A model generated the notes under the pieces. That model was not told the DNA's origin. It saw only the letters and a program-made list of their open reading frames with translations, and made no database searches. Below, piece by piece: positions 1 through 64,000 of a stretch of 64,000 nt of DNA. Position 1 is the first letter of the stretch, and each line of letters starts with the position of its first letter. Location: positions 62,001 to 126,000 of the forward strand of contig JAHKAM010000034.1 of the NCBI GenBank assembly GCA_018826515.1, written 5' to 3'. This stretch comes from Alphaproteobacteria bacterium (lineage in GTDB: Bacteria > Pseudomonadota > Alphaproteobacteria > Caulobacterales > Caulobacteraceae). The translations under genes and the position numbers were made by a program.

Positions 1-1061
1 TCTTCGACGGCTGGTCCAGCCTCGGGCCGGGCTGGTTCGCCGGGCGGCTCAACTGGGCCACCCTCTATTTCGGCGTCTATGTGGTGCTGTGGGGCTTCGT
101 CTACGGGGCCACGGCCATGACCGCCTCGGCCCTGCCGCTGGCGGCGTTGCTGGACGGCACGGCCATGGCGCTGGACCTCAAGACCTGGGCCATGATCTGC
201 GGCGGGGTCGGCCTCGTCCTCGTCTGGTTCAACCGCTATCCGGTGTTCGAGAAGCTGATGACCGGCCTCGTCGCCGTCATGTTCGTCACCGTGGTCGGCC
301 TGGCCGTCATCGTCGCCCCCGACCTGCCGGCCATGGCCCGCGGCCTGGTCCCGACCCTGCCGGCGGGCTCGGCCTTCTACACCCTCGGCCTGATCGGCGG
401 GGTGGGGGGGACGATCACCCTGGCCGCCTATGGCTACTGGATCGGCGAGAAGGGCTGGCGCGGCCCGGCCTGGATGCGGGTGATGAAGCTGGACAACCGC
501 GTCGGCTACGCCGTCACCGGCGTCTTCGTGGTGGCCATGCTGATCGTCGGCTCGGAGCTGCTGTACGCTTCGGGCATCGCCCTGTCGCAGGGCGACCGCG
601 GCCTGCTCGACCTCGACGACGTGCTGCGCGAGCGGTTCGGCGACGTGGTCGGGATCATGTTCCTGGTCGGTTTCTTCGCCGCCAGCTTCTCGTCCCTGAT
701 CGGGGTCTGGCACGGAGTCAGCCTGATGTTCGCCGACTTCTTCGCCCATATGCGCGGCCGCGCCGATGAGGCTGCGGCCCGGGGGGAGGGCAGCCCCGCC
801 TTCCGCGGCTATCTGCTTTGGCTGACCTTCCCGCCCATGGCCCTGCTGTTCATGGACCGCCCCTTCGGCCTGATCGTCGCCTATGGCGCCCTGGGGGCCC
901 TGTTCATGCCCTTCCTCGCCCTGACCCTGATCTGGCTGCTCAACTCCGACCGCACCCCGGCCGAGTGGCGCAGCCGCTGGCTGTCGAACGGCATGCTGGT
1001 CGCGGGCGGGCTTCTGTTCTGCGTCCTGGCCGGACGCGAGCTAATCGGCCTGTTCGGCTAG
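1..1061 (+). CDS. Nramp-family metal ion transporter, C-terminal part
   Basis: The reading frame is open at the left edge (first full codon at position 3), so the N-terminus with the first transmembrane segments is missing. About nine hydrophobic segments remain. The pattern of helices and short polar loops (GGVGGTITLAAYGYWIGEKG, then MKLDNRVGY) matches the Nramp superfamily of proton- or ion-coupled divalent metal transporters. The Met-Pro-His segment typical of the metal-binding TM6 in classical MntH proteins is not present at the equivalent place. This is therefore probably a divergent branch, and the transported ion cannot be assigned. It stands alone on the plus strand, followed by a palindromic repeat. 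Confidence 0.75.
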   Translation, partial: FDGWSSLGPGWFAGRLNWATLYFGVYVVLWGFVYGATAMTASALPLAALLDGTAMALDLKTWAMICGGVGLVLVWFNRYPVFEKLMTGLVAVMFVTVVGLAVIVAPDLPAMARGLVPTLPAGSAFYTLGLIGGVGGTITLAAYGYWIGEKGWRGPAWMRVMKLDNRVGYAVTGVFVVAMLIVGSELLYASGIALSQGDRGLLDLDDVLRERFGDVVGIMFLVGFFAASFSSLIGVWHGVSLMFADFFAHMRGRADEAAARGEGSPAFRGYLLWLTFPPMALLFMDRPFGLIVAYGALGALFMPFLALTLIWLLNSDRTPAEWRSRWLSNGMLVAGGLLFCVLAGRELIGLFG

Positions 1062-1073
1062 GTCCGAGCGCAG

Positions 1074-1247
1074 GGTTGGTCACGAAGGACACGAAGGCCA
1101 CGGAGGTCACAAAGAGGTCCGGGCGGAGGACAGAGCCAGCCTCGACGTCGCTGAGGTCAAAGGCGGCGAAGCCGCAATTCAGACCCTCGGGGACAGCCGC
1201 TGACGCCGCCGCATCTCCGGTCCCTTCGTGTCCTTCGTGATGAACCA
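1074..1247. repeat. Palindromic intergenic repeat
   Basis: An 18-base perfect inverted repeat (1080-1097 and 1223-1240, TCACGAAGGACACGAAGG and its complement) brackets about 125 bases between the transporter and the convergent methyltransferase gene. The arms themselves contain the direct repeat CACGAAGGACACGAAGG. No convincing gene lies between the arms. It looks like a dispersed non-coding repeat or a transcript-end hairpin. Confidence 0.6.
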
Positions 1248-1276
1248 GCCGGCCGCGCGAGGACCCTCCAGACGCC

Positions 1277-1795
1277 CTACAGCAACAACGCCCCTTCATG
1301 GCGCAGCAGCCAGCCCTTGCGCTCCAGTCCGCCGCCGAAGCCGGTCAGCGACCCGTCCGCCCCCACCACCCGGTGGCAGGCCAGCACCAGCGGGATCGGA
1401 TTGCGGTTCAGCGCCGCCCCCGCCGCCTGGGCCGCCCCCGGCTCGCCCGCCCGCTTCGCCATCTCGCCATAGCTGATCGTCGCGCCCGCCGGCACCTTCG
1501 CCAGCGCCGCCCACACCCGCCGCTGAAACCCCGCCGTCGCCGCCCCCTCCAGCGACCAGGCCACCCGCTCCAGCGCCGCCCGGTCCCCCGCGAAATAGGC
1601 CGCCAGCGCCCCGGCCACGGGCTCCGGCGCCGCGCCCTCCGCCAGCACCGCCCCCGGATACTCCCGCCGCATCGCCTTGATCAGTCCGTCTCCGAAGCTG
1701 AGGCCGCGCACCACGCCCGTCGCATCACAGGCCAGCGCCAGCGGCCCGATCGAGCTCCCGATCCGCGACAGGGTCAGGGCCGGGGGCGCGCTCAT
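1277..1795 (-). CDS. ogt: Methylated-DNA--[protein]-cysteine S-methyltransferase
   Basis: Suicidal repair of O6-alkylguanine by alkyl transfer to an active-site cysteine. The C-terminal half has the family core: GATISYGEMAKRAG, the RAVGxA-like AQAAGAALNRNPIPLV, and the active-site segment ACHRVVG followed by GSLTGFGGGLERKGWLL. The residue before the catalytic Cys is Ala rather than the usual Pro. The start chosen (MSAPP) gives a 172-residue protein. Its ATG overlaps the TGA of the upstream PEP-mutase-family gene (ATGA), which argues for a two-gene operon. A longer reading from 1831 would run back into that gene. Confidence 0.88.
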   Translation of the reverse strand: MSAPPALTLSRIGSSIGPLALACDATGVVRGLSFGDGLIKAMRREYPGAVLAEGAAPEPVAGALAAYFAGDRAALERVAWSLEGAATAGFQRRVWAALAKVPAGATISYGEMAKRAGEPGAAQAAGAALNRNPIPLVLACHRVVGADGSLTGFGGGLERKGWLLRHEGALLL

Positions 1796-2577
1796 TCGAC
1801 CGCCGGCATCAGCGCATTGACCTCCGCCCACCCCATCGCGCCCTCGCCCAGCGGCTCCGACCGCCCGTCCGCCAGAAACGCCTCCGTCAGCGCCGCCGCC
1901 CGGCCCCAGACCGCGCCGCAGATGCCCGAGCCCGCGCTCAGCCGGCGCACGCCCAGCCCCTTCAGCGTCGCCGCGTCCGGCAGGCCCGGCCAGGCCAGAA
2001 GGTTCAGCGGCAGGGCCGTCGCCGCCGCCATCGCCGCGATGTCCCGCTCATCCGTCAACCCCGGGGTGAACAGCCCGTCCGCCCCCGCCGCCGCATACAG
2101 CGCCCCGCGCCGCGCCGCCTCCGCCACGGGCGCGTCGGGCGCCAGCCCTCTCAGCCAGACGTCGCAGCGCGCATTGACGAACAGCGCCCCGCCGACCGCC
2201 GCCTTCACCGCCGCGATCTTGGCCGCCAGCGCCTCCGCCGGCCCGCCCCCGTCCTCGATATTGATCCCCTGGGCCCCTGCCTCGACCAGCCGCCCGGCCA
2301 GCGCCGCCACCTCGGCCGGATCGTCGGCATAGCCGCCCTCCATGTCGATCGAGACCGGCAGGCCGCCGGCCCCGCGCACCACGTCCCGCGCCGCCTGCAC
2401 CACCCGCTCGACCGGCAGGGCGTCCCCGTCCGGCCAGCCCAGCGCCCAGGCCACGCCGGCGCTCGTCGTCGCCACCGCCCGGGCCCCCAGGGCGCGCATC
2501 AGCGCCGCCGACCCGCCGTCCCAGGCGTTGGGCAGGATCAGCAGGCCCTCGCGGTGCAGGGTGTGGAAAGGGGTCAT
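1792..2577 (-). CDS. Isocitrate lyase / phosphoenolpyruvate mutase family protein
   Basis: About 261 residues, an alpha/beta barrel of the ICL/PEPM superfamily (carbon-carbon or phosphorus-carbon bond enzymes acting on oxalacetate- or isocitrate-like acids with Mg2+). Visible signatures are LPNAWDGGSAALMRALGARAV near the N-terminus, SIDMEGGY (metal-binding region), GINIEDGG and FVNARCDVWL. The catalytic KKCGH-type loop of isocitrate lyase is absent, so the exact substrate is unknown. The start MTPFHTL at 2577 has GGAG eight bases upstream; the open frame continues to 2694 without support. Translationally coupled to the methyltransferase downstream. Confidence 0.8.
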   Translation of the reverse strand: MTPFHTLHREGLLILPNAWDGGSAALMRALGARAVATTSAGVAWALGWPDGDALPVERVVQAARDVVRGAGGLPVSIDMEGGYADDPAEVAALAGRLVEAGAQGINIEDGGGPAEALAAKIAAVKAAVGGALFVNARCDVWLRGLAPDAPVAEAARRGALYAAAGADGLFTPGLTDERDIAAMAAATALPLNLLAWPGLPDAATLKGLGVRRLSAGSGICGAVWGRAAALTEAFLADGRSEPLGEGAMGWAEVNALMPAVE

Positions 2578-2789
2578 GAGCGGGCTCCGGTTTGGCCCAA
2601 CCATGCGCGGCTGCCCGTGCGTCGTCTCGCGGTTTTCGGACCGGATCAGGCCCGTTCGTTCTGACGCTCCACCCGCGTGTTGCGCGCCCGACACGCGGTT
2701 ACTTTAAGAATGGTTCGCACTTGCATGAGGGGGCCGCGGGCGCGCAGAGGTTTCTGATAGCCATTCGCATTCGCATACCGGAGCCTTCC

Positions 2790-5063
2790 TTGCACCGCAC
2801 CCTCACGTCCGCCCTCGCCCTCGCCCTTGCCGCCGCGGCCTCGTCGGCCCTGGCCGGGGAGCCGTCGCCCGTTCCGGCGCCGACCCCGACAGCGGAAGAC
2901 CCGGCCATCCTCGCCCCGATCGTCATTGTCGGTTCGGCGGCCGAGGCCCGGGCCGTCGGCGGCTCGGCCACCTATCTGGACGAGGCGGCGCTCCAGACCT
3001 TCGGCTATGCCGACGTCAACCGCGTCCTGCGTCAGGCTCCCGGTGTGGTGCTGCAGGAGGAGGACGGCTTCGGCCTGCGTCCGAATATCGGCATTCGCGG
3101 GTCCGGGACCGACCGCTCGGCGCGGGTCGCCCTGATGGAGGACGGCGTCCTCATCGCCCCGGCGCCCTATGCGGCGCCCGCGGCCTACTATTTCCCCCGC
3201 CTCGGCCGGATGACCGGCGTCGAGGTCACCAAGGGGCCCGGCGCGATCAAATACGGCCCCCTGACCACCGGCGGCGCCATCAACCTGACCTCCACCCCGA
3301 TCGGCGGCGGCGCGGACGAGGGCCTGGCCGGCCGCGCCAGCCTTCTGGGCGGAGATTTCGGCGGCGTCCGCGCCCATGGTGCGATCGGCGGCTGGATCGG
3401 GACCGGGACGGACTGGCAGGTCGGCGGCCAGATCGAGCTGCTGCACGAACAGTCGGACGGCTTCAAGCGGCTGGATAACGGCGGCCCCACCGGCTTCGAC
3501 ATCGACGACGCCGTCTTCCGTCTCGGCGTGCGCACCGCGCCGGGCGCCGGCATGGCCCAGGCCCTGACCCTCAAATACCAGACCCTGACCGAGCGGTCGG
3601 ACGAGACCTATCTCGGCCTGACCCTCTCCGATTTCGCCGCCGACCCCTACCGTCGCTACGCCGGCAGCCAGGTCGACGTCATGAACGTCGACCACGACAC
3701 CCTGCAGCTGACCCACAGCCTCGACCTCGCGCCCTCGGTCAATCTGACCACCACGGCCTATCGCCACGACACCGCCCGCGCCTGGTACAAGCTCAATGAC
3801 GTGCGCAACGGGGCCGGGACCGGCTGGGTCGGGATCAGCACGGTGCTGGCCGATCCGGCGGCCCATCCGGTCTCTCTCGGCATCCTGCGCGGCGACGCCG
3901 GCGTGGTCAGCGGCCCCCAGGGCCTGCGGGTCCGCAACAACAACCGCACCTATGTTTCCGAGGGGATCCAGTCGGTCCTGACCACCCGCTTCGATACGGG
4001 CGGCGTCAGCCATGAGCTCGAACTGTCGGCCCGCTACCACCAGGACAGCGAGGACCGTTTCCAGCGCGACGACGTCTACCGCATGAACGACGGCGTCATG
4101 GCGCTGACCAGCCGCGGCGTCGACGGGGCCCAGGCCAACCGGGTCGGCGAGGCCGAGGCCTGGGCCTTCTTCGCCCGCGACACCATCCGCGCCGGTCGCC
4201 TGACGGTGACGCCGGGCCTGCGCTATGAGTCCATCGACCTGCGCCGCATCAACTATCCCACCAGCCCGCCCGGTCGCGCCGCCCCGACCAGCGTGGTCGA
4301 GACCGGCTTCGATGTCTGGATCCCGGGCGTCGGCGCGACCTATGAACTGACCGACAGCGTCCTGCTCGTCGCCGGGGCCCACCGCGGCTTCGCCAACCCC
4401 GGCCCCGGCTCCGACGCCGATCCCGAGACCTCGTGGAACTATGAGGCCGGCCTGCGCTACGACGGCGTCGTCTCGCTCGAGGCGATCGCCTATCTCAACG
4501 ACTACGACAACCTGCTGGGCAGCTGCACCGCCTCCACCGGCGGCGGCTGCGTCATCGGCGACCAGTTCTCGGGCGGCGCCGTCGAGGTGCGCGGTCTCGA
4601 GGTCACCGCCTCCTGGGACGCCGGCGACGCCTTCGGCCGCGGCTTCGGCCTGCCCCTGTCGCTGGTCTACACCCTCAGCGACGGCGAGTTCCTGACCAGC
4701 TTCAGCTCCGACTACGACCCCTGGGGCGTGGTCGCGGCGGGCGACGAACTGCCCTATCTGCCGCGCCACCAGATGACCCTCAACGCCGGTCTCGAGTTCG
4801 ACCGCTGGAGAGTGAACGCCAGCGTCAACCGCGTCTCCGGGACCCGCGCTGTGGCCGGCTCCGGCCCGATCGCCGCCGGCGACCGGATCGAGGCCCGCAC
4901 CCTGCTCGACCTGGCCGCCACGGTCGCGCTGACGGACCAGGCGTCGCTGTTCGCCAGCGTCCAGAACGTCACGGACGAGGTCTATAACACCGGCTTCTCC
5001 CCGGCCGGCGCCCGCCCCGGCGCCCCGCGTCTGGCCATGGCCGGCGTGCGGTTCAGCTTCTGA
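2790..5063 (+). CDS. TonB-dependent receptor, FecA-like
   Basis: Outer-membrane receptor for energised uptake, probably of a ferric chelate. A TTG at 2790 is the likely start: it has GGAG six bases upstream and begins directly with a signal peptide (HRTLTSALALALAAAASSALAG). An ATG-less upstream extension to 2592 is in frame but not peptide-like. After a TonB box (PIVIVGS, about residue 43) comes the plug with GLRPNIGIRGSGTDRSARV and VEVTKGPGAIKYGPLTTGGA, characteristic of the FecA group. A beta barrel follows, ending in a terminal Phe (GVRFSF). Bases 2754-2777 contain tandem ATTCGCATTCGCAT, which could be an iron-regulator site (weak). No fecI/fecR-type genes flank it. Confidence 0.88.
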   Translation: MHRTLTSALALALAAAASSALAGEPSPVPAPTPTAEDPAILAPIVIVGSAAEARAVGGSATYLDEAALQTFGYADVNRVLRQAPGVVLQEEDGFGLRPNIGIRGSGTDRSARVALMEDGVLIAPAPYAAPAAYYFPRLGRMTGVEVTKGPGAIKYGPLTTGGAINLTSTPIGGGADEGLAGRASLLGGDFGGVRAHGAIGGWIGTGTDWQVGGQIELLHEQSDGFKRLDNGGPTGFDIDDAVFRLGVRTAPGAGMAQALTLKYQTLTERSDETYLGLTLSDFAADPYRRYAGSQVDVMNVDHDTLQLTHSLDLAPSVNLTTTAYRHDTARAWYKLNDVRNGAGTGWVGISTVLADPAAHPVSLGILRGDAGVVSGPQGLRVRNNNRTYVSEGIQSVLTTRFDTGGVSHELELSARYHQDSEDRFQRDDVYRMNDGVMALTSRGVDGAQANRVGEAEAWAFFARDTIRAGRLTVTPGLRYESIDLRRINYPTSPPGRAAPTSVVETGFDVWIPGVGATYELTDSVLLVAGAHRGFANPGPGSDADPETSWNYEAGLRYDGVVSLEAIAYLNDYDNLLGSCTASTGGGCVIGDQFSGGAVEVRGLEVTASWDAGDAFGRGFGLPLSLVYTLSDGEFLTSFSSDYDPWGVVAAGDELPYLPRHQMTLNAGLEFDRWRVNASVNRVSGTRAVAGSGPIAAGDRIEARTLLDLAATVALTDQASLFASVQNVTDEVYNTGFSPAGARPGAPRLAMAGVRFSF

Positions 5064-5139
5064 CGACGAAGGGGGGCGGTCGGGCCGCGCGTCCGGCCGC
5101 CCCCTAGCCGAGCCGGGGGCCGCACCCTAAGTTCCGTTC

Positions 5140-7515
<2,376 letters not shown>

Positions 7516-7527
7516 AAATCCTCCGAC

Positions 7528-7790
7528 GAGAAGAAAGTTCGCTATCAGCGAATTTAGTTCTTGATTTTTTCTCCTGCTTGAGTCACTCTCTCCACAGTTA
7601 GAAACAGCGGAGAACGTCATCACATCTGGAGCTTCGGCTCGCGGGGGGCTTGCGTCCCCTACCGCTTGAGTGCCCACGGGTCCTCCTCCCTCCTGGGGCG
7701 GTGGTCCCCCGGGTGACCCAAGCGAGGCCCGCGATGACCGCGGGCCTCACGGTAAGTGGTTTGGCCGCCGTTTCCGCACCTCAAGTCGAG
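7528..7790 (+). ncRNA. Structured intergenic region, candidate retron msr-msd RNA
   Basis: The 322 bases between uvrB and the small retron-side gene contain no supported gene but dense inverted repeats. A weak hairpin TTCGCT-ATC-AGCGAA (7538-7552) sits inside an outer AT-rich stem (7528-7536 with 7565-7573) and may end the uvrB transcript. Then follow GAGC-TTCG-GCTC (7629-7640), an 8-bp GC stem 7641-7665, a long-range stem CGCTTG (7663-7668) with CAAGCG (7719-7724), and a perfect 10-bp stem 7724-7733/7739-7748 with loop ATGAC. Some of these stems compete. GCTTGAG (7576-7582) can pair with CTCAAGT (7780-7786), a possible a1/a2 closing stem. Boundaries are approximate; the assignment rests on position upstream of the retron operon and on structure. 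Confidence 0.5.
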
Positions 7791-7837
7791 ATGACCCCGT
7801 CCACAATCACGTGGCGGGCGACTGGAGGATTATCCAA

Positions 7838-7999
7838 ATGGATAAGGAAACTAACGAACGGCGGCAGCAGTTGAAGAGGCAGGGAGGGTTGTCATCATGG
7901 CTTCGCTCTCCTGCTCTGCTCAAGTGGTCATTCCGCGTTGGAATGGGTGCTTACCGCCTCTGGCGGGTCTGGCAGTGGTTTAACCACCCGGAGGGCTAG
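7838..7999 (+). CDS. Small basic amphipathic protein of the retron locus
   Basis: A 53-residue reading frame beginning MDKETNERRQQLKRQGG, with a strong ribosome binding site TGGAGG nine bases upstream of the ATG. The N-terminal third is highly charged. The rest (WLRSPALLKWSFRVGMGAYR then LWRVWQWFNHPEG) is rich in Trp, Arg and hydrophobic residues and could form an amphipathic or membrane-associating helix. It lies 39 bases before the XRE gene and 39 bases after the structured region, so it probably shares the transcript. I do not recognise a family. A toxin or effector role is inference from size, composition and position. An upstream in-frame start at 7670 would translate the structured RNA and is rejected. 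Confidence 0.6.
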   Translation: MDKETNERRQQLKRQGGLSSWLRSPALLKWSFRVGMGAYRLWRVWQWFNHPEG

Positions 8000-8038
8000 G
8001 CTGCTTCCATCTTATCATATTTTGGAACGGAGATTATT

Positions 8039-8362
8039 ATGCTGTCCGAAGCGTTGAGGTTGATGAGAGTATTTCACGACCTAAAACAACAAGACCTTGC
8101 TGACAAACTTGATATTTCAAAGTCTCATTTGTCGGAAATTGAAAGTGGAAAAAAGGTTCCTTCATTAGATCTAATTGGGCGTTATTCTGATGTGTTTGGA
8201 GTTCCTGCATCTTCTATATTGTTCTTTGGGGAGAACGTGAAGGATGGGGAAGTTAGAAGCGCCGATCAAAAGGTAAAATCTGCGATCGCGGGAAAAGTGG
8301 TGCAGTTTCTGAAATTTATCGAGACTAGGACTGATGGCAAGCATCAAGGCATACGCGCTTAG
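8039..8362 (+). CDS. XRE-family helix-turn-helix regulator of the retron locus
   Basis: 107 residues with an N-terminal Cro/CI-type helix-turn-helix (LKQQDLADKLDISKSHLSEI ESGKKVPSLDLIGRYSDVFG, residues about 15-55) and a short charged C-terminal tail. Ribosome binding site GGAG six bases before the ATG. Base composition is clearly lower in GC than the flanking chromosome (codons such as TTT, AAA, ATT are common), a sign of horizontal transfer. It overlaps the reverse transcriptase gene by 29 bases, so the two are translationally coupled. The likely role is DNA-binding partner or regulator in a retron with an HTH accessory protein; whether it is the effector or a neutraliser cannot be read from sequence. 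Confidence 0.88.
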   Translation: MLSEALRLMRVFHDLKQQDLADKLDISKSHLSEIESGKKVPSLDLIGRYSDVFGVPASSILFFGENVKDGEVRSADQKVKSAIAGKVVQFLKFIETRTDGKHQGIRA

Positions 8363-9227
8363 GGACAGTCCGTTTTTTAGGCTGAAATCTAAGTCTAAGC
8401 TTGCAGATATTCTTTTTGTATCTGCAGAGAAACTTGAGAGATTGGCAAACGATCCAAATCGTTATTACAAGTTCAAAAAGCCAAAGAAAACTGGCGGCGA
8501 GCGCGAAATATGCGCGCCCAATCCAGCATTGAAAGCCGCGCAGAAGCGCATATCGCAGCTTCTGTCGCGGATAGCGCCGCCAGATTACCTGTTTGCCCCT
8601 GTATCTGGTCGGTCATACGTCGATAACGCGGCAGTCCATGTCGAGGCAAAATCGTTGCATCTTTTGGACATCGACAGTTTCTTTCCGAACTGTCGAGTAG
8701 AGAAGGTAGCATGGTTGTTTGCAAAAAAACTCGAGTGCTCACCAGATGTTACTGCGATCTTGTGCAAAATCGTCACCTATGAAGGTTGTTTGCCTCAAGG
8801 TAGCCCCTGCAGTCCGATTTTGGCGTACTTGAGCTACATCGACATGTGGTCGGAGATCGACGCGTGCGTCCAGGCAGCATCTTGCAAACTTAGTGTCTAT
8901 GCCGACGATCTCACAATATCTGGAGACTTGGTTCGAGGAGAGACTGTCTGGGCTGTAAAGAAGATTCTCTACAGACATGGACACCAGTACGCGGTCGACA
9001 AGGAGCGATCATGTCGTGGGCGACCGGCAGAAATTACTGGCGTAATTCTGCATCGCAATGAAGTGCGGGTGCCTAACCGGCAGTATCATCGGATCTATGA
9101 GATTCGAGGCCGTCTCCGCGCAGCTTCGACAGACGAGGCAACTACGTTGCGCCGCCAACTATCTGGCCGCCTCGCGCAAATGGCGCAGGTTCGGGCTGGC
9201 AATAGGCACAAGAGCCCGCAAGCTTAG
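8334..9227 (+). CDS. Retron-type reverse transcriptase
   Basis: 297 residues. It makes a branched RNA-DNA (msDNA) from a cognate structured RNA. Ordered RT motifs are visible: KPKKTGGEREICAPNPALK (fingers), NAAVH with LDIDSFF (catalytic Asp at about 112; the NAxxH signature is retron-specific), LPQGSPCSP (about 153-161), YADD at 189-192, and EITGVIL at about 233, equivalent to the retron VTG motif in the region that binds the RNA. No fused effector domain is present and there is no maturase (X) domain, which argues against a group II intron. The gene overlaps the XRE gene and is AT-richer than its surroundings. Together with the upstream RNA candidate and small protein it forms a complete-looking retron operon. 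Confidence 0.93.
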   Translation: MASIKAYALRDSPFFRLKSKSKLADILFVSAEKLERLANDPNRYYKFKKPKKTGGEREICAPNPALKAAQKRISQLLSRIAPPDYLFAPVSGRSYVDNAAVHVEAKSLHLLDIDSFFPNCRVEKVAWLFAKKLECSPDVTAILCKIVTYEGCLPQGSPCSPILAYLSYIDMWSEIDACVQAASCKLSVYADDLTISGDLVRGETVWAVKKILYRHGHQYAVDKERSCRGRPAEITGVILHRNEVRVPNRQYHRIYEIRGRLRAASTDEATTLRRQLSGRLAQMAQVRAGNRHKSPQA

Positions 9228-9239
9228 CGATCAATGCGA

Positions 9240-9254
9240 GGGCACCTGGTGCCC
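9240..9254. repeat. Short perfect palindrome after the reverse transcriptase gene
   Basis: GGGCACC-T-GGTGCCC, 7-bp arms with a single central base, 13 bases after the stop of the reverse transcriptase. There is no following T-run, so it is not a standard terminator. It could be a protein-binding site or a transcript-stabilising hairpin. Confidence 0.4.
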
Positions 9255-9374
9255 GTTCTCGGCGAAAAATCTATATACGGTGTTGCCAGTGTGTTCTGGC
9301 TCCATATGTGGGGTGTACGACCGGAATTGACGCGTGAGTATGGTCAGGTCGCCCTGTCAGAACGGAGCGAACCA

Positions 9375-9941
9375 ATGGCATGCAACGGCTTCAACCATCC
9401 CCCCGATTGCCAATGCCCGTTTAGGGGCGGGCACGGCGGCAGCGCACTGCCCCGACCGGTACGCGCCGCTCCACTTCTGGGAGCCCTTGCGCCACCCGTT
9501 TTGGCGCGGTCTTTCAAGCTTCGACCGAAGCCCTGTCCGAAGTGCGGACAGACCACTTATTTTGTCAGGGCAGAAAACGGAGGCAGATATCGAGCAGCCG
9601 CCGATGGCTCCATGTTGCGGCACAACTGCCCCAAAGAGACGCCGCATAGACCCCTTCGTCACAAACGCGCTTCCTCCACCCAGGGGTGGTTCTCAGCCAC
9701 CCTTATGGAAGTAAGGGCGCGGGGTGGCGGGACTGGTCAGGCGCTGTTGGTTACATCACTGGTTGGACGACCGTTCCGTGTGCGCTTGCAAGACGGGCTC
9801 ACAGTCGATCCGCTTGTTCCCGCGCTCTGTCATTGGTCGGAAAACGACCGACGGGTCTTGGAAATCGCCTATCAGGATCGACACACGGGCGAGCTGACAG
9901 AGACCCGCATTTATGGGCGGCGGTTGCGCGGGCCTGGCTAA
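9375..9941 (+). CDS. Cys/His-rich protein of unknown function, putative zinc ribbon
   Basis: 188 residues from the ATG at 9375, which has GGAG seven bases upstream. The N-terminus MACNGFNHPPDCQCPFRGGH has closely spaced Cys and His, and a CPKCG pair with a later Cys (RHNCPKE) at about residues 50-85 looks like a second metal site. The C-terminal half has no recognisable motif. I recognise the NHPPxCxC arrangement only as a recurring feature of uncharacterised proteins; no function can be named. It lies 147 bases after the retron reverse transcriptase on the same strand and may be island cargo or a separately transcribed gene. Confidence 0.7.
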   Translation: MACNGFNHPPDCQCPFRGGHGGSALPRPVRAAPLLGALAPPVLARSFKLRPKPCPKCGQTTYFVRAENGGRYRAAADGSMLRHNCPKETPHRPLRHKRASSTQGWFSATLMEVRARGGGTGQALLVTSLVGRPFRVRLQDGLTVDPLVPALCHWSENDRRVLEIAYQDRHTGELTETRIYGRRLRGPG

Positions 9942-10129
9942 ACCAGCTCCACCTTCAGCCGCCGCCCCACCACCTTCGCGGCGCGGCTCAGCGTCTCCAG
10001 CGTCACATTGAATGCCTCCGGGTCCAGCACCCGGTTCAGCTGCGCCCGGCTGGTGTCCATTTCGGCGGCCATGGCGGACAGGGTCATCTTCCGCTCGGTC
10101 ATGGCCTGACGCAGCTGAAGCGCGACCAC
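9938..10129 (-). CDS. XRE-family antitoxin-like protein, start uncertain or lost
   Basis: The 63 residues from a GTG at 10129 contain an XRE helix-turn-helix (MTLSAMAAEMDTSRAQLNRVLDP) and the ending VVGRRLKVELV typical of antitoxins that pair with RelE/HigB-like toxins. The frame stays open further upstream and encodes SSFDTLDDFLDQEGIREEV, a segment normally present in this family, back to about 10219. No ATG, GTG or TTG precedes it. The annotated GTG therefore gives a shortened protein, and the true start may be non-standard (for example ATC at 10219) or destroyed. No toxin gene is adjacent; the 4-base 3' overlap with the Cys-rich gene is convergent. Confidence 0.55.
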   Translation of the reverse strand: MVALQLRQAMTERKMTLSAMAAEMDTSRAQLNRVLDPEAFNVTLETLSRAAKVVGRRLKVELV

Positions 10130-10262
10130 GCGCTTGATCGCGCGCAGGGTGACCTCTTCGCGGATGCCTTCCTGGTCGAGGAAGTCGTCCAGGGTGTCGA
10201 AAGAGGAAGGATCGCGGATATTCGACCCGCTCAGGGTCGGCCGTCCTGGCCTGCGGCCGCCG

Positions 10263-10796
10263 CTACGTAATCGCCGGAAACCAGTCGTCGGTCACAAGGG
10301 CGCTGACCGAACCCGCGGCGTCCCCGACTTCGACGATCCGGACCCTGGCGCCGACGGGGCCGTTTTGCGTGTGCTCGAACTGTTCAAGCTCGCGCAACAG
10401 ATAGGGAAGGTCGGCGCGCTTGCGCACGATATAGACCGACGGCAGGCCGAGCTGATAGGCGATCCCCGCCTCGAAGATGGCGCTGGATTTCACCGCATTC
10501 ACATAGTGCAGCACGAAATGCGACGCGCTGCGCAGCGCGGCCAGATCCTCGGCGACCGAGTCATAGCTGGTCGCGAACGACGCGGCGCTGGACACGACGA
10601 TGCCGGGGCAGAAGACCTTTTCGAAGCCGAACCGGCGCTTCAGCTCCGCCACCAGGGCGATCAGGGACTCGCGGCTGGCGGCGTACTCGGCGTCCGAGTA
10701 CGGGCTCATCGGGCTGGCGACGAACAGATCAACCGCCTGCTCTGCGAAGAAGGCGCCGGTGTCGTGTTCCATTTTCAGGGCGGCGTTCGCTGCCAT
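10263..10796 (-). CDS. Nucleoside 2-deoxyribosyltransferase-like protein, soluble
   Basis: 177 residues from MAANAALK; GAGGG lies five bases before this ATG (an in-frame start at 10847 is less supported). An alpha/beta sandwich pattern begins VDLFVASPMS. A Ser-containing loop SYDSVAEDL follows, then SSAIFEAGIAYQLGLPSVYI, which matches the S/D-x-x-x-E-x-G-x-A motif of nucleoside deoxyribosyltransferases and related TIR/STALD folds (Glu as nucleophile), and LPYLLRELE. It is a paralogue of the next gene upstream. Proteins of this fold act as nucleotide- or NAD-cleaving effectors in several defence systems, including some retrons; that role here is inference. Confidence 0.65.
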   Translation of the reverse strand: MAANAALKMEHDTGAFFAEQAVDLFVASPMSPYSDAEYAASRESLIALVAELKRRFGFEKVFCPGIVVSSAASFATSYDSVAEDLAALRSASHFVLHYVNAVKSSAIFEAGIAYQLGLPSVYIVRKRADLPYLLRELEQFEHTQNGPVGARVRIVEVGDAAGSVSALVTDDWFPAIT

Positions 10797-10933
10797 GAGA
10801 GACCCTCTACTCCGGTAGTCCACAGGACACCCGGATTCTGACATCACTTACAAGCGCGGTCGACGGGGTTCCCTGTGGGTAATCCACACACAAGCGGTGG
10901 CTGTTAACAGATCGGGTCCCGCCACGCAACGAA

Positions 10934-11554
10934 TCACCCCTTCTGGCTGAACCGGAGCGACTTGGCCCAGCCCGGGAAGTCTTCGAGGCCCGAGATCTTC
11001 AGGCGCTCCACCGCCGCGTCGAAATCGGCGACCTCGAGCCGCTTGGCCGACACCCGGCTGCCCAGCAGCGAGAACCCGGCGCTTTCGATCTCCCGAAGCA
11101 GATAGGGGAGGGCGCCGCTGGCGTGCATGATCAGGACGTCCTTCTTCATCGCCAGGGCATAGCCCGTCTCCACATAGGCGGAGGTGGCCATCAGGGAAGG
11201 CAGGATGGCGACGAAATACCGGCATTTGCGGATCTCGCGAAAGCATTCGATGAAGGCCTTTCGACCGGGATCAAACGCGCCCGACACGCCGGTGTAAGCG
11301 CAATAGATGTCGAGCCCGTGCCGGTGCTCCAGGGTCTGGATCAGCAGATCGATCCTGCTCTTGATGGCGGCGCGTTCGTCGTCCGTATCGACCGCGGCCA
11401 TGGGAATGGAGAGAAAGACCCGGTTCCCTCTCATCAAGCCCACGACGGCTTTCCAGACCAGGGTGAGGATTGCCGTAGCCGCCAGGACGACGACGGTGGC
11501 GATCACATTGTTCATCACGTCAGCCGACGTGACCCCTGAAAAAACCCACGTCAT
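10934..11554 (-). CDS. Membrane-anchored nucleoside deoxyribosyltransferase-like protein
   Basis: 206 residues from MTWVFSG. One N-terminal transmembrane helix (about 14-36, ATVVVLAATAILTLVWKAVV) precedes a soluble domain that aligns throughout with the gene below it: RVFLSIPMA, the loop region YFVAILPSLM, TSAYVETGYALAMKKDVLIM (Glu-x-Gly-x-Ala motif) and LPYLLREIE. It lies 137 bases upstream of that gene on the same strand, so they may be co-transcribed. The start is uncertain; ATGs at 11605 and 11515 are alternatives. The anchored/soluble paralogue pair suggests sensor-effector or partner subunits, but no experimental relative is known to me. Confidence 0.6.
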   Translation of the reverse strand: MTWVFSGVTSADVMNNVIATVVVLAATAILTLVWKAVVGLMRGNRVFLSIPMAAVDTDDERAAIKSRIDLLIQTLEHRHGLDIYCAYTGVSGAFDPGRKAFIECFREIRKCRYFVAILPSLMATSAYVETGYALAMKKDVLIMHASGALPYLLREIESAGFSLLGSRVSAKRLEVADFDAAVERLKISGLEDFPGWAKSLRFSQKG

Positions 11555-11837
11555 GCGGAGCCCCCGGGAGTGCGGTCTGACTGACCGCCGTTTCCTGAAA
11601 GTCAAGTTGGAGCAACTTCAGGCTGCACTGGCAAGAGGGAGTTCAGACCGCGAGTGCGTCTCTCGCCCCCCACCGCTGACAATCCGCCGATCATCAGCAT
11701 AATCCACCGCCCACCGTCCCCTCCCGACCCCAATCCTTTCAACCCCTTGCGCCCCGCGCCCTGCCTTTTCGCCCCTTTCAGCCCGCCATAGGAACCGCCC
11801 GCCGCAGACTCCGCCGCCTCAACACGGAGCGGAGACC

Positions 11838-12044
11838 ATGAAGAAGCCAACCGGAAAACCCGACGCCCTCGACCGCGCGATCCGGCGCATGGAGGCCGTC
11901 GAACGCCTTGCCCGCGAGGCGCGGGCGGTGGCGTCCATGCCGACCGGAACCCCGACGCTCGACGCGGTCCAGGACGCGGCCATGGCGGAAATCGAGCGGG
12001 CGGTGGCGGCGCTGAAGCGCGATCAGGCGAGAGAGCGTCGATGA
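11838..12044 (+). CDS. Small charged hypothetical protein
   Basis: 68 residues, mostly helical and rich in Ala, Arg and Glu (DRAIRRMEAVERLAREARAV), with CGGAG before the ATG. Its TGA overlaps the ATG of the next gene (ATGA), so the two are translated together. I recognise no family. As the first gene before a small-terminase-like protein it could be a remnant of a phage or gene-transfer-agent module. Confidence 0.55.
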   Translation: MKKPTGKPDALDRAIRRMEAVERLAREARAVASMPTGTPTLDAVQDAAMAEIERAVAALKRDQARERR

Positions 12045-12679
12045 AGGCCCTGCCGAAGACCCGCTATGTCACCGTGGCCGCCGAGACCTGGGGGCTGATC
12101 CGGGGGGCCTATCTGTCGGGCCTGTCGGCGCCGACGGTGGCGGCGCGGTTCGGGGTGTCGGTGACGGCCCTGCGCAAGCACGCGGCCAGAGAGGGCTGGA
12201 CCAAACGCGCCTTCGCCGCCCGTCAGGCGCTGGCGCGGTCGGCGCCGCCGTCCGGACCGGCCCCCGCCGCCGCCCCCGCCGACGGCCCGCCCGACGAGGC
12301 GGCGGTGCTGGCCGCGTGGCGCGCCCCCCTCCACATCCGGCCCGAGGATCTGGCCCGCAAGGCCCTGGCCAACGCCGCCCATGCGCTGAAGGCCGGCGAG
12401 GGTCTGAACGCCGTCCGCCTCGCCCGCGCCGCCACCGAGATCGCCCGCCTCAACGGCATCCTCGAATGGGCCGACGAGGACCCGGCCGAGGCCGACGAAC
12501 GGTTCGAGACCGGTCAGGCCATGATGCGAATGTTCCTGCGCGAACGGGCGCTGACCCTGGCCCAGGACCTGATCGCCGGCCGCGACCTGCCCCCCGAATA
12601 TGAGGACCTGAAGATCGAACTGGCCCGGCTGGAAGCCGTGCGAACGGCGCAGGAAGCGGGGGCGAAAGGGGCGGGATGA
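12041..12679 (+). CDS. HTH-containing protein, small-terminase-like
   Basis: 212 residues. Residues about 20-55 (GAYLSGLSAPTVAARFGVSV then TALRKHAAREGW) form a resolvase/terminase-small-subunit type helix-turn-helix. A Pro/Ala linker and a helical C-terminal half (ERALTLAQDLIAGRDLPPEY and on) follow. Terminase small subunits recognise packaging sites, but no large subunit, portal or other phage gene is in the window. The assignment is therefore only by the HTH pattern and overlap with the preceding small gene. Codon use is like the host's. Confidence 0.55.
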   Translation: MKALPKTRYVTVAAETWGLIRGAYLSGLSAPTVAARFGVSVTALRKHAAREGWTKRAFAARQALARSAPPSGPAPAAAPADGPPDEAAVLAAWRAPLHIRPEDLARKALANAAHALKAGEGLNAVRLARAATEIARLNGILEWADEDPAEADERFETGQAMMRMFLRERALTLAQDLIAGRDLPPEYEDLKIELARLEAVRTAQEAGAKGAG

Positions 12680-12750
12680 CAGGGTTTGGCGATTTTCCGG
12701 GGCAGTGCCGACTGACGCCTCTCCCTCCCCCGCCACCCCGGCGGACCGCC

Positions 12751-13134
12751 CTACAGCGGCGGGAAACAGTGCGCCGGGTTCGGCTGCGGATACCGGTCGC
12801 ACAGCCAGACGGTCTGTTCGAAGCCGGTGTTGCGGTTGTGGGTGTACATGAAGGCCTGGTCCTCGACCTCTTGCACCGTCATGGGAAAGCCCGTGGGCAG
12901 CCGGGCGGGGTCGGTCCAGATCCCGACCTTGCACATGGTCGTCTCGCCGCAGATCTCGCGCGCCAGGGCCGCGAACCCCGCGCCGTCGGCGTCCGGGGAC
13001 ACGGCGACGACCGTGAAGTCCGGGGCGATCTCGCGCCGCGCCAGGACCGCATCGGCGGCGGCCTGGGGCGCGCCGGACGCCTCGGCGCCGCAGGCGGACA
13101 GGGTCAGGAACAGACAGGCTGCGAACCGCTTCAT
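12751..13134 (-). CDS. Hypothetical lipoprotein
   Basis: 127 residues from MKRFAACLF, with GGAG eight bases before the ATG. A signal peptide ends in lipobox LSAC at about residue 15, so the mature protein should be lipid-anchored. The rest has four further Cys (EICGETTMCK, WLCDRYPQPN, HCFPPL), which suggests disulphides in the periplasm. No family recognised. It lies alone between the terminase-like gene and a divergent membrane-protein gene. Confidence 0.65.
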   Translation of the reverse strand: MKRFAACLFLTLSACGAEASGAPQAAADAVLARREIAPDFTVVAVSPDADGAGFAALAREICGETTMCKVGIWTDPARLPTGFPMTVQEVEDQAFMYTHNRNTGFEQTVWLCDRYPQPNPAHCFPPL

Positions 13135-13297
13135 CGCTCGGTCTCCGACGGCGCCGGGCGCCACAACCCGCCGACTGTCAGCGCCCGCGCGCGCGAGGCA
13201 ACCCTACGGTTCCTGATCCGCGGCCCGCGGCATGGGGCCGGGGCTCTGGCCACCGCCCCGGTCTCCATGCCATCGTCGGCCCAAGAGGGATTCCACC

Positions 13298-14032
13298 ATG
13301 ACCGACCCGCACCCCCCCGCGCCGGAGCCCAGGGCCCGGGGCCTGAGCGACCTGTCCGACGACGCCCTCGGCTTCGGCGCGCTGGAGCTGGTGACCGCGC
13401 GCGACGTGACCCTGCGGCCGCGCGCGGTGCTCGAGGCGTGGATGACGCAGGGGCCGTCCGGCGGCGGGCGCTATGCGCGGCCGCTGCGGCTGTATCTGGC
13501 GCTGAACGCCATACTGATGCTGATGCTGTTCCTGCGCGGCGGGTCCGACTTCATGCTGGCCGGGGCCCCGGCCGAATATCTGGACCCGCTGATCGCCGCC
13601 TCGGGCAAGAGCCGCGACGCCTTCATGGCCGACGCCGACAACTGGATGAGCCTGGTCATGGTGCCGCTGACCTCGCTGTTCTACGCCTTCGCCGCGGCCC
13701 CGCTGCTGCGCTGGTGGGACCCCGAGGACCTGGGCTGGCGGCGCGGCTTCCGCGCGGCCTTCGGCTGGCTGTGCGCCGTGACCGTGCTGCTGCTGCCCTT
13801 CGCCTGGTGGATGTCCGGCGCCACCACCGGCCCCGGCGCCCTGCTGGGGGCGGCCGCCCTGTTCGTCATCTCGGTGGCGACCTTCCTGCGCATGGGCCGG
13901 GGGCGCTGGTGGCGCTCGCCCGTCTGGGGCGTGGTGAAGGGGATCGGCCTGTGGGCGGCGATCCAGCTGGGCGCCGGCGTCGGCTTCCTGCCCGTGCTGG
14001 CGATCGGCCTGCTGGCGGGCCGGTTCGCCTGA
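13298..14032 (+). CDS. Multi-pass membrane protein of unknown function
   Basis: 244 residues beginning MTDPHPPAPEPRARG, with GAGGG upstream. An N-terminal soluble stretch of about 65 residues ends in RYARPLRLYLALNAILMLML. About five hydrophobic helices follow. The R-Y-x-x-P-x-R-x-Y-L lead into the first helix resembles DUF3667-type membrane proteins, but the Cys-rich head of that family is missing. Function unknown. It converges on the cold shock gene across a strong hairpin. Confidence 0.6.
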   Translation: MTDPHPPAPEPRARGLSDLSDDALGFGALELVTARDVTLRPRAVLEAWMTQGPSGGGRYARPLRLYLALNAILMLMLFLRGGSDFMLAGAPAEYLDPLIAASGKSRDAFMADADNWMSLVMVPLTSLFYAFAAAPLLRWWDPEDLGWRRGFRAAFGWLCAVTVLLLPFAWWMSGATTGPGALLGAAALFVISVATFLRMGRGRWWRSPVWGVVKGIGLWAAIQLGAGVGFLPVLAIGLLAGRFA

Positions 14033-14043
14033 CGGCGCGAGGC

Positions 14044-14088
14044 CAGACGAAAGGGCGCGGAAGCTCTCGCCCCCGCGCCCCTCGTCTG
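14044..14088. terminator. Hairpin between convergent genes
   Basis: CAGACGA (14044-14050) pairs with TCGTCTG (14082-14088) and, inside it, GGGCGCGG (14053-14060) with CCGCGCCC (14073-14080). It sits between the 3' ends of the membrane protein and the cold shock gene, so it probably ends both transcripts. There is no clean T-run. Confidence 0.55.
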
Positions 14089-14106
14089 ATTGCAATGTCG
14101 GTGGTC

Positions 14107-14310
14107 TCAGACCAGCTTCAGATCCACCGCCGAGGTCTTGCCGCGCTGGGATTCCAGCTCGTATTCGACCTTGGCGTTCTCATCCAGGCCTTGCAGGCCC
14201 GCCTTCTGCACCGCGGTGATGTGGACGAAAACGTCCTGACCGCCGCCATCGGGCTGGATGAAGCCGAAACCCTTGGTCGGGTTGAACCACTTGACCGTGC
14301 CGGTCGCCAT
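14107..14310 (-). CDS. Cold shock protein, CspA family
   Basis: 67 residues, a single cold shock (OB-fold) domain that binds single-stranded RNA and [23 protein letters not shown] contains RNP1, and DVFVHI is RNP2. The ATG at 14310 follows GGAG seven bases upstream; the frame is open to 14385 but the extra residues do not belong to the family. Monocistronic, with an extended 5' region (14311-14466) that may carry a leader as in other csp genes. Confidence 0.93.
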
Positions 14311-14466
14311 AATGCGTCTCCTGAACGCGCTTTCCAGGCAGACGTCCCTAGGGGGACGCCCGTCAGCCCATCTGGACGAGCTCATTCAGTGAAGGAGCGA
14401 GCACGGGTGTGGACGCCGCGCGAAATCCGGACTGCGGCGACTTTTTCTCGCGCAATTGGAGAACGG

Positions 14467-15273
14467 TCAACCCGCCTTGGCCGCCGCCTCCGCGAGGCGG
14501 GCGCGTGACGGCCCCGTGGCGCACAGCGACCGCGGCGCGCCGTCGAGGTGCAGGTGGTTGGCGTGGGCGTCGTTGTAGTCCGGCGTCAGCACGGTCGAGA
14601 ACACCCGGCAGGCCCCGTCGCGGATGCGGCGCAGGAAGCTCGCCCCCCCCGCCCCGCGCGGTCCGTCGCCCGGCCAGTCCGCCAGCACCGAGACCCGCCG
14701 ACCGTCCGCCAGCGTCACGCCGCCGATGTCCAGCGCATTGGCCCGCGCATGCTCGCTGGGCCGGGCGCTGGCGTCGGTCTGGCCGTAGATGCGGCGGCAG
14801 CTGTAGGTGCCGACGTCGTTCAGGCTGGCCACCCGGCTGCCGAAGGTCTGCTCCGCCGCCGGCTGCAGCACCTGGCGCTCCCAGATGACGTAGCGCACCG
14901 CCAGCGGGCACTGCATCACCGGGTCGCCCGGCAGGCGCGTCGTCGCCCCGCCGGTGATCCGGACCGCCCCGCGCACGATGCAGAAGCCGCCGTCGTCCCG
15001 GTCCTCGGCCCGCTCGACCTGCACCCCCGCCTCGCGCAGCACCTGCATGCAGGCCTCGGTGACGGCGGCGGTCTCTTCCGGGGCGGCGGTGGCGGGCAGG
15101 GCGAAGTCGGCGACCTTGGCCGCCGTGGCCTGGCCGATCGGCCGGTCCAGGTCCAGCGGCTTCCACGGCAGGTCCTGCGGCGGGGCGAACAGGTTCAGCA
15201 GGGCGAAGGCCGCGCAGACGCCGAGCGCCGCCTCCCACAGCAGGTTCCAGAAGTCTGCGAAATCACGCTTCAT
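14467..15273 (-). CDS. Extensin-like family protein
   Basis: 268 residues with an N-terminal transmembrane anchor (about 12-28, LLWEAALGVCAAFALLNLF). The C-terminal extensin-like domain has TYSCRRIYGQ, SEHARANALDIGGV and DYNDAHANHLHLD. The His/Asp pattern matches metal-dependent D-Ala-D-Ala carboxypeptidase-type folds, so a cell-wall role in the periplasm is likely; the true substrate is not established for the family. It starts 12 bases after the upstream serine hydrolase gene, an operon of two envelope proteins. Confidence 0.8.
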   Translation of the reverse strand: MKRDFADFWNLLWEAALGVCAAFALLNLFAPPQDLPWKPLDLDRPIGQATAAKVADFALPATAAPEETAAVTEACMQVLREAGVQVERAEDRDDGGFCIVRGAVRITGGATTRLPGDPVMQCPLAVRYVIWERQVLQPAAEQTFGSRVASLNDVGTYSCRRIYGQTDASARPSEHARANALDIGGVTLADGRRVSVLADWPGDGPRGAGGASFLRRIRDGACRVFSTVLTPDYNDAHANHLHLDGAPRSLCATGPSRARLAEAAAKAG

Positions 15274-15285
15274 ACGCCGACAGCC

Positions 15286-16395
15286 TTACGCGTCGGCGTG
15301 GCCATCCGCCAGCCGCCGGATCAGGCTCGTGCAGGCTCGCTGCCCCGCCGCCCCGTCGTTGCACAGGGCGATCAAGCCCAGCCCCTGCTCGGGCGCCGCC
15401 AGCACCGTCGCGAACCACATCGTGTTGGAGCCGTTGTGCGTGATCGTCGGCCCCGGTTCCCCGACGCCCGCCCAGGGCGCGGTCCCGACGCCCCACCCGG
15501 CCGCATAGGCCGGCGGCGATCCGGCGGCGGGGGTCAGCAGATGACGGCGCGTCCCGTCGCTGATCCAGTCGGGCGCCCCGCCCATCACGGCGGCGATGAA
15601 GCGGGCGTAGTCGGCCATGGTCATATGCGCCGTCCCCGCCGGGCCGAGCGCGCGGGGATTGTCCGCGAACCCCGCCGGATCGACCCCGACCCCGCCCCGA
15701 TGCCCCCACGGCGCCTCGCCCCGCGGCGCCCCGAACCCGGCCGAGGCCAGCCCCAGCGGCTGGTACAGCTCGGCCTGCATGGCCTGCTCCCAGCTCTGGC
15801 CGGTCAGGGCCTCAATGATCGCGCCCACCACGATGTAGTTGCCGTTGCCATAGGCGAACTGGCCGACAGGGCCGGCCGGCGGGGCCCGCAGCGCCCTTGC
15901 CGCGAACTCGGCCCGCTGTTCCGGCAGGGGCCTCTGGTCGACATGGGCCGACATCAGCCAGGCCTGGTCCAGCAGCGAGTCGTCCAGCAGGCCGGCGCGG
16001 TGACGCATCAGGTCGTCGGGCGTGGTCGCCGCCCAGGCCGGATCGAGCGTCAGCCCGGGCAGGGCTTCGGCCAGCGTCAGGTCCCAGCGGGCGCGGCCCT
16101 GCTCCACCAGCCGCCCGAACACGGCGGCGGTCATGGCCTTGGTGTTGGAGCCGAGATGCCAGCGGTCCTCCAGCGTCGCTGGCGCCTCATGCCCGGCCCG
16201 CCGCACGCCCCGCACCCCGGCCCAGCCGAGGCCCTCGCGCGTGACGATCCCCGCCGCCAGCGCCGGCGGCGCGGTCTCGGCGAAGACCGCGTCCAGCGCC
16301 GCCCCGGCCTCTGCGGAGCGGGCGATGGCGGGCAGGGCGGCGGCGAGCGGCAGGGCGGCGAACCCGCCCAGCAGGGCGCGGCGCGTGGCGAACAT
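15286..16395 (-). CDS. Serine hydrolase, beta-lactamase / penicillin-binding-protein fold
   Basis: 369 residues. A twin-arginine signal (TRRALLGGFAALPLAAALPA) predicts export. Catalytic motif SxxK is SNTK (about 83-86), the second motif is YGN in QFAYGNGNYIVVG, and a C-terminal HxG is ITHNGSNTMWFA. This is the class C-like esterase/peptidase group rather than a true beta-lactamase. Substrate unknown. Operon with the extensin-like gene. Confidence 0.85.
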   Translation of the reverse strand: MFATRRALLGGFAALPLAAALPAIARSAEAGAALDAVFAETAPPALAAGIVTREGLGWAGVRGVRRAGHEAPATLEDRWHLGSNTKAMTAAVFGRLVEQGRARWDLTLAEALPGLTLDPAWAATTPDDLMRHRAGLLDDSLLDQAWLMSAHVDQRPLPEQRAEFAARALRAPPAGPVGQFAYGNGNYIVVGAIIEALTGQSWEQAMQAELYQPLGLASAGFGAPRGEAPWGHRGGVGVDPAGFADNPRALGPAGTAHMTMADYARFIAAVMGGAPDWISDGTRRHLLTPAAGSPPAYAAGWGVGTAPWAGVGEPGPTITHNGSNTMWFATVLAAPEQGLGLIALCNDGAAGQRACTSLIRRLADGHADA

Positions 16396-16493
16396 GGCGT
16401 GGCTCCATCTCTGTCCCCATGGACCCTAGCCGTGGCCCCCGCCGACCGCCAAGCGCCATTGCCCCGGCGGCAGGCGCGGCGCATCGTGGCTCC

Positions 16494-17240
16494 ATGGGCA
16501 AGAAAACAAAATACGACGCCGAACTCGAACGGCTCCAGATTCTGCTGGTCGAGACCCAGCACTGGACCATCGAACAGGGCCGCAAGACCGTCATCGTCTT
16601 CGAGGGCCGCGACTCCGCCGGCAAGGACGGGGCGATCAAACGCATCACCGAATACGCCTCGCCGCGCCAGACCCGCATCGTCGCCCTGCCCAAGCCGACC
16701 GAGCGCGAGAGGACCCAGTGGTATTTCCAGCGCTATGTTCCGCACCTGCCGGCCGACGGCGAGTCCGTGCTGTTCAACCGCTCCTGGTACAACCGCGCCG
16801 GGGTCGAGCCGGTGATGGGCTTCTGCACGCCGGAGCAGTATGCGCAGTTCCTCGGCGACGCGCCGCTGTTCGAGCGCATCCTGACCGACGATGGCGTGAT
16901 CCTGATCAAGCTCTGGCTCGACATCTCCAAGGCCGAACAGGCCCGCCGTCTGGCCGAACGGATCGAGGACCCGCTGAAGCGTTTCAAGGTCTCGCCCCTC
17001 GACGCCGAGGCCCAGGCCCGCTGGGAAGACTACAGCAAGGCCCGCGACCGGATGCTGGACGAGACCGACCACAACCACGCCCCCTGGACCGTGATCGCTA
17101 CCGACGACAAGAAGACCGCCCGCCTCAACATCATTCGACACCTCCTGCGCGCCATCGGCGGCCCCGGCGCCGCTGCGGACGCCCCCGACCCCGACGTCGT
17201 CTTCCCCGCCTCCAAGTCGAAAGGCCGCCTCGCCCCCTAG
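16494..17240 (+). CDS. ppk2: Polyphosphate kinase 2
   Basis: 248 residues. Transfers phosphate between polyphosphate and nucleotides. Walker A GRDSAGKDGAI is at about 38-48, followed by the family signatures PTERERTQWYFQRYVPHLP and NRSWYNRAGVEPVMGF, and a lid-region DPLKRFKVSPLD. Single PPK2 domain. The start at MGKKTKYD is chosen because the family normally begins just before this point. It converges with gluQ, sharing four bases at the stop codons (17237-17240). Confidence 0.92.
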   Translation: MGKKTKYDAELERLQILLVETQHWTIEQGRKTVIVFEGRDSAGKDGAIKRITEYASPRQTRIVALPKPTERERTQWYFQRYVPHLPADGESVLFNRSWYNRAGVEPVMGFCTPEQYAQFLGDAPLFERILTDDGVILIKLWLDISKAEQARRLAERIEDPLKRFKVSPLDAEAQARWEDYSKARDRMLDETDHNHAPWTVIATDDKKTARLNIIRHLLRAIGGPGAAADAPDPDVVFPASKSKGRLAP

Positions 17241-18085
17241 ACCCCCAGCTCCGCCCTCAGCGCCGCCGGCGTCAGCCCCCCCGCCCGCAGCTCCGCCAGC
17301 GTCACCGACCGGTCCCGCTTGGCGTACCGCCGGCCGTCAGGACCGACCAGCAGCCGGTGATGCCGGTACGTCGGCGTCGGCCACCCCATCAGCGCCTGGA
17401 TCAGCACCTGCACATGGGTCGCCTCGAACAGATCCTCGCCGCGGATGACATGGCTGACCCCCTGCAGGGCGTCGTCGTGGGTGACCGCCACATGATAGGC
17501 CGTCCCGGCGTCCTTCCGGGCCAGCACGACATCTCCCGCGGTCTCCGGCCGGGCCTTGACCCGCCCGCGCTCCCCTTCCGGGCCGCGCCCCTCCTCGACG
17601 AAGGCCAGTGCGTCCCACGCGTCGCCCAGCGCCTCCCGCGCCCGATCCAGCGACAGCCGCCAGGCGAACGGTCGCCCGCCGGCCAGCAAGGCCGCTTCCT
17701 CCTCCGCCGGATGCGGCCCGGGCCGCGCGGCCTCGACCGGCCCATGCGGGGCGTCGCCGATGGCGTCGAGGATGTCCTTGCGGGTTCGGAAGCAGCGATA
17801 GAGCAGGCCCCGTCCGTTCAGATCGTTGATCACGGCGGCATAGTCGTCCGGGTGGTCTGACTGACGGCGCACCGGCCCGTCCCAGTCCAGTCCCAGCCAG
17901 CTCAGGTCCTCGAGAATCGCGACCTCGAACTCCGGCTTGCAGCGGGTCGGATCGATGTCCTCGATACGCAGCAGGAAACCGCCGCCGGTCTCGCGCGCGG
18001 CGCGCCAGGCGGTCAGGGCGGAGAAGGCGTGGCCGCGATGCAGCCGGCCGGTCGGGGAGGGGGAGAAACGGGTGACGAACGCCAC
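17237..18085 (-). CDS. gluQ: Glutamyl-Q tRNA(Asp) synthetase
   Basis: 282 residues. A paralogue of glutamyl-tRNA synthetase lacking the anticodon-binding domain; it glutamylates queuosine in tRNA(Asp). FSPSPTGRLHRGHA carries the HIGH-equivalent, then LRIEDIDPTRC and VIRGEDLFEATHVQ. The KMSKS-equivalent is RRYAKRDRS near the C-terminus. The four-Cys zinc site of the E. coli enzyme is not visible (only YRCF), a known variation. It lies 8 bases after the first of the three oxygenase genes on the same strand. Confidence 0.92.
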   Translation of the reverse strand: MAFVTRFSPSPTGRLHRGHAFSALTAWRAARETGGGFLLRIEDIDPTRCKPEFEVAILEDLSWLGLDWDGPVRRQSDHPDDYAAVINDLNGRGLLYRCFRTRKDILDAIGDAPHGPVEAARPGPHPAEEEAALLAGGRPFAWRLSLDRAREALGDAWDALAFVEEGRGPEGERGRVKARPETAGDVVLARKDAGTAYHVAVTHDDALQGVSHVIRGEDLFEATHVQVLIQALMGWPTPTYRHHRLLVGPDGRRYAKRDRSVTLAELRAGGLTPAALRAELGV

Positions 18086-18093
18086 GACCGCTC

Positions 18094-19221
18094 TCAGAGC
18101 CGCTGGACCGCGCCGGCCCGTTCGGCTTCGGCCAGGGCGTCCCGGACCGCGGCCTCCGAAAGGGAGTCCATGTCCGCCGCCAGATCCTCAACCGCGAACT
18201 GACGCTCCTCGATCATCCAGTCGTAGACCCGACGGAGCAGCGGCCCGTTGTCGGGAAAGGCGCGACCGGTGGTGCGGTACAGGGTGGCCGGCTTTCGCAC
18301 GGGCAGCGAAAAGTCCGGCGCGCGCGGTATCAGCCGGCGCTGAAGCAGGGCCACCTCGTCCCTGAAGGCCGGCGAGGCGACGATCTCGGCCAGCCGCCCG
18401 GCCAGTTCGGTCAGTCGGGCCTGCAGCAGGGCGCCGCCCTCTGCGTCGGCGGCCGGCAGCCAGGCGCGAAAGGCGGGGTCCTGCAGGGCGGGTCCGTCGA
18501 GCAGGGACAGGATGCTCCGGCCCGCCAGCGGCATGACGGTGAAGGATACATGCAGCGACGGCTGATCGGGCGTCACGGTGTCGTGGTAGACGCCGCGCGG
18601 CATATACAGGACGTCGCCGGGCTTCATGGTGATGGTCGAGACCAGCCGGCCGCGGTCCCGGTCGAAATCGGCCTGGGTCAGGCCGGGGGGATAGCCGAGC
18701 GGATCGGTCACCCGGCCTTCATACAGGTTCCAGACCTTCTCTCCCTCGGTCTGGACAGCGAAGACCTCGTGGACATCGTAGTGGGCCGCCACGGCCCGGC
18801 CGCCCTTGAAAGAGCAGAAGACGCTGGCCCCGACCTCGGCCGCGAGCGCCTCGCCCAGGGCGGCTCCGGCCCGGGTGATCGGCGAGTGCAGGGTCAGGAC
18901 GTCATTGGCCAGGATGCTGGCGCCGGCCGACAGGAAGACCTCGACCTTGGCGGGCGACGGCCGCCAGATATGTCCCTCGGGCGTCCGCTTGAGCTTGCAA
19001 TATTGCTCGGCCGGAACCGCCGCATCGTTGCGCATCAGCTGAAGCCGTTCGGACGTCCAGACGTGGGTCTGGTTGAGCAGCCCGTTGAAGGCGTCCCATG
19101 ACAGCAGGTCGCGCTTGTTCGAGCGTTCCGCGGCCGGGATGTGCAACGGCCGACGGTCCTCATACTCCGCGCGGAACTGCGCCGGCGTCAGGGGATGCAG
19201 GATCTCTTCAAGCGTGCGCAT
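18094..19221 (-). CDS. JmjC / Cupin_4 family oxygenase, paralogue 1
   Basis: 375 residues, in the family of YcfD-type 2-oxoglutarate and Fe(II)-dependent hydroxylases (ribosomal oxygenases). Iron ligands are H147 and D149 in AHYDVHEVF and a distal H213 in YMPRGVYHDTV. RPLHIP occurs near the start, and the C-terminal region has a winged-helix-like tail ending EAERAGAVQRL. It is one of three consecutive copies with the HxD motif at the identical residue number. The target protein is unknown; E. coli YcfD modifies L16, but three copies suggest different substrates. Confidence 0.85.
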   Translation of the reverse strand: MRTLEEILHPLTPAQFRAEYEDRRPLHIPAAERSNKRDLLSWDAFNGLLNQTHVWTSERLQLMRNDAAVPAEQYCKLKRTPEGHIWRPSPAKVEVFLSAGASILANDVLTLHSPITRAGAALGEALAAEVGASVFCSFKGGRAVAAHYDVHEVFAVQTEGEKVWNLYEGRVTDPLGYPPGLTQADFDRDRGRLVSTITMKPGDVLYMPRGVYHDTVTPDQPSLHVSFTVMPLAGRSILSLLDGPALQDPAFRAWLPAADAEGGALLQARLTELAGRLAEIVASPAFRDEVALLQRRLIPRAPDFSLPVRKPATLYRTTGRAFPDNGPLLRRVYDWMIEERQFAVEDLAADMDSLSEAAVRDALAEAERAGAVQRL

Positions 19222-19269
19222 GGGCTGAGGTTTAAGGCGGCCTCCACGCCCTGTCGATGCGTCCCCGTC

Positions 19270-20403
19270 CTACAGGCGCTGCACCGCACCGGCGGCCTCG
19301 GCCGCGGCCACGCCCGCCCGCACATCCTGCTCCGACAACGAGTGGAACTGGGCGACCATGTCCTCAAGCGCGAACTGCCGCTCCTCAATGGCCCAGTCAT
19401 AGGTCTCCCGCACGGGGGCCGGGCAGGCCGGGAAGGAACGACCGGTGGTCCGGTACAGGGTGATGGGCTTCCGCTCCGGCAAGGCGAAGGACGGGGGGCG
19501 GGGGGTCATGCGGGTCTGGGACTTGGCGACCTCATCGGCGAACGCCGGCGATGCGGCGATACGCGCCAGTATCTGACCATAGGCCGCCAGGTGGGCCGCA
19601 AGGGCTGCGCCGCCGTCGTCGGTCGCCGGGGGCGTGAAGGCGCGGTAGGCCGGGTCCTTCATCGCCTCGATGTTCAACAGGGACAGCAGGGTGCGTCCGT
19701 GAAGGGGCGTGATGGCGAAGGTCACATGCAGCGACGGTCCGTCCGTCGCGAGCGCGTCATGATACCAGCCCCGCGGCAGATACAGGACATCGCCGGCCTG
19801 CATCGTCACCTTCTGCATCAGGTCGCCACGACTCTGCTCGAACCAGAGCCGGGTCGCCGCGTCGTCGGGAAGGTGCTCGATCGGATTGTCAGCGCGGTTT
19901 TCGTAGAGGTTCCAGACCTTGGTTCCGCCGGTCTGGACGACGATCACGTCGTGATTGTCGAAATGGGTGCCGAAGGCCTGAACACCCTGGAAGGAGCAGT
20001 AGATGTTGGCGCCGATACTGGCGGCGAATGTCCGCGCCAGGGTCTCGCCGATCAGCATCAACGGCTCATGGATGGTCAGGACGTCATTGGCGATCAGGCT
20101 GGCGCCGGCGGACAGGAAGACTTCCACCTTCTGCGGCCACGGCCGCAGCACCTCTCCGTGCGGCGTGGCTACCGGATAGCAATACTGGTCCGGCGGCACG
20201 GCCACATAGTTCCGCATGAGTCTCAGATGGGCCGAGGTCCACAGCGATCCCTGACCCAGCAGGCGATTGAAGTCGGCCCACGTCAGGATCGCCGCCTTCC
20301 GCTCGTCGCCGGCGGCGGGAATGTGCAGCGGCTTGCGGCCGACGTACTCGGCCCGGAACTGCTCGGGCGAGACCGGATGGAGAAGATCGTCCAGGCTGTG
20401 CAT
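19270..20403 (-). CDS. JmjC / Cupin_4 family oxygenase, paralogue 2
   Basis: 377 residues from MHSLDDLLHP; the ATG at 20403 is preferred over the in-frame TTG two codons upstream. RKPLHIPA near the start, Fe(II) ligands H147/D149 in THFDNHDVIVVQ and a distal His in YLPRGWYHDALA. The C-terminus (VAAAEAAGAVQRL) is nearly the same as that of paralogue 1, so duplication is clear. 48 bases separate it from paralogue 1, suggesting an operon. Confidence 0.85.
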   Translation of the reverse strand: MHSLDDLLHPVSPEQFRAEYVGRKPLHIPAAGDERKAAILTWADFNRLLGQGSLWTSAHLRLMRNYVAVPPDQYCYPVATPHGEVLRPWPQKVEVFLSAGASLIANDVLTIHEPLMLIGETLARTFAASIGANIYCSFQGVQAFGTHFDNHDVIVVQTGGTKVWNLYENRADNPIEHLPDDAATRLWFEQSRGDLMQKVTMQAGDVLYLPRGWYHDALATDGPSLHVTFAITPLHGRTLLSLLNIEAMKDPAYRAFTPPATDDGGAALAAHLAAYGQILARIAASPAFADEVAKSQTRMTPRPPSFALPERKPITLYRTTGRSFPACPAPVRETYDWAIEERQFALEDMVAQFHSLSEQDVRAGVAAAEAAGAVQRL

Positions 20404-20453
20404 GACCAAACACCTATGACGCCAGCCGCCCGCTGTCGATGCGGCGCGCCCGG

Positions 20454-21581
20454 TCAGAGGGCCTTGAAGACGCCGAGACGGATGGCGGTTTCGAAGGTGT
20501 CTCTCAGCGCCGCCTCCGGCACGAAGTCGAACTGGGCGATGACGTCTTCAAGGGCGAACTGGGGCTGGCCCAGCGCCCAGTCGATCGCCACCTGGGCCGG
20601 GCCGGTCACCCGGGACGGCGCCAGGCCGGTCGGCCGGTACAGGGTCAGGCTCGCCCGGGCAGGGAGCGCATAGGGCCCGCCTCTCGGCACAAGGCGTTCC
20701 TGGGCCATCAGGACTTCGTCGCGGAAGGCCGGCAGGGCGGTGAGATCGGCCAGTCGCCGGCCGAGATCCGCGAGTTGCCGGCCCAGTCGCTCACCGTCCG
20801 CGCCGGGCACAAGCCACTCGCGGAACGCCGGGTCCTGCATGGCCGCGGATTCGAGCAACTGGAACAGGACCCGTCCGTAGAGCGGCGCCACCGAGAAGGT
20901 GACATGCAGCGACGCGCCCTCGGTCGCGAGGGCGTCGTGGTACCAGCCGCGCGGCAGGTAGAGCACATCGCCCGGCCGCATCCGGATCTCGGTCATCAGC
21001 GGTCCACGGGTCTCCGCGAACCAGCGGCGCGCCTCGGCGTCATCGACGGGAAAGCTCACCGGCGCCTCGGCGCGGTTTTCGTACAGCCGCCAGGTCTTCT
21101 CGCCCTCGACCTGGATCGCGAAGACATGGTGCAGGTCGAAATGGGTGTCGAACGCCTGCACGCCGCCGAACGAGCAATAGATGTTGGCCCCCACCAGCCC
21201 GGCGAATTCCCGCGCCAGTCGATGCGAAACAGCACGCAGCTCGGGCGTCAGGTCCTGCACATCGCCCGCGATGAGGCTGGCGCCCATAGCCAACAGGGTT
21301 TGAACCTTGGCGGGCGAGGGTCTCAGGCTGGTTCCGGATTGCGACCGGGCCGCCACGCAATATTGCTCCGACGGAATGGGCTGGCCGTTGAAGACCATCT
21401 TCAGACTCTGCGCGGTCCAGATCGAGCTCTGATCCAGCAGGGCGTTGAACCGGGCCCAGTCCAGCAGCGATCGCTTGTCGGCGCCCGCCTCCGCCGGAAT
21501 ATGCAGCGGCTTTCGGTCGTTGTAGTCGGCGTCGAAGCGGTCGCGCGTGATCGGATGGAGAAGTTTGTCCAGACTGGTCAT
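20454..21581 (-). CDS. JmjC / Cupin_4 family oxygenase, paralogue 3
   Basis: 375 residues. RKPLHIPAEAGADKRSLL at the start, Fe(II) ligands H147/D149 in THFDLHHVFAIQ, distal His in YLPRGWYHDALA. The tail diverges (ETAIRLGVFKAL). First gene of the oxygenase run (order of transcription 3, 2, 1, then gluQ). Divergent from the AlkA-like glycosylase with a 44-base gap, so a shared promoter region is likely. Confidence 0.85.
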   Translation of the reverse strand: MTSLDKLLHPITRDRFDADYNDRKPLHIPAEAGADKRSLLDWARFNALLDQSSIWTAQSLKMVFNGQPIPSEQYCVAARSQSGTSLRPSPAKVQTLLAMGASLIAGDVQDLTPELRAVSHRLAREFAGLVGANIYCSFGGVQAFDTHFDLHHVFAIQVEGEKTWRLYENRAEAPVSFPVDDAEARRWFAETRGPLMTEIRMRPGDVLYLPRGWYHDALATEGASLHVTFSVAPLYGRVLFQLLESAAMQDPAFREWLVPGADGERLGRQLADLGRRLADLTALPAFRDEVLMAQERLVPRGGPYALPARASLTLYRPTGLAPSRVTGPAQVAIDWALGQPQFALEDVIAQFDFVPEAALRDTFETAIRLGVFKAL

Positions 21582-21625
21582 GCCGAAAGGCTAGAACGGG
21601 CGCCCGCCCCTGTCGATGAGACTGC

Positions 21626-22282
21626 ATGCCTGAGCCGCTGAATCCCGACCGGATCGCCGCCGCCCGCGACATCCTCGTGATGCGCGATTGCGCCCTCGCC
21701 CGCGCGCACGGTCAGACGCCGGCTTTCGAATGGCGCTCCCGGCCCGGCGGCTACGAAGGTCTGTTCCGCATGATCGTCGAACAGCAGGTGTCGGTCGCCG
21801 CCGCCGCCGCGATCTGGAAGCGGGTAGTCGAGGGCCTCGACGGCGAGATCACGCCCGAAGCCGTTCTGGCGCGCGACGCGGAACAGCTCCGCGCCTTCGG
21901 CCTGTCCGGCCAGAAGGCGAAATATGGTCGGGAAATCGCCCTCGCCCACGTCGAGGGCCGCATCGACTTCGATCATCTCGAACGGCTGTCGGACGAGGAT
22001 GCGATTGCGCGGCTCGTCTCGATCAAGGGCGTCGGCAAATGGACCGCCGAAACCTTCCTCATGTTCTGCGAGGGCCGGACAGATGTCTTTCCCGGCGGTG
22101 ACATCGCCCTGCAGGAAGCGATGCGCTGGGCCGACGGCGCGCCCCTGCGCCCGACCGAGAAACAGGCCTATGCCCGCGCGGAAATCTGGCGGCCGCATCG
22201 CAGCGTGGCGGCGCATCTGCTTTGGGGATGGTATGGAGCGGTCAAGCGCGGCGAGGTCGCGTTGGAGGACCCTCTTCCGTGA
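21626..22282 (+). CDS. DNA-3-methyladenine glycosylase, AlkA/HhH-GPD family
   Basis: 218 residues. Excises alkylated bases from DNA. The helix-hairpin-helix SIKGVGKWTAETFLMF is at about 132-147, followed by PGGDIALQEA, whose Asp is the catalytic residue. The N-terminal half has GLFRMIVEQQVSVAAAAAIW, typical of the superfamily. No iron-sulphur cluster Cys. It overlaps the next gene as GTGA. Confidence 0.9.
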   Translation: MPEPLNPDRIAAARDILVMRDCALARAHGQTPAFEWRSRPGGYEGLFRMIVEQQVSVAAAAAIWKRVVEGLDGEITPEAVLARDAEQLRAFGLSGQKAKYGREIALAHVEGRIDFDHLERLSDEDAIARLVSIKGVGKWTAETFLMFCEGRTDVFPGGDIALQEAMRWADGAPLRPTEKQAYARAEIWRPHRSVAAHLLWGWYGAVKRGEVALEDPLP

Positions 22283-22935
22283 TCGACCCTGCGACCCTTC
22301 AAGCGCTCAGTGAACCCATCCTGCCGACCCTCTTTCTGGTCGACTACGCCGGGGTGGCGGTGTTCGCCGCGACCGGCGCGCTGGCGGCCGCGCGGTTGAA
22401 GCAGGATCTCACGACCCTCGCCTTCTTCGCCGCCATCACCGGGGTGGGGGGCGGCACCCTTCGTGACCTCCTGATCGATGCGCCGGTGTTCTGGGTTCAC
22501 GACTGGAAATACATCGCCGTCTGCCTGGCGGCGGCCCTCGGCGTCTGGTTCATCGGCCAGCCGGAATGGCGGTTCCGCGCCCTGTTGTGGCTGGATGCGG
22601 TCGGGCTCGCCGCCTATGGGGTGATGGGGGCGGCCAAGGCCGAGGCCATGGGCCTCGCGCCGTTGATCTGCATCGTCATGGGTGCGCTGACCGCCTGTTT
22701 CGGCGGCGTGGTCCGGGACCTTCTGGCGGGGCAGCCGTCCATATTGCTGCGGCGGGAGATCACCGTCTCGGCCGCCATCCTCGCGGCGGTGGTCTATATG
22801 GCGATGAAGCAGCTTGGCCTTTCCAACGTCGCGGCGGCCCTCATCGCCGCGCCCTGCGGCTTCCTGTTGAGGGCGGGATCGCTTCAGTGGGGCTGGGCCC
22901 TGCCGTCGTTCCCCGACCGCCCGTCCCGCACCTGA
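22279..22935 (+). CDS. TRIC-type (UPF0126) cation channel family membrane protein
   Basis: 218 residues, seven predicted helices in two similar halves: AGVAVFAATGALAAARLKQD with GGGTLRDLL, then DAVGLAAYGVMGAAKAEAMG with FGGVVRDLL. The paired GG-x-x-RD-x-L motifs are the hallmark of bacterial TRIC homologues (monovalent cation channels). A GTG start at 22279, with GGAGG ten bases upstream, overlaps the glycosylase stop; this fits translational coupling. Confidence 0.88.
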   Translation: MIDPATLQALSEPILPTLFLVDYAGVAVFAATGALAAARLKQDLTTLAFFAAITGVGGGTLRDLLIDAPVFWVHDWKYIAVCLAAALGVWFIGQPEWRFRALLWLDAVGLAAYGVMGAAKAEAMGLAPLICIVMGALTACFGGVVRDLLAGQPSILLRREITVSAAILAAVVYMAMKQLGLSNVAAALIAAPCGFLLRAGSLQWGWALPSFPDRPSRT

Positions 22936-23082
22936 CCCCGGCGATCCGGTCGTCGCAACAGCGTCACCGGGCGGTCATCGCCAAGCCGTCGAATCAAGAC
23001 TAGGCTTTGATCACAGCCAGGGAAGGAGACGTGTCTTCAGTCCGGTCGCGTCGATGATCCTCACCCGTACGGCGAGGGCCTG

Positions 23083-23643
23083 ATGCAGGTCCTGAGCCGC
23101 CCCCCGTCCGGCTGGCCCGCGCTGGTGCTGAACGCCGACTTCCGCCCGCTGTCCTACTATCCGCTGTCGATCTGGCCGTGGGAGGAAGTGGTCAAGGCGG
23201 TCTACCAGGACCGCGTCGACGTGGTCTCCACCTATGACAAGGTGGTCCGCAGCCCGTCGATGGAAATGGCCCTGCCCAGCGTCATCGCGCTGAAGAACTA
23301 TGTCGACCAGGACCGTCAGCCGGCCTTCACCCGCTTCAATGTCTTCCTGCGCGACGGCTTCACCTGCCAGTATTGCAGCGCCACGGCCGAGCTGACCTTC
23401 GACCATGTGATCCCCCGCTCGCATGGGGGGCGCACCACCTGGGAAAACATCGTCGCCGCCTGTTCGCCCTGCAATCTCCGCAAGGGCGGCCGCACGCCGC
23501 AGCAGGCCGGCATGCCGATGCGCCGCGCGCCCCACCGGCCCAGCGCCTGGCAGTTGCAGGAGTTCGGCCGCCGATTCCCGCCGCACTATCTGCACCAGAG
23601 CTGGCTCGACTATCTCTATTGGGATATCGAGCTGGAGCCGTAG
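23083..23643 (+). CDS. HNH endonuclease family protein
   Basis: 186 residues. The N-terminal part, VLNADFRPLSYYPLSIWPWE, is followed by a Cys-coordinated HNH nuclease domain: FTCQYC, LTFDHVIPRSHGG (catalytic His), WENIVAACSPCNLRK. This stand-alone form is conserved in alphaproteobacteria and is not part of a restriction system here. Cellular substrate unknown. Confidence 0.88.
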   Translation: MQVLSRPPSGWPALVLNADFRPLSYYPLSIWPWEEVVKAVYQDRVDVVSTYDKVVRSPSMEMALPSVIALKNYVDQDRQPAFTRFNVFLRDGFTCQYCSATAELTFDHVIPRSHGGRTTWENIVAACSPCNLRKGGRTPQQAGMPMRRAPHRPSAWQLQEFGRRFPPHYLHQSWLDYLYWDIELEP

Positions 23644-23707
23644 GGCGCGGAACGGCGACGGACGCCTGACGTTGACGAAAGGCCCCCGCTGCTTCAGTCG
23701 AACCCTC

Positions 23708-24484
23708 ATGAAAATCCGCGTCAGCGCCGAACTCGTCTATCGCTTCGATCCGCCGACCGACGCCATCTACAAGATTCAGGTCGCCCACTGGCCGGGCCAG
23801 ACCATTCTCGAGGAGAGCCTCGACACCACGCCCGCTGTCGAATTCATCCAGAGCCAGGACGAGGAGTTCGGCGCGCGCATCCTGCGCGGCCATCTGTCCG
23901 GCGAGGTGGCCCTGACCTATCGGGCCGTGGTCGACAACGGCGTGCTCAAGGGCCTGCCGCCGGTCACGGTCCAGCACGACTGGGGCGACCTGCCGGCCGA
24001 GGTGCTGACCTATCTCTGGCCCAGCCGCTACTGCCCTTCGGACCAGTTCGGCCGCTTCGCCGAGCGCACCTTCGGGGGCACGGTCGGCGGCGACCGGGTG
24101 CTGAAGATCCTCGACTGGATCAAGGCCGAGATCGACTATGAGCCGGGCGCTTCGGACAGCGAGACCACGGCGGCCCGCACCTTCATCGACCGCGCGGGGG
24201 TGTGCCGCGACTTCACCCATATGGGCATCACCCTGTGCCGGGCCTCGGGCATTCCGGCGCGGGCGGTCAGCGCCTTCGCCCATCAGCTCAATCCGCCGGA
24301 CTTCCACGCCATCTTCGAGGTCTGGCTGTCGAACGGCTGGTGGCTGGTCGATCCGACCGGTCTCGCGCCGGTCGAGGGTCTGGTGCGGATCGCCTGCGGC
24401 CGCGACGCCGCCGACATCGCCTTCCTGACCACCCAGGGCTCGTGCCAGCTGGTGCGCCAGTCGGTGCTGGCGGAAGCGGTCTAG
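23708..24484 (+). CDS. Transglutaminase-like family protein
   Basis: 258 residues from MKIRVSAELVYRF. A transglutaminase/protease-like catalytic triad is visible: Cys in AGVCRDFTHMG, His in PDFHAIFEVWL and Asp in WLVDPTGLAP. The N-terminal beta-rich region (about 1-130) is of the type seen in bacterial cytosolic transglutaminase-like proteins. No signal peptide. Substrate unknown. Its TAG is shared with the stop of the convergent peptidase gene (CTAG at 24481-24484). Confidence 0.85.
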   Translation: MKIRVSAELVYRFDPPTDAIYKIQVAHWPGQTILEESLDTTPAVEFIQSQDEEFGARILRGHLSGEVALTYRAVVDNGVLKGLPPVTVQHDWGDLPAEVLTYLWPSRYCPSDQFGRFAERTFGGTVGGDRVLKILDWIKAEIDYEPGASDSETTAARTFIDRAGVCRDFTHMGITLCRASGIPARAVSAFAHQLNPPDFHAIFEVWLSNGWWLVDPTGLAPVEGLVRIACGRDAADIAFLTTQGSCQLVRQSVLAEAV

Positions 24485-26256
24485 CGGGGCGACCCCGCCG
24501 CCCGCCATTCCTCCAGGAAGACCTGCCGGCGCAGCACCCTGTTGTCCGGATCGATCAGCACATGGGCGCCGGCCGGGACCGGGATCGCGCCGCGCCCGCC
24601 GGTCATGGCCACGGTCTGCCGCCGGCCGTCGATCTCGACCTCGACCGGCATGGGGAAGACCCCGCCGTCGCCGGTGACCCACTCCAGGGACAGCTCGCCG
24701 TTCTCGCGGGTCTGGCGCAGGTCGGGCAGGGCGGCCTGATACAGGTAACCGCGGAAGAACCAGGTCAGATCGCGCCCCGCCTCCTCGCTGACGAGGGCGA
24801 GGAATTCGTCGGTCGTGCCGTAGCGGGTGGTGAAATTTCCGGGCCGGGGATCCGCCGTCCCGTAAACCAGCCGGGTCACCGACCGGAAGAAGGCCTCGTC
24901 GCCGATCAGCATTCGCAGGGAATGGGCGATCAGCGAGCCCTTGTTGTACAGGTCCAGCCCGGGCCCGACGTCGCTCTTGTAGACCTCGTCCTCGGCCCGC
25001 TCGGTTCCGGAGACGACCGGAAAGCGGTTGATCAGGTCGCGGCGCTGCTCCTGCAACTCGGCCTGCATATAGCGTTCGCCGTGCAGCCAGCGCAGGTAGA
25101 GCGGCTGCATATAGCTGCCCAGTCCCTCGTGCAGCCACATGTCGTCGGCGTTGCGGTTGGTCATCTGGTTGCCGAACCACTCATGCGCCAACTCGTGGTG
25201 CAGCAGCCAGTCATAGCCCTTGCCGTCGAGGCGATAGGCGTTGCCATAGGCGTTGATGGTCTGGTGCTCCATGCCCAGATGCGGCGTCTCGACCACCCCC
25301 ATCTTCTCGTCGCCGAACGGGTAGGGGCCGACGGTCGCCTCGTAGAAGTCCATCATCGGCGCGAACTGGGCGAACAGGGCCGCGACCTTGGCGGGGTCGT
25401 CGGAGCGCAGGTGCCAGTAGGACATCGGGATCACATTGCCGAACCGGCTCTGATACTCCGCCCGCACCTCCTCATACGGCCCGATGTTCAGGGCGATGGC
25501 ATAGGTGTTGGGATTGGCCGCGCTCCAGTTCCAGGTCGTCCAGCCGTCACCGTGGTCGACCGTGCCCAGGAACCGCCCGTTCGAGGGGGCCGACAGATTC
25601 GACGGCACGGTGATGTGCAGGTCGACCCGCTTCGGCTCGGCAAGCGGATGGTCGATACAGGGCCAGAACAGGTCGCAGCCCTCGGGCTGGACAGCGGTGG
25701 CGATCCACGGCGATCCGTCCGCCGTCGTCGCCCAGACGAAGCCCCCGTCCCACGGCGCATTGGGGGCCACGCGCGGTGCCCCGGCATAGGCGATGCGGAC
25801 CGAGACCGTCTCTCCGGTCGCCAGCGGCTCGGCCAGCGGAATCGTCATCCGCCCCTCGGGGTTGATCCAGCCGCCGTCGCCCGCCGGAACCTCGCGCCCG
25901 TCGACCTGAACCGAAGAGACCGTCAGCAGGGTGTCCAGCTCGACCACCACCGCCGGCAGCGGCGCGACAGCCGTGAAGTCCAGCACGGCGACCGCGTCGA
26001 TGGTCCTGGTCTCGGGCATCACCCGGATCGACAGGTCCGCCTTGTCGAACTGCATCGCCAGTTGTTCGGCCGTGCGCGGCTGGTCGGTCCCGAGGGTGAA
26101 GGCGGTCGATTCCCGGACGGGCGTCTGGACCACAGTCGAGTGGAGGGTCATCCGGTCGATCTGAAGCGTGACGGCCTCGGTCGGCATTGCGGTGCAGGCG
26201 ACAAGCGCAAGCATCGAAACGCCCGTCAGGGCGGTGCGGGAAACTTTGAAGGACAC
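24481..26256 (-). CDS. M1 family zinc aminopeptidase, lipoprotein
   Basis: 591 residues. A signal peptide with lipobox LVAC (about residue 21) anchors it in the envelope. Zinc-binding HELAHEWFGNQ followed by the third ligand Glu in WLHEGLGSYMQ. The exopeptidase motif is GMEHQT, a variant of GAMEN seen in one M1 subgroup. A GTG start with GGGAG seven bases upstream. Likely digests exported peptides. Confidence 0.9.
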   Translation of the reverse strand: MSFKVSRTALTGVSMLALVACTAMPTEAVTLQIDRMTLHSTVVQTPVRESTAFTLGTDQPRTAEQLAMQFDKADLSIRVMPETRTIDAVAVLDFTAVAPLPAVVVELDTLLTVSSVQVDGREVPAGDGGWINPEGRMTIPLAEPLATGETVSVRIAYAGAPRVAPNAPWDGGFVWATTADGSPWIATAVQPEGCDLFWPCIDHPLAEPKRVDLHITVPSNLSAPSNGRFLGTVDHGDGWTTWNWSAANPNTYAIALNIGPYEEVRAEYQSRFGNVIPMSYWHLRSDDPAKVAALFAQFAPMMDFYEATVGPYPFGDEKMGVVETPHLGMEHQTINAYGNAYRLDGKGYDWLLHHELAHEWFGNQMTNRNADDMWLHEGLGSYMQPLYLRWLHGERYMQAELQEQRRDLINRFPVVSGTERAEDEVYKSDVGPGLDLYNKGSLIAHSLRMLIGDEAFFRSVTRLVYGTADPRPGNFTTRYGTTDEFLALVSEEAGRDLTWFFRGYLYQAALPDLRQTRENGELSLEWVTGDGGVFPMPVEVEIDGRRQTVAMTGGRGAIPVPAGAHVLIDPDNRVLRRQVFLEEWRAAGSPR

Positions 26257-26383
26257 GACTGACTCCCCGGGACGAACACCTCAGCCTAGTAGCGACGACG
26301 GCACGCGCAACCGCAAAGCGGGCGGACTGTTCGGGGCGCAGGTCTAGTGGCAGGAGAAGGTGCCGGCTGGCCGATGACGGGTT

Positions 26384-27778
26384 TTACTTTGTGCCCCAGA
26401 CTTTTCTCAGGCCCGCGAACTGGGCGAAATAGCCCGCGACACAGACCGGCTGCATCAGCAGGCTGTAGGCGAAGACATAGAGGATGAAGCCCCGCCGGTT
26501 GCGGCGGACGCGCAGGCCCTGTTCTTCCAACATCCTGCGTTGGACCCGGAAGATCACCCAGTTCCAGATCACCGCCAGCGGCAGGACGGCAAGGGTCAGC
26601 GGCCCAGCAATCCAGTAGATGCCGAACAGGGCCAGAACCAGTCCGGGTATGAACGCAAACGTATAGACCAGGTCCAATGGCAGAAAGAGCAGATTCCACC
26701 AGATGAACAGCGTCGATAGTCTTGGCTGGAACAACAGCGGCCAGTGGGCCGAGAAGGCCTCCATCAGGCCGCGCGACCATCGCCGCCTCTGGTTGGCGAA
26801 TTGGCGGAACTCGTGCGGGACGTTGGTGAACACCAACGCGTCCTCGGCATAGCCAACACGGTATCCGGCGCGGAGCAGGGCCCAGGTGATGACGATGTCC
26901 TCTCCGACACAGGGTGGCCAGCCGCCAACACTTTCCAGCGCGCGACGGGAGTAGAGCGAGAACGCGCCTTGGGCGACCAGGGTGCCGTGATACATGCTCT
27001 GCATCCGCTTCACGGCAGCGATGCCGTGGAAATAGTCCCATTCCTGGGCGCGCGTCAGCAGGTTGCGACGCGAGTTGCGCACCAGCACCGCTCCGGCAAC
27101 CGCCTCGGTACCCTCGGGGTCCGAGAGCATCCGTTCGACGATCCGGGTCAGCGAGTCCGGCCGTAGCCAGCAGTCTCCGTCGACCGTCACGATCAGGTCG
27201 TGGGAGGCGAGAGCGAGGCCGCGATTCAGGACAGCCGCCTTGCCTGCGTTAACGGGGAAGTTGACCAGTTTGAGCCGCGTTCGGCCACCCGGGCCCAGCT
27301 GCCCGATCACGCGCGCGGCGACCAGCATGGAATCGTCCGTCGAACCATCGTTCAGGACGATCACCTCCAGCAGTCCCGGATAGTCCTGGGCTGCCAGACT
27401 CGTCAGGGTGTCGCTGATGCTGAGGGCCTCATTGTAACAGGCGACCAGCACGCTGACCGCCGGGTAGAAGGCGGGCGGCGAATGTGGCGGGCGACGATCC
27501 AGCAGGATGGTGGTCGCCATGAAGGCGTTCATGAAGCCCGGCACATAGGCGATGAAGGCGATAATGATCAGGGCTGCCGGCCGGCCGACGATGGCCGACA
27601 AGTCTGCGAGCCAGCCCAGCGACAGGACGATGCTCAGTGCGGCCCAGGCGATCGCCAGACAGAGGGCCACTGTGAACTTGACCGGCACGGAAGCGTAAAG
27701 GCCGCGTCGATCCGGGACCGCGACCGCAATCGCAGGCCAAGGCTGAGGGACGGCAGAATGATGCAAGCTGGGCGACAC
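26384..27778 (-). CDS. Family 2 glycosyltransferase, membrane-bound
   Basis: About 464 residues. Processive-type GT2 like poly-N-acetylglucosamine and hyaluronan synthases: VSVLVACYNEA, VIVLNDGSTDDS, VTVDGDCWL (DxD), GEDIVITWALL and RRRWSRG (QxxRW equivalent), with two N-terminal and about three C-terminal membrane segments. The GTG at 27778 is chosen (GGAAG upstream). A longer ORF begins at 27973, but its first codons are the rpmB terminator hairpin, so that start is rejected. No partner genes of a polysaccharide operon are adjacent. Confidence 0.85.
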   Translation of the reverse strand: MSPSLHHSAVPQPWPAIAVAVPDRRGLYASVPVKFTVALCLAIAWAALSIVLSLGWLADLSAIVGRPAALIIIAFIAYVPGFMNAFMATTILLDRRPPHSPPAFYPAVSVLVACYNEALSISDTLTSLAAQDYPGLLEVIVLNDGSTDDSMLVAARVIGQLGPGGRTRLKLVNFPVNAGKAAVLNRGLALASHDLIVTVDGDCWLRPDSLTRIVERMLSDPEGTEAVAGAVLVRNSRRNLLTRAQEWDYFHGIAAVKRMQSMYHGTLVAQGAFSLYSRRALESVGGWPPCVGEDIVITWALLRAGYRVGYAEDALVFTNVPHEFRQFANQRRRWSRGLMEAFSAHWPLLFQPRLSTLFIWWNLLFLPLDLVYTFAFIPGLVLALFGIYWIAGPLTLAVLPLAVIWNWVIFRVQRRMLEEQGLRVRRNRRGFILYVFAYSLLMQPVCVAGYFAQFAGLRKVWGTK

Positions 27779-27940
27779 GCGACTTCCGCTTGACCATTCA
27801 CTGGACCACAGGAGAGCCCCGGCCGCCCCTTGTTGTCGATTGATAACACCGCGAAGGCGAGTCCGCCTGAAATTGGCGCGCCGACCCGTTTTGGCTTCTG
27901 TCGACAGACGGGTGGCGGGCCAACGCAGACCGTCAATCAG

Positions 27941-27970
27941 CAAAAAGGCCGGCGTTTCCGCCGGCCCTTT
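27941..27970 (-). terminator. Rho-independent terminator of rpmB
   Basis: An 8-bp GC stem GGCCGGCG-TTTC-CGCCGGCC (27947-27966) followed on the minus strand by a run of T (27942-27946 as A on the plus strand), 25 bases after the rpmB stop. Textbook intrinsic terminator. Confidence 0.9.
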
Positions 27971-27994
27971 CAAAATCCTGCTTCTGTCGCCCGA

Positions 27995-28291
27995 TCAGGC
28001 GGCGGCTTGCTCGGCCAGCTTGGCCTTGACCTGGCGCTTGATGCGCTGGGCGGCCAGCGACAGCTGCTCGTCCTTGGCCTTGACGATGAACGGGTCGAGA
28101 CCGCCCTTGAAGTCGAGGGTCCGCAGGGCTGCGTTCGAGATGCGCAGGCTGAACGACTGGCCCAGGGCCTCCGAGGCGACCTTGACCGTCTTCAGCGACG
28201 GCAGGAAGCGGCGCTTGGTCTTGACGTTCGAGTGGCTCACGCTGTGGCCGACCATGGGGCCGATACCGGTGAGTTCGCAGCGACGCGACAT
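27995..28291 (-). CDS. rpmB: 50S ribosomal protein L28
   Basis: 98 residues. MSRRCELTGIGPMVGHSVSH and NVKTKRRFLPSL are the L28 signature; the C-terminal extension is typical of alphaproteobacteria. The frame opens at 28336 but the conserved start is MSRR at 28291. Stand-alone gene with its own terminator. Confidence 0.97.
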   Translation of the reverse strand: MSRRCELTGIGPMVGHSVSHSNVKTKRRFLPSLKTVKVASEALGQSFSLRISNAALRTLDFKGGLDPFIVKAKDEQLSLAAQRIKRQVKAKLAEQAAA

Positions 28292-28508
28292 CTGACTATC
28301 CTTGACGGAGCGGGCCGCGAAACCGTGCGGACGCATGAAACAGAGGCGCGCGAGGATGGGGTCCCCGCGCGAGAGGGGGCCGTATAGTGGAAGTCACCGC
28401 GACCCGTCAAGGCTTTCGGCGGCTCTGCGGCCGTTCAGCCGCCGTTCAATTCCGGCCATATATCGCTTCTATCCATGTGGCGAAGCTCCGCCGCCTAAGG
28501 TCCGCGTC

Positions 28509-28988
28509 ATGAAGTCATCCGCCCTGATCCGTCTCGTTCCCGTCCTCGCCGGCGCCCTGCTGCTGTCCGCGCCCGTCAGCGCGCCCTTCGCCGGACCGGC
28601 GGCCCCGGTCCAGTCGGCCGCCCCGCCTGTGCTGCCCGGCTATTGGGAATACACCACCAGCGCCCTGGGCCAGCGCGACACCGAGACCAAATGCGTCCGG
28701 CCCAGCGAGATCAACCGCTTCTTCGGCGGCCTCTCGACGCGCCACTATCAGTGCACCTATCCCGTCCGTCAGGTCGGTAACGGAAACGCCCGCTTCGAGG
28801 GCGCCTGCGTCTCCCGCAGCGGCCGCCAGGTCCGGGTGCGGCTGAACGGGACCTATCAGCCGGAGCAGTTCAGCTTCCGCGGCGGCGCCTCGATCAAGGC
28901 CGCCGGGATCTGGAGCCCCTATATCCCGGCCACGATCAATGCCCGCCGCATCTCGGCCCAATGCCCGGCCGACGCCGAGTATTTCTAG
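28509..28988 (+). CDS. DUF3617-like exported protein
   Basis: 159 residues with a signal peptide (LIRLVPVLAGALLLSAPVSA). The mature part has LPGYWEYTTSALGQ and four Cys (TKCVRP, YQCTYP, GACVSR, AQCPAD), the arrangement of DUF3617 periplasmic proteins. Function unknown. Divergent from rpmB; the 217 bases between hold both promoters and no other gene that I can see. Confidence 0.75.
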   Translation: MKSSALIRLVPVLAGALLLSAPVSAPFAGPAAPVQSAAPPVLPGYWEYTTSALGQRDTETKCVRPSEINRFFGGLSTRHYQCTYPVRQVGNGNARFEGACVSRSGRQVRVRLNGTYQPEQFSFRGGASIKAAGIWSPYIPATINARRISAQCPADAEYF

Positions 28989-28991
28989 GCG

Positions 28992-29360
28992 TCAGACCTC
29001 GACGACGCGCGCCACGACATAGGTGTGCTGTTCGCCTGACGGCAGCGACAGGCTGACGTATTCGCCGATGACGAACCGTTCTTCCCCGAAGCGGAAGCCG
29101 GTCGCGTCGTCGGCGACGCCCTCTTCCATATCCAGAACCCAGCGGCCGCCCGGCCCCTGACGCAGCTGGCCCTTGCCCACCGTCGCATCCTGCGAGAAGC
29201 GGCGGACATGCCCGCGCTCCGGCGCGGCGCGCAGGGCCTCGCCGTCAAGCCGGCCTTCGCCGTCCAGCGGGGCGACGATGTCATAGCCCTCGGCCGGCGC
29301 GCCGGCGGGGTGGCCGGGTTCGCGGGCGAGTTCAAGGCGGATATGGTGGAACTGGGTCAT
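28992..29360 (-). CDS. Conserved hypothetical protein
   Basis: 122 residues, acidic and soluble: GYDIVAPLDGEGRLDGEALR, VRRFSQDATVG, GFRFGEERFVIGEYVSL. The pattern recurs in alphaproteobacterial proteins of unknown function, as I recall it. It converges with the DUF3617-like gene and is divergent from the cytochrome gene. Confidence 0.65.
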   Translation of the reverse strand: MTQFHHIRLELAREPGHPAGAPAEGYDIVAPLDGEGRLDGEALRAAPERGHVRRFSQDATVGKGQLRQGPGGRWVLDMEEGVADDATGFRFGEERFVIGEYVSLSLPSGEQHTYVVARVVEV

Positions 29361-29509
29361 CGCATCGCTTTCTTTGGGCAGGTCTTCGATTCCGAAACCT
29401 GCAGGAACAGGGGCGGACCCGCCTTGTTATAGAACAACGCCCGAATCGCATTTGCGGTCCAGGCTGGTGCGGTTCGCCCCGCGACGGGGCCCCCCGGAGG
29501 ACCAGGACA

Positions 29510-29872
29510 ATGACAGGTCGACTGATCGCCGCGCTGGCGGCTCTGACGCTCGGCGGTTGCGCCGGCGAGGCTGTCCGCCAGACGGGAACCGACCCGATCA
29601 TCATGGGCTCGGCCGATCGCGGCGCGGTTCTGGTTCGCCAGAAATGCGCCGGCTGCCATGCGGTGGAGCGCACCGGCGACAGCCCCATGACCTCGGCCCC
29701 GCCGTTCCACACCATGGGCGTGCTCTATCCGGTGCGGGACCTTCAGGAGGCCTTCGCCGAAGGTCTGGTCACCACCCACCCGTCCATGCCGGCGTTCGAG
29801 CTGCAGGCGACCGAGATCGCCGACCTGATCGCCTATCTCGAAAGCGTTTCGGGCACCGGCCCGGGGGCCTGA
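29510..29872 (+). CDS. Small c-type cytochrome, lipoprotein
   Basis: 120 residues. Lipobox LGGC follows a short signal peptide. The single haem motif CAGCH is at about 45-49 and the axial Met is probably in HPSMPAF. A membrane-anchored electron carrier of the cytochrome c class I type; the partner oxidase or dehydrogenase is not in the window. Confidence 0.85.
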   Translation: MTGRLIAALAALTLGGCAGEAVRQTGTDPIIMGSADRGAVLVRQKCAGCHAVERTGDSPMTSAPPFHTMGVLYPVRDLQEAFAEGLVTTHPSMPAFELQATEIADLIAYLESVSGTGPGA

Positions 29873-29906
29873 CACGCCGCAGGCCGTGGGATCGCTCGAG
29901 ATCGGC

Positions 29907-29940
29907 TTGACTCAAATCTACATATGTAGATTTTATGCGT
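29907..29940 (+). promoter_or_regulatory. Promoter with 20-bp perfect palindrome, probable PadR operator
   Basis: AAATCTACATATGTAGATTT at 29914-29933 is a perfect palindrome in a GC-rich genome, eight bases before the PadR gene's ATG. A TTGACT (29907-29912) and ATTTTA (29930-29935) with 17-base spacing could be the promoter, so binding would block transcription. Autoregulation is typical of PadR proteins; this use is inference. Confidence 0.7.
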
Positions 29941-29941
29941 C

Positions 29942-30250
29942 ATGACGCGATCCCGAACCTTGTCGCCGGCCGCTCGCCGGGTCCTGGCCGCCCTCGTGCG
30001 AGCCGGGGCCTCCGGGCGCCACGGCTACGATCTCTGCCGCGAGGCGCAGATCAAGTCCGGGACCCTCTATCCCTTGCTGATCCGGCTTGAGGCCCAGGGC
30101 TATCTGGCGGCGGACTGGCAGGTTCCGGATGTCCCGGGGCGGCCGCCGCGGCACGTCTACAGGCTGACGGCCGCGGGCTTCCGCCTCGCCGACGAATATC
30201 CCCTGTCCGCGAGCCAGGCTGAACCGGCGCCCCAGGGGGGACTGGCATGA
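29942..30250 (+). CDS. PadR-family transcriptional regulator
   Basis: 102 residues, essentially one winged helix: [35 protein letters not shown] (recognition helix) and the wing PGRPPRHVYRLTAAGF. There is no long C-terminal dimerisation helix, as in the short PadR-s2 type. The TGA overlaps the ATG of the membrane-protein gene (ATGA), and a 20-bp palindrome lies in its promoter; it likely controls this two-gene operon. Confidence 0.9.
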   Translation: MTRSRTLSPAARRVLAALVRAGASGRHGYDLCREAQIKSGTLYPLLIRLEAQGYLAADWQVPDVPGRPPRHVYRLTAAGFRLADEYPLSASQAEPAPQGGLA

Positions 30251-31368
30251 GCCCCGTCGTCGACCTGATCTTCGGGCTGATCCGCAGGCTGCTGCCGCGA
30301 TCGCTGCAGCCGTGGGGCGAGGCCGCGATACAGGAGGCCCGCTCGACGACGCGCCCGGGCGAGGCCCTGGCGTTCGCGCTGGGGTGTCTGTCGTGGGCGG
30401 TCCGCGAGTCCATCCGCCACCAGTTCTCGCGATTGACGCCACAGAGGGAGACGCCTGTGAATTTCATGGACCGGATCGGACCGCGCCTCGCCGCGGTCGC
30501 CTGCGGGGTCGGGGCTATCGGCCTCGGGCTTCTCTACATGTCGGCGGGCGGAGCGCCCGTGCGCTACCTGATGATGAACGCGGCCGCCCTGATGTTCGGT
30601 CTCGTCATCCTCTGCATCCTCGCCCTGGCCGATCGGCGCAGCCATCTGTCGGCTGGTCCGGTGAACCTTCTGCTGGGCCTGGCCCTGCTGGCGGTCAGCC
30701 TTTGGGGCCTCACCGCTGACGGCGTCACCCGCTGGGTGGCGCTGGGCCCCCTGGTCCTCCAGCCTGGATTGATGATCGTGCCGCTCATGGCGGTGCTGTT
30801 CGCCCGGTCCCGCGATCGTCTGTCGCTGGCGGGCGTCAGCGTCGCCGCGCTCGCGCTGGCGCTGCAGCCGGATCGCGGGATGGCGGGCGCGCTCGCCGCC
30901 GGGCTGACCGTGCTCGCGTTCACCCGCCCTGGCCGGACGACGCTGACCGCGGCGGCGGCCGCCGTCATCGGCCTTGGCGCGACGCTGGCGCAGGCCGACC
31001 CCTCGCCGGCCGTGCCGTTTGTGGATCGGATCCTCTATTCGTCCTTCGCCGTCCATCCGCTCGCGGGTGCGGCGGTCCTGCTCGGTTCGGCCCTTCTGGT
31101 GCTGCCGGCCCTGGCCGCCCGCAGGCTGGGCGGGATCGAACAGTCCGCCGGTGTCGTCTTCGGCGTCGTCTGGGCGGCGCTCGTCGCGGCGGCGGCCCTG
31201 GGCAACTATCCGACACCGCTGGTCGGATACGGGGGCAGCGCGATCGTCGGCTATATGCTCAGTCTGGTCGTGTTTCCGCGCCGCGCGCCGCAACCGGCGC
31301 AGGTTCCGGTCGCCGCGGCGCCGAAGGCTCGCGACGAGGGCCCCTTGCTGTGCGCCGGTCCGACCTGA
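30247..31368 (+). CDS. Polytopic membrane protein, PadR partner
   Basis: 373 residues. The N-terminal 75 residues are soluble (IRRLLPRSLQPWGEAAIQEA), then about nine hydrophobic helices. No motif of a known transporter family. Translationally coupled to the PadR regulator, an arrangement seen for PadR-controlled membrane proteins. Function unknown. Confidence 0.65.
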   Translation: MSPVVDLIFGLIRRLLPRSLQPWGEAAIQEARSTTRPGEALAFALGCLSWAVRESIRHQFSRLTPQRETPVNFMDRIGPRLAAVACGVGAIGLGLLYMSAGGAPVRYLMMNAAALMFGLVILCILALADRRSHLSAGPVNLLLGLALLAVSLWGLTADGVTRWVALGPLVLQPGLMIVPLMAVLFARSRDRLSLAGVSVAALALALQPDRGMAGALAAGLTVLAFTRPGRTTLTAAAAAVIGLGATLAQADPSPAVPFVDRILYSSFAVHPLAGAAVLLGSALLVLPALAARRLGGIEQSAGVVFGVVWAALVAAAALGNYPTPLVGYGGSAIVGYMLSLVVFPRRAPQPAQVPVAAAPKARDEGPLLCAGPT

Positions 31369-31388
31369 ACGACGCGGTCGACAAGGCA

Positions 31389-31416
31389 AAAGGCCCGGGA
31401 TCGCTCCCGGGCCTTT
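31389..31416. terminator. Bidirectional terminator
   Basis: Perfect 12-bp stem AAAGGCCCGGGA-TCGC-TCCCGGGCCTTT between the convergent membrane-protein gene and carD, with A/T ends on both sides. Confidence 0.85.
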
Positions 31417-31441
31417 CGTATTTCAGCGATGCGCGTCGAAA

Positions 31442-32005
31442 TCAGGCCGCTTCGGCTTCTTCCGCCGCTTCTTCGGCGGCTTCGGCGGCGGCGATCACGG
31501 CCTTCTTGGCGCTCAGCGACTTGGACAGCAGCTGAACGGCCGCGTCCTTGTCGATGCGGTTGGCGGCGGCGACTTCACGGGCCATGCGGTCCAGAGCCGA
31601 TTCATAGAGCTGACGCTCCGAATAGGACTGTTCCGGCTGGCTGTCGGCGCGGTGCAGGTCGCGAACCACTTCGGCGATCGAGATCAGGTCGCCCGAATTG
31701 ATCTTGGCTTCGTATTCCTGGGCGCGACGCGACCACATGGTGCGCTTGATGCGGGCGCGGCCCTTCAGGGTCGTCAGCGCCTTGGTCACCACGTCGTCGG
31801 CGGCCAGCGAGCGCAGGCCGGCCGTCTTGGCCTTCTTGGTGGGGACGCGCAGGGTCATCTTCTCGTGGTCGAAGGTGACCACGTAAACTTCCAGCGACAT
31901 GCCGGCGACTTCCTGGACCTCAACCGCCGCGACCTTGCCGACGCCGTGCGCCGGATAGACGACCGCGTCGCCAACCTTGAATTCCAGTCCGCTCTTGTTC
32001 GTCAT
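31442..32005 (-). CDS. carD: CarD-family transcriptional regulator
   Basis: 187 residues. Binds RNA polymerase beta and stabilises open complexes, notably at rRNA promoters (called CdnL in Caulobacter). The N-terminal RNAP-interaction domain FKVGDAVVYPAHGVGKV is followed by MWSRRAQEYEAKINSGDL and a helical DNA-binding part. An Ala/Glu-rich C-terminal tail. AAAGGA precedes the ATG. A 326-base gene-free region lies upstream. Confidence 0.94.
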   Translation of the reverse strand: MTNKSGLEFKVGDAVVYPAHGVGKVAAVEVQEVAGMSLEVYVVTFDHEKMTLRVPTKKAKTAGLRSLAADDVVTKALTTLKGRARIKRTMWSRRAQEYEAKINSGDLISIAEVVRDLHRADSQPEQSYSERQLYESALDRMAREVAAANRIDKDAAVQLLSKSLSAKKAVIAAAEAAEEAAEEAEAA

Positions 32006-32331
32006 GTCATTCCTTTCCCGGCGCAGGGAAGGCGAGACGTCGGCACTGAAGACACCCGTGCGCTCTCCGAAGACGGCTTCCCGTCAGCGGCGCTGCAAAC
32101 CCGGGCTTCAACTGTGGAAACGGATCACCAAACCTCTGGCCGACCCCGCCTTCGTGGGCGGAGTTCTGTCGCAAACGCGGGCGGCGCGAGAAAATCGCTT
32201 ACCGCCCGACCCAATGACAGGAACCTATCACAAAATTGCGGAATTTCAAAACGTCCACAGCGTCAGCGCGCGCGGGACTGGAAATCCCCACCGGCCGGGA
32301 GCCGGCGCCCGATCGGTCCGGACGCCCCGGC
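32006..32331. other. Gene-free region between carD and fdxA
   Basis: Both neighbours are on the minus strand, so this is the carD leader and promoter plus the fdxA 3' region. A GC-rich imperfect hairpin (GCCGG elements at about 32290-32310) may end fdxA. An AT-richer stretch at 32218-32255 (CAAAATTGCGGAATTTCAAAA) is a plausible promoter zone. I see no coding frame with family resemblance. Confidence 0.4.
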
Positions 32332-32673
32332 TCAGGAACCCTTGCCGGGCTTCTCGGAGAAGTATTTCTCGAACTTGCCCGTCTCGCGCTCGAACTGTTC
32401 GGCGTCGGCGGGGGGCGTGCCCTTGACCGTGATGTTCGGCCAGATCTTGGCGTAGTCAGCGTTGACCATCAGCCATTTGCCGTCCGGCTCGTCCTCGGTG
32501 TCGGGCTTGATGGCGTCGACCGGGCATTCCGGCTCGCAGACGCCGCAGTCGATGCATTCGTCCGGGGCGATGACGAGGAAATTCTCGCCCTCGTAGAAGC
32601 AGTCGACCGGACAGACCTCGACGCAGTCCATGAACTTACATTTCACGCAGGCGTCGGTGACGATGTAGGTCAT
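32332..32673 (-). CDS. fdxA: Ferredoxin FdxA, 3Fe-4S and 4Fe-4S
   Basis: 113 residues. [17 protein letters not shown] and [15 protein letters not shown] bind two clusters; the spacing and the C-terminal extension ([17 protein letters not shown]) match the FdxA seven-iron group of proteobacteria. Soluble electron carrier. Monocistronic. Confidence 0.96.
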
Positions 32674-32847
32674 GGGGCGGTAAAGCGGTCGCTGGGTTTC
32701 GTGGACGGGCTGCGCAGATGACCCCGGCGGACCCGCCTGTCAACTCGCCGGGCGGTCATGACGCAGCAAAGGCCTTGTCACGGCCGGCGAATATCCTATC
32801 TGTAGCAACTACGATTACAGATTGCCCGATTTCAGAGGAGTTCTTCC

Positions 32848-33465
32848 ATGCGTCCTGTTTCCCGAACGATCATCGCCGCCGCCGCGCTCAGCCTGCTGGC
32901 CGGGGGCGTCGTGGCCCAGTCCGCCCTGACCCGGGTTCCGGCCGAGGTCCAGGCCGGCGCCTATGCGCTCGATTCCGCCCACGGCAAGATCACCTGGTCG
33001 GTCGATCACATGGGCTTCTCGACCTACAAGGGCCAGTTCGTGAACGTCGACGCCGATCTGACCCTCGATCCGGCCAATCCCTCCGCGGCGACGCTGACCG
33101 CCACCATTCCTCTGACGGAGGTGGACTCCAACTCCGACGGGCTCGACGCCCACCTGCAGACGGCCGACTTCTTCGATACGGCCAACCACCCCGTGGCCAC
33201 CTATGTCTCTCGCTCGGTGACGGTCGATCCGACGGCGCCCAACCGGGCGACGGTGCAGGGCGATCTGACCCTGCGGGGCGTCACCCGCCCGGTGACCATG
33301 ACGGTCCGCTTCAACCAGGCCGGTCCGTCGATGGGCGGCGTCTATCGCGCCGGCTTCGATGGCGAGGCGACGGTCCGGCGTTCCGACTTCGGGATCACCT
33401 ATGGCCTGCCCGGGCTGGGCGACGAGGTGAGCCTGCACATCGAGGGTGAGTTCACCCGCCCGTAG
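32848..33465 (+). CDS. YceI family periplasmic protein
   Basis: 205 residues with a signal peptide (TIIAAAALSLLAGGVVAQSA). A lipocalin-like YceI fold: YALDSAHGKITWSVDHMGFS, the LTATIPLTEVDSNSDGLDAH strand, TVQGDLTLRGVTRPVTM and the closing FGITYGLPGLGDEVSLHIE. Members bind polyisoprenoids. AGAGGAG upstream of the ATG. Its 3' end overlaps the S4 gene by 14 bases. Confidence 0.93.
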   Translation: MRPVSRTIIAAAALSLLAGGVVAQSALTRVPAEVQAGAYALDSAHGKITWSVDHMGFSTYKGQFVNVDADLTLDPANPSAATLTATIPLTEVDSNSDGLDAHLQTADFFDTANHPVATYVSRSVTVDPTAPNRATVQGDLTLRGVTRPVTMTVRFNQAGPSMGGVYRAGFDGEATVRRSDFGITYGLPGLGDEVSLHIEGEFTRP

Positions 33466-33748
33466 GCGGTCCAGCCTCGACAGCGGAATAGAGGGCGCGG
33501 GCCTCCTCGGGCGGTCCGCGTCGTTCGCCGATCCTGAGCACCCGCAGCTCCAACAGCCGCCCGCCGAGGGCGAAGACCAGCGTGTCGCCGGGGTGAACCG
33601 CGCGACTGGGCTTGTCGAGCCGGGTCTGGACCCCGTTGTGGGTCAGTCGCACCGCGCCGCGCTCGACCATGGCCCCGGCCAGCGATCGGGTCCTGGCGAA
33701 CCGCGCCCGCCACAGCCAGACGTCGACGCGGCAGGCGGCGGTGGTCAT
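33452..33748 (-). CDS. S4-domain RNA-binding protein, Hsp15-like
   Basis: 98 residues. The S4 fold CRVDVWLWRARFARTRSLAG and VRLTHNGVQTRLDKPSRAVH covers most of the protein. It resembles HslR, which binds stalled 50S subunits carrying nascent chains. The ATG lies just before the palindromic repeat at 33758. Confidence 0.87.
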   Translation of the reverse strand: MTTAACRVDVWLWRARFARTRSLAGAMVERGAVRLTHNGVQTRLDKPSRAVHPGDTLVFALGGRLLELRVLRIGERRGPPEEARALYSAVEAGPPTGG

Positions 33749-33757
33749 TCCCTCATT

Positions 33758-33892
33758 CCGCTCATCCCGGCGAAAGCCGGGACCCAGTGCTTTGGGTGAT
33801 GGAGCGGTGCGGAACCTGAGCGATCCGCTCGTCCTGATGCGCCGGCGTCTCGCTGGACAGGACTGGGTCCCGGCTTTCGCCGGGATGAGCGG
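33758..33892. repeat. 135-bp element with 31-bp perfect terminal inverted repeats
   Basis: Arms 33758-33788 and 33862-33892 are perfectly complementary (starting CCGCTCATCCCGGCGAAAGC). Each arm also contains its own hairpin CCCGGC-GAAA-GCCGGG. The 73-base centre has no gene. It could be a MITE-like or REP-type dispersed repeat, and can also act as a terminator for either convergent neighbour. Confidence 0.75.
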
Positions 33893-33902
33893 AAGAGTGA
33901 AA

Positions 33903-36377
33903 TCACTTAGCGCTCCGCCGGGATCGCCGTTTGCGCCGCGGCGGCGCAGCCGGCTGATTTAGCGAGGCCAGCGCCGCGAACGGCGAGTCCTTTACCGCCT
34001 TGGGCCGGTCATCGCGATCCGGCTTTTGCGCCCGAGAGGCTTTGAGGGCCGCTGTGAGGGCCTTCGCTTCAGTCAGGGAAACGTCCAGCGCTTCAAGGTC
34101 ACCGTCGGTCAGCACCCCCTTGGCGGCCGCCTGCCGCTCGGCCAGGGACTCCAGCATCTCGACCCCGGCCGCGACCCGGCCGACCGCGCGCAGACCGAAA
34201 GCCGACAGCAGGCGCGGAGACGGCGGCGGCCCGGGCAGGGGTGTCAGGGTCGTCGCGCCCGGACGGAACGGCTCTCCGGCGACAAAGGCCTGGGCCAGGG
34301 TCCGCGCCCGCGTCTTCAGCACGCCGGGCAGCCAGACCGAATGCGCGCCCATGCGCACGGCGAAGGTCCTCAGCGTGCGACGCTCGACCTGACTGAGCGC
34401 CGCCAGATCACGCTCGACCGCGCGCCGGTCAATGACCCCGCCGGCCTCGATCAGCCGGAAGGCGATGCCGCGCGGCAGGCCCTTCAGCGCCCCGCTCTCG
34501 ACCGCCCCCTTGAGCCGCGCCAACGGCTTGAGCGCCCGTCCGGCCTCGCCGGCCAGCCAGGCCTCCAGCCGCCGCTGCGCCCGCTCACGCGCCGCCGCCG
34601 GCCCCAGTTCGCCCAGCAGCCGCACCCGCGGCGCGAACCAGTCGCCGCCGGTCACCTGACCCGCGGCCACGCCGCGCCACAGCACCGCGCCGTCGGGGGT
34701 CACGGCGAAGGCCGCGTCCTCGTCGGCCGCCAGCCGGCCCAGCCGCCGCGCGATCTCGGGCGTCACCGCCTGCCGCGCCGCGTGCCGCAGGGCCCGGTTC
34801 TCGAGCGCGCTGGAGCCCTTGTCGATCTGGAACTCCACCCCGGTCAGCCGCCCGACCGCATGGCCCTCGACGATGACCGCGCCGTCGGCCTCGACCTCGG
34901 CTGTCGCATCCTCGGTCACATTGAGCGCCCGCATCAGGGCGGTGGTGCGCCGGTCCACGAACCGCGCGGTCAGCCGTTCGTGCAGCACGTCGCTGAGCCG
35001 TTCTTCCAGCGCCTTGGTCTTGTCCCGCCACCCCTGGGCCTGATCCAGCCAGTCGGGCCGGTTGGCGATATAGCTCAGCGTCCGCACCCCGCTCAGCCGC
35101 GCCGACAACTGGTCGATCTGGCCGTCGTCCCGGTCCAGTTCAGCGAAACGCGGCGCGATCCAGTCAGCCGTCAGCCGCCCGCGCTTCCCTGTCAGGGCCT
35201 GGAAGATCTCCTTCGCCAGCCGCCCGTGCTCATCCAGCGTGGTCTTCTGGAAGTCGGGCAGCTGGCACGCCTCCCACAGCCGCATGATGGCCCCACGCGA
35301 GCGGCCGACGCGGGCCACATCCTCGTCCTTGATCAGCCGCCGCAGCAGGGTCTCGTCCAGCGCCGGCTGCGTCAGGTTGAGCCCCCGCACCCCGGGCGTC
35401 ACCGTCAGCGAGCGCAGCAGGTCGGGCAGGGCATCAAAATCCAGCCGGGCGTTGCGCCACTCGGCCCCCTCGACCGGATCGAACCGGTGCTCGACCACCT
35501 GTTCGACCAGGTCCTCGTCCAGCTCCGTCGCCTCGCCGGTGACGCCGAAGGTGCCGTCCCTCAGATGCCGCCCGGCCCGCCCGGCGATCTGGCCGATCTC
35601 ATGGGCGTGCAGCCACCGCGTCCGCCGTCCGTCGAACTTCCTCAACCCGGCGAAGGCCACATGGTCGACCTCCATGTTCAGCCCCATGCCGATGGCGTCG
35701 GTGGCGACCAGGAAGTCGACCTCGCCCGACTGGAACAGCTCGACCTGGGCGTTGCGGGTGCGCGGGCTCAGGCTGCCCATCACCACCGCCGCCCCGCCGC
35801 GCTGGCGCCGGATCAGCTCGGCGATGGCGTAGACCTGGTCGGTGCTGAAGGCGACGATGGCGCTGCGGGCGGGCAGGCGGGTCAGCTTCTTCGAGCCGGC
35901 GTAGCTCAGCGTCGACAGCCGCTCACGCGACACGATCTCCACATCGGCGATCAACGACCGGATCAGCGGCGCCATGGTCCCGGCGCCCAGGAACATGGTC
36001 TCGAACCGGCCGCGGGCGTGCAGCAGCCGCTGGGTGAAGACGTGGCCCCGCTCGGGGTCGGCGACGAGCTGGATCTCGTCCACGGCCAGGAACTCGACCT
36101 GACGCTCCAGCGGCATGGCCTCGACGGTGCAGACGAAATAGACGGCGCGCGGCGGGACGATCTTCTCCTCGCCGGTGACCAGGGCCACCGCCGACGCCCC
36201 GCGCCGCTTGACGATCCGGTCGTAGATCTCGCGCGCCAGCAGCCGCAGCGGCAGGCCGATCATGCCCGAGGCGTGACCCAGCATCCGCTCGACCGCCAGA
36301 TGGGTCTTGCCCGTATTGGTGGGCCCCAGGACCGCGACGACGCGGGAGGGAGCCAGGCCTGCGCCGCGGTCGCTCAT
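33903..36377 (-). CDS. SUV3-like superfamily 2 RNA helicase
   Basis: 824 residues from MSDRGAGL; the longer frame to 36563 is unsupported. GPTNTGKTHLAVERM is Walker A (about 18-32), AVDEIQLVADPERGH is the DEIQ box of SUV3/MgpS helicases, and QIAGRAGRHL is motif VI. The long C-terminal half is specific to the alphaproteobacterial form and ends in a Lys/Arg-rich tail (RRKRRSRRSAK) suited to RNA binding. Likely acts in RNA turnover. Confidence 0.88.
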   Translation of the reverse strand: MSDRGAGLAPSRVVAVLGPTNTGKTHLAVERMLGHASGMIGLPLRLLAREIYDRIVKRRGASAVALVTGEEKIVPPRAVYFVCTVEAMPLERQVEFLAVDEIQLVADPERGHVFTQRLLHARGRFETMFLGAGTMAPLIRSLIADVEIVSRERLSTLSYAGSKKLTRLPARSAIVAFSTDQVYAIAELIRRQRGGAAVVMGSLSPRTRNAQVELFQSGEVDFLVATDAIGMGLNMEVDHVAFAGLRKFDGRRTRWLHAHEIGQIAGRAGRHLRDGTFGVTGEATELDEDLVEQVVEHRFDPVEGAEWRNARLDFDALPDLLRSLTVTPGVRGLNLTQPALDETLLRRLIKDEDVARVGRSRGAIMRLWEACQLPDFQKTTLDEHGRLAKEIFQALTGKRGRLTADWIAPRFAELDRDDGQIDQLSARLSGVRTLSYIANRPDWLDQAQGWRDKTKALEERLSDVLHERLTARFVDRRTTALMRALNVTEDATAEVEADGAVIVEGHAVGRLTGVEFQIDKGSSALENRALRHAARQAVTPEIARRLGRLAADEDAAFAVTPDGAVLWRGVAAGQVTGGDWFAPRVRLLGELGPAAARERAQRRLEAWLAGEAGRALKPLARLKGAVESGALKGLPRGIAFRLIEAGGVIDRRAVERDLAALSQVERRTLRTFAVRMGAHSVWLPGVLKTRARTLAQAFVAGEPFRPGATTLTPLPGPPPSPRLLSAFGLRAVGRVAAGVEMLESLAERQAAAKGVLTDGDLEALDVSLTEAKALTAALKASRAQKPDRDDRPKAVKDSPFAALASLNQPAAPPRRKRRSRRSAK

Positions 36378-36673
36378 GATGCTGAAAAGGTGGCGGTTCC
36401 CGCCCGGTTCCTCAAGCGGCGCCGCGACGATTCTTCCGGAGTAAACGCCGCCGCCCTCGTCGGCGGAACAGGGGTGAAACGAATCAGGACCGAATCGCCG
36501 ACACGGCCTGATTCGGGGTTTGTTCACCCCAACATATTGTATCTTAAGACGGATTAACCACAATCGGAAACCGCGATCGTCCAGGGCCCGTCGGACCCGC
36601 TTGGAAAATCGGGAGGCGCGGCGCGCACGGACGCTTCCCCGCCGCGCGATCAGCGGCTAGGTCAGCCCTGCGT

Positions 36674-36750
36674 GGCCCCGTAGCTCAGCCGGATAGAGCA
36701 AGGCTTTCCTAAAGCAGAGGTCGGGGGTTCGAGTCCCTCCGGGGTCGCCA
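36674..36750 (+). tRNA. tRNA-Arg (CCT anticodon)
   Basis: 77 bases with CCA encoded. Acceptor GGCCCCG/CGGGGTC, D-arm GCTC-AGCCGGATA-GAGC, anticodon loop TTCCTAA giving CCT (reads AGG), T-arm GGGGG-TTCGAGT-CCCTC. The upper two positions of the anticodon stem (A27-G43, G28-A42) do not pair in the standard alignment, leaving three good pairs. Confidence 0.93.
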
Positions 36751-36751
36751 C

Positions 36752-36847
36752 TCACCGCTTCCGCCTGATGATCATCATCGCCGCCATCGCCAGGATGACG
36801 GCGGGCGTAAGGATCAGCAGCCCCGACAGAATGCGTTCAACGTCCAT
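36752..36847 (-). CDS. Predicted 31-residue single-span membrane peptide
   Basis: On the minus strand an ATG at 36847, with GGAGG nine bases upstream, encodes MDVERILSGLLILTPAVILA followed by MAAMMIIRRKR and a stop: one hydrophobic helix flanked by acidic and basic ends. The strong ribosome binding site and clean topology support a real small protein. It ends two bases from the tRNA. Function unknown. Confidence 0.5.
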   Translation of the reverse strand: MDVERILSGLLILTPAVILAMAAMMIIRRKR

Positions 36848-36912
36848 GGCCGCGTCCCTCCCCGGGACAGCGCACCGGGCGCGTCATCGATCAGCATGTC
36901 AAACGGCGCGGC

Positions 36913-37320
36913 TCAACGCCACCTCGACCCGTCGCCGTGTTTGCCGTTGCTCTCGAACACCGGCGGCGCGGCCTTGTGGATGAACTGTTCCGACACCAGC
37001 CAGCCCTTCAGCGGCCGCAGCACGCCCAGACAGCCCAGAACCAGCAGGGGCATGGTCACCGCCAGATGCACCCAGATCGGCGGATGGACGGCGAACTCGA
37101 ACCACATGAACAGTCCCATGCCCACGATTCCGACCGCGCTCATGCCGAAGAAGGCCGGACCGTCCGCCGGCTCGGCGAAGCTGTAGTCCAGTCCGCAGGC
37201 GGGGCAGGCGTCGCGGATGGTCAGGAAACCCTTCAGCAACGGCCCCTCGCCGCAGCGCGGACAGCGGCAGCGCAGGCCGGTCGAAAGGGTGTTGAGGCGG
37301 GGGTACTGTGGTTCGGTCAC
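36913..37320 (-). CDS. DUF983 family protein
   Basis: About 135 residues. LRCRCPRCGEGPLLKGFLTI and RDACPACGLDYSF give two CxxC pairs (probable zinc ribbon), followed by two membrane helices (GIVGMGLFMWFEFAV, VTMPLLVLGCLGVL). This matches DUF983, a membrane family of unknown function often near respiratory genes. The GTG at 37320 with AGGA upstream is preferred; the ATG at 37347 is an alternative. Confidence 0.8.
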   Translation of the reverse strand: MTEPQYPRLNTLSTGLRCRCPRCGEGPLLKGFLTIRDACPACGLDYSFAEPADGPAFFGMSAVGIVGMGLFMWFEFAVHPPIWVHLAVTMPLLVLGCLGVLRPLKGWLVSEQFIHKAAPPVFESNGKHGDGSRWR

Positions 37321-37464
37321 ATCGGAATCCTGACAGGAAGGCCGCACCGCATGTCGTCTCGCCGGACCGCCGCCGCAACCCGTCGTGATGTCGCGGACCC
37401 CGAAGTCCCGCGGTCACCGACCATTAACCGCGTTGAAAGGCCCGTCGCGCGAGTGTGCGCGCGT

Positions 37465-40317
37465 ATGTCCGGGGCCTCCGCCAGCAAGCGCATTCTCAAG
37501 ACCTCCGTGGCCGCCGCCGCGGCGGGCGCGGTGCTGTTCGCGCCGTTGGCGCCGCTGGCCCAGGAGGCCGCCGCGCCGCTGGACCCGATCGCGATCCGCA
37601 TCGGCTCCAACACCGAGTTCACCCGCATCGAGTTCGCCGGCGTCATCGGCGCCCGGTCGCAGGTCCGTCGGGACGGGCGCGACGTCATCGTCCGCATCGG
37701 CTCGACCGCCGCGCCCGACGTCTCGCGGCTCAAGGTCAATCCGCCGCGCGGGGTCGAAAAGGTCGAGACCCGGGCGGTCCGCGGCGCCACCGAACTGGTC
37801 CTGACCCTGGCCGAGGGCGCCGACGCCCGGACCGGGTCCGCCGACGGCGCGGTCTGGCTCAACCTCTACGCCACGCCCCAGGCCGCGGCGCCGGCCGAGC
37901 CCGCCGCCGCCGCGAGCCGGACCGTCCCGGTCACGGCGGTCGCGACTGCGGCCAAGGTCAGCCTCTCCTTCGACTGGGGTGCGCCGGTCGGGGCCGCGGT
38001 CTTCCGTCGCGGCGAGGCCGTCTGGGTGGTCTTCGACACCGCCGCCCGGCTCGACATGCCCGAAGCCGGCGCATTGGGTCCGGCGGCGGACGCCCGCTGG
38101 ACCGCCGGTCCGGACCATGTCGCCGTCCGGATCGCCGCCCCCCAGGGTCTCGCCGTCTCGGCGGTCGCCCAAGGGAGCCGCTGGACCGTCACGATCGGCG
38201 GCCAGCCGGTCCCAGTCGAGGGCGTCGTCATCGACCGCGCGGATGACGGCGAACCGGCCCTTGTGGCCCGCATGGCGGGCGCGACCCGCGCTGTCTGGCT
38301 AACCGATCCGCTGGCCGGCGACCGCTTCGCCGCCGTGACCGCCCTCGCCCCGGGCAAGGGGTTCGCCGACCGCCGCCGCAGCGTCGACCTCGCCTTGCTG
38401 CCGACCGCCCACGGTCTGGCCGTCGAGACTCCGGCCAGCGATCTCGCCATCCAGGCCGACGGCGATCTGGTCACCCTCAGCCGTCCGGGCGGCCTCATCC
38501 TGTCGCCTCCGTCCGCAGCCCTCGAGGCCGCGACGGCCGGGTCCGGAGCGCCGCCCAAGGCCAAATACCCCGCCCTCATCCTGTCCGAATGGGCCGACGC
38601 CGGCGAAGGCGGATTCACCGCCCGGCATCGACAGCTCCAGGATGCGGCGGCCCGCGAATCCATGGCCGCAGGAGACGATCCGCGCGCCCCCGCCGAGGCC
38701 CGTTTCGCCATGGCCCGGTTCCTCGTCGGCTCCGGCCTCGGCTATGAGGCGGTCGGCGTTCTGAACAGCATTGTCGCCCAGGCCCCCAACATGGCCGGCG
38801 AGCCCGAACTGCGGGGCCTGCGCGGCGCCGCCCGCGCCTCGATCGGCCGGCTGGAGGAGGCCCAGGGCGATTTCGCCTCGGCGGCTGTCGCCTCCGATCC
38901 CGCCTCCGCCGTCTGGCGCGGCTATATCGCCTCCACCCAGGGCGACTGGGTCTCGGCGCGACAGGCCTTCGCCGCCGGCGCCGCCGCGGTTGATGACTTC
39001 CCCCCCGCCTGGCGCGCCCGCTTCGGCGCGGCCCATGCCATGGCGGCGCTGGAGACCGGTGAGCTCGACGCCGCCCGCTCCCTGCTGGCCTACAGTTTCA
39101 GCCAGGACGCCCCCGCCGTCGATCAACTGACCGCGCGTCTGGTCCAGGCCCGGCTGTTCGAACTGGACGGCCAGTCGGACCGGGCCCTGGCCGTCTATGC
39201 CGCCATCGGCCGTGCGCCGCTGGACGCCGTGTCTGTGCCCGCCAAACTGGGCGTCGTACGCCTGTCTCTGGCCAAGGGGACGATGAGGCCCGACGTCGCC
39301 GCAAAGGAACTGGAGGGCCTGCGCTGGCGCTGGCGCGGCGACGCTACGGAACTGGCCGTCATCCGTCAGCTGGGCCAGCTCTATATTTCGCAAGGCCTCT
39401 ATCGCGAGGCCCTGACCGCCCTGAAGGGCGCCGGGCCCAATCTGAGTCGCCTTGAGGGCGCCGCCGAGATCCAGGCCGATCTGGGCGCCGCCTTCCGCAT
39501 GCTGTTCCTCGAGGGCGGGGCCGACGGCCTGCAGCCCGTGCAGGCGCTGGGCCTGTTCTACGACTTCCGCGAACTGACCCCCATCGGCGCCGACGGCGAC
39601 GAGATGGTCCGTCGCCTTTCGCGCCGCCTCGTCGATGTCGATCTTCTCGACCAGGCCGCCGAGCTGCTGAAATACCAGGTCGAGAACCGACTCGAGGGCG
39701 TGGCCAAGGCCCAGGTCGCGACCGAGCTGGCCGCCGTCTATCTGATGGACCGCCAGCCCGAGCCGGCCCTGCAGGCCATCTGGAATTCCCGCACCACCAT
39801 CCTGCCCTCGGCCCTGAACACCGAACGCCGCGCCCTTGAGGCCCGCGCCCTGATGGATCTGGGCCGCTACGACCATGCGCTCGAGGTTCTGGGCGCCGAC
39901 GCCTCGGACGCGGCGCGCGAGGTTCGCGCCGAGGTGTTCTGGAAACAGGAAAAATGGTCCGAAGCCGCCTCCCTCTATGAGGGGCTGCTGGGCGAACGTT
40001 ACCGGACGCCGGCGGCCCTGACGGCTGCCGAGGAGGCCCGGCTGATCCGGACAGGCGTCGGCTATTCCCTCGGGGGCGACAGCGCCGCCCTGACCCGCCT
40101 GTCAGGCAACTACCGGCCGTTCGTGGCCGGAGCCCGGGCAAAGACCGCCCTGTCGATCGCCCTCGCCGACAGCGTGGGCGGCGGCGCCTCGGCTGGTGAT
40201 TTCGCCGGTCTCGCCGCCTCGGCCGACACCTTCGCCGGCTGGGTCGCGGCCATGAAGGCCGAACTCAGGACGAAAACGGGCGGGAACCGACCCGCGGCGC
40301 CCGCCCGTCCTGCATAA
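37465..40317 (+). CDS. Large exported protein with AMIN-like and TPR-like regions
   Basis: 950 residues from MSGASASKR. A signal peptide (VAAAAAGAVLFAPLAPLAQE) is followed by an all-beta N-terminal region (IAIRIGSNTEFTRIEFAGVI, DVIVRIGSTAAPDVSRLKVN), AMIN-like. The C-terminal two thirds are Ala-rich helical pairs of tetratricopeptide type (for example YISQGLYREALTALKGAG, LMDLGRYDHALEVLGAD). AMIN domains target cell-wall or pilus machines. It lies beside flagellar genes but direct involvement is unproven. No ribosome binding site decides the start. Confidence 0.6.
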   Translation: MSGASASKRILKTSVAAAAAGAVLFAPLAPLAQEAAAPLDPIAIRIGSNTEFTRIEFAGVIGARSQVRRDGRDVIVRIGSTAAPDVSRLKVNPPRGVEKVETRAVRGATELVLTLAEGADARTGSADGAVWLNLYATPQAAAPAEPAAAASRTVPVTAVATAAKVSLSFDWGAPVGAAVFRRGEAVWVVFDTAARLDMPEAGALGPAADARWTAGPDHVAVRIAAPQGLAVSAVAQGSRWTVTIGGQPVPVEGVVIDRADDGEPALVARMAGATRAVWLTDPLAGDRFAAVTALAPGKGFADRRRSVDLALLPTAHGLAVETPASDLAIQADGDLVTLSRPGGLILSPPSAALEAATAGSGAPPKAKYPALILSEWADAGEGGFTARHRQLQDAAARESMAAGDDPRAPAEARFAMARFLVGSGLGYEAVGVLNSIVAQAPNMAGEPELRGLRGAARASIGRLEEAQGDFASAAVASDPASAVWRGYIASTQGDWVSARQAFAAGAAAVDDFPPAWRARFGAAHAMAALETGELDAARSLLAYSFSQDAPAVDQLTARLVQARLFELDGQSDRALAVYAAIGRAPLDAVSVPAKLGVVRLSLAKGTMRPDVAAKELEGLRWRWRGDATELAVIRQLGQLYISQGLYREALTALKGAGPNLSRLEGAAEIQADLGAAFRMLFLEGGADGLQPVQALGLFYDFRELTPIGADGDEMVRRLSRRLVDVDLLDQAAELLKYQVENRLEGVAKAQVATELAAVYLMDRQPEPALQAIWNSRTTILPSALNTERRALEARALMDLGRYDHALEVLGADASDAAREVRAEVFWKQEKWSEAASLYEGLLGERYRTPAALTAAEEARLIRTGVGYSLGGDSAALTRLSGNYRPFVAGARAKTALSIALADSVGGGASAGDFAGLAASADTFAGWVAAMKAELRTKTGGNRPAAPARPA

Positions 40318-40342
40318 GGTCTCCCCGCGAAGGGGAGGGGTC

Positions 40343-40621
40343 TTACTTGTTCACCGCATCCTTGAGCGGCTTCGACACGCGGAAGCGCACGGCCTTGGAG
40401 GCGGCGATCTTGATGGTCGCGCCAGTGGCCGGGTTGCGGCCTTCACGGGCGGCGCGGGCGGCGGTGTCGAACACGCCGAGGTTCGAGATGCGAACGTCGC
40501 CGCCGCCGATCAGCGACTTGTGGATGTTCTTGACGAGGGCGTCGAGCATCCGGCCGGCGTCGGCCTGGCTGACACCGGCGTCCTTGGCGACGGAGGCGAT
40601 GAGTTCTGCTTGGGTGGTCAT
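40343..40621 (-). CDS. hup: DNA-binding protein HU
   Basis: 92 residues. TTQAELIASVAKDAGVSQAD and the arm GRNPATGATIKIAASKAVRF are diagnostic of HU/IHF family nucleoid proteins; the FDTAARAAREGRNP strand matches HU. ATG at 40621 (the frame continues to 40648). The 118 bases upstream hold its promoter and the fliP 3' hairpin CCCCAC-CCC-GTGGGG. Confidence 0.93.
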   Translation of the reverse strand: MTTQAELIASVAKDAGVSQADAGRMLDALVKNIHKSLIGGGDVRISNLGVFDTAARAAREGRNPATGATIKIAASKAVRFRVSKPLKDAVNK

Positions 40622-40739
40622 GTGGGTCGTTTCCCGATGAAAGCTCACCCCGATTCAGGGGCGATGACGGACGGATTGACGCCGCTTTTTCTTCCCTTGG
40701 CAAGCGACTTCGCGGCTGTAACCCCCACGGGGTGGGGAT

Positions 40740-41564
40740 TTATCCGCTACCGGACGCGCGCTGGAAGCTCTCGACCAGGCTTCCGGCGACCAGTCTCCAG
40801 CCGTCCACCAGCACGAAAAAGATCAGCTTGAACGGCAGGGAAATCACCACCGGCGGCAGCATCATCATTCCCATGCTCATGAGCACGCTGGCGACCACCA
40901 GATCGATCACAAGGAACGGAACGAAAAGGAGAAATCCGATTTCGAAGGCCCGCTTCAACTCGCTGATCATGAAGGCCGGCGTGACCACCCTCAGGGGCAG
41001 GTCGGCCGCGGCCGTGGGGGCCTCCAGATTGGACAGTCTGACAAACAGCGCCAGGTCGTCCCGGTCCACCTGACCCAGCATGAAAGTCTTCACAGGTTCC
41101 GAGGCCGCATCGAAGGCCTGGGGCAGCTCCATCTGCTGGTCCAGCAGGGGCCGGATGCCCGAATCATAGGCGTCCTGCCAGGTCGGAGCCATGACGATGG
41201 CGCTCAGGAACAGGGCCAGGGAGACCAGAACCGCGTTCGGCGGCGACTGCTGCATGCCAAGCGCCGTGCGCAGCAGCGACAGCACCACGATGATGCGGAC
41301 GAAGCTGGTGGTCATGATCACGATCGACGGCGCCAGCGACAGCACGGTCATCAGGCCGACCAGTTGCACGACCCGCTCGGTCAGCCCCGAACCGGTCCCG
41401 AGATCGACATTGATCGCCGCTCCGGGCCCGCCGGCCGCCGCCACGTCCTGCGCGAGGGCGGCCAGTGGCCACAACAGGCAGAAGCCGGTGGTGATCAGCG
41501 ACAGCATCGCCGCGCGCTTCAGCTCGGCGCGGGTGGGCAGGACAAAGACGCCTTTGAGGCTCAC
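40740..41564 (-). CDS. fliP: Flagellar type III export protein FliP
   Basis: 274 residues. A cleavable signal (AAMLSLITTGFCLLWPLAALAQ), then TSFVRIIVVLSLLRTALGMQ and SPPNAVLVSLALFLSAIVM, and the C-terminal FEIGFLLFVPFLVIDLVVAS VLMSMGMMMLPP, invariant in FliP. It forms the export-gate core with FliQ and FliR. GTG start overlapping the fliO stop (GTGA). Confidence 0.97.
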   Translation of the reverse strand: MSLKGVFVLPTRAELKRAAMLSLITTGFCLLWPLAALAQDVAAAGGPGAAINVDLGTGSGLTERVVQLVGLMTVLSLAPSIVIMTTSFVRIIVVLSLLRTALGMQQSPPNAVLVSLALFLSAIVMAPTWQDAYDSGIRPLLDQQMELPQAFDAASEPVKTFMLGQVDRDDLALFVRLSNLEAPTAAADLPLRVVTPAFMISELKRAFEIGFLLFVPFLVIDLVVASVLMSMGMMMLPPVVISLPFKLIFFVLVDGWRLVAGSLVESFQRASGSG

Positions 41565-41836
41565 TTCGCCCCCTCCGGACCGCGCGGTTCGATAAGTTCA
41601 CGACCCTCGCCGAGAATCAGCAGCCGTTCCTCCTCGTCGATCCTCACCAGCACCAGCCGCCGCGCGGGATCCAGCACCAGGGTCTCGACGACCGTCATCC
41701 GCCGGGCGCCCCGCTCGGCGCTGATCCGGGCCAACAGCTGCGGCAGGTAGCGCCGCGAGGCCCAGGCGGCGAAACCGATCAGGCCGAGGGTAATGGCGAG
41801 GGCGAAGATCGCCCGGGCGAGGTCGAGGAAATTCAT
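41561..41836 (-). CDS. fliO: Flagellar assembly protein FliO
   Basis: 91 residues from MNFLDLARAIF: one transmembrane helix (ALAITLGLIGFAAWA), then a small beta domain with RMTVVETLVLDPARRLVLVR typical of FliO. Chaperones assembly of the FliP ring. Operon with fliP. The frame extends to 41905 but the upstream part overlaps the divergent CtrA-type promoter. Confidence 0.85.
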   Translation of the reverse strand: MNFLDLARAIFALAITLGLIGFAAWASRRYLPQLLARISAERGARRMTVVETLVLDPARRLVLVRIDEEERLLILGEGRELIEPRGPEGAK

Positions 41837-41859
41837 GCGCCAGACTTCGCCTGACATGG

Positions 41860-41913
41860 TTAACGCCGCATTGAGATAACCCTCCGTTAACCATGCAGGC
41901 GGCATTTTCTGCC
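41860..41913 (+). promoter_or_regulatory. CtrA-type flagellar promoter upstream of flgB
   Basis: ATAA (41876-41879), seven bases, TTAA (41887-41890): a CtrA box of TTAA-N7-TTAA type. Ten bases on is GGCATTTTCTGCC (41901-41913), itself an inverted repeat. The same architecture with identical spacing precedes fliQ and fliF. A further TTAA lies at 41860 and could serve the divergent fliO-fliP operon. Confidence 0.75.
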
Positions 41914-41951
41914 CATCTCAATGCGGGCGATCCGCGCCCGAGGAGGCTCCC

Positions 41952-42356
41952 GTGGGCTTCACCGACCTGCCGCTGCTCAGCCAGATCAAGGGCCGCCTGT
42001 CCTGGCTGGACGAGCGCCAGCGCGTCATCGCCCAGAATGTCGCCAACGCCGATACGCCCGGCTACGTCAGTCGCGACCTCAACCAGCCCACCGATTTCGC
42101 CCGCGCCCTCGCCGAGGGCGGCGGCGTCCGCATGGTCCGCACCAGCGCCATGCATATCGCCCCGGCCGGGCAGATCGCCCGCTTCGAGAGCCGCGCGGCG
42201 CCGGATTCGGAAACCACCCTCGACGGCAATTCGGTCGTGGTCGAGGAACAGATGCTCAAGATGGCCGAGAGCCGGATGGCCTATGACGCGGCCATCGGCT
42301 TCTACCAGAAGTCCATGCAGATGCTGCGCACGGCCGCCCGGCCGCCCGGCCGCTGA
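41952..42356 (+). CDS. flgB: Flagellar basal-body rod protein FlgB
   Basis: 134 residues from a GTG preceded by GAGGAGG. IAQNVANADTPGYVSRDLNQ is the conserved N-terminal rod motif, and the C-terminal helix MLKMAESRMAYDAAIGFYQK is typical. Proximal rod subunit, exported. First gene of flgB-flgC-fliE. Confidence 0.95.
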   Translation: MGFTDLPLLSQIKGRLSWLDERQRVIAQNVANADTPGYVSRDLNQPTDFARALAEGGGVRMVRTSAMHIAPAGQIARFESRAAPDSETTLDGNSVVVEEQMLKMAESRMAYDAAIGFYQKSMQMLRTAARPPGR

Positions 42357-42370
42357 TCGAGGAAGACCCG

Positions 42371-42790
42371 ATGCCTGACCCGATCCCGCCCCGCAACTCG
42401 GCCATGGCCGTCGCCGCCAGCGCCCTGCAGGCCCAGCAGTCGCGCATGCGAATCATCGCCGAGAACATCGCCAACGCCCAGTCGACCGCGCCGGTCGCCG
42501 GCGGCCAGCCCTATCGCCGTCAGATCCCTGTCTTCCAGGCGCGCGAGATCAACGGGGCCACCGGCGTCGTCCTGGCGGAGGTCCGGCCCGACATGGGCGA
42601 CTTCAAGACCGAATACGACCCGACCCATCCGGCCGCCAACGCCGAGGGCTATGTGCTGCGGCCCAATGTCGACACCCTGGTCGAGGCCATGGACATGCGC
42701 GAGGCGCAGCGGGCCTACGAGGCCAACCTCAACATCATCGAGACCGCGCGGGCCATGGACGCCCGCATCCTCGACCTGCTGAAGAAATAG
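42371..42790 (+). CDS. flgC: Flagellar basal-body rod protein FlgC
   Basis: 139 residues. MRIIAENIANAQSTAPVAGG and the C-terminal YVLRPNVDTLVEAMDMREAQ RAYEANLN segment define FlgC. 14 bases after flgB with GAGGAAG at the start. Confidence 0.96.
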   Translation: MPDPIPPRNSAMAVAASALQAQQSRMRIIAENIANAQSTAPVAGGQPYRRQIPVFQAREINGATGVVLAEVRPDMGDFKTEYDPTHPAANAEGYVLRPNVDTLVEAMDMREAQRAYEANLNIIETARAMDARILDLLKK

Positions 42791-42800
42791 GGACTGACCG

Positions 42801-43100
42801 ATGAACCCCTTGGCCGCGGCGCGCGCCTATTCGGCGATCCAGGGCACGGAGATGCCGGCCTCGCCCGTCGGCGGCGCCCAGCCCTCCGGCTTCGCCGACA
42901 TGCTGACCAGCGTCATGGGCGACATGACCCAGACCTCGCGCGCCGCCGAGACCCAGATGACCGCCGCGGTCCAGGGGCAGGGCAGCCTCATCGACGTGGT
43001 CACCGCCGTGTCCTCGGCCGAGGCCTCGCTGGAAACCGTCATGGCCGTCCGCGACCAGGTGATCTCCGCCTATCAGGAGATCATGCGGATGCCGATCTGA
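42801..43100 (+). CDS. fliE: Flagellar hook-basal body complex protein FliE
   Basis: 99 residues. FADMLTSVMGDMTQ and the C-terminal helix SLETVMAVRDQVISAYQEIM are the FliE hallmarks. Joins the MS ring to the rod. Ten bases after flgC. The next gene is on the other strand, so the operon ends here. Confidence 0.94.
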   Translation: MNPLAAARAYSAIQGTEMPASPVGGAQPSGFADMLTSVMGDMTQTSRAAETQMTAAVQGQGSLIDVVTAVSSAEASLETVMAVRDQVISAYQEIMRMPI

Positions 43101-43106
43101 CGGCGT

Positions 43107-43952
43107 TCAGCCGGTCGGCGCCCGTCCACGCAGCCACTGCGACAGCACCCATTTCTCGCCGCTGATCGGCGGCAGGCCCGCATGGCGCGTGCGTCGGTCG
43201 ATCGAGCCGTCCGGCCGGGTGTTGGCCCACAGCAGGGCGTCGCCCTTGCGGCCCCGGTGGCGCAGGCCGCCGGCCTCGAACGCCGTCTCCCCGCCCTCGA
43301 AATCGTCATTCAGAAACACCAGACAGGTGGCGATCCTCTGCCCGCGCGCGGCCAGGTCCGCCGCATAGCCCGGCAGGGCGGGGTCCAGCCAGTCGACGTG
43401 CCAGTCAAAGGTCTGGCCGACCGCATAGTGCAGCACCTGGGTCCACTCCAGCCCCGGCGCCGGCAGGCCCGCCGCCCGCGCGATCCGCTCGCGCACCACG
43501 GCCAGGACCACATCCATCCCGTCCAGCTCGAACCGGGCGGCGGCGTTGGTCCGCACGCTCTCGCGCCGTCCCTCGCCGGTCACGGGATCATAGACCAGCG
43601 CCGGCCCGGCGATGACTGCGGCCCGGTCCTTCAACCAGTCGCAGACCGCTTCCGGCAGAAAGCCCTCGATGGCGAGGATCGCCGGTCCCTCGACCAGCGG
43701 GCGGGGCGCCGGCGGGGTCAACCAGCCGGCGATGTCGATTCCCGCGGGCCCGGACAGGACCTCCAGCTGACGGCCCGCCGTCGCATGGCCCAGGTCCGCC
43801 GCCTGCTTCAGCCGCGCCAGCGCCATGGGCCAGTCCTGCGGCAGCCCCAGTCCCATCCCTGCCAGCACCGCCAGTCGGTGCGCGGCGTCCGCGTCTCCGG
43901 CTTCGGCGGCCACGGCGAGGACATCCGGATGGTGGGGGGCGGGCGTGTTCAC
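43107..43952 (-). CDS. 2-oxoglutarate/Fe(II) oxygenase with Sel1-like N-terminus
   Basis: 281 residues. The N-terminal part has Sel1/TPR-like helices (DAAHRLAVLAGMGLGLPQDW, ARLKQAADLGHATA). The C-terminal prolyl-4-hydroxylase-like domain has WHVDWLD (HxD), the distal His in RTRHAGLPP, and EKWVLSQWLR with the 2OG-binding basic residue. GTG start. Substrate unknown. First of a minus-strand group inserted between flagellar operons. Confidence 0.83.
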   Translation of the reverse strand: MNTPAPHHPDVLAVAAEAGDADAAHRLAVLAGMGLGLPQDWPMALARLKQAADLGHATAGRQLEVLSGPAGIDIAGWLTPPAPRPLVEGPAILAIEGFLPEAVCDWLKDRAAVIAGPALVYDPVTGEGRRESVRTNAAARFELDGMDVVLAVVRERIARAAGLPAPGLEWTQVLHYAVGQTFDWHVDWLDPALPGYAADLAARGQRIATCLVFLNDDFEGGETAFEAGGLRHRGRKGDALLWANTRPDGSIDRRTRHAGLPPISGEKWVLSQWLRGRAPTG

Positions 43953-44009
43953 CCGCCCGTTCTAGCGCAATTCTTCCGCGGCGCGATCCGGCCCGACGCC
44001 GAACGGCGC

Positions 44010-45161
44010 TCAGCCCTCCAGCGAGACCACCGGCTGGGTCGCGGCTATCGGACGCGACCGCGACCGACCCTTCAGCCAAGCCCGGATGCGGTTCTGGATC
44101 GGCGTGTCGATCAGGGCGTGGAAGGCGAAGGCGAAGACGAAGGCCGCCGCGACGCCCATCCCCCACAGCGCCCACTGGGCCGCGACCGGCAGGGCGAATT
44201 TTGCGATCAGGACATTCGCCACGCCGAACCAGGCGATCCGCACGACCTCATTCGAGATGAACATCGAGAAGGAAACCATCGCCGCCTTCTCCACCCATTT
44301 CGACGGGCGCGGGGTCGGCACGGCCCCGGCCGCGACGATGATGGTCGAGATGCAGGCCAGCGAGATCAGGGCGTTCTTGTCGAAATACTGCACGAAGGCC
44401 AGCAGCAGGGCCGCGCCGATGCCGGCCCAGCCCGCCAGCCTCGGCGCGATCCAGACCTTCTGGGCGAACCAGGCCAGGGCCATGCCGAGGAAGAACAGCG
44501 GCAGGGCGCGGATGAAGCCGAAGCCCATCGGCATCTGGTAGACGGGATAGCCGAGCAGGGCCCAGGTCAGCTGGTTGGCGACCAGATACAGGCCGACGCC
44601 CAGCGCCAGCACGCTCCACGGCCCCAGCCGGACCAGCGCCTTCAGGATCCACGGGAAGGCCAGATAGCAGCCGATCAGGGCCGAGATCGACCAGCTGGGC
44701 GCGTTCCAGCCGAGCCCGCCGGGCACGCCGAACGCCTGCGTCAGGGTCAGCTGGGCCGGCAGCTGGTCCCAGCGGAACCACTCCGGCGCCCGCGGCGCGA
44801 AGCCCACAGCGCCCCCGACCACGATCAGGGCGACGAGGCTCAACCCCATGATCAGATGCGCCGGCAGGACCCGCAGATAGCGTTTGAGGAAGAAGTCCCC
44901 GGCCGACATCCGGCCCCCGGCCAGCGAACCGCCATAGACCCGCATCAGCACATAGCCGCTGTCGATGATGAAGAAGTTGGTGAGCAGGAAGCCGCCCCGC
45001 TCGAACACCGGGTGCAGCCCTTCGGCCAGGGCCACCGGTCCCGCGCCCTGGAAATGATGCAGGATGATCAGGGCGGCCACAATGAAACGCAGGGCGTCCA
45101 GCCACCCGCCCCTGACGATGGGCGGTGTTTCATTTCGGGTCGAAATCGCGGTCCAGGCCAT
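44010..45161 (-). CDS. Acyltransferase family 3 membrane protein
   Basis: 383 residues, about ten helices. GGWLDALRFIVAALIILHHF carries the catalytic-region His of the OafA/YrhL family. These enzymes O-acylate surface sugars. The ATG at 45161 with AGAGG upstream is chosen over a GTG three codons before. It may decorate lipopolysaccharide or capsule; substrate not inferable. Confidence 0.85.
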   Translation of the reverse strand: MAWTAISTRNETPPIVRGGWLDALRFIVAALIILHHFQGAGPVALAEGLHPVFERGGFLLTNFFIIDSGYVLMRVYGGSLAGGRMSAGDFFLKRYLRVLPAHLIMGLSLVALIVVGGAVGFAPRAPEWFRWDQLPAQLTLTQAFGVPGGLGWNAPSWSISALIGCYLAFPWILKALVRLGPWSVLALGVGLYLVANQLTWALLGYPVYQMPMGFGFIRALPLFFLGMALAWFAQKVWIAPRLAGWAGIGAALLLAFVQYFDKNALISLACISTIIVAAGAVPTPRPSKWVEKAAMVSFSMFISNEVVRIAWFGVANVLIAKFALPVAAQWALWGMGVAAAFVFAFAFHALIDTPIQNRIRAWLKGRSRSRPIAATQPVVSLEG

Positions 45162-45207
45162 GGAAAACACCTCTTCTGAGGCGAATTCCGCAAGGACCGG
45201 GCCGGGA

Positions 45208-46326
45208 TCAGGCGGCGGTCAGGACAGGCAGGCGCTCAAACCGGCGGACGTTGATGAGTTCGGCCTGCGCGAGATCGACCGGCTTGGCGCCGCCGCCCGC
45301 CAGCGACAGTGCGTTCAGATTTGCGCCGTCGAGGTCCGCATGGGCCAGCCGCGCCGTCCGGAAGCTGGCGCCACGCAGATCGGCGCCTGCGAAACAGGCG
45401 TCGCGCAGGTCCGCGGAATCGAAGACTGCGCCCTGCAGCTGACAGCCATGGAAGTTGACGCCCGCGGCGATCGCGCCCCGCGCCGAAAACGCCGGCAGGA
45501 CGCGGTCGACCAGCTGTCCGTCCAGCACGCGAAGGTCCCGGCCGTCGAAATTGGCGGGCCGGCCCTCGCGGCCATTCGTCTTCGCCCAGCGCTCGGCGAG
45601 ATCGAGCATGGCGAGCATTTCGTCGCGCGCCGCGAGGGCGCCCGGACCCGGGTCGAGCAGGCACCCTGCGAGGCTCTCGGGCGACAGACCCAGCCGGGCC
45701 ACATCAATCCCGGTCAGAACGGCGCCGCGGAACCGGGCGCCGGTCAACTGGGCTCCGTTCAGGTCGGCCCCGGTCATCACCGCATCTGTGAAGACGGCGT
45801 CGCGCAGATTGGCGCCCCTGAGCCGCGCGCCCTTGAGCGAGCAGTTCGAGAAATCGACCTTACCAGCCTCGGCCTCTGACAGGTCCACGTCGTTCAGGCT
45901 CGCCGCCATTCCGCCGGGCCGCAGCATCCGGAACTCATCATGGGCGGTCGCCAGCACCGCGCGGCGCATATCCGCCCCGTCGAGAAGGGCATGGTTGAGA
46001 CGGGCGCCGGACAGGATGGCGCCTCTCAGGTCGGCCCGGGGGGCCCTGATCAGGGTCAGGTCCGCGAAGGACAGGTCGGCAGCGAAGAAGGAGGCGCCGG
46101 CGGCGCTGGCCTGCCGCAGGTTGGCGCGTCGCAGGTTGGCGCCCGTGAGGTCGATCTCATCCAGCAGTCGGGCCGTCAGGATCTCGTCCGGCAATTCAGC
46201 GAACCGCAGAAATGCGCGCGCCCCGCCGGGCTGCCTGCGCACATAGCGCTGGTGCTTCTGCAGACTGCTGGCCAATGCGGCCGGGCTCAACAGCAGGCGA
46301 TGCCTGGCGGGTTTGGACTGACTCAA
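45208..46326 (-). CDS. Pentapeptide repeat protein
   Basis: 372 residues in three blocks of A(D/N)LXX repeats (for example LTGANLRRANLRQASAAGAS; ADLSFADLTLIRAPRADLRG; FDSADLRDACFAGADLRGAS), which fold as a right-handed quadrilateral beta helix. The N-terminus has an unrelated helical head (SLQKHQRYVRRQPGG). TTG start with GAGGG upstream. Some family members protect gyrase or are toxins; nothing here decides. Confidence 0.85.
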   Translation of the reverse strand: MSQSKPARHRLLLSPAALASSLQKHQRYVRRQPGGARAFLRFAELPDEILTARLLDEIDLTGANLRRANLRQASAAGASFFAADLSFADLTLIRAPRADLRGAILSGARLNHALLDGADMRRAVLATAHDEFRMLRPGGMAASLNDVDLSEAEAGKVDFSNCSLKGARLRGANLRDAVFTDAVMTGADLNGAQLTGARFRGAVLTGIDVARLGLSPESLAGCLLDPGPGALAARDEMLAMLDLAERWAKTNGREGRPANFDGRDLRVLDGQLVDRVLPAFSARGAIAAGVNFHGCQLQGAVFDSADLRDACFAGADLRGASFRTARLAHADLDGANLNALSLAGGGAKPVDLAQAELINVRRFERLPVLTAA

Positions 46327-46375
46327 CTCGAGACCCTCTCACCCGCCCCGTACCGCCGAAAGCGCCAAGGCGACG

Positions 46376-47095
46376 TTAAGATTTGTCCCGGTTCACCGCT
46401 TTTTTGCAGATGTAGATCGTGCAGGTCGAGGCGCCGCCGGTCAGGGGATTGTCGAACGCAACCACTTCCGCCCGAACCCTGGCGAACACGGCCTCCAGCA
46501 GGGCGATGAAGGCCGCGTCGGGCCCTTCGTCCGACCACATGGCGAAGACGCCGCCATCGGCGATGCCGTCGCGCAACCGCCTCAGCCCGGCGTCGGCATA
46601 GAAGCGCGCGTGGTCCGGATGCAGCAGGTTGCGGGGCGAATGGTCGATGTCCAGCAGGACGACGTCATAACGGTCCGCCGGCGCGCGCGGCGCGTCGAAC
46701 CAGCCGAAGAAATCGCCGAGCTTCAGATGACAGCGCGGCTCCTGACCGAGGCTTTCGCCCAGCGGCACCAGCCCCGCCTCATGCCATTCGATCACCGGGG
46801 CCAGGGCATCGACGACATCGACCGAGGTCACCCGGTCGTCGGCCAGCGCCGCGCGGGCCGTGTAGCCCAGGCCCAGCCCGCCCACCAGAACCCGCAACGG
46901 TCCGCTTCCGGCCGCGGCCAGACCGCGAACGGCCAGTTCGGTCTCGCCGACCGTGAACAGGCTGGACATCAGATGCTCTTCGCCGAGGATGACCTCGATG
47001 ACATCGGCGTCGATGGCCGCCACCCAGCGCCGCCGCAGGACCAGCGGCCCCATGTCGGTGGCGCGATAGTCCAGTTCCTCGATCAGCCGGCCCAT
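46376..47095 (-). CDS. Spermidine synthase-like methyltransferase-fold protein
   Basis: 239 residues. A Rossmann core with VLVGGLGLGYTARAAL (nucleotide loop), VDVVDALAPVIEWH and DVVLLDIDHSPRNLL, as in spermidine synthases. The polyamine-synthase signature GGGDG is replaced, so true spermidine synthesis is unlikely. ATG one base after the folE stop. Confidence 0.75.
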   Translation of the reverse strand: MGRLIEELDYRATDMGPLVLRRRWVAAIDADVIEVILGEEHLMSSLFTVGETELAVRGLAAAGSGPLRVLVGGLGLGYTARAALADDRVTSVDVVDALAPVIEWHEAGLVPLGESLGQEPRCHLKLGDFFGWFDAPRAPADRYDVVLLDIDHSPRNLLHPDHARFYADAGLRRLRDGIADGGVFAMWSDEGPDAAFIALLEAVFARVRAEVVAFDNPLTGGASTCTIYICKKAVNRDKS

Positions 47096-47096
47096 G

Positions 47097-47672
47097 TCAC
47101 CCCCGCACCAGCCGGAGGAATTCCTCCCGCGTCCGCGCATCGTCCTTCACCACGCCGCGCAGGGCGCTGGTGGTCAGGCTGGCGCCGGGCACATCGACCC
47201 CGCGCAGGGTCATGCAGCTGTGTTCCGCCTCGATGACCACGCCCACGCCCTGGGGCCGCAGCACCTCCTCGATGGCGGTGGCGATCTCGGCGGTCATCTT
47301 CTCCTGGATCTGCAGCCGTCGGGCGAAGCCGCGCACGACCCGCGCCAGCTTTGAAATTCCCACCACCCGATCGGTCGGCAGATAGCCGACATGCGCCACG
47401 CCCACGACCGGCAGCATGTGGTGTTCGCAGAAGCTGACGAAGCGGATGTCCTTCAGGACCACCAGCTGGTCATAGCCGCCGACCTCCTCGAAGGTCCGCT
47501 CCAGATAGGCGCGCGGATCGACCTCATAGCCGGCGAACAGCTCGCGATAGCTGCGCGCCACCCGCGCCGGCGTGTCCAGCAGACCTTCCCGGTCGGGATC
47601 ATCCCCCGCCCATTCGATCAGGGTGCGCACGGCGGCTTCGGCGTCGGACTGGGAGACGGGGGGCTTGGTCAT
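47097..47672 (-). CDS. folE: GTP cyclohydrolase I
   Basis: 191 residues. Makes 7,8-dihydroneopterin triphosphate, the first step toward folate and queuosine-type deazapurines. Zinc ligands in FCEHHMLPVVGVAHVGYLP and SCMTLRGV; GISKLARVVRGFARRLQIQE is the family signature. Probably co-transcribed with the downstream gene. Confidence 0.96.
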   Translation of the reverse strand: MTKPPVSQSDAEAAVRTLIEWAGDDPDREGLLDTPARVARSYRELFAGYEVDPRAYLERTFEEVGGYDQLVVLKDIRFVSFCEHHMLPVVGVAHVGYLPTDRVVGISKLARVVRGFARRLQIQEKMTAEIATAIEEVLRPQGVGVVIEAEHSCMTLRGVDVPGASLTTSALRGVVKDDARTREEFLRLVRG

Positions 47673-47694
47673 TCGTCCTCATACCTCTCCCTTG

Positions 47695-47796
47695 CCTTCA
47701 TGGGGAAGGACGACAGGGTGGGGTGCGTCAGTTCGCGTCCGGACCCTTTCGAACCCCACCCGGACCGGCTTCGCCGGTCGTCCTTCCCCATGAAGG
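47695..47796. repeat. Palindromic intergenic repeat upstream of fliQ
   Basis: A 20-bp perfect inverted repeat CCTTCATGGGGAAGGACGAC at 47695-47714 and its complement at 47777-47796. The arms continue with GGGTGGGG facing CCCCACCC, interrupted on one side by the hairpin ACCGGC-TTC-GCCGGT. It lies between divergent folE and fliQ. Distinct in sequence from the repeats near 1080, 33760 and 58290. Confidence 0.7.
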
Positions 47797-47817
47797 GGAG
47801 GGAGAAGGTCAGGCGTC

Positions 47818-47855
47818 CTAACCCCTCGTTAACCACGCTCCCGGCATTTTCTGCC
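47818..47855 (+). promoter_or_regulatory. CtrA-type flagellar promoter upstream of fliQ
   Basis: CTAA (47818-47821), seven bases, TTAA (47829-47832), then ten bases and GGCATTTTCTGCC (47843-47855). Same layout as before flgB and fliF. Confidence 0.75.
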
Positions 47856-47917
47856 CGGTGCGGCCTCAAGCAGGCCGAAGGCCGTCAGGCCGCCGAAGTG
47901 TCTGGAGTGCGATATCG

Positions 47918-48181
47918 ATGAGCGGCGCGGAAGTGATGGATGTGGGGCGCGACGCCCTGTGGCTGACGATCCAGCTGTGCACGCCCGTCCTGCTGGTCGG
48001 CCTGGTCGTCGGCGTCGTCATCGGCCTGTTCCAGGCCCTGACCCAGATCCAGGAACAGACCCTGATCTACGCGCCCAAGATCATCGCCATCTTCGTCAGC
48101 CTCATGCTCTTTCTGCCGCTGATGGGAGCGCTCTTGGGCGGCTTCATGCGGACGATCGCGGCGCGCATCGCCGGCATGTGA
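47918..48181 (+). CDS. fliQ: Flagellar type III export protein FliQ
   Basis: 87 residues with two transmembrane helices. MDVGRDALWLTIQLCTPVLL and GLFQALTQIQEQTLIYAPKI are highly conserved in FliQ. Export-gate subunit. The ATG at 47918 is chosen; the family's usual start may be seven residues later (MDVG). Confidence 0.95.
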   Translation: MSGAEVMDVGRDALWLTIQLCTPVLLVGLVVGVVIGLFQALTQIQEQTLIYAPKIIAIFVSLMLFLPLMGALLGGFMRTIAARIAGM

Positions 48182-48201
48182 CGATGACGGGACGCCGCTA
48201 G

Positions 48202-48972
48202 GTGGAGCCCTGGGCGACATCGGACCAGGTCTGGCAGGGGGCGCTGATCTTTTCGCGGATCGGCGCCGTGCTGCTCATGCTGCCCGGCGTCGGCGAAAGC
48301 TATGTCTCGCCGCGCATTCGCCTGTCGCTCGCCCTCGTCGTCAGCCTCGCTCTGTGGCCGGTGATCGCGGGCGCCCTGCCGGCCCTGCCTGCGAGCGTCG
48401 GCGGCATGGCGGGATGGATCATCCGCGAGGTCATTGTCGGCCTGATGATCGGCGCCCTGTTGCGGATGTTCCTGACCGCCCTGGCGACGGCCGGCGAGAT
48501 CGTCGCCCTGCAGACCACCCTGGCCTTCGCACAGACCGCCAGTCCGATGCAGGTCCAGCCCGGTTCGACCATCAGCGCCTTCCTGATGCTGCTCGGCACG
48601 ACCATGATCTTCGCCACCAACACCCATCACCTGTTCATCGCCGGTCTGGTGGGGTCCTATGAGCTGATCCGTCCGGCGGGGGCGGTGATGACCGGCGACT
48701 TCGCCACTCTCGCCATCCGCACCCTCGGCGACGCCTTCATGCTGGGCGTCCAGCTGTCCGCGCCACTGCTCGTCTTCGCCCTGATCTTCAATCTCGCCTC
48801 GGGCCTCGTCGGCCGGGTGATGCCCTCGTTCCAGGTCTATTTCGCCGCCGCCCCGCTCAGCATCCTGCTGGGCCTGTCGGTCTTCGCCCTCAGCCTCGGC
48901 GTGATCGGGACGGTCTTCATCGACCGCTATCGCGCCCTGGCCAATGTCTTCGTCGGAGGCGCCGGTGGCTGA
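48202..48972 (+). CDS. fliR: Flagellar type III export protein FliR
   Basis: 256 residues, about six helices. FSRIGAVLLMLPGVGESYVS, FAQTASPMQVQPGSTISAFL and VMPSFQVYFAAAPLSILLG are FliR motifs. Completes the FliPQR gate. GTG start 20 bases after fliQ; the 3' end overlaps flhB by eight bases. Confidence 0.95.
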   Translation: MEPWATSDQVWQGALIFSRIGAVLLMLPGVGESYVSPRIRLSLALVVSLALWPVIAGALPALPASVGGMAGWIIREVIVGLMIGALLRMFLTALATAGEIVALQTTLAFAQTASPMQVQPGSTISAFLMLLGTTMIFATNTHHLFIAGLVGSYELIRPAGAVMTGDFATLAIRTLGDAFMLGVQLSAPLLVFALIFNLASGLVGRVMPSFQVYFAAAPLSILLGLSVFALSLGVIGTVFIDRYRALANVFVGGAGG

Positions 48973-50041
48973 TACGCCGGATCCCGACTCGAAGACAGAA
49001 GAGGCGACCCCGCGAAAACTCGCGGAAGCCCGCAAGAAGGGTGATGTCGCCAAGTCTCCCGACGTCGCGGCGGCGATGTCGCTGGCGGGCGCCGCGGCGG
49101 TGGTGCTGATGTCGGGCGGCTGGTTCGCGACGTCGATGGCCGAGCAGTTGCTGCCGTTCATCGCCGCGCCCCACACCATGCTGGGCGGCCTCGACGCCGG
49201 GGCCGGGGTCGAGATCGGCAGTATGGCCCTGTGGGCCATGGCGCCCTTTCTCGCCGTGGTCATGCTGGCCACCATCATCGGCGGCGTCGGCGGCAATGTG
49301 GCCCAGTCCGGCCTGATCTTCACCGCCGAAAAGCTGAAGCCCGACTGGACGAAGGTGAATCCGCTCAAGGGCTTCAAACGCATCTTCGGCCCGGACGGCC
49401 TCGTCCAGTTCATCAAGACCCTGCTCAAGCTGGTGGCCGTCGGCATCATCTGCTGGCTGGTGCTCAGGCCGCACCTTCGGGAGATGGAGGTGATGGCCGC
49501 CATGCCGCCCGCCATGATCCTGCCCATGGCGCGCGATCTGGCCGTGGCCCTGATGATGTCGACCATCATCTTCCTCGGCTTCACCGCCGGGGCGGACTTC
49601 CTCTGGCAGAAGCACCGCTTCGCCGAGCGGATGAAGATGACCAAGGAAGAGACCAAGGAAGACTACAAACAGTCCGAGGGCGACCCCCACATCAAGGCGA
49701 AGCTGCGGCAGATCCGGAACCAGCGCAGCCGCCAGCGGATGATGCAGAACGTGCCAAGGGCCACGGTCATCGTCACCAACCCGACCCACTATTCCGTCGC
49801 CCTGCGCTACGAGCCGGGCGAGGGCGACCCGGCGCCGATCTGCGTCGCCAAGGGCGTCGACGCCGTGGCCTTGCGCATCCGCGAGGTCGGCCGCGAGCAC
49901 AATGTCCCGATCGTAGAGAACATCCCTCTGGCCCGCGCCCTCTACGCCGCCGTCGACATTGACGAGACGATTCCCCGCGAACATTTCGAGGCGGCCGCCA
50001 AGGTGATCGGCTTCGTGATGCAGGCGCGCAAAAAACGTTGA
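48965..50041 (+). CDS. flhB: Flagellar type III export switch protein FlhB
   Basis: 358 residues. SKTEEATPRKLAEARKKGDV at the N-terminus, four helices, and the autocleavage site NPTH (about 272-275) in TVIVTNPTHYSVALRYE, which switches substrate from hook to filament. The GTG at 48965, with GGAGG five bases upstream, is preferred; the ATG at 48944 is also in frame. Confidence 0.95.
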   Translation: MADTPDPDSKTEEATPRKLAEARKKGDVAKSPDVAAAMSLAGAAAVVLMSGGWFATSMAEQLLPFIAAPHTMLGGLDAGAGVEIGSMALWAMAPFLAVVMLATIIGGVGGNVAQSGLIFTAEKLKPDWTKVNPLKGFKRIFGPDGLVQFIKTLLKLVAVGIICWLVLRPHLREMEVMAAMPPAMILPMARDLAVALMMSTIIFLGFTAGADFLWQKHRFAERMKMTKEETKEDYKQSEGDPHIKAKLRQIRNQRSRQRMMQNVPRATVIVTNPTHYSVALRYEPGEGDPAPICVAKGVDAVALRIREVGREHNVPIVENIPLARALYAAVDIDETIPREHFEAAAKVIGFVMQARKKR

Positions 50042-50054
50042 TCATCCAAAGGTC

Positions 50055-50092
50055 TTAACCCCGCATTTACCACGAAGGCGGCAGTTTCTGCC
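50055..50092 (+). promoter_or_regulatory. CtrA-type flagellar promoter upstream of fliF
   Basis: TTAA (50055-50058), seven bases, TTTA (50066-50069), then ten bases and GGCAGTTTCTGCC (50080-50092). Third copy of the shared architecture, with one base changed in each of the second half-site and the 13-mer. Confidence 0.72.
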
Positions 50093-50136
50093 TAGCGGGC
50101 GTCTGCAAGGACCCGTGAGTATTCGGGGCGGGACGC

Positions 50137-51768
50137 GTGGGCGGCTTCACGGCGGCGTTGCAAAGATTCGGAATCGGTCGGCTGACCGTGGTGCTGGGCG
50201 TCGCCGCCGGCGTCGCGGCCGTGCTGGTCGCCGTCATGCTGCGCATCGGCCAGGCCCCCGACGCCCTGCTCTATTCCAATCTCGACCTGCAGGAAGCCTC
50301 CGAGGTCACCACCGCCCTCGACAGCGCCGGCATCAAATACTCCTCGCGCGGCGACGGTTCGACCATCTTCGTCAGCCGCGACGAGGTCGGCGAGGCGCGC
50401 ATGCTGGTCGCCGGCAAGGGCCTCGTGACCTCCGGCTCGGTGGGCTACGAGATCTTCGACAACCAGTCGGTGCTGGGTCAGACCGAATTTCAGCAGAACC
50501 TCAACGAAAAGCGCGCTCTTGAGGGCGAACTGGCGCGCACCATCCTCACCATGCGCGGCATCAATTCCGCCCGCGTCATGATCGCCCTGCCGCGCCGCGA
50601 ACTGTTCCAGTCCGACGCCGCCGAACCCACCGCCTCGGTCGTGGTCGGCGTCACCGGCGGCCAGCTGACCGGCGCCCAGGTCCAGGCCATCCGCAACGTG
50701 ATCGCCTCCTCGGTGCCCAATATGAAGCCCGAGAAGGTCACCCTGACCGACACCTCCAACCGCACCCTGGCCGCCGGGTCCGACTCCGCCGGCTTCAGCG
50801 CCGCCTCCGCCCAGGACGCGCGGGACTCGACCGAAGCCCAGCTGCAGGCCCGGATCATGGACATCGTCGAGGGCGTCGTCGGCGTCGGCGGCGCCCGCGT
50901 CCAGGTCACGGCCGACATCGATCACAGCCGTTCGACGACCCAGGAGCTGCGCTACGACCCCGACGGTCAGGTCGTCCGCTCGACCTCGACCAATGGATCC
51001 GAGACCGCCGACACCACCGGCGTCGCCGACGGCGGGGCCACGGCGACCAACAACATTCCGGGCGGCGAGGCGCCCGGCGTGACCCCGGCCGGTTCGCGGT
51101 CCACCGACACCACCGAAACGACGAACTACGAGATCTCCAACACCACCACGACCACGGTGCGGGAAGCCGGCGAGATCAAGCGGCTGGCCGTCTCGGTTGC
51201 TGTCGACGGCAAATGGACGCCCGGCGCGGACGGCGCTGAACCGACCTACGCCGCCCGCACGCCGGCGGAGATCGAGCAGATCAAGGCCCTTGTCGCGGCC
51301 GCCGTCGGCATCGACGCCGAGCGCGGCGATCGCATCGAGGTCTTGAACGTCCGCTTCAACCGTGACCTCGCGGTGGTCGGCGGCCAGGAGGCCAGTCCCT
51401 CCCTGTTCGACTTCAACAAGAACGACATCATGCGCGGCATCGAGCTGCTGGTGCTGCTGATCACCGGCCTGCTGCTGATCTTCTTCGTGCTGCGCCCGTT
51501 GCTGAAGTCCGCCTCGGGCGGCGGCGGCCAGCTGCAGCTCGCCGGGGGCGGCGGGGCGCCGGTCACCTCGCTGCAGACCACCATCATGGCCGGGGCCGGC
51601 GGCGGCATGGCCCAGCTCGCCGGTCCCTCCGAGATAGACCAGCGGCTGGATATCGCCCGCATCGAGGGTCAGGTGAAGGCGTCGTCGGTCAAGAAGGTCG
51701 CGGATTTCGTCGAAAAGCACCCTGACGAATCCACCTCAATCCTGCGCAGCTGGGTCCACGAGGGCTGA
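50137..51768 (+). CDS. fliF: Flagellar MS-ring protein FliF
   Basis: 543 residues. N-terminal helix ([20 protein letters not shown]), YscJ-like domain ([40 protein letters not shown]), a Ser/Thr/Gly-rich loop, a second helix ([18 protein letters not shown]) and the FliG-binding C-terminus. GTG start with GGGGCGGGA upstream. First gene of the fliF operon; TGATG overlap with fliG. Confidence 0.96.
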
Positions 51769-52802
51769 TGGCGCGCCTGGCCAACAAAAAGCCCGCTGTT
51801 GAGGACGCCAGGAAACTGACGGGTCCTGAAAAGGCGGCTGTGGTCCTGCTGTCGCTCGGCGAGGACCATACCCGGCTGTGGCAGGGGCTGGACGAGGACG
51901 AGATCAAGGAAATCTCCCAGGCCATGGCCTCGCTGGGCACGGTCAGCGCCGTGGTGGTCGAGGAGCTGCTGGTCGAATTCGTTTCGGGCATGAGCGGCTC
52001 GGGCGCGGTCATGGGCAGTTTCGAACAGACCCAGCGCTTGCTGGCCTCCTTCATGCCCGGCGACCGCGTCGAAGGCTTGATGGAGGAGATCCGCGGCCCC
52101 GCCGGCCGCACCATGTGGGACAAGCTCGGCAATGTGAACGAGGCCGTCCTCGCCAACTATCTGAAGAACGAATACCCCCAGACGGTGGCCGTGGTCCTGT
52201 CGAAGGTGAAGCCGGACCATGCCGCCCGCGTGCTGACCAGCCTGCCCGAGGACTTCGCCCTCGAATGCGTCCAGCGCATGCTGCGCATGGAGCCGGTGCA
52301 GCGCGAGATCCTCGACAAGATCGAACAGACCCTCCGCACCGAGTTCATGTCCAACCTGGCCCGCACGTCGAAGCGCGACAGCCACGAGATGATGGCCGAC
52401 ATCTTCAACAGCTTCGATCGCCAGACCGAGGCTCGCTTCATCGGCGCGTTGGAAGAGCGCAACCGCGAGGCGGCCGAGCGCATCCGCGCGCTGATGTTCG
52501 TGTTCGAGGATCTGTCCAAGCTGGACCCCGGCGGCATCCAGACCCTGCTCCGCGCGGTCGAGAAGGACTCCCTCGGCCTGGCGCTCAAGGGTTCCTCGGA
52601 ATCCCTGCGTGAACTCTTCTTCTCCAACATGTCCGAACGCGCCGCCAAGATCATGCGCGAGGACATGGAGTCCATGGGCCCCGTCCGCCTCAAGGATGTC
52701 GACCAGGCCCAGATGGCCATGGTCCAGGTCGCCAAGGATCTCGCCGCCAAGGGCGAGATCATGCTGGTCGGCCAGAGCGGCGACGACGAGTTGATCTACT
52801 GA
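51768..52802 (+). CDS. fliG: Flagellar motor switch protein FliG
   Basis: 344 residues. [20 protein letters not shown] near the start, the middle-domain EHPQT-like [15 protein letters not shown], and the C-terminal torque helix [11 protein letters not shown]. Couples the rotor to stators; binds FliF, FliM and FliN. Confidence 0.97.
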
Positions 52803-52803
52803 C

Positions 52804-53475
52804 ATGACCCATCAGCCGCTCAGCACCCCCTTTGCCTTTGACACCGAGTTCGACGCCGCGGGCGTCGTCGTCAGCGCGCCCTCCGCCTTCCGGCCGATCA
52901 AACGCGCCTACGGCCCGGCCGAGGTCGAGGCCCTGGTCGCCCAGGCGCGGCTGGAGGCTCGCAGCGAGGCCCTGTCCGAGGTCGACAGCATCCAGGCCAT
53001 GGCCCTGTCCGCCATCGGCGAGGCCCTGATTTCCGCCATCCCCGCCCTGACCCAGGTCGCGGAGCTCCATCGCCGGCAGGCCGCCGAACTGGCCCTGACC
53101 GCCGCCCGGGTGGTGGCCGCCGCCGCCCTCGACCGCTACCCCGAGGCGCCGGTTCAGGCCGCGCTGGAAGCCCTCGGTCAGGAGATCGACGCCTCGCCGC
53201 GTCTGGTCATCCGCACCGGCGACCTCAGCGACACGACCCGCGCCCGCATCGAGCAACTGTGCGCCGACGGCGGTTTTTCGGGCGTCGTCGCCTTCCGAAC
53301 CGAAGCCGGCATGCCGGCGGCCGCCTTCCAGCTGGAATGGGCCGACGGCCGCGCCGCCTTTGATCCCGCGGAAGCCTTCGTCCGCATGGGCGACGCCCTG
53401 ACCTCGGCCCTCGCCGCCGAGGCCGGTCACGCTGAAAATCTCACCCCTGAAACCTCGCTGGAAGGGAGGCCGTAA
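52804..53475 (+). CDS. fliH: Flagellar assembly protein FliH (FlbE)
   Basis: 223 residues. An N-terminal Ala/Glu-rich helix (VEALVAQARLEARSEALSEV) leads to a C-terminal domain like FliH/HrpE, a regulator of the FliI export ATPase. In Caulobacter the gene at this operon position is called flbE. One base after fliG; TAATG overlap with fliN. Sequence conservation is low, so position carries much of the call. Confidence 0.82.
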   Translation: MTHQPLSTPFAFDTEFDAAGVVVSAPSAFRPIKRAYGPAEVEALVAQARLEARSEALSEVDSIQAMALSAIGEALISAIPALTQVAELHRRQAAELALTAARVVAAAALDRYPEAPVQAALEALGQEIDASPRLVIRTGDLSDTTRARIEQLCADGGFSGVVAFRTEAGMPAAAFQLEWADGRAAFDPAEAFVRMGDALTSALAAEAGHAENLTPETSLEGRP

Positions 53476-53807
53476 TGGCGTCCGACACCATGGCTCTGGA
53501 GGAGTTCCCGGACTCCGTCGCGATCACCGTCCATGACGATGCGACCGACAAGACGGCCCACGACCTGACTCCGGTCTTCGACGTCCCGGTCAACATTTCG
53601 GCGGTGCTTGGCAAGGCCCACATGTCCGTGGCCCAACTGCTGAAGCTGAACAAGGGCTCCGTGCTGGAGCTCGACCGCAAGGTCGGCGAGGCCATCGACA
53701 TATTCGTCAACAACCGTCTGGTCGCCCGCGGGGAGGTCGTCGTCGTCGAGGACCGCCTCGGCGTGACCATGACGGAAATCATCAAGACCGAGGATTCCGG
53801 CGCCTGA
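53475..53807 (+). CDS. fliN: Flagellar motor switch protein FliN
   Basis: 110 residues with the SpoA/surface-presentation fold: FDVPVNISAVLGKAHMSVAQ, LLKLNKGSVLELDR, IFVNNRLVARGEVVVVEDRL. C-ring protein. FliM is not in the window, as in Caulobacter, where it lies elsewhere. Confidence 0.95.
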   Translation: MASDTMALEEFPDSVAITVHDDATDKTAHDLTPVFDVPVNISAVLGKAHMSVAQLLKLNKGSVLELDRKVGEAIDIFVNNRLVARGEVVVVEDRLGVTMTEIIKTEDSGA

Positions 53808-53848
53808 TCGGCGGCCGGATCGTGCGTAGAGATTAGAGGAGAAGACCC

Positions 53849-55243
53849 ATGCGGCTTCTGGTGGTTGGCAGGCTCAGCGGACAGCTGGCGACGGCGGTGA
53901 AGATGGCCATGGCGCACGGCGCCAAGGTCAGCCACGTCGAGCGCGGCGATCAGGCGACGGAACAGCTGCGTCGGGGGCAGGGGGCCGACCTGCTGATGGT
54001 CGACTACCGCATCGACATCGCCGCCCTGATCGCGGCCAACGAGGCCGAGCGGATCCATGTGCCGGTCGTGGCCTGCGGCGTCGACGCCGACGCCAGCGAC
54101 GCCGCCGCCGCCATTCGCGCCGGGGCCAAGGAATTCATCCCGCTGCCCCCGGAAGCGGATCTGATCGCCGCCGTCCTGTCCGCGGTCGCCGACGACGACC
54201 GTCCGCTGATCTCGGCCGATCCGTCGATGAAGGCCGTGGTCATGCTGGCCGACCAGGTCGCGCGCTCCGAGGCCTCCATCCTGATCACCGGCGAAAGCGG
54301 CGTCGGCAAGGAGGTGATGGCCCGCTACCTGCACCTCGGGTCCAAGCGCGCCGAGCGCCCCTTCATCAGCGTCAACTGCGCCGCCATCCCCGACAATCTG
54401 CTGGAATCCGAACTGTTCGGCCACGAAAAGGGGGCCTTCACCGGCGCCATGGCCCGGCGTATCGGCAAGTTCGAGGAGGCTGACGGCGGCACCCTGCTGC
54501 TCGACGAAATCTCGGAGATGGACGTCCGCCTGCAGGCCAAGCTGCTGCGCGCCATCCAGGAGCGGGTCATCGACCGCGTCGGCGGCACCAAGCCGGTGCC
54601 GGTCAATATCCGCATCATCGCCACCTCCAACCGCGACTTGGCCAAGTCGGTGGCCGAGGGCACGTTCCGCGAGGACCTGCTCTACCGCCTGAACGTCGTG
54701 AACCTGCGCCTGCCGGCCCTGCGCGAGCGGCCGGGCGACATCGCCGTCCTGGCCGATCATTTCGTCAAGAAATACGCCGCCGCCAACGGCGTGCCGGTGC
54801 GACCGATCTCGACCGCGGCCCGCCTCGCCCTGGTCTCGCACCGCTGGAACGGCAACGTCCGCGAGCTGGAGAACGCCATGCACCGCGCCGTCCTGCTGGC
54901 GGTCGGGCCCGAGATCGATGTCGAGGCCATCCGCCTGCCCGACGGCCAGCCGCTCAGCGCCGGATCGCACGGCGCCGCCGTCGACGCGGGGGTGGCCGGA
55001 CGCGCCGCCCATGTCGCCGACGCCGTCACCCGGGCCCACGTCGGCCAGACCGTGGCGCAGATGGAGAAGACGCTGATCCTCGACACCCTGTCGCACTGCC
55101 TCGGCAACCGCACCCATGCGGCCAACATCCTCGGCATCTCGATCCGCACCCTGCGCAACAAGCTGAACGAATACGCCGACGAGGGGACCCAGATCATCGC
55201 CCCGCAATCCGGCGTCGCCGCGCCCGGCTACGCGGCCGCCTGA
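53849..55243 (+). CDS. flbD: Sigma-54-dependent flagellar regulator FlbD
   Basis: 464 residues. A receiver-like N-terminus (about 1-110) lacks the acidic pair after the first strand (LLVVGRLSGQ), so classical phosphorylation is doubtful; an Asp remains in MVDYRID. AAA+ domain with GESGVGKE (about 148-155), GAFTGA (about 194-199) for sigma-54 contact, DEISEM and arginine fingers. A C-terminal Fis-type HTH is present (ILGISIRTLRNKLNEY). Controls late flagellar genes. Confidence 0.95.
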   Translation: MRLLVVGRLSGQLATAVKMAMAHGAKVSHVERGDQATEQLRRGQGADLLMVDYRIDIAALIAANEAERIHVPVVACGVDADASDAAAAIRAGAKEFIPLPPEADLIAAVLSAVADDDRPLISADPSMKAVVMLADQVARSEASILITGESGVGKEVMARYLHLGSKRAERPFISVNCAAIPDNLLESELFGHEKGAFTGAMARRIGKFEEADGGTLLLDEISEMDVRLQAKLLRAIQERVIDRVGGTKPVPVNIRIIATSNRDLAKSVAEGTFREDLLYRLNVVNLRLPALRERPGDIAVLADHFVKKYAAANGVPVRPISTAARLALVSHRWNGNVRELENAMHRAVLLAVGPEIDVEAIRLPDGQPLSAGSHGAAVDAGVAGRAAHVADAVTRAHVGQTVAQMEKTLILDTLSHCLGNRTHAANILGISIRTLRNKLNEYADEGTQIIAPQSGVAAPGYAAA

Positions 55244-55245
55244 GC

Positions 55246-56172
55246 ATGACCGTGGGGGCGGACCGCAGAAGCGTCCTGACCGGCCTCGGCGCGCTGGGCG
55301 TCATGGGCTGCTCGCCGCAAGCCGCGCCAGACGTCGGCCCGCGTGAACAGCCGGCGCGGCCTTCGGTCATCGTTCCAAGGGAACCCCTGGACCTGTCGGT
55401 CCTGGAAGCGCGAGCCGGTGGCCGGCTCGGATTCGCCGCCATGGACCTGTCGAACGGGCGGAATCTCAACTGGCGCAGCGATGAGCGCTTTGTCTACTGC
55501 TCGACCTTCAAGATGTACCTCGCCGCCGCCACCCTGTTGCGCGTGCAGGCGGGAGAGGAGCGGCTGGATCGCGCCATCCCGATCACCCGCGCCGACATGG
55601 TCAGCCACGCGCCAACCACCGAACCCGCGGTCGGCGAAACCCTGACCATCGCTGAGCTGATGAAAGGCACGGTCGAGCTGAGCGACAACCCGGCCGCCAA
55701 CATCCTGATCCGCGAGCTGGGCGGCATCGAAGCCCTCCGCGCCTTCTATCGCGGCATCGGCGACGAGAGCACGCGGGTCGACCGTCTCGAGCCCGAAATG
55801 AATCGTCTGGACGGCGACAAGGACACCATCAAACCCGCTCGCTCGGTTCAGAACATCATCCGCCTGCTGGTCTCGGCCGAAACGCCGCTGAACGACTCCT
55901 CGAAGTCGCTGCTCACCCGATGGCTGATCGACACCCCGACGGGTCAGGGACGCCTCAAGGCCGGCGCGCCGGCGAGCTGGACCGTCGCGCACAAGACCGG
56001 CACCGGCGGCTACGGTCCGACCAACGACATCGGGATCCTCTATCCGCCCGAGGGGCGACCGGTCGTCGTCGCCGCCTATTATCACGCGACCGCCGCTTCA
56101 TCGCCTGCCGACAATGACGCCGTCATCGCCGAAGCGACCCGCATGGCCCTGTCCGCCCTCGGCCGCGCATGA
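55246..56172 (+). CDS. Class A beta-lactamase, Tat lipoprotein
   Basis: 308 residues. Class A motifs in order: S86xxK (CSTFKMY), S146DN (ELSDNPAAN), the omega-loop Glu at about 182 (RLEPEMN) and K250TG (HKTGTGG). The N-terminus DRRSVLTGLGALGVMGC combines a twin-arginine signal with a lipobox, so it should be membrane-anchored. It starts 3 bases after flbD and its TGA overlaps the flhA ATG, i.e. it sits inside the flagellar operon. Base usage is host-like, so it is a long-resident chromosomal enzyme. Confidence 0.93.
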   Translation: MTVGADRRSVLTGLGALGVMGCSPQAAPDVGPREQPARPSVIVPREPLDLSVLEARAGGRLGFAAMDLSNGRNLNWRSDERFVYCSTFKMYLAAATLLRVQAGEERLDRAIPITRADMVSHAPTTEPAVGETLTIAELMKGTVELSDNPAANILIRELGGIEALRAFYRGIGDESTRVDRLEPEMNRLDGDKDTIKPARSVQNIIRLLVSAETPLNDSSKSLLTRWLIDTPTGQGRLKAGAPASWTVAHKTGTGGYGPTNDIGILYPPEGRPVVVAAYYHATAASSPADNDAVIAEATRMALSALGRA

Positions 56173-58286
56173 CCGACATTCCCGCCTCGCCCATGATGAA
56201 GGACGGCATGGCCCCGCCGACCGGCCGCGACATGTGGGGCTGGTTCGCGCGCGGCGAGGTCTACATGGCCATGGGGGTGATCGGCGTCATCCTGCTGCTG
56301 ATCCTGCCGATCCCGACCTTCCTCATGGACATGCTGCTGGCGCTGTCGCTCGTGTCCAGCGTGCTGATCCTGATGACCGCGGTGATGATGAAGAAGCCGC
56401 TGGACTTCGCCATCTTCCCGACGGTCCTGCTGGTCTCGACCCTGTTCCGGCTCGGCCTGAACCTGGCCTCCACGCGTCTGGTGCTCAGCCACGGCCACGA
56501 AGGCCCCGGCGGCGCCGGGCAGGTGATCGAGGCCTTCGGCGCCCTGATGATGGGCGGCAGCTTCATCATCGGCATCATCATCTTCGCCATCATCCTGGTG
56601 GTGAATTTCGTCGTCATCACCAAGGGCTCGACCCGCATCGCCGAGGTCAGCGCCCGCTTCACCCTCGACTCCATGCCGGGCAAGCAGATGGCCATCGACG
56701 CCGATCTGTCGTCCGGCCTCGTCGACGAGGAGACCGCCAAGAAGCGCCGCAAGGAGCTGGAGCAGGAATCGACCTTCTTCGGGGCCATGGACGGCGCCTC
56801 GAAATTCGTGCGCGGCGACGCTGTCGCCGGCCTGATCATTGTCTTCATCAATGTCATCGGCGGCATTCTGATCGGCACGGTCCAGCACGGCATGCCGCTG
56901 GGAGACGCCGCCAACTCCTACATCTCGCTGACCATCGGCGACGGTCTGGTGACCCAGGTGCCCGCCATCGTCATCTCCATCGCCGCCGGCTTCCTGGTGT
57001 CCAAGGCCGGGGTCGAGGGCTCGGCGGACAAGGCGCTGGTCGCCCAGCTGGCCACCAATCCGGTCAGCCTGGGCGTGGTTTCCGGGGCCGCCGGACTGAT
57101 CGGCCTGATCCCCGGCATGCCGCTGCTGCCGTTCGCGGCCCTCGCCATCGGCACGGGCTTCATGGCCTGGCGGCTGGGCCGGGAGAGACTCAAGCCCAAA
57201 CCCACCGAGGCCGAGATGGCGGCCACCGCCACCGGCCCGAAGGAGGACGTCGAGGAACCGATCGGCACCGCCCTGACCATCGACGAGGTCAAGATCGAGC
57301 TGGGCTATTCCCTGCTGTCCCTGATCAACGATCTGGAGGGCCGTCGCCTGACCGACCAGGTCCGCGCCCTGCGCCGCTCGCTGGCCCAGGAGTACGGCTT
57401 CGTCATGCCGTCGGTGCGCATCCTCGACAACATGCGCCTCGGCACCCAGGGCTACGCCATCCGCATCAAGGAGATGGAGGCCGGGCAGGGCGAGGTCCGC
57501 CTCGGCTCCCTGATGGCCATGGACCCCGCCGGTCGCCAGGTCGAACTGCCGGGCGAGCATACGAAAGAGCCCGCCTTCGGTCTGCCCGCCACCTGGATTG
57601 ACGAAAGCCTGCGCGAGGAAGCGACCTTCCGCGGCTACACCATCGTCGACCCCTCGACGGTGCTGACCACCCACCTCACCGAAATCCTCAAGGAGAACAT
57701 GGCCGACCTGCTCTCCTATGCCGAGGTTCAGAAGCTGCTGAAGGAGCTGGGGACCGAGGAGAAGAAGCTGGTCGACGAACTGATCCCCTCGGTCGTCACC
57801 GTCACCACCCTGCAGCGCGTGCTCCAGACCCTGCTGCGCGAGAAGGTCTCGATCCGCGACCTCGGCGCCATCCTGGAAGGTCTGGCCGAGGCGGCGCCGC
57901 ACACCAGCTCCGTCACCACCCTGGTCGAACACGTCCGCGGTCGCCTGGCCCGCCAGCTGTGCTGGCAGCACAAGGGCGAGGACGGCGCCCTGCCGATCGT
58001 CACCCTGTCGCCGGAATGGGAAGCCGCCTTCGCCGAAGCCCTGGTCGGTCAGGGCGAGGACCGGCAGCTGGCCATGGCCCCCTCGCGCCTGCAGGACTTC
58101 ATCCGCGCCGTGCGCGACGTGTTCGAGCGCGCCGCCATGGCCGGCGAAACCGCCGTCCTGCTGACCGGCCCGCAGATCCGGCCCTATGTCCGCTCCATCA
58201 TCGAACGCTTCCGCGGGCAGACGGTGGTCATGAGCCAGAACGAGGTCCACCCCCGCGCCCGCCTGCGGACGATCGGAACGGTGTGA
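56169..58286 (+). CDS. flhA: Flagellar type III export protein FlhA
   Basis: 705 residues. Eight N-terminal helices, the FHIPEP region (TVLLVSTLFRLGLNLASTRL, FTLDSMPGKQMAIDADLSSG), and the large cytosolic domain of the nonameric export ring ending in MSQNEVHPRARLRTIGTV. Last gene of the fliF operon, translationally coupled to the beta-lactamase gene. Confidence 0.97.
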   Translation: MTDIPASPMMKDGMAPPTGRDMWGWFARGEVYMAMGVIGVILLLILPIPTFLMDMLLALSLVSSVLILMTAVMMKKPLDFAIFPTVLLVSTLFRLGLNLASTRLVLSHGHEGPGGAGQVIEAFGALMMGGSFIIGIIIFAIILVVNFVVITKGSTRIAEVSARFTLDSMPGKQMAIDADLSSGLVDEETAKKRRKELEQESTFFGAMDGASKFVRGDAVAGLIIVFINVIGGILIGTVQHGMPLGDAANSYISLTIGDGLVTQVPAIVISIAAGFLVSKAGVEGSADKALVAQLATNPVSLGVVSGAAGLIGLIPGMPLLPFAALAIGTGFMAWRLGRERLKPKPTEAEMAATATGPKEDVEEPIGTALTIDEVKIELGYSLLSLINDLEGRRLTDQVRALRRSLAQEYGFVMPSVRILDNMRLGTQGYAIRIKEMEAGQGEVRLGSLMAMDPAGRQVELPGEHTKEPAFGLPATWIDESLREEATFRGYTIVDPSTVLTTHLTEILKENMADLLSYAEVQKLLKELGTEEKKLVDELIPSVVTVTTLQRVLQTLLREKVSIRDLGAILEGLAEAAPHTSSVTTLVEHVRGRLARQLCWQHKGEDGALPIVTLSPEWEAAFAEALVGQGEDRQLAMAPSRLQDFIRAVRDVFERAAMAGETAVLLTGPQIRPYVRSIIERFRGQTVVMSQNEVHPRARLRTIGTV

Positions 58287-58427
58287 AGTCTCCTCCCCGT
58301 TCGCCGCTTGCGAATGGGGAGGGGGACCATGCGAAGCATGGTGGAGGGGTGTCCGCCGCATACTCTCCGTCACGGCGCGAAGCCGCGCCGCGCCACCTCC
58401 CCATCGCTACGCGACCGGGAGGAGACT
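58287..58427. repeat. Palindromic intergenic element after flhA
   Basis: Outer inverted repeat AGTCTCCTCCC (58287-58297) with GGGAGGAGACT (58417-58427). Inside are CCTCCCCGTTCGC facing GCGAATGGGGAGG with one G-T pair and a perfect ACCATGC-GAA-GCATGGT hairpin. It begins one base after the flhA stop and reaches the end of the convergent gene, so it may double as terminator. Confidence 0.65.
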
Positions 58428-59136
58428 ACTGGACCTCCGTCCACCCTCCGGCCGAGGCCGCGCGGGCCGCGTCGTTCACGGGTCGGGCGACCAGTCCGGA
58501 CTGGGTGATCCAGACCTCGTATTTCGCGCCGTCGGCCATCGGCATATAGGCGCCGCCGCCGTACAGGGTGTCGACCGGATCGACATATTTCCGGTATTTC
58601 CGCGCCGCGTCCCAGGCGCTGATCCGCCACGGCAGCCACTCCGGCCCGGCGTCGCCGCCGACCAGGGGATGCACGCTGCGCGTCGCGTTGATTTCCTGCT
58701 GGACCGATTGGTAACGGCCGGACAGCCGGTCCAGACGGTACTGGGCGTCGAGGCCCAGCACATTGGCCCAGGGCTTCCATTTCAGCACCTGCGCCTCGAC
58801 GCGCCATTCGTCGCCGTGCAGGGGATACAGGTTGCTGACGCCCGGTGCGTTCTCGCCCTGGCCGGGCTGCATCACCGTGGCCTCGAAATACTGCGGTCCC
58901 AGTTGCCGGGTCTCGATCGTCGCCACCGGGCGCTCGTAGGTCAGGCGGCCATAGGTCTGGACGTCAAGCGCCAGAAGGGCCGCGATCATGGCCGCGGCCA
59001 TGAAGCCTGCGCCGCCGGCGCCGACCAGCAGGCCGCTGAAGAATCGCCCTCGAAACAGGGCGGCCAGTCCGCGGATCAACAGTACGACGCCGACCAGGCC
59101 CACGATCGCCGGAACGATCCACCACCACCATACCAT
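58426..59136 (-). CDS. Membrane protein of unknown function
   Basis: 236 residues from MVWWWW (GGGAG before the ATG). Two N-terminal helices (WIVPAIVGLVGVVLLIRGL, FMAAAMIAALLAL) and a C-terminal soluble domain with YPLHGDEWRVEAQVLKWKPW, LGLDAQYRLDRLSGRY and MADGAKYEVWITQSGLVARP. I recall similar proteins carrying efflux-pump labels, but no transporter feature supports that. Confidence 0.65.
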   Translation of the reverse strand: MVWWWWIVPAIVGLVGVVLLIRGLAALFRGRFFSGLLVGAGGAGFMAAAMIAALLALDVQTYGRLTYERPVATIETRQLGPQYFEATVMQPGQGENAPGVSNLYPLHGDEWRVEAQVLKWKPWANVLGLDAQYRLDRLSGRYQSVQQEINATRSVHPLVGGDAGPEWLPWRISAWDAARKYRKYVDPVDTLYGGGAYMPMADGAKYEVWITQSGLVARPVNDAARAASAGGWTEVQ

Positions 59137-59252
59137 GTCGCACTCCCCCAACCCGTCGGGACCCTACCTTTACCCTAAAACCGCCGAACGGCGAGGGTTT
59201 CCCCTGTCGCGCGACTGGACAGGGCGAAACGCCCCGCTAATGCTCGCGTACG

Positions 59253-60785
59253 ATGAAACTGGCCCTCCGCCCCCTGCTTTCGGATTTCGCCCGGTTCGTC
59301 CGGACGCCGACGCTCGGGCGCCGTGTGGCCGGGATGCTGGCGCTCGCCCTCATCCTCATGCTGGCGCTCAACCTGGCGGTCTTCGTCCTGATCCAGCGCA
59401 CCTCCGACTTCAACGACCGCGTTGAACAGGCCCAGCAGACCCGTCTGCTCTCGCGCGAAATCCTGACCCGGCTGGTCGACGCCGAGACCGGACAGCGCGG
59501 TTTCCTGCTGACCGCCCGGCCGGAATACCTCTCGATCCATGACGAGGCGATGCGCGAACTGCCGGACCTGTTCCAGGAACTGGAGGGCCTCACCCTCGGC
59601 GACTCCGACCTCGGACCGCGGATCGAGCGACTTGCAGAGCTGTCCGACGAACGCACGACGGTGATGCAGCAAAGCATCTCCCTGGCCCGCACGGGCCGCA
59701 TCGGCGAAGCCGTCTCCATCGTCCGCAGCGACCAGGGCAAGGCGCTGATGGACGCCATGCGGGTCGAAATCGCCGCCATCGACGAAATCCAGACCACCCG
59801 GCTGCAGTTCCAGACCCGACAGTCGGAATGGGCCGGCAATATCACCGTCCTCGCCAACGCGCTCGGCGCCATCATGATCCTGCTGCTGGGCGGGGCGAGC
59901 GCCTGGTTGATCCGGCGCTACATCATCGAGATCCAGGCCGCCCGCGACGCGCTCGACCGCATGAACGCCGGCCTCGAGAACAAGGTGCGCGAGCGGACCG
60001 CCGAACTGACCCGGGCGAACGAGGAGATCCAGCGCTTCGCCTATATCGTCAGCCACGACCTGCGGGCGCCGCTCGTCAATGTCATGGGCTACACCGCCGA
60101 GCTCGAGCAGGCCGGGCGGATCATCGACAAGCAGATGACGGCGGTCGAGACCAAGGCCCCCAAGCTGGTCGAACAGGACGCCCTGACCGCGGTGCGCGAT
60201 GACGTGCCCGAGGCCATCGGCTTCATCCGCGCCTCGACCGAAAAGATGGACCGGCTGATCAACGCCATCCTCAAACTGTCGCGGGAAGGCCGGCGCAATC
60301 TCGTCCCCGAAGAGCTCGACATGACGACGATGGTCCGGAACATCGCCGACAGCGTCCGCCACCAGACCCAGGCCTCGGGGGCCGAGATCGTGGTGGAACC
60401 CCTGCCGCGTCTGGACAGCGACCGCCTGTCGGTCGAACAGATCATCGGCAATCTGATCGACAACGCCGTCAAATATCTCGACCCGGCGCGGCCCGGCCGC
60501 ATCATCGTGACCGGCGAGACGGCGCCGGGCGGCTGGATCGTCTATCGCATCGCCGACAACGGCCGCGGCATCACCGCCCGCGACCACGAGCGGATCTTCG
60601 AGCTCTTCCGCCGCGCGGGCAAGCAGGACCGGCCCGGCGAAGGCCTTGGCCTCGCCTTTGTGCGCAACAGTGTTCGCCGTCTGGGCGGCGACATCGCCGT
60701 GGAGTCAGAGCTTGGTAAGGGCTCGACATTTATCCTCAAATTCCCCACACGCCTGATCCTCCCGGACGCCGGAGATTATGTATGA
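59253..60785 (+). CDS. Sensor histidine kinase with CHASE3-like domain
   Basis: 510 residues. Two helices (about 28-50 and 205-225) flank a periplasmic CHASE3-like helical domain (RLVDAETGQRGFLLTARPEY). H-box FAYIVSHDLRAPLVN, N-box NLIDNAVKYLDPARP, DNGRGI and GEGLGLAFV complete an active kinase. Bacteriophytochrome-like HisKA type. It overlaps the next gene as ATGA and so pairs with that response regulator. Confidence 0.92.
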   Translation: MKLALRPLLSDFARFVRTPTLGRRVAGMLALALILMLALNLAVFVLIQRTSDFNDRVEQAQQTRLLSREILTRLVDAETGQRGFLLTARPEYLSIHDEAMRELPDLFQELEGLTLGDSDLGPRIERLAELSDERTTVMQQSISLARTGRIGEAVSIVRSDQGKALMDAMRVEIAAIDEIQTTRLQFQTRQSEWAGNITVLANALGAIMILLLGGASAWLIRRYIIEIQAARDALDRMNAGLENKVRERTAELTRANEEIQRFAYIVSHDLRAPLVNVMGYTAELEQAGRIIDKQMTAVETKAPKLVEQDALTAVRDDVPEAIGFIRASTEKMDRLINAILKLSREGRRNLVPEELDMTTMVRNIADSVRHQTQASGAEIVVEPLPRLDSDRLSVEQIIGNLIDNAVKYLDPARPGRIIVTGETAPGGWIVYRIADNGRGITARDHERIFELFRRAGKQDRPGEGLGLAFVRNSVRRLGGDIAVESELGKGSTFILKFPTRLILPDAGDYV

Positions 60786-61207
60786 GCCATGCCGTCAAGA
60801 TCGTGATGGTCGAGGATGACCTCGGCCACGCCAAGCTGATCGAAAAGAACATCCGCCGCGCCAACATCTCCAACGAGATCGCGCATTTCGCGGATGGCGG
60901 TTCGGCCATGGACTATCTGTTCAGCGAGGAAGTGCGCCTCAACGGGCCGATGCTGATCCTGCTGGACCTCAATCTGCCGGACATGTCGGGCACCGACATC
61001 CTGGTCCGCGTCAAGGCCGACGAACGACTCCGTCGCGCCCCGGTGGTGATCCTGACCACCACCGACGACAAGCAGGAAATCCAGCGCTGCTATGACCTCG
61101 GCTGCAACGTCTACATCACCAAGCCGGTCGACTATGAAAGCTTCGCGAGCGCCATCCGCCAGCTGGGGCTGTTCCTTTCCGTCATGCAGGCCCCGGACAT
61201 CGAGTGA
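60782..61207 (+). CDS. Single-domain response regulator
   Basis: 141 residues, receiver only. [15 protein letters not shown] gives the acidic pair, [13 protein letters not shown] the phospho-Asp, and NVYITKP the Lys. It resembles the Rcp1 type that works with phytochrome-like kinases. Overlaps both neighbours, so the three genes form one signalling module. Confidence 0.93.
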
Positions 61208-62262
61208 GCGAAGCAACGAGGCCCGAAGGCGACGTCATTCGCCTGCTCTACATCGACGATGACCGCGGTCTCTCGCGGCTGGTCGAGAAGGAGCTGGGGC
61301 GGCACGGCTACGCCGTCACCTGCGTGCCCGACGGCGACGCCGGCCTCGACGCCCTGGTCGCCCGGTCGGAGGATTTCGACGTCGTCGCCCTCGACCACTA
61401 CATGCCCGGCCGGGAGGGGCTCGACGTCCTGCCCGAGATCATCGCCCTGCCGAACCCGCCGCCGGTGGTCTATGTCACCGGGGCCCAGGAAGGCCGCATC
61501 GCCGTCGCCGCCCTGCGCGCCGGCGCCGCCGACTATGTCATCAAGGACGTCTCCGAGGATTTCACCGCCCTGTTGCGCAACGCGCTTGAGGAGGCCGTCT
61601 CCCGCCGTCGCCTGCAGCGCGAGAACGATGAGGCCCAGGAGCAGGTCCGCATCGCCCGCGACCGCGCCGAGGCCATGCTGCGCGAGGTCAACCACCGCGT
61701 CGGCAACTCCCTGCAGCTGGTCTCCAGCTTCATGTCGCTGCAGCTGCGCTACCTCGTCGACGAGGGCGCCCGCGCCGCTCTGAAGGAGTCCCAGGCCCGG
61801 ATCGAGGCCGTGGCCCACGTTCACCGCCGGCTCTACACCTCGGGCGATATGTCCTCCGTGGCCATGGACGAATACCTCGAGGGTCTGATCGGCGAGCTGA
61901 CCCAGTCCCTGTGTCCGGACAAGGACGGCTGCTCCATTCACCTCGAGGCCACGCCCATGCGGGTCTCGACCGACCAGGCCGTGTCGCTCGGCGTCGTCGT
62001 CACCGAACTGGTCACCAATGCTGTCAAATACGCCTATGAACCGGGCAATCCGGGGCAGATCCGCGTCAGCCTCGGCGAAGGGCCCAACGGGCGCGCCATC
62101 CTGACCGTCGAGGACGACGGCCCCGGCATGGGCGACGGTTCGGTCAAGGGCACCGGCCTGGGCGGCAAGATCATCTCGGCCATGGCCTCGGGCCTGCGTT
62201 CGGCGGTCGAGTTCGACAAGGCCCACAAGGGCGTCCGCGCCCGCCTGTCCTTCGACCTCTGA
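61204..62262 (+). CDS. Response regulator fused to HisKA_2-type histidine kinase
   Basis: 352 residues. Receiver (about 1-125; [30 protein letters not shown]) followed by a HisKA_2/HWE-like kinase: [20 protein letters not shown] with the phospho-His, and [35 protein letters not shown] start overlaps the preceding stop. Phosphate may flow from the first kinase into this one; in alphaproteobacteria such kinases often feed PhyR-type stress signalling. Confidence 0.9.
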
Positions 62263-62264
62263 CG

Positions 62265-62717
62265 ATGTCGCCGCCGCTCCAGTTCGGATCCCCCGCGCCC
62301 GGCCTTGACTACCGGCTGCGCCCCACCGCCTTCGGCCTGGTGGTGCAGGACGGCGGGCTCGCCTGCGTCCGCGTCGATCGCGGCGAAGGCAGCTATTTCG
62401 ATCTCCCCGGCGGCGCCCTCGACGGCGACGAGACCGAGGACCAGGCCCTCGTGCGCGAGTTCCTCGAGGAAACCGGCATGACGGTGCGCCCGATCGTCCG
62501 GATCGCCGAAGCCGCCCAGTATTTCCGCAAATCCGACGGCGCGCCGATCAACAACACGGGCGGCTTCTGGATTGCCGAACATTGCGCCGTCGATCCCGCG
62601 GCCAAGATCGAGGCCGACCATGAGCTGGTCTGGCTCGACCCGCGGGAAGCCCTGGCGCATCTGCGGCACGACGCCCACGCCTGGGCGGTCGCCGCCTGGC
62701 TGCGGCGCCGCCTCTAG
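62265..62717 (+). CDS. Nudix hydrolase
   Basis: 150 residues. Nudix box GGALDGDETEDQALVREFLE followed by ETGM fits G-x5-E-x7-R-E-x2-E-E-x-G, binding Mg2+ for hydrolysis of nucleoside diphosphate derivatives. Substrate unknown. Two bases after the kinase gene, possibly the same transcript. Confidence 0.88.
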   Translation: MSPPLQFGSPAPGLDYRLRPTAFGLVVQDGGLACVRVDRGEGSYFDLPGGALDGDETEDQALVREFLEETGMTVRPIVRIAEAAQYFRKSDGAPINNTGGFWIAEHCAVDPAAKIEADHELVWLDPREALAHLRHDAHAWAVAAWLRRRL

Positions 62718-62823
62718 GGGCGGACCGGCGCCATTGACGCAGGGGTGGAACGCCGTCGTCCCTAACCCGTTGTTCTTGCACAAGGCGCCGCGCCCCGGCG
62801 GCGTCCAGACCAAGGATAGTTTC

Positions 62824-63006
62824 ATGGCTGATCATGATCGAGTTGAAGGCGCCGCCAAGAACCTGGGCGGCAAGGCCAAGGAAGCCGCCGGCAATGTGAC
62901 CGGCGACGAAAAACTCAAGGCCGAAGGCCGCGCCGACCAGGTCGAGGGCAAGGTCCAGAACGCCGTCGGCGGCATGAAGGACACCCTGCGCGGCGACCAG
63001 CACTAG
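62824..63006 (+). CDS. CsbD family stress protein
   Basis: 60 residues. MADHDRVEGAAKNLGGKAKE, then AAGNVTGDEKLKAEGRADQV and EGKVQNAVGG: the CsbD repeat of small hydrophilic proteins induced by general stress. Followed by a strong terminator, so monocistronic. Confidence 0.92.
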   Translation: MADHDRVEGAAKNLGGKAKEAAGNVTGDEKLKAEGRADQVEGKVQNAVGGMKDTLRGDQH

Positions 63007-63027
63007 GCTTTCCGTCCCGACGAAATG

Positions 63028-63060
63028 ACGCCGCGCCCGGACCCCGGGCGCGGCGTTTTC
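63028..63060. terminator. Rho-independent terminator after the CsbD gene
   Basis: A 13-bp perfect stem ACGCCGCGCCCGG-ACC-CCGGGCGCGGCGT ending in TTTT on the plus strand. It faces the 3' end of the convergent hypothetical gene. Confidence 0.88.
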
Positions 63061-63063
63061 GTG

Positions 63064-63624
63064 TCAGGGGGTCGGCAGGGCGCGGCAGCGCGCGATCCAG
63101 GCCTCCTGCGTCTCCAGGTTCGCGGGCCGGTCGCACGGCTCCACGACCGGTCGCATCGTGTCCTCGAAGCTTTCAAGCGCTCCGTCGGACGCCGGTTCGT
63201 CACCGCAAACGCGCGTCAGTGATCCTCCAAACCCGCTTTCCGATCGCCGCATCACCGTCCGGCAGTTCTGCCTGGGGGCGGCGCTGCCGCTGGGGGCGGG
63301 CGGTTCGGCCGCAGCCCCGGCGCGGGCCATGGCCAGCCGGTTGCGCGCCTGCCGTCGGCACGCGTCGTCGCCGGCGGAGCCGCACTGAACCTGTTCCCAT
63401 CGGTGAGGGTTGGTCAGGGCCCAGATCGGCACGCCGTTGTCGGCGGAGACGGGCTCGCGACGACGGAAAAGCGAATACCGGGACGCGCGGTCGGTGGTCG
63501 CCTCCCCCGGAGCATCGCGGGCTTCCGCCGCGGGGGCCTGCGGGGCGGGCGCCGGATCGGAGGCTGGCGCGGTTCGTACGGGGCCGTCCTGGATCAGGGC
63601 GATGAGCAACAGGGCGGTGATCAT
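63064..63624 (-). CDS. Hypothetical exported protein
   Basis: 186 residues with a weak signal peptide (MITALLLIALIQDGPVRT), an Ala/Pro-rich linker and six Cys (VQCGS, DACRR, QNCRT, RVCGD, EPCDR, ARCRAL) that probably form disulphides. ATG overlaps the upstream stop (ATGA). No family recognised. Confidence 0.65.
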   Translation of the reverse strand: MITALLLIALIQDGPVRTAPASDPAPAPQAPAAEARDAPGEATTDRASRYSLFRRREPVSADNGVPIWALTNPHRWEQVQCGSAGDDACRRQARNRLAMARAGAAAEPPAPSGSAAPRQNCRTVMRRSESGFGGSLTRVCGDEPASDGALESFEDTMRPVVEPCDRPANLETQEAWIARCRALPTP

Positions 63625-64000
63625 CGCGGACGCATCACGGAATCGAGGACCCGCGCAGCGGCCCCTGACCGGTCGCCGCAGACGATCGTCCCGGACGAGG
63701 ACGACGTACCGGCATCCGGATCACTCCGGCCTTCCTGCCGGGTGGTGCAGCGCCCGCCGAAGGCCGTGCCGGAGCGCGCGTCCGGCGGGTCATCGGCCCC
63801 CGAGGCGACCATGGTCGCTGGCGGACGGGGACGGAAATCGGGCAGTCGGGCCCGCAGCGCTGACCCGACCCGGTGTTCGCAGGCCTCCAGCGTTTCGCCG
63901 GACCGCCGCACCAGCGGGCTGCAATGGGACAGGATGAATCCGTAGGGATCACGCAGCGCCGAGTCGGGGATCTCGATCTGCGGGTCTCCGGCCGGCGCCG
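63621..64000 (-). CDS. Hypothetical Cys-containing protein, partial
   Basis: Frame open to the right edge, at least 125 residues (SALRDPYGFILSHCSPLV, ETLEACEHRVGSALRARL, GGRCTTRQ, TIVCGDRSG). Cys spacing around the last two resembles the coupled downstream gene (NCRT with VCGD), so the two may be related exported proteins. A GTG at 63911 is an internal codon, not a required start. Confidence 0.55.
   Translation of the reverse strand, partial: APAGDPQIEIPDSALRDPYGFILSHCSPLVRRSGETLEACEHRVGSALRARLPDFRPRPPATMVASGADDPPDARSGTAFGGRCTTRQEGRSDPDAGTSSSSGTIVCGDRSGAAARVLDSVMRPR

Follow-up and report, generated by a model that had tools for sequence, protein, structure and literature searches.

A type VI retron after uvrB in a Caulobacteraceae genome, with a conserved small basic protein as candidate effector

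INTRODUCTION

Which component of a retron could act as its killing part when the operon holds, besides the reverse transcriptase (RT), only an XRE-family regulator and a protein of 53 residues? This question is raised by a locus found in the window, the stretch of 64,000 nucleotides of an alphaproteobacterial contig (JAHKAM010000034.1, Caulobacteraceae) that was analyzed here. The initial annotation, made from the letters of the DNA, described the locus as a retron with an XRE partner, a small basic Trp/Arg-rich protein and a structured upstream RNA, considered that this three-protein form might be unreported, and proposed that the small protein is a toxin held in check by the RT with its msDNA and by the XRE.

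In the accessible portion of PMC8541194 (2021), type VI retrons are described, after Mestre 2020, as an RT with a DNA-binding protein and a small auxiliary protein, and a short ORF, an XRE gene and an overlapping RT gene are reported in phages. The three-gene form is therefore not new, and the suggestion of novelty falls. In this study, we compare the locus with its relatives and ask which of its parts are kept together.

MATERIALS AND METHODS

The 30 loci compared (the window, which is L003, together with L004, L005, and L016 to L042) were drawn from genome searches (E 1e-45 or 1e-62) and from 14 of 49 plasmid and phage matches. These 14 come from named records, namely nine plasmids of Alphaproteobacteria or cyanobacteria, one plasmid each of Staphylococcus and Enterococcus, and three phages (Escherichia, Burkholderia, Klebsiella). 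L006 to L015 and L043 to L049 were left out of the 30 after the ORF lists had been read.

Small ORFs were chosen by eye from ORF lists before the leave-out test, in which each locus was removed together with its near copies, a profile was built from the rest, and the 36–93 ORFs of the locus were ranked by it. Fragments holding the msr were excised manually from every locus except L021, L031, and L032 (27 of 30). MAFFT alone aligned the hairpins poorly, and the evidence on them consists of folds, a descriptor and pair counts rather than of a covariance model.

RESULTS

The locus at 7528–9227 consists of a retron RNA followed by genes for a 53-aa protein, an XRE regulator and an RT, all on the + strand (Table 1). 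The RT start overlaps the XRE end by 29 nt; the SD of the small ORF (GGAGG, 7824–7828) and a separate SD-like stretch belonging to the XRE gene were both read by eye. The NAAVH, YADD, and ITG stretches, also seen by eye in the RT, are what we take to be retron-type RT motifs, and the NAxxH, V/ITG, and YADD assignments of the initial annotation hold, as do its coordinates. It was likewise right that the locus is AT-richer than its flanks, with GC at 46–50% per 1-kb window between 7501 and 9000 vs. 61–68% in the windows just outside. Among the PADLOC profiles, RT_VI gave 303.9 bits vs. 150.2 for the next-best model, and with the HTH_VI match of the regulator the proposed retron with an XRE partner can be named as type VI. 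The best sequence matches among solved structures were the retron RTs Ec67 (E 4e-18) and Ec86. The profile libraries used, PADLOC and Pfam among them, revealed no further effector domain in the operon, in agreement with the earlier statement that a conventional effector is lacking; the XRE contained only HTH domains in Pfam, and an Rfam search returned only a tRNA.

Table 1. Features of the retron locus, in positions of the window
Feature	Position	Strand	Basis and remarks
Palindrome TTCGCTATCAGCGAA, putative XRE operator	7538..7552	+	Sole match in 64 kb at ≤1 mismatch
Putative promoter: TTGATT, 17 nt, CACTCT (weak −10)	7561..7589	+	By eye, by analogy with the TTGAC-like box after the palindrome in relatives
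a1 strand of retron RNA, GCGGAGAACG	7607..7616	+	Pairs with a2 in the MFE fold
msr hairpin H1 (GAGC-UUCG-GCUC)	7629..7640	+	Fold and comparison with relatives
msr hairpin H2 (GCGG...CUAC)	7641..7662	+	Fold and comparison with relatives
Probable msd: variable arm 7664–7723 and 10-bp hairpin 7724–7748	7664..7748	+	MFE fold; predicted
a2 strand, CGUUUCCGC	7769..7777	+	Pairs with a1
Small-ORF leader hairpin; CCUC at its base is paired with GAGG of the SD	7779..7828	+	Fold
Small basic Trp-rich protein, candidate effector	7838..7999	+	53 aa, net charge +6, 5 Trp
XRE-family regulator (HTH_VI)	8039..8362	+	107 aa; PDLC02926 E 8.4e-32; Pfam HTH_3 E 3.6e-12
Retron reverse transcriptase, type VI	8334..9227	+	297 aa; PDLC02952 (RT_VI) E 2.3e-91; PDB retron Ec86 RT E 1e-15; tree

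Placement of the window RT in a phylogeny, one of the checks proposed with the initial annotation, puts it inside the type VI clade: a branch with support 100/99 separates the RTs of all 30 loci from 15 other RTs, and this split is the same as the selection made from the ORF lists (L012 and L015 stand outside the tree). The 30 loci span Proteobacteria, a cyanobacterium and Bacillota. Within the tree set the RT closest to that of the window is L021 (45% identity), and among the matches listed, the best 120 of 786 homologues at E 1e-20, the top one with an organism name is a Brevundimonas RT (66% identical), so that the host probably belongs to this genus. In the family of the host, 13 of 390 genomes gave an RT match at 1e-45, and three of these belong to the type VI clade according to the tree, in which L012 and L015 have no place. 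Searches of further contig sets added two distant loci in genome contigs, which were left out, and none in viral contigs. Of 5426 complete E. coli genomes, 98 contain relatives of the phage element P2_2H1 that cover at least 80% of the query.

The small gene is the part on which the toxin proposal depends, and the order small ORF, XRE, RT recurs in the other genomes: an ATG ORF of 33–67 aa with an SD-like stretch directly precedes the XRE gene in all 30 type VI loci, its stop falling between −25 and 57 nt relative to the XRE start used. The leave-out profile ranked this ORF first in 27 loci, with failures in L032, L036, and L037. For the window, it was the top match among the 54 ORFs of the stretch (E 1.4e-5) of a profile built without it; by contrast with these ranks, the profile of all 30 small proteins found nothing better than E 0.011 in 16 other RT loci. 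When 23 of the small proteins served as queries in a database search, 16 members were obtained at E 0.01; seven of these were inspected, of which the four small ones were the query sequences themselves and one was P0133. This protein is equal in length to the small protein of the window and 77% identical to it across all 53 residues, and P0133 and the RT homologue P0006, with longest contig 2935 for both, suggest a linked pair. That the 53-residue ORF is real, as the initial annotation had it, is borne out by this homologue and by the leave-out match.

Selection on the small ORF was assessed in two sets of pairs. The dN/dS was 0.30–0.54 in seven of eight close pairs, the eighth being nearly identical and uninformative. 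For a set of four E. coli variants with one Klebsiella phage, the ratio was 0.15–0.61 in the nine computable of 10 pairs, vs. 0.04–0.09 for the RT in nine computable pairs of the same set, which indicates that the small protein is kept but evolves faster than the RT. As a separate observation, the E. coli loci L072, L074, and L075 are mosaic: their small ORFs are nearly identical (dS 0 and 0.11) and their RTs stand at dS of about 1.5–1.6, so that in these variants the block of RNA and small ORF and the block of the RT seem to recombine apart.

All 30 small proteins have a net charge of +2 to +14, and each contains a hydrophobic or amphipathic segment, mostly C-terminal, a count made with no control set alongside. 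The best 19-residue Kyte–Doolittle mean of the window protein (0.32) is the lowest of the 30, and because of this low hydrophobicity it is no clear transmembrane protein. It has no match in PADLOC, Pfam, NCBIfam or PHROGs, and the ten small proteins that were tried against PADLOC models had none there; the counterpart in the Klebsiella phage matches two PHROGs of unknown function.

The highly structured RNA claimed upstream is also substantiated, since positions 7590–7840 fold at −116.5 kcal/mol (z −3.0) with none of 200 shuffles as good, and it is recognizable in most relatives. Folds gave two hairpins in 26 of the 27 msr fragments and one in L022; the second hairpin starts with G[UCA]GG in 23 of 27 (by eye), and six of nine predicted msr pairs show pair-keeping changes on both sides in a plain MAFFT alignment of 24 fragments. 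A hairpin descriptor, read from the same loci on which it was scored, detected the unit in 21 of the 30 loci. In 20 of these it stands 185–254 nt before the small ORF, and in L030 at another position. Shuffles did as well at most twice in 200 (nine in 500 for the window). The descriptor missed L019, L020, L021, L022, L023, L026, L027, L032, and L042, L021 in the first run only.

Immediately after a2, the small ORF has a leader of its own. With a second small hairpin over the start codon included, 7778–7845 folds at −29.2 kcal/mol (z −4.6, 0/200 shuffles). Across the 30 loci the 72 nt before the small ORF have a median z of −2.33, with 16 below −2 and the window at −1.95, vs. a median of −0.18 and none below −2 for the 72 nt before the XRE gene (paired p 3e-7). 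In the E. coli and Klebsiella set, the leader stem varies by eye between CCATAGTG..CACTATGG and CCATGGTG..CACCGTGG, with one pair changed on both sides, one turned into G-U and the innermost lost. Blocking of the SD by the leader was considered as a general rule and rejected, as SD pairing did not differ between the small ORF and the XRE gene (p 0.12).

The relatives share a palindrome with the consensus TTCGCTnnnAGCGAA, which lies 275–393 nt ahead of the small ORF and in most cases is closely followed by a TTGAC-like box (by eye). Scored over the 30 loci from which this consensus was itself read, it reaches 12/12 in 11 (the window included), at least 11 in 17 and at least 9 in 25, and in each of the 17 loci with at least 11, none of 100 shuffles of the locus's own 480-nt upstream stretch equaled the score. 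None of 16 other RT loci reaches 11, their best scores in 600 nt being 7–10. For the window, a match of the TTCGCTATCAGCGAA type arose in 16 of 100 shuffles of the whole stretch; when the 480 nt ahead of the small ORF were shuffled, none of 100 had one. Variants of the site are often symmetric (TTCACT/AGTGAA, GTCGCT/AGCGAC, ATCGCT/AGCGAT). XREs with the recognition-helix stretch SRSYV (L020, L022, L032) go with the TTCACT or GTCACT form, and those with divergent helices (L019, L036, L038) with absence of the site; the score is below 9 in five of 30 loci, among them L035, which has 8/12 despite an ordinary recognition helix. Since some loci are close kin, the correspondence of helix and operator is suggestive only. 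On this comparison, the XRE probably binds the palindrome at 7538–7552. A consensus promoter scan found none at the window site, where the −10 box is poor. The idea that the XRE reads an operator motif inside the msd was found unsupported, with a well-scoring site only in L020 (10/12).

The uvrB gene ends at 7515, directly upstream of the retron locus. Of 61 genomes searched within the genus, the window's own among them, 59 match the end of uvrB at E 0.001; the match is substantial in 54 and only trivial in the other five. The far flank is matched in 15 of the 61, and at E 1e-14 or better in only eight. The slot after uvrB, which in the window spans 7516–9941, is filled differently across the 10 regions that were fetched (ORF lists; L062–L071), and six of the seven slot regions tested hold genes with full or partial PADLOC matches. 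The cargo in relatives includes an Eco29kI-type restriction-methylation pair, SIR2 with an AAA partner, an MT-A70 methylase, a DitA-like gene, a piece of an OLD-like ATPase and a HATPase, several matches being partial. Judged from these fillings, the site after uvrB is a cargo hotspot in which several of the occupants are defence-like, and the context supports a putative role of the retron locus in defence.

Downstream of the RT, no gene is common to the 30 loci. In the window, an ORF of 188 aa with a CPKCG motif (9375–9941, +; 235 aa from an upstream ATG at 9234) begins 147 nt after the RT; it has no known domain in the profile libraries and no plasmid homologue. On alphaproteobacterial plasmids, TIR-domain genes stand 79 or 19 nt after the type VI RT (L028:3468–4427, L029:3393–4358, L031:3393–4358), the domain being confirmed in L028 and L029 and taken from the annotation in L031. 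In L039, two small ORFs at 38 and 342 nt after the RT resemble by eye a nucleotidyltransferase/HEPN pair. A downstream ORF as a standard part of the system was rejected, as these genes vary or are absent among the 30 loci.

DISCUSSION

In this study, we demonstrate computationally the parts of the locus, their order, their clade membership and their conservation. As read from its DNA, the locus is an intact-looking type VI retron: the RT is of the retron type with YADD, NAxxH, and VTG-like motifs, the predicted msr-msd RNA shows a1/a2 pairing, the RT falls in the type VI clade, an HTH (XRE) gene lies directly upstream, and a gene for a small auxiliary protein is present. Compared with retron type VI as known (Mestre 2020; PADLOC RT_VI/HTH_VI), the window is alike in RT and HTH profiles, gene order, XRE/RT overlap and upstream small ORF, and differs in nothing in kind.

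The nearest described systems are the P2-like and Mu-like phage retroelements ST147-VIM1phi7.1, P2_2H1, KS5, and MuM16-1. In the accessible portion of PMC8541194 the XRE overlaps the RT in all four, and an upstream short ORF is reported for three; we found one for KS5 too (L037). Their RTs are 33–35% identical to that of the window, and the phage loci L036 and L038 lack the operator. Type V loci (L045, L047, L049) and loci on the V/VI border (L043, L044, L046) have related RT profiles and a small ORF immediately ahead of the XRE or RT gene, with a hydrophobic C-terminus in L045, L046, L047, and L049; in L044 and L046 the RT_VI score equals or exceeds the RT_V score. All of them nevertheless lie outside the type VI clade, and their small proteins are unmatched by the type VI profile. 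No XRE appears in the ORF lists of L045, L047, and L049, whereas the border loci keep the order small ORF, XRE, RT and differ from type VI in the absent operator and the unrecognized small protein.

Retrons of other kinds can also have an HTH or XRE gene next to the RT, as mentioned in the accessible parts of PMC12548924 and PMC8934634. In Retron-Sda1, deletion of the HTH gene left defence unchanged, a result attributed to a separate HipA system (PMC12548924, in part). Retrons in a P2 hotspot are likewise on record (PMC9122126, accessible text). A search of titles and abstracts, with most subscription papers outside it, found no functional study of type VI retrons. As far as the accessible literature goes, neither the operator nor the leader has been described before; both are details of a known retron type.

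We consider it fairly probable that this type VI retron is defence cargo whose small cationic amphipathic protein is an effector restrained by RT-msDNA and the XRE. The small protein is the best candidate for the killing part, because the small protein, the control site and the RNA parts tend to stay together across phyla. The toxin hypothesis of the initial annotation is consistent with the conservation, the charge and the amphipathic helix, and with this comparative support it is the best available. A single promoter marked by the XRE-bound palindrome would give one transcript with the msr-msd RNA, the small ORF, the XRE and the RT, and the RT would copy the msd into msDNA, forming a ribonucleoprotein. 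The small cationic amphipathic protein might act on membranes or on a protein target, and would be silenced by RT-msDNA together with the XRE as co-antitoxin and autoregulator. If a phage interfered with the msDNA, the RT or the XRE, the small protein would be freed or over-produced, and the infected cell would stop. Moreover, control of the small ORF at the level of translation is suggested by its structured leader. The tripartite toxin-antitoxin system of Retron-Sen2 (RcaT) follows the same model of RT-msDNA as antitoxin in the available part of PMC11676413, the model being for our locus a conjecture, and its effector is another protein.

Could the small protein instead be an adaptor or antitoxin, for example one that tethers RT-msDNA to the membrane or to the XRE, with harm coming from misregulation by the XRE or from a host target? 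We regard this as unlikely. The XRE has HTH domains only in Pfam, and better known retrons have their effector in the additional gene. On the other side, the basic N-terminus of the small protein could bind RNA or DNA, and the XRE alone, apart from the RT, is equally universal. A winged-helix partner does bind msdDNA in a type IX retron, according to the accessible portion of PMC13405049.

That the small ORF is a regulatory leader peptide, whose translation through the structured leader would set XRE and RT expression and sense translation stress, appears quite unlikely to us. It would account for the structured leader and for an ORF between the RNA and the XRE in 30 of 30 loci; conservation at the protein level with purifying selection argues against it, as do the own SD of the small ORF and the separate SD-like stretch of the XRE gene (by eye). 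Very unlikely, too, is that the effector of the window locus is the downstream ORF at 9375–9941, by analogy with the TIR and other genes at this position in further type VI loci. The short distances of the TIR genes in L028, L029, and L031 and of the ORF in the window would fit, but what follows the RT varies from locus to locus, some of the 30 having no gene there, and the window ORF is without known domain or plasmid match. A decayed or non-defence retroelement retained by chance is highly improbable, given that all frames are open, the RT motifs are present, the operator is perfect and the RNA is foldable.

Returning to the small protein as effector, a more specific version is possible, though we hold it to be doubtful: in a peptide-effector retron, one transcript would serve both as template for msDNA and as mRNA of a cationic amphipathic toxin of less than 70 aa, with the leader directly after a2. 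The XRE, with one operator across phyla, would set the supply, copying or processing of the RNA by the RT would decide toxin synthesis, and phage interference with the msDNA would release the toxin.

Type VI is a widespread retron class. The small-protein family, the operator and the leader, common to members from Bacillota through Proteobacteria, narrow the "unknown effector" of this class to a few testable points, and the P2_2H1-like relatives in E. coli make type VI retrons amenable to study in laboratory strains.
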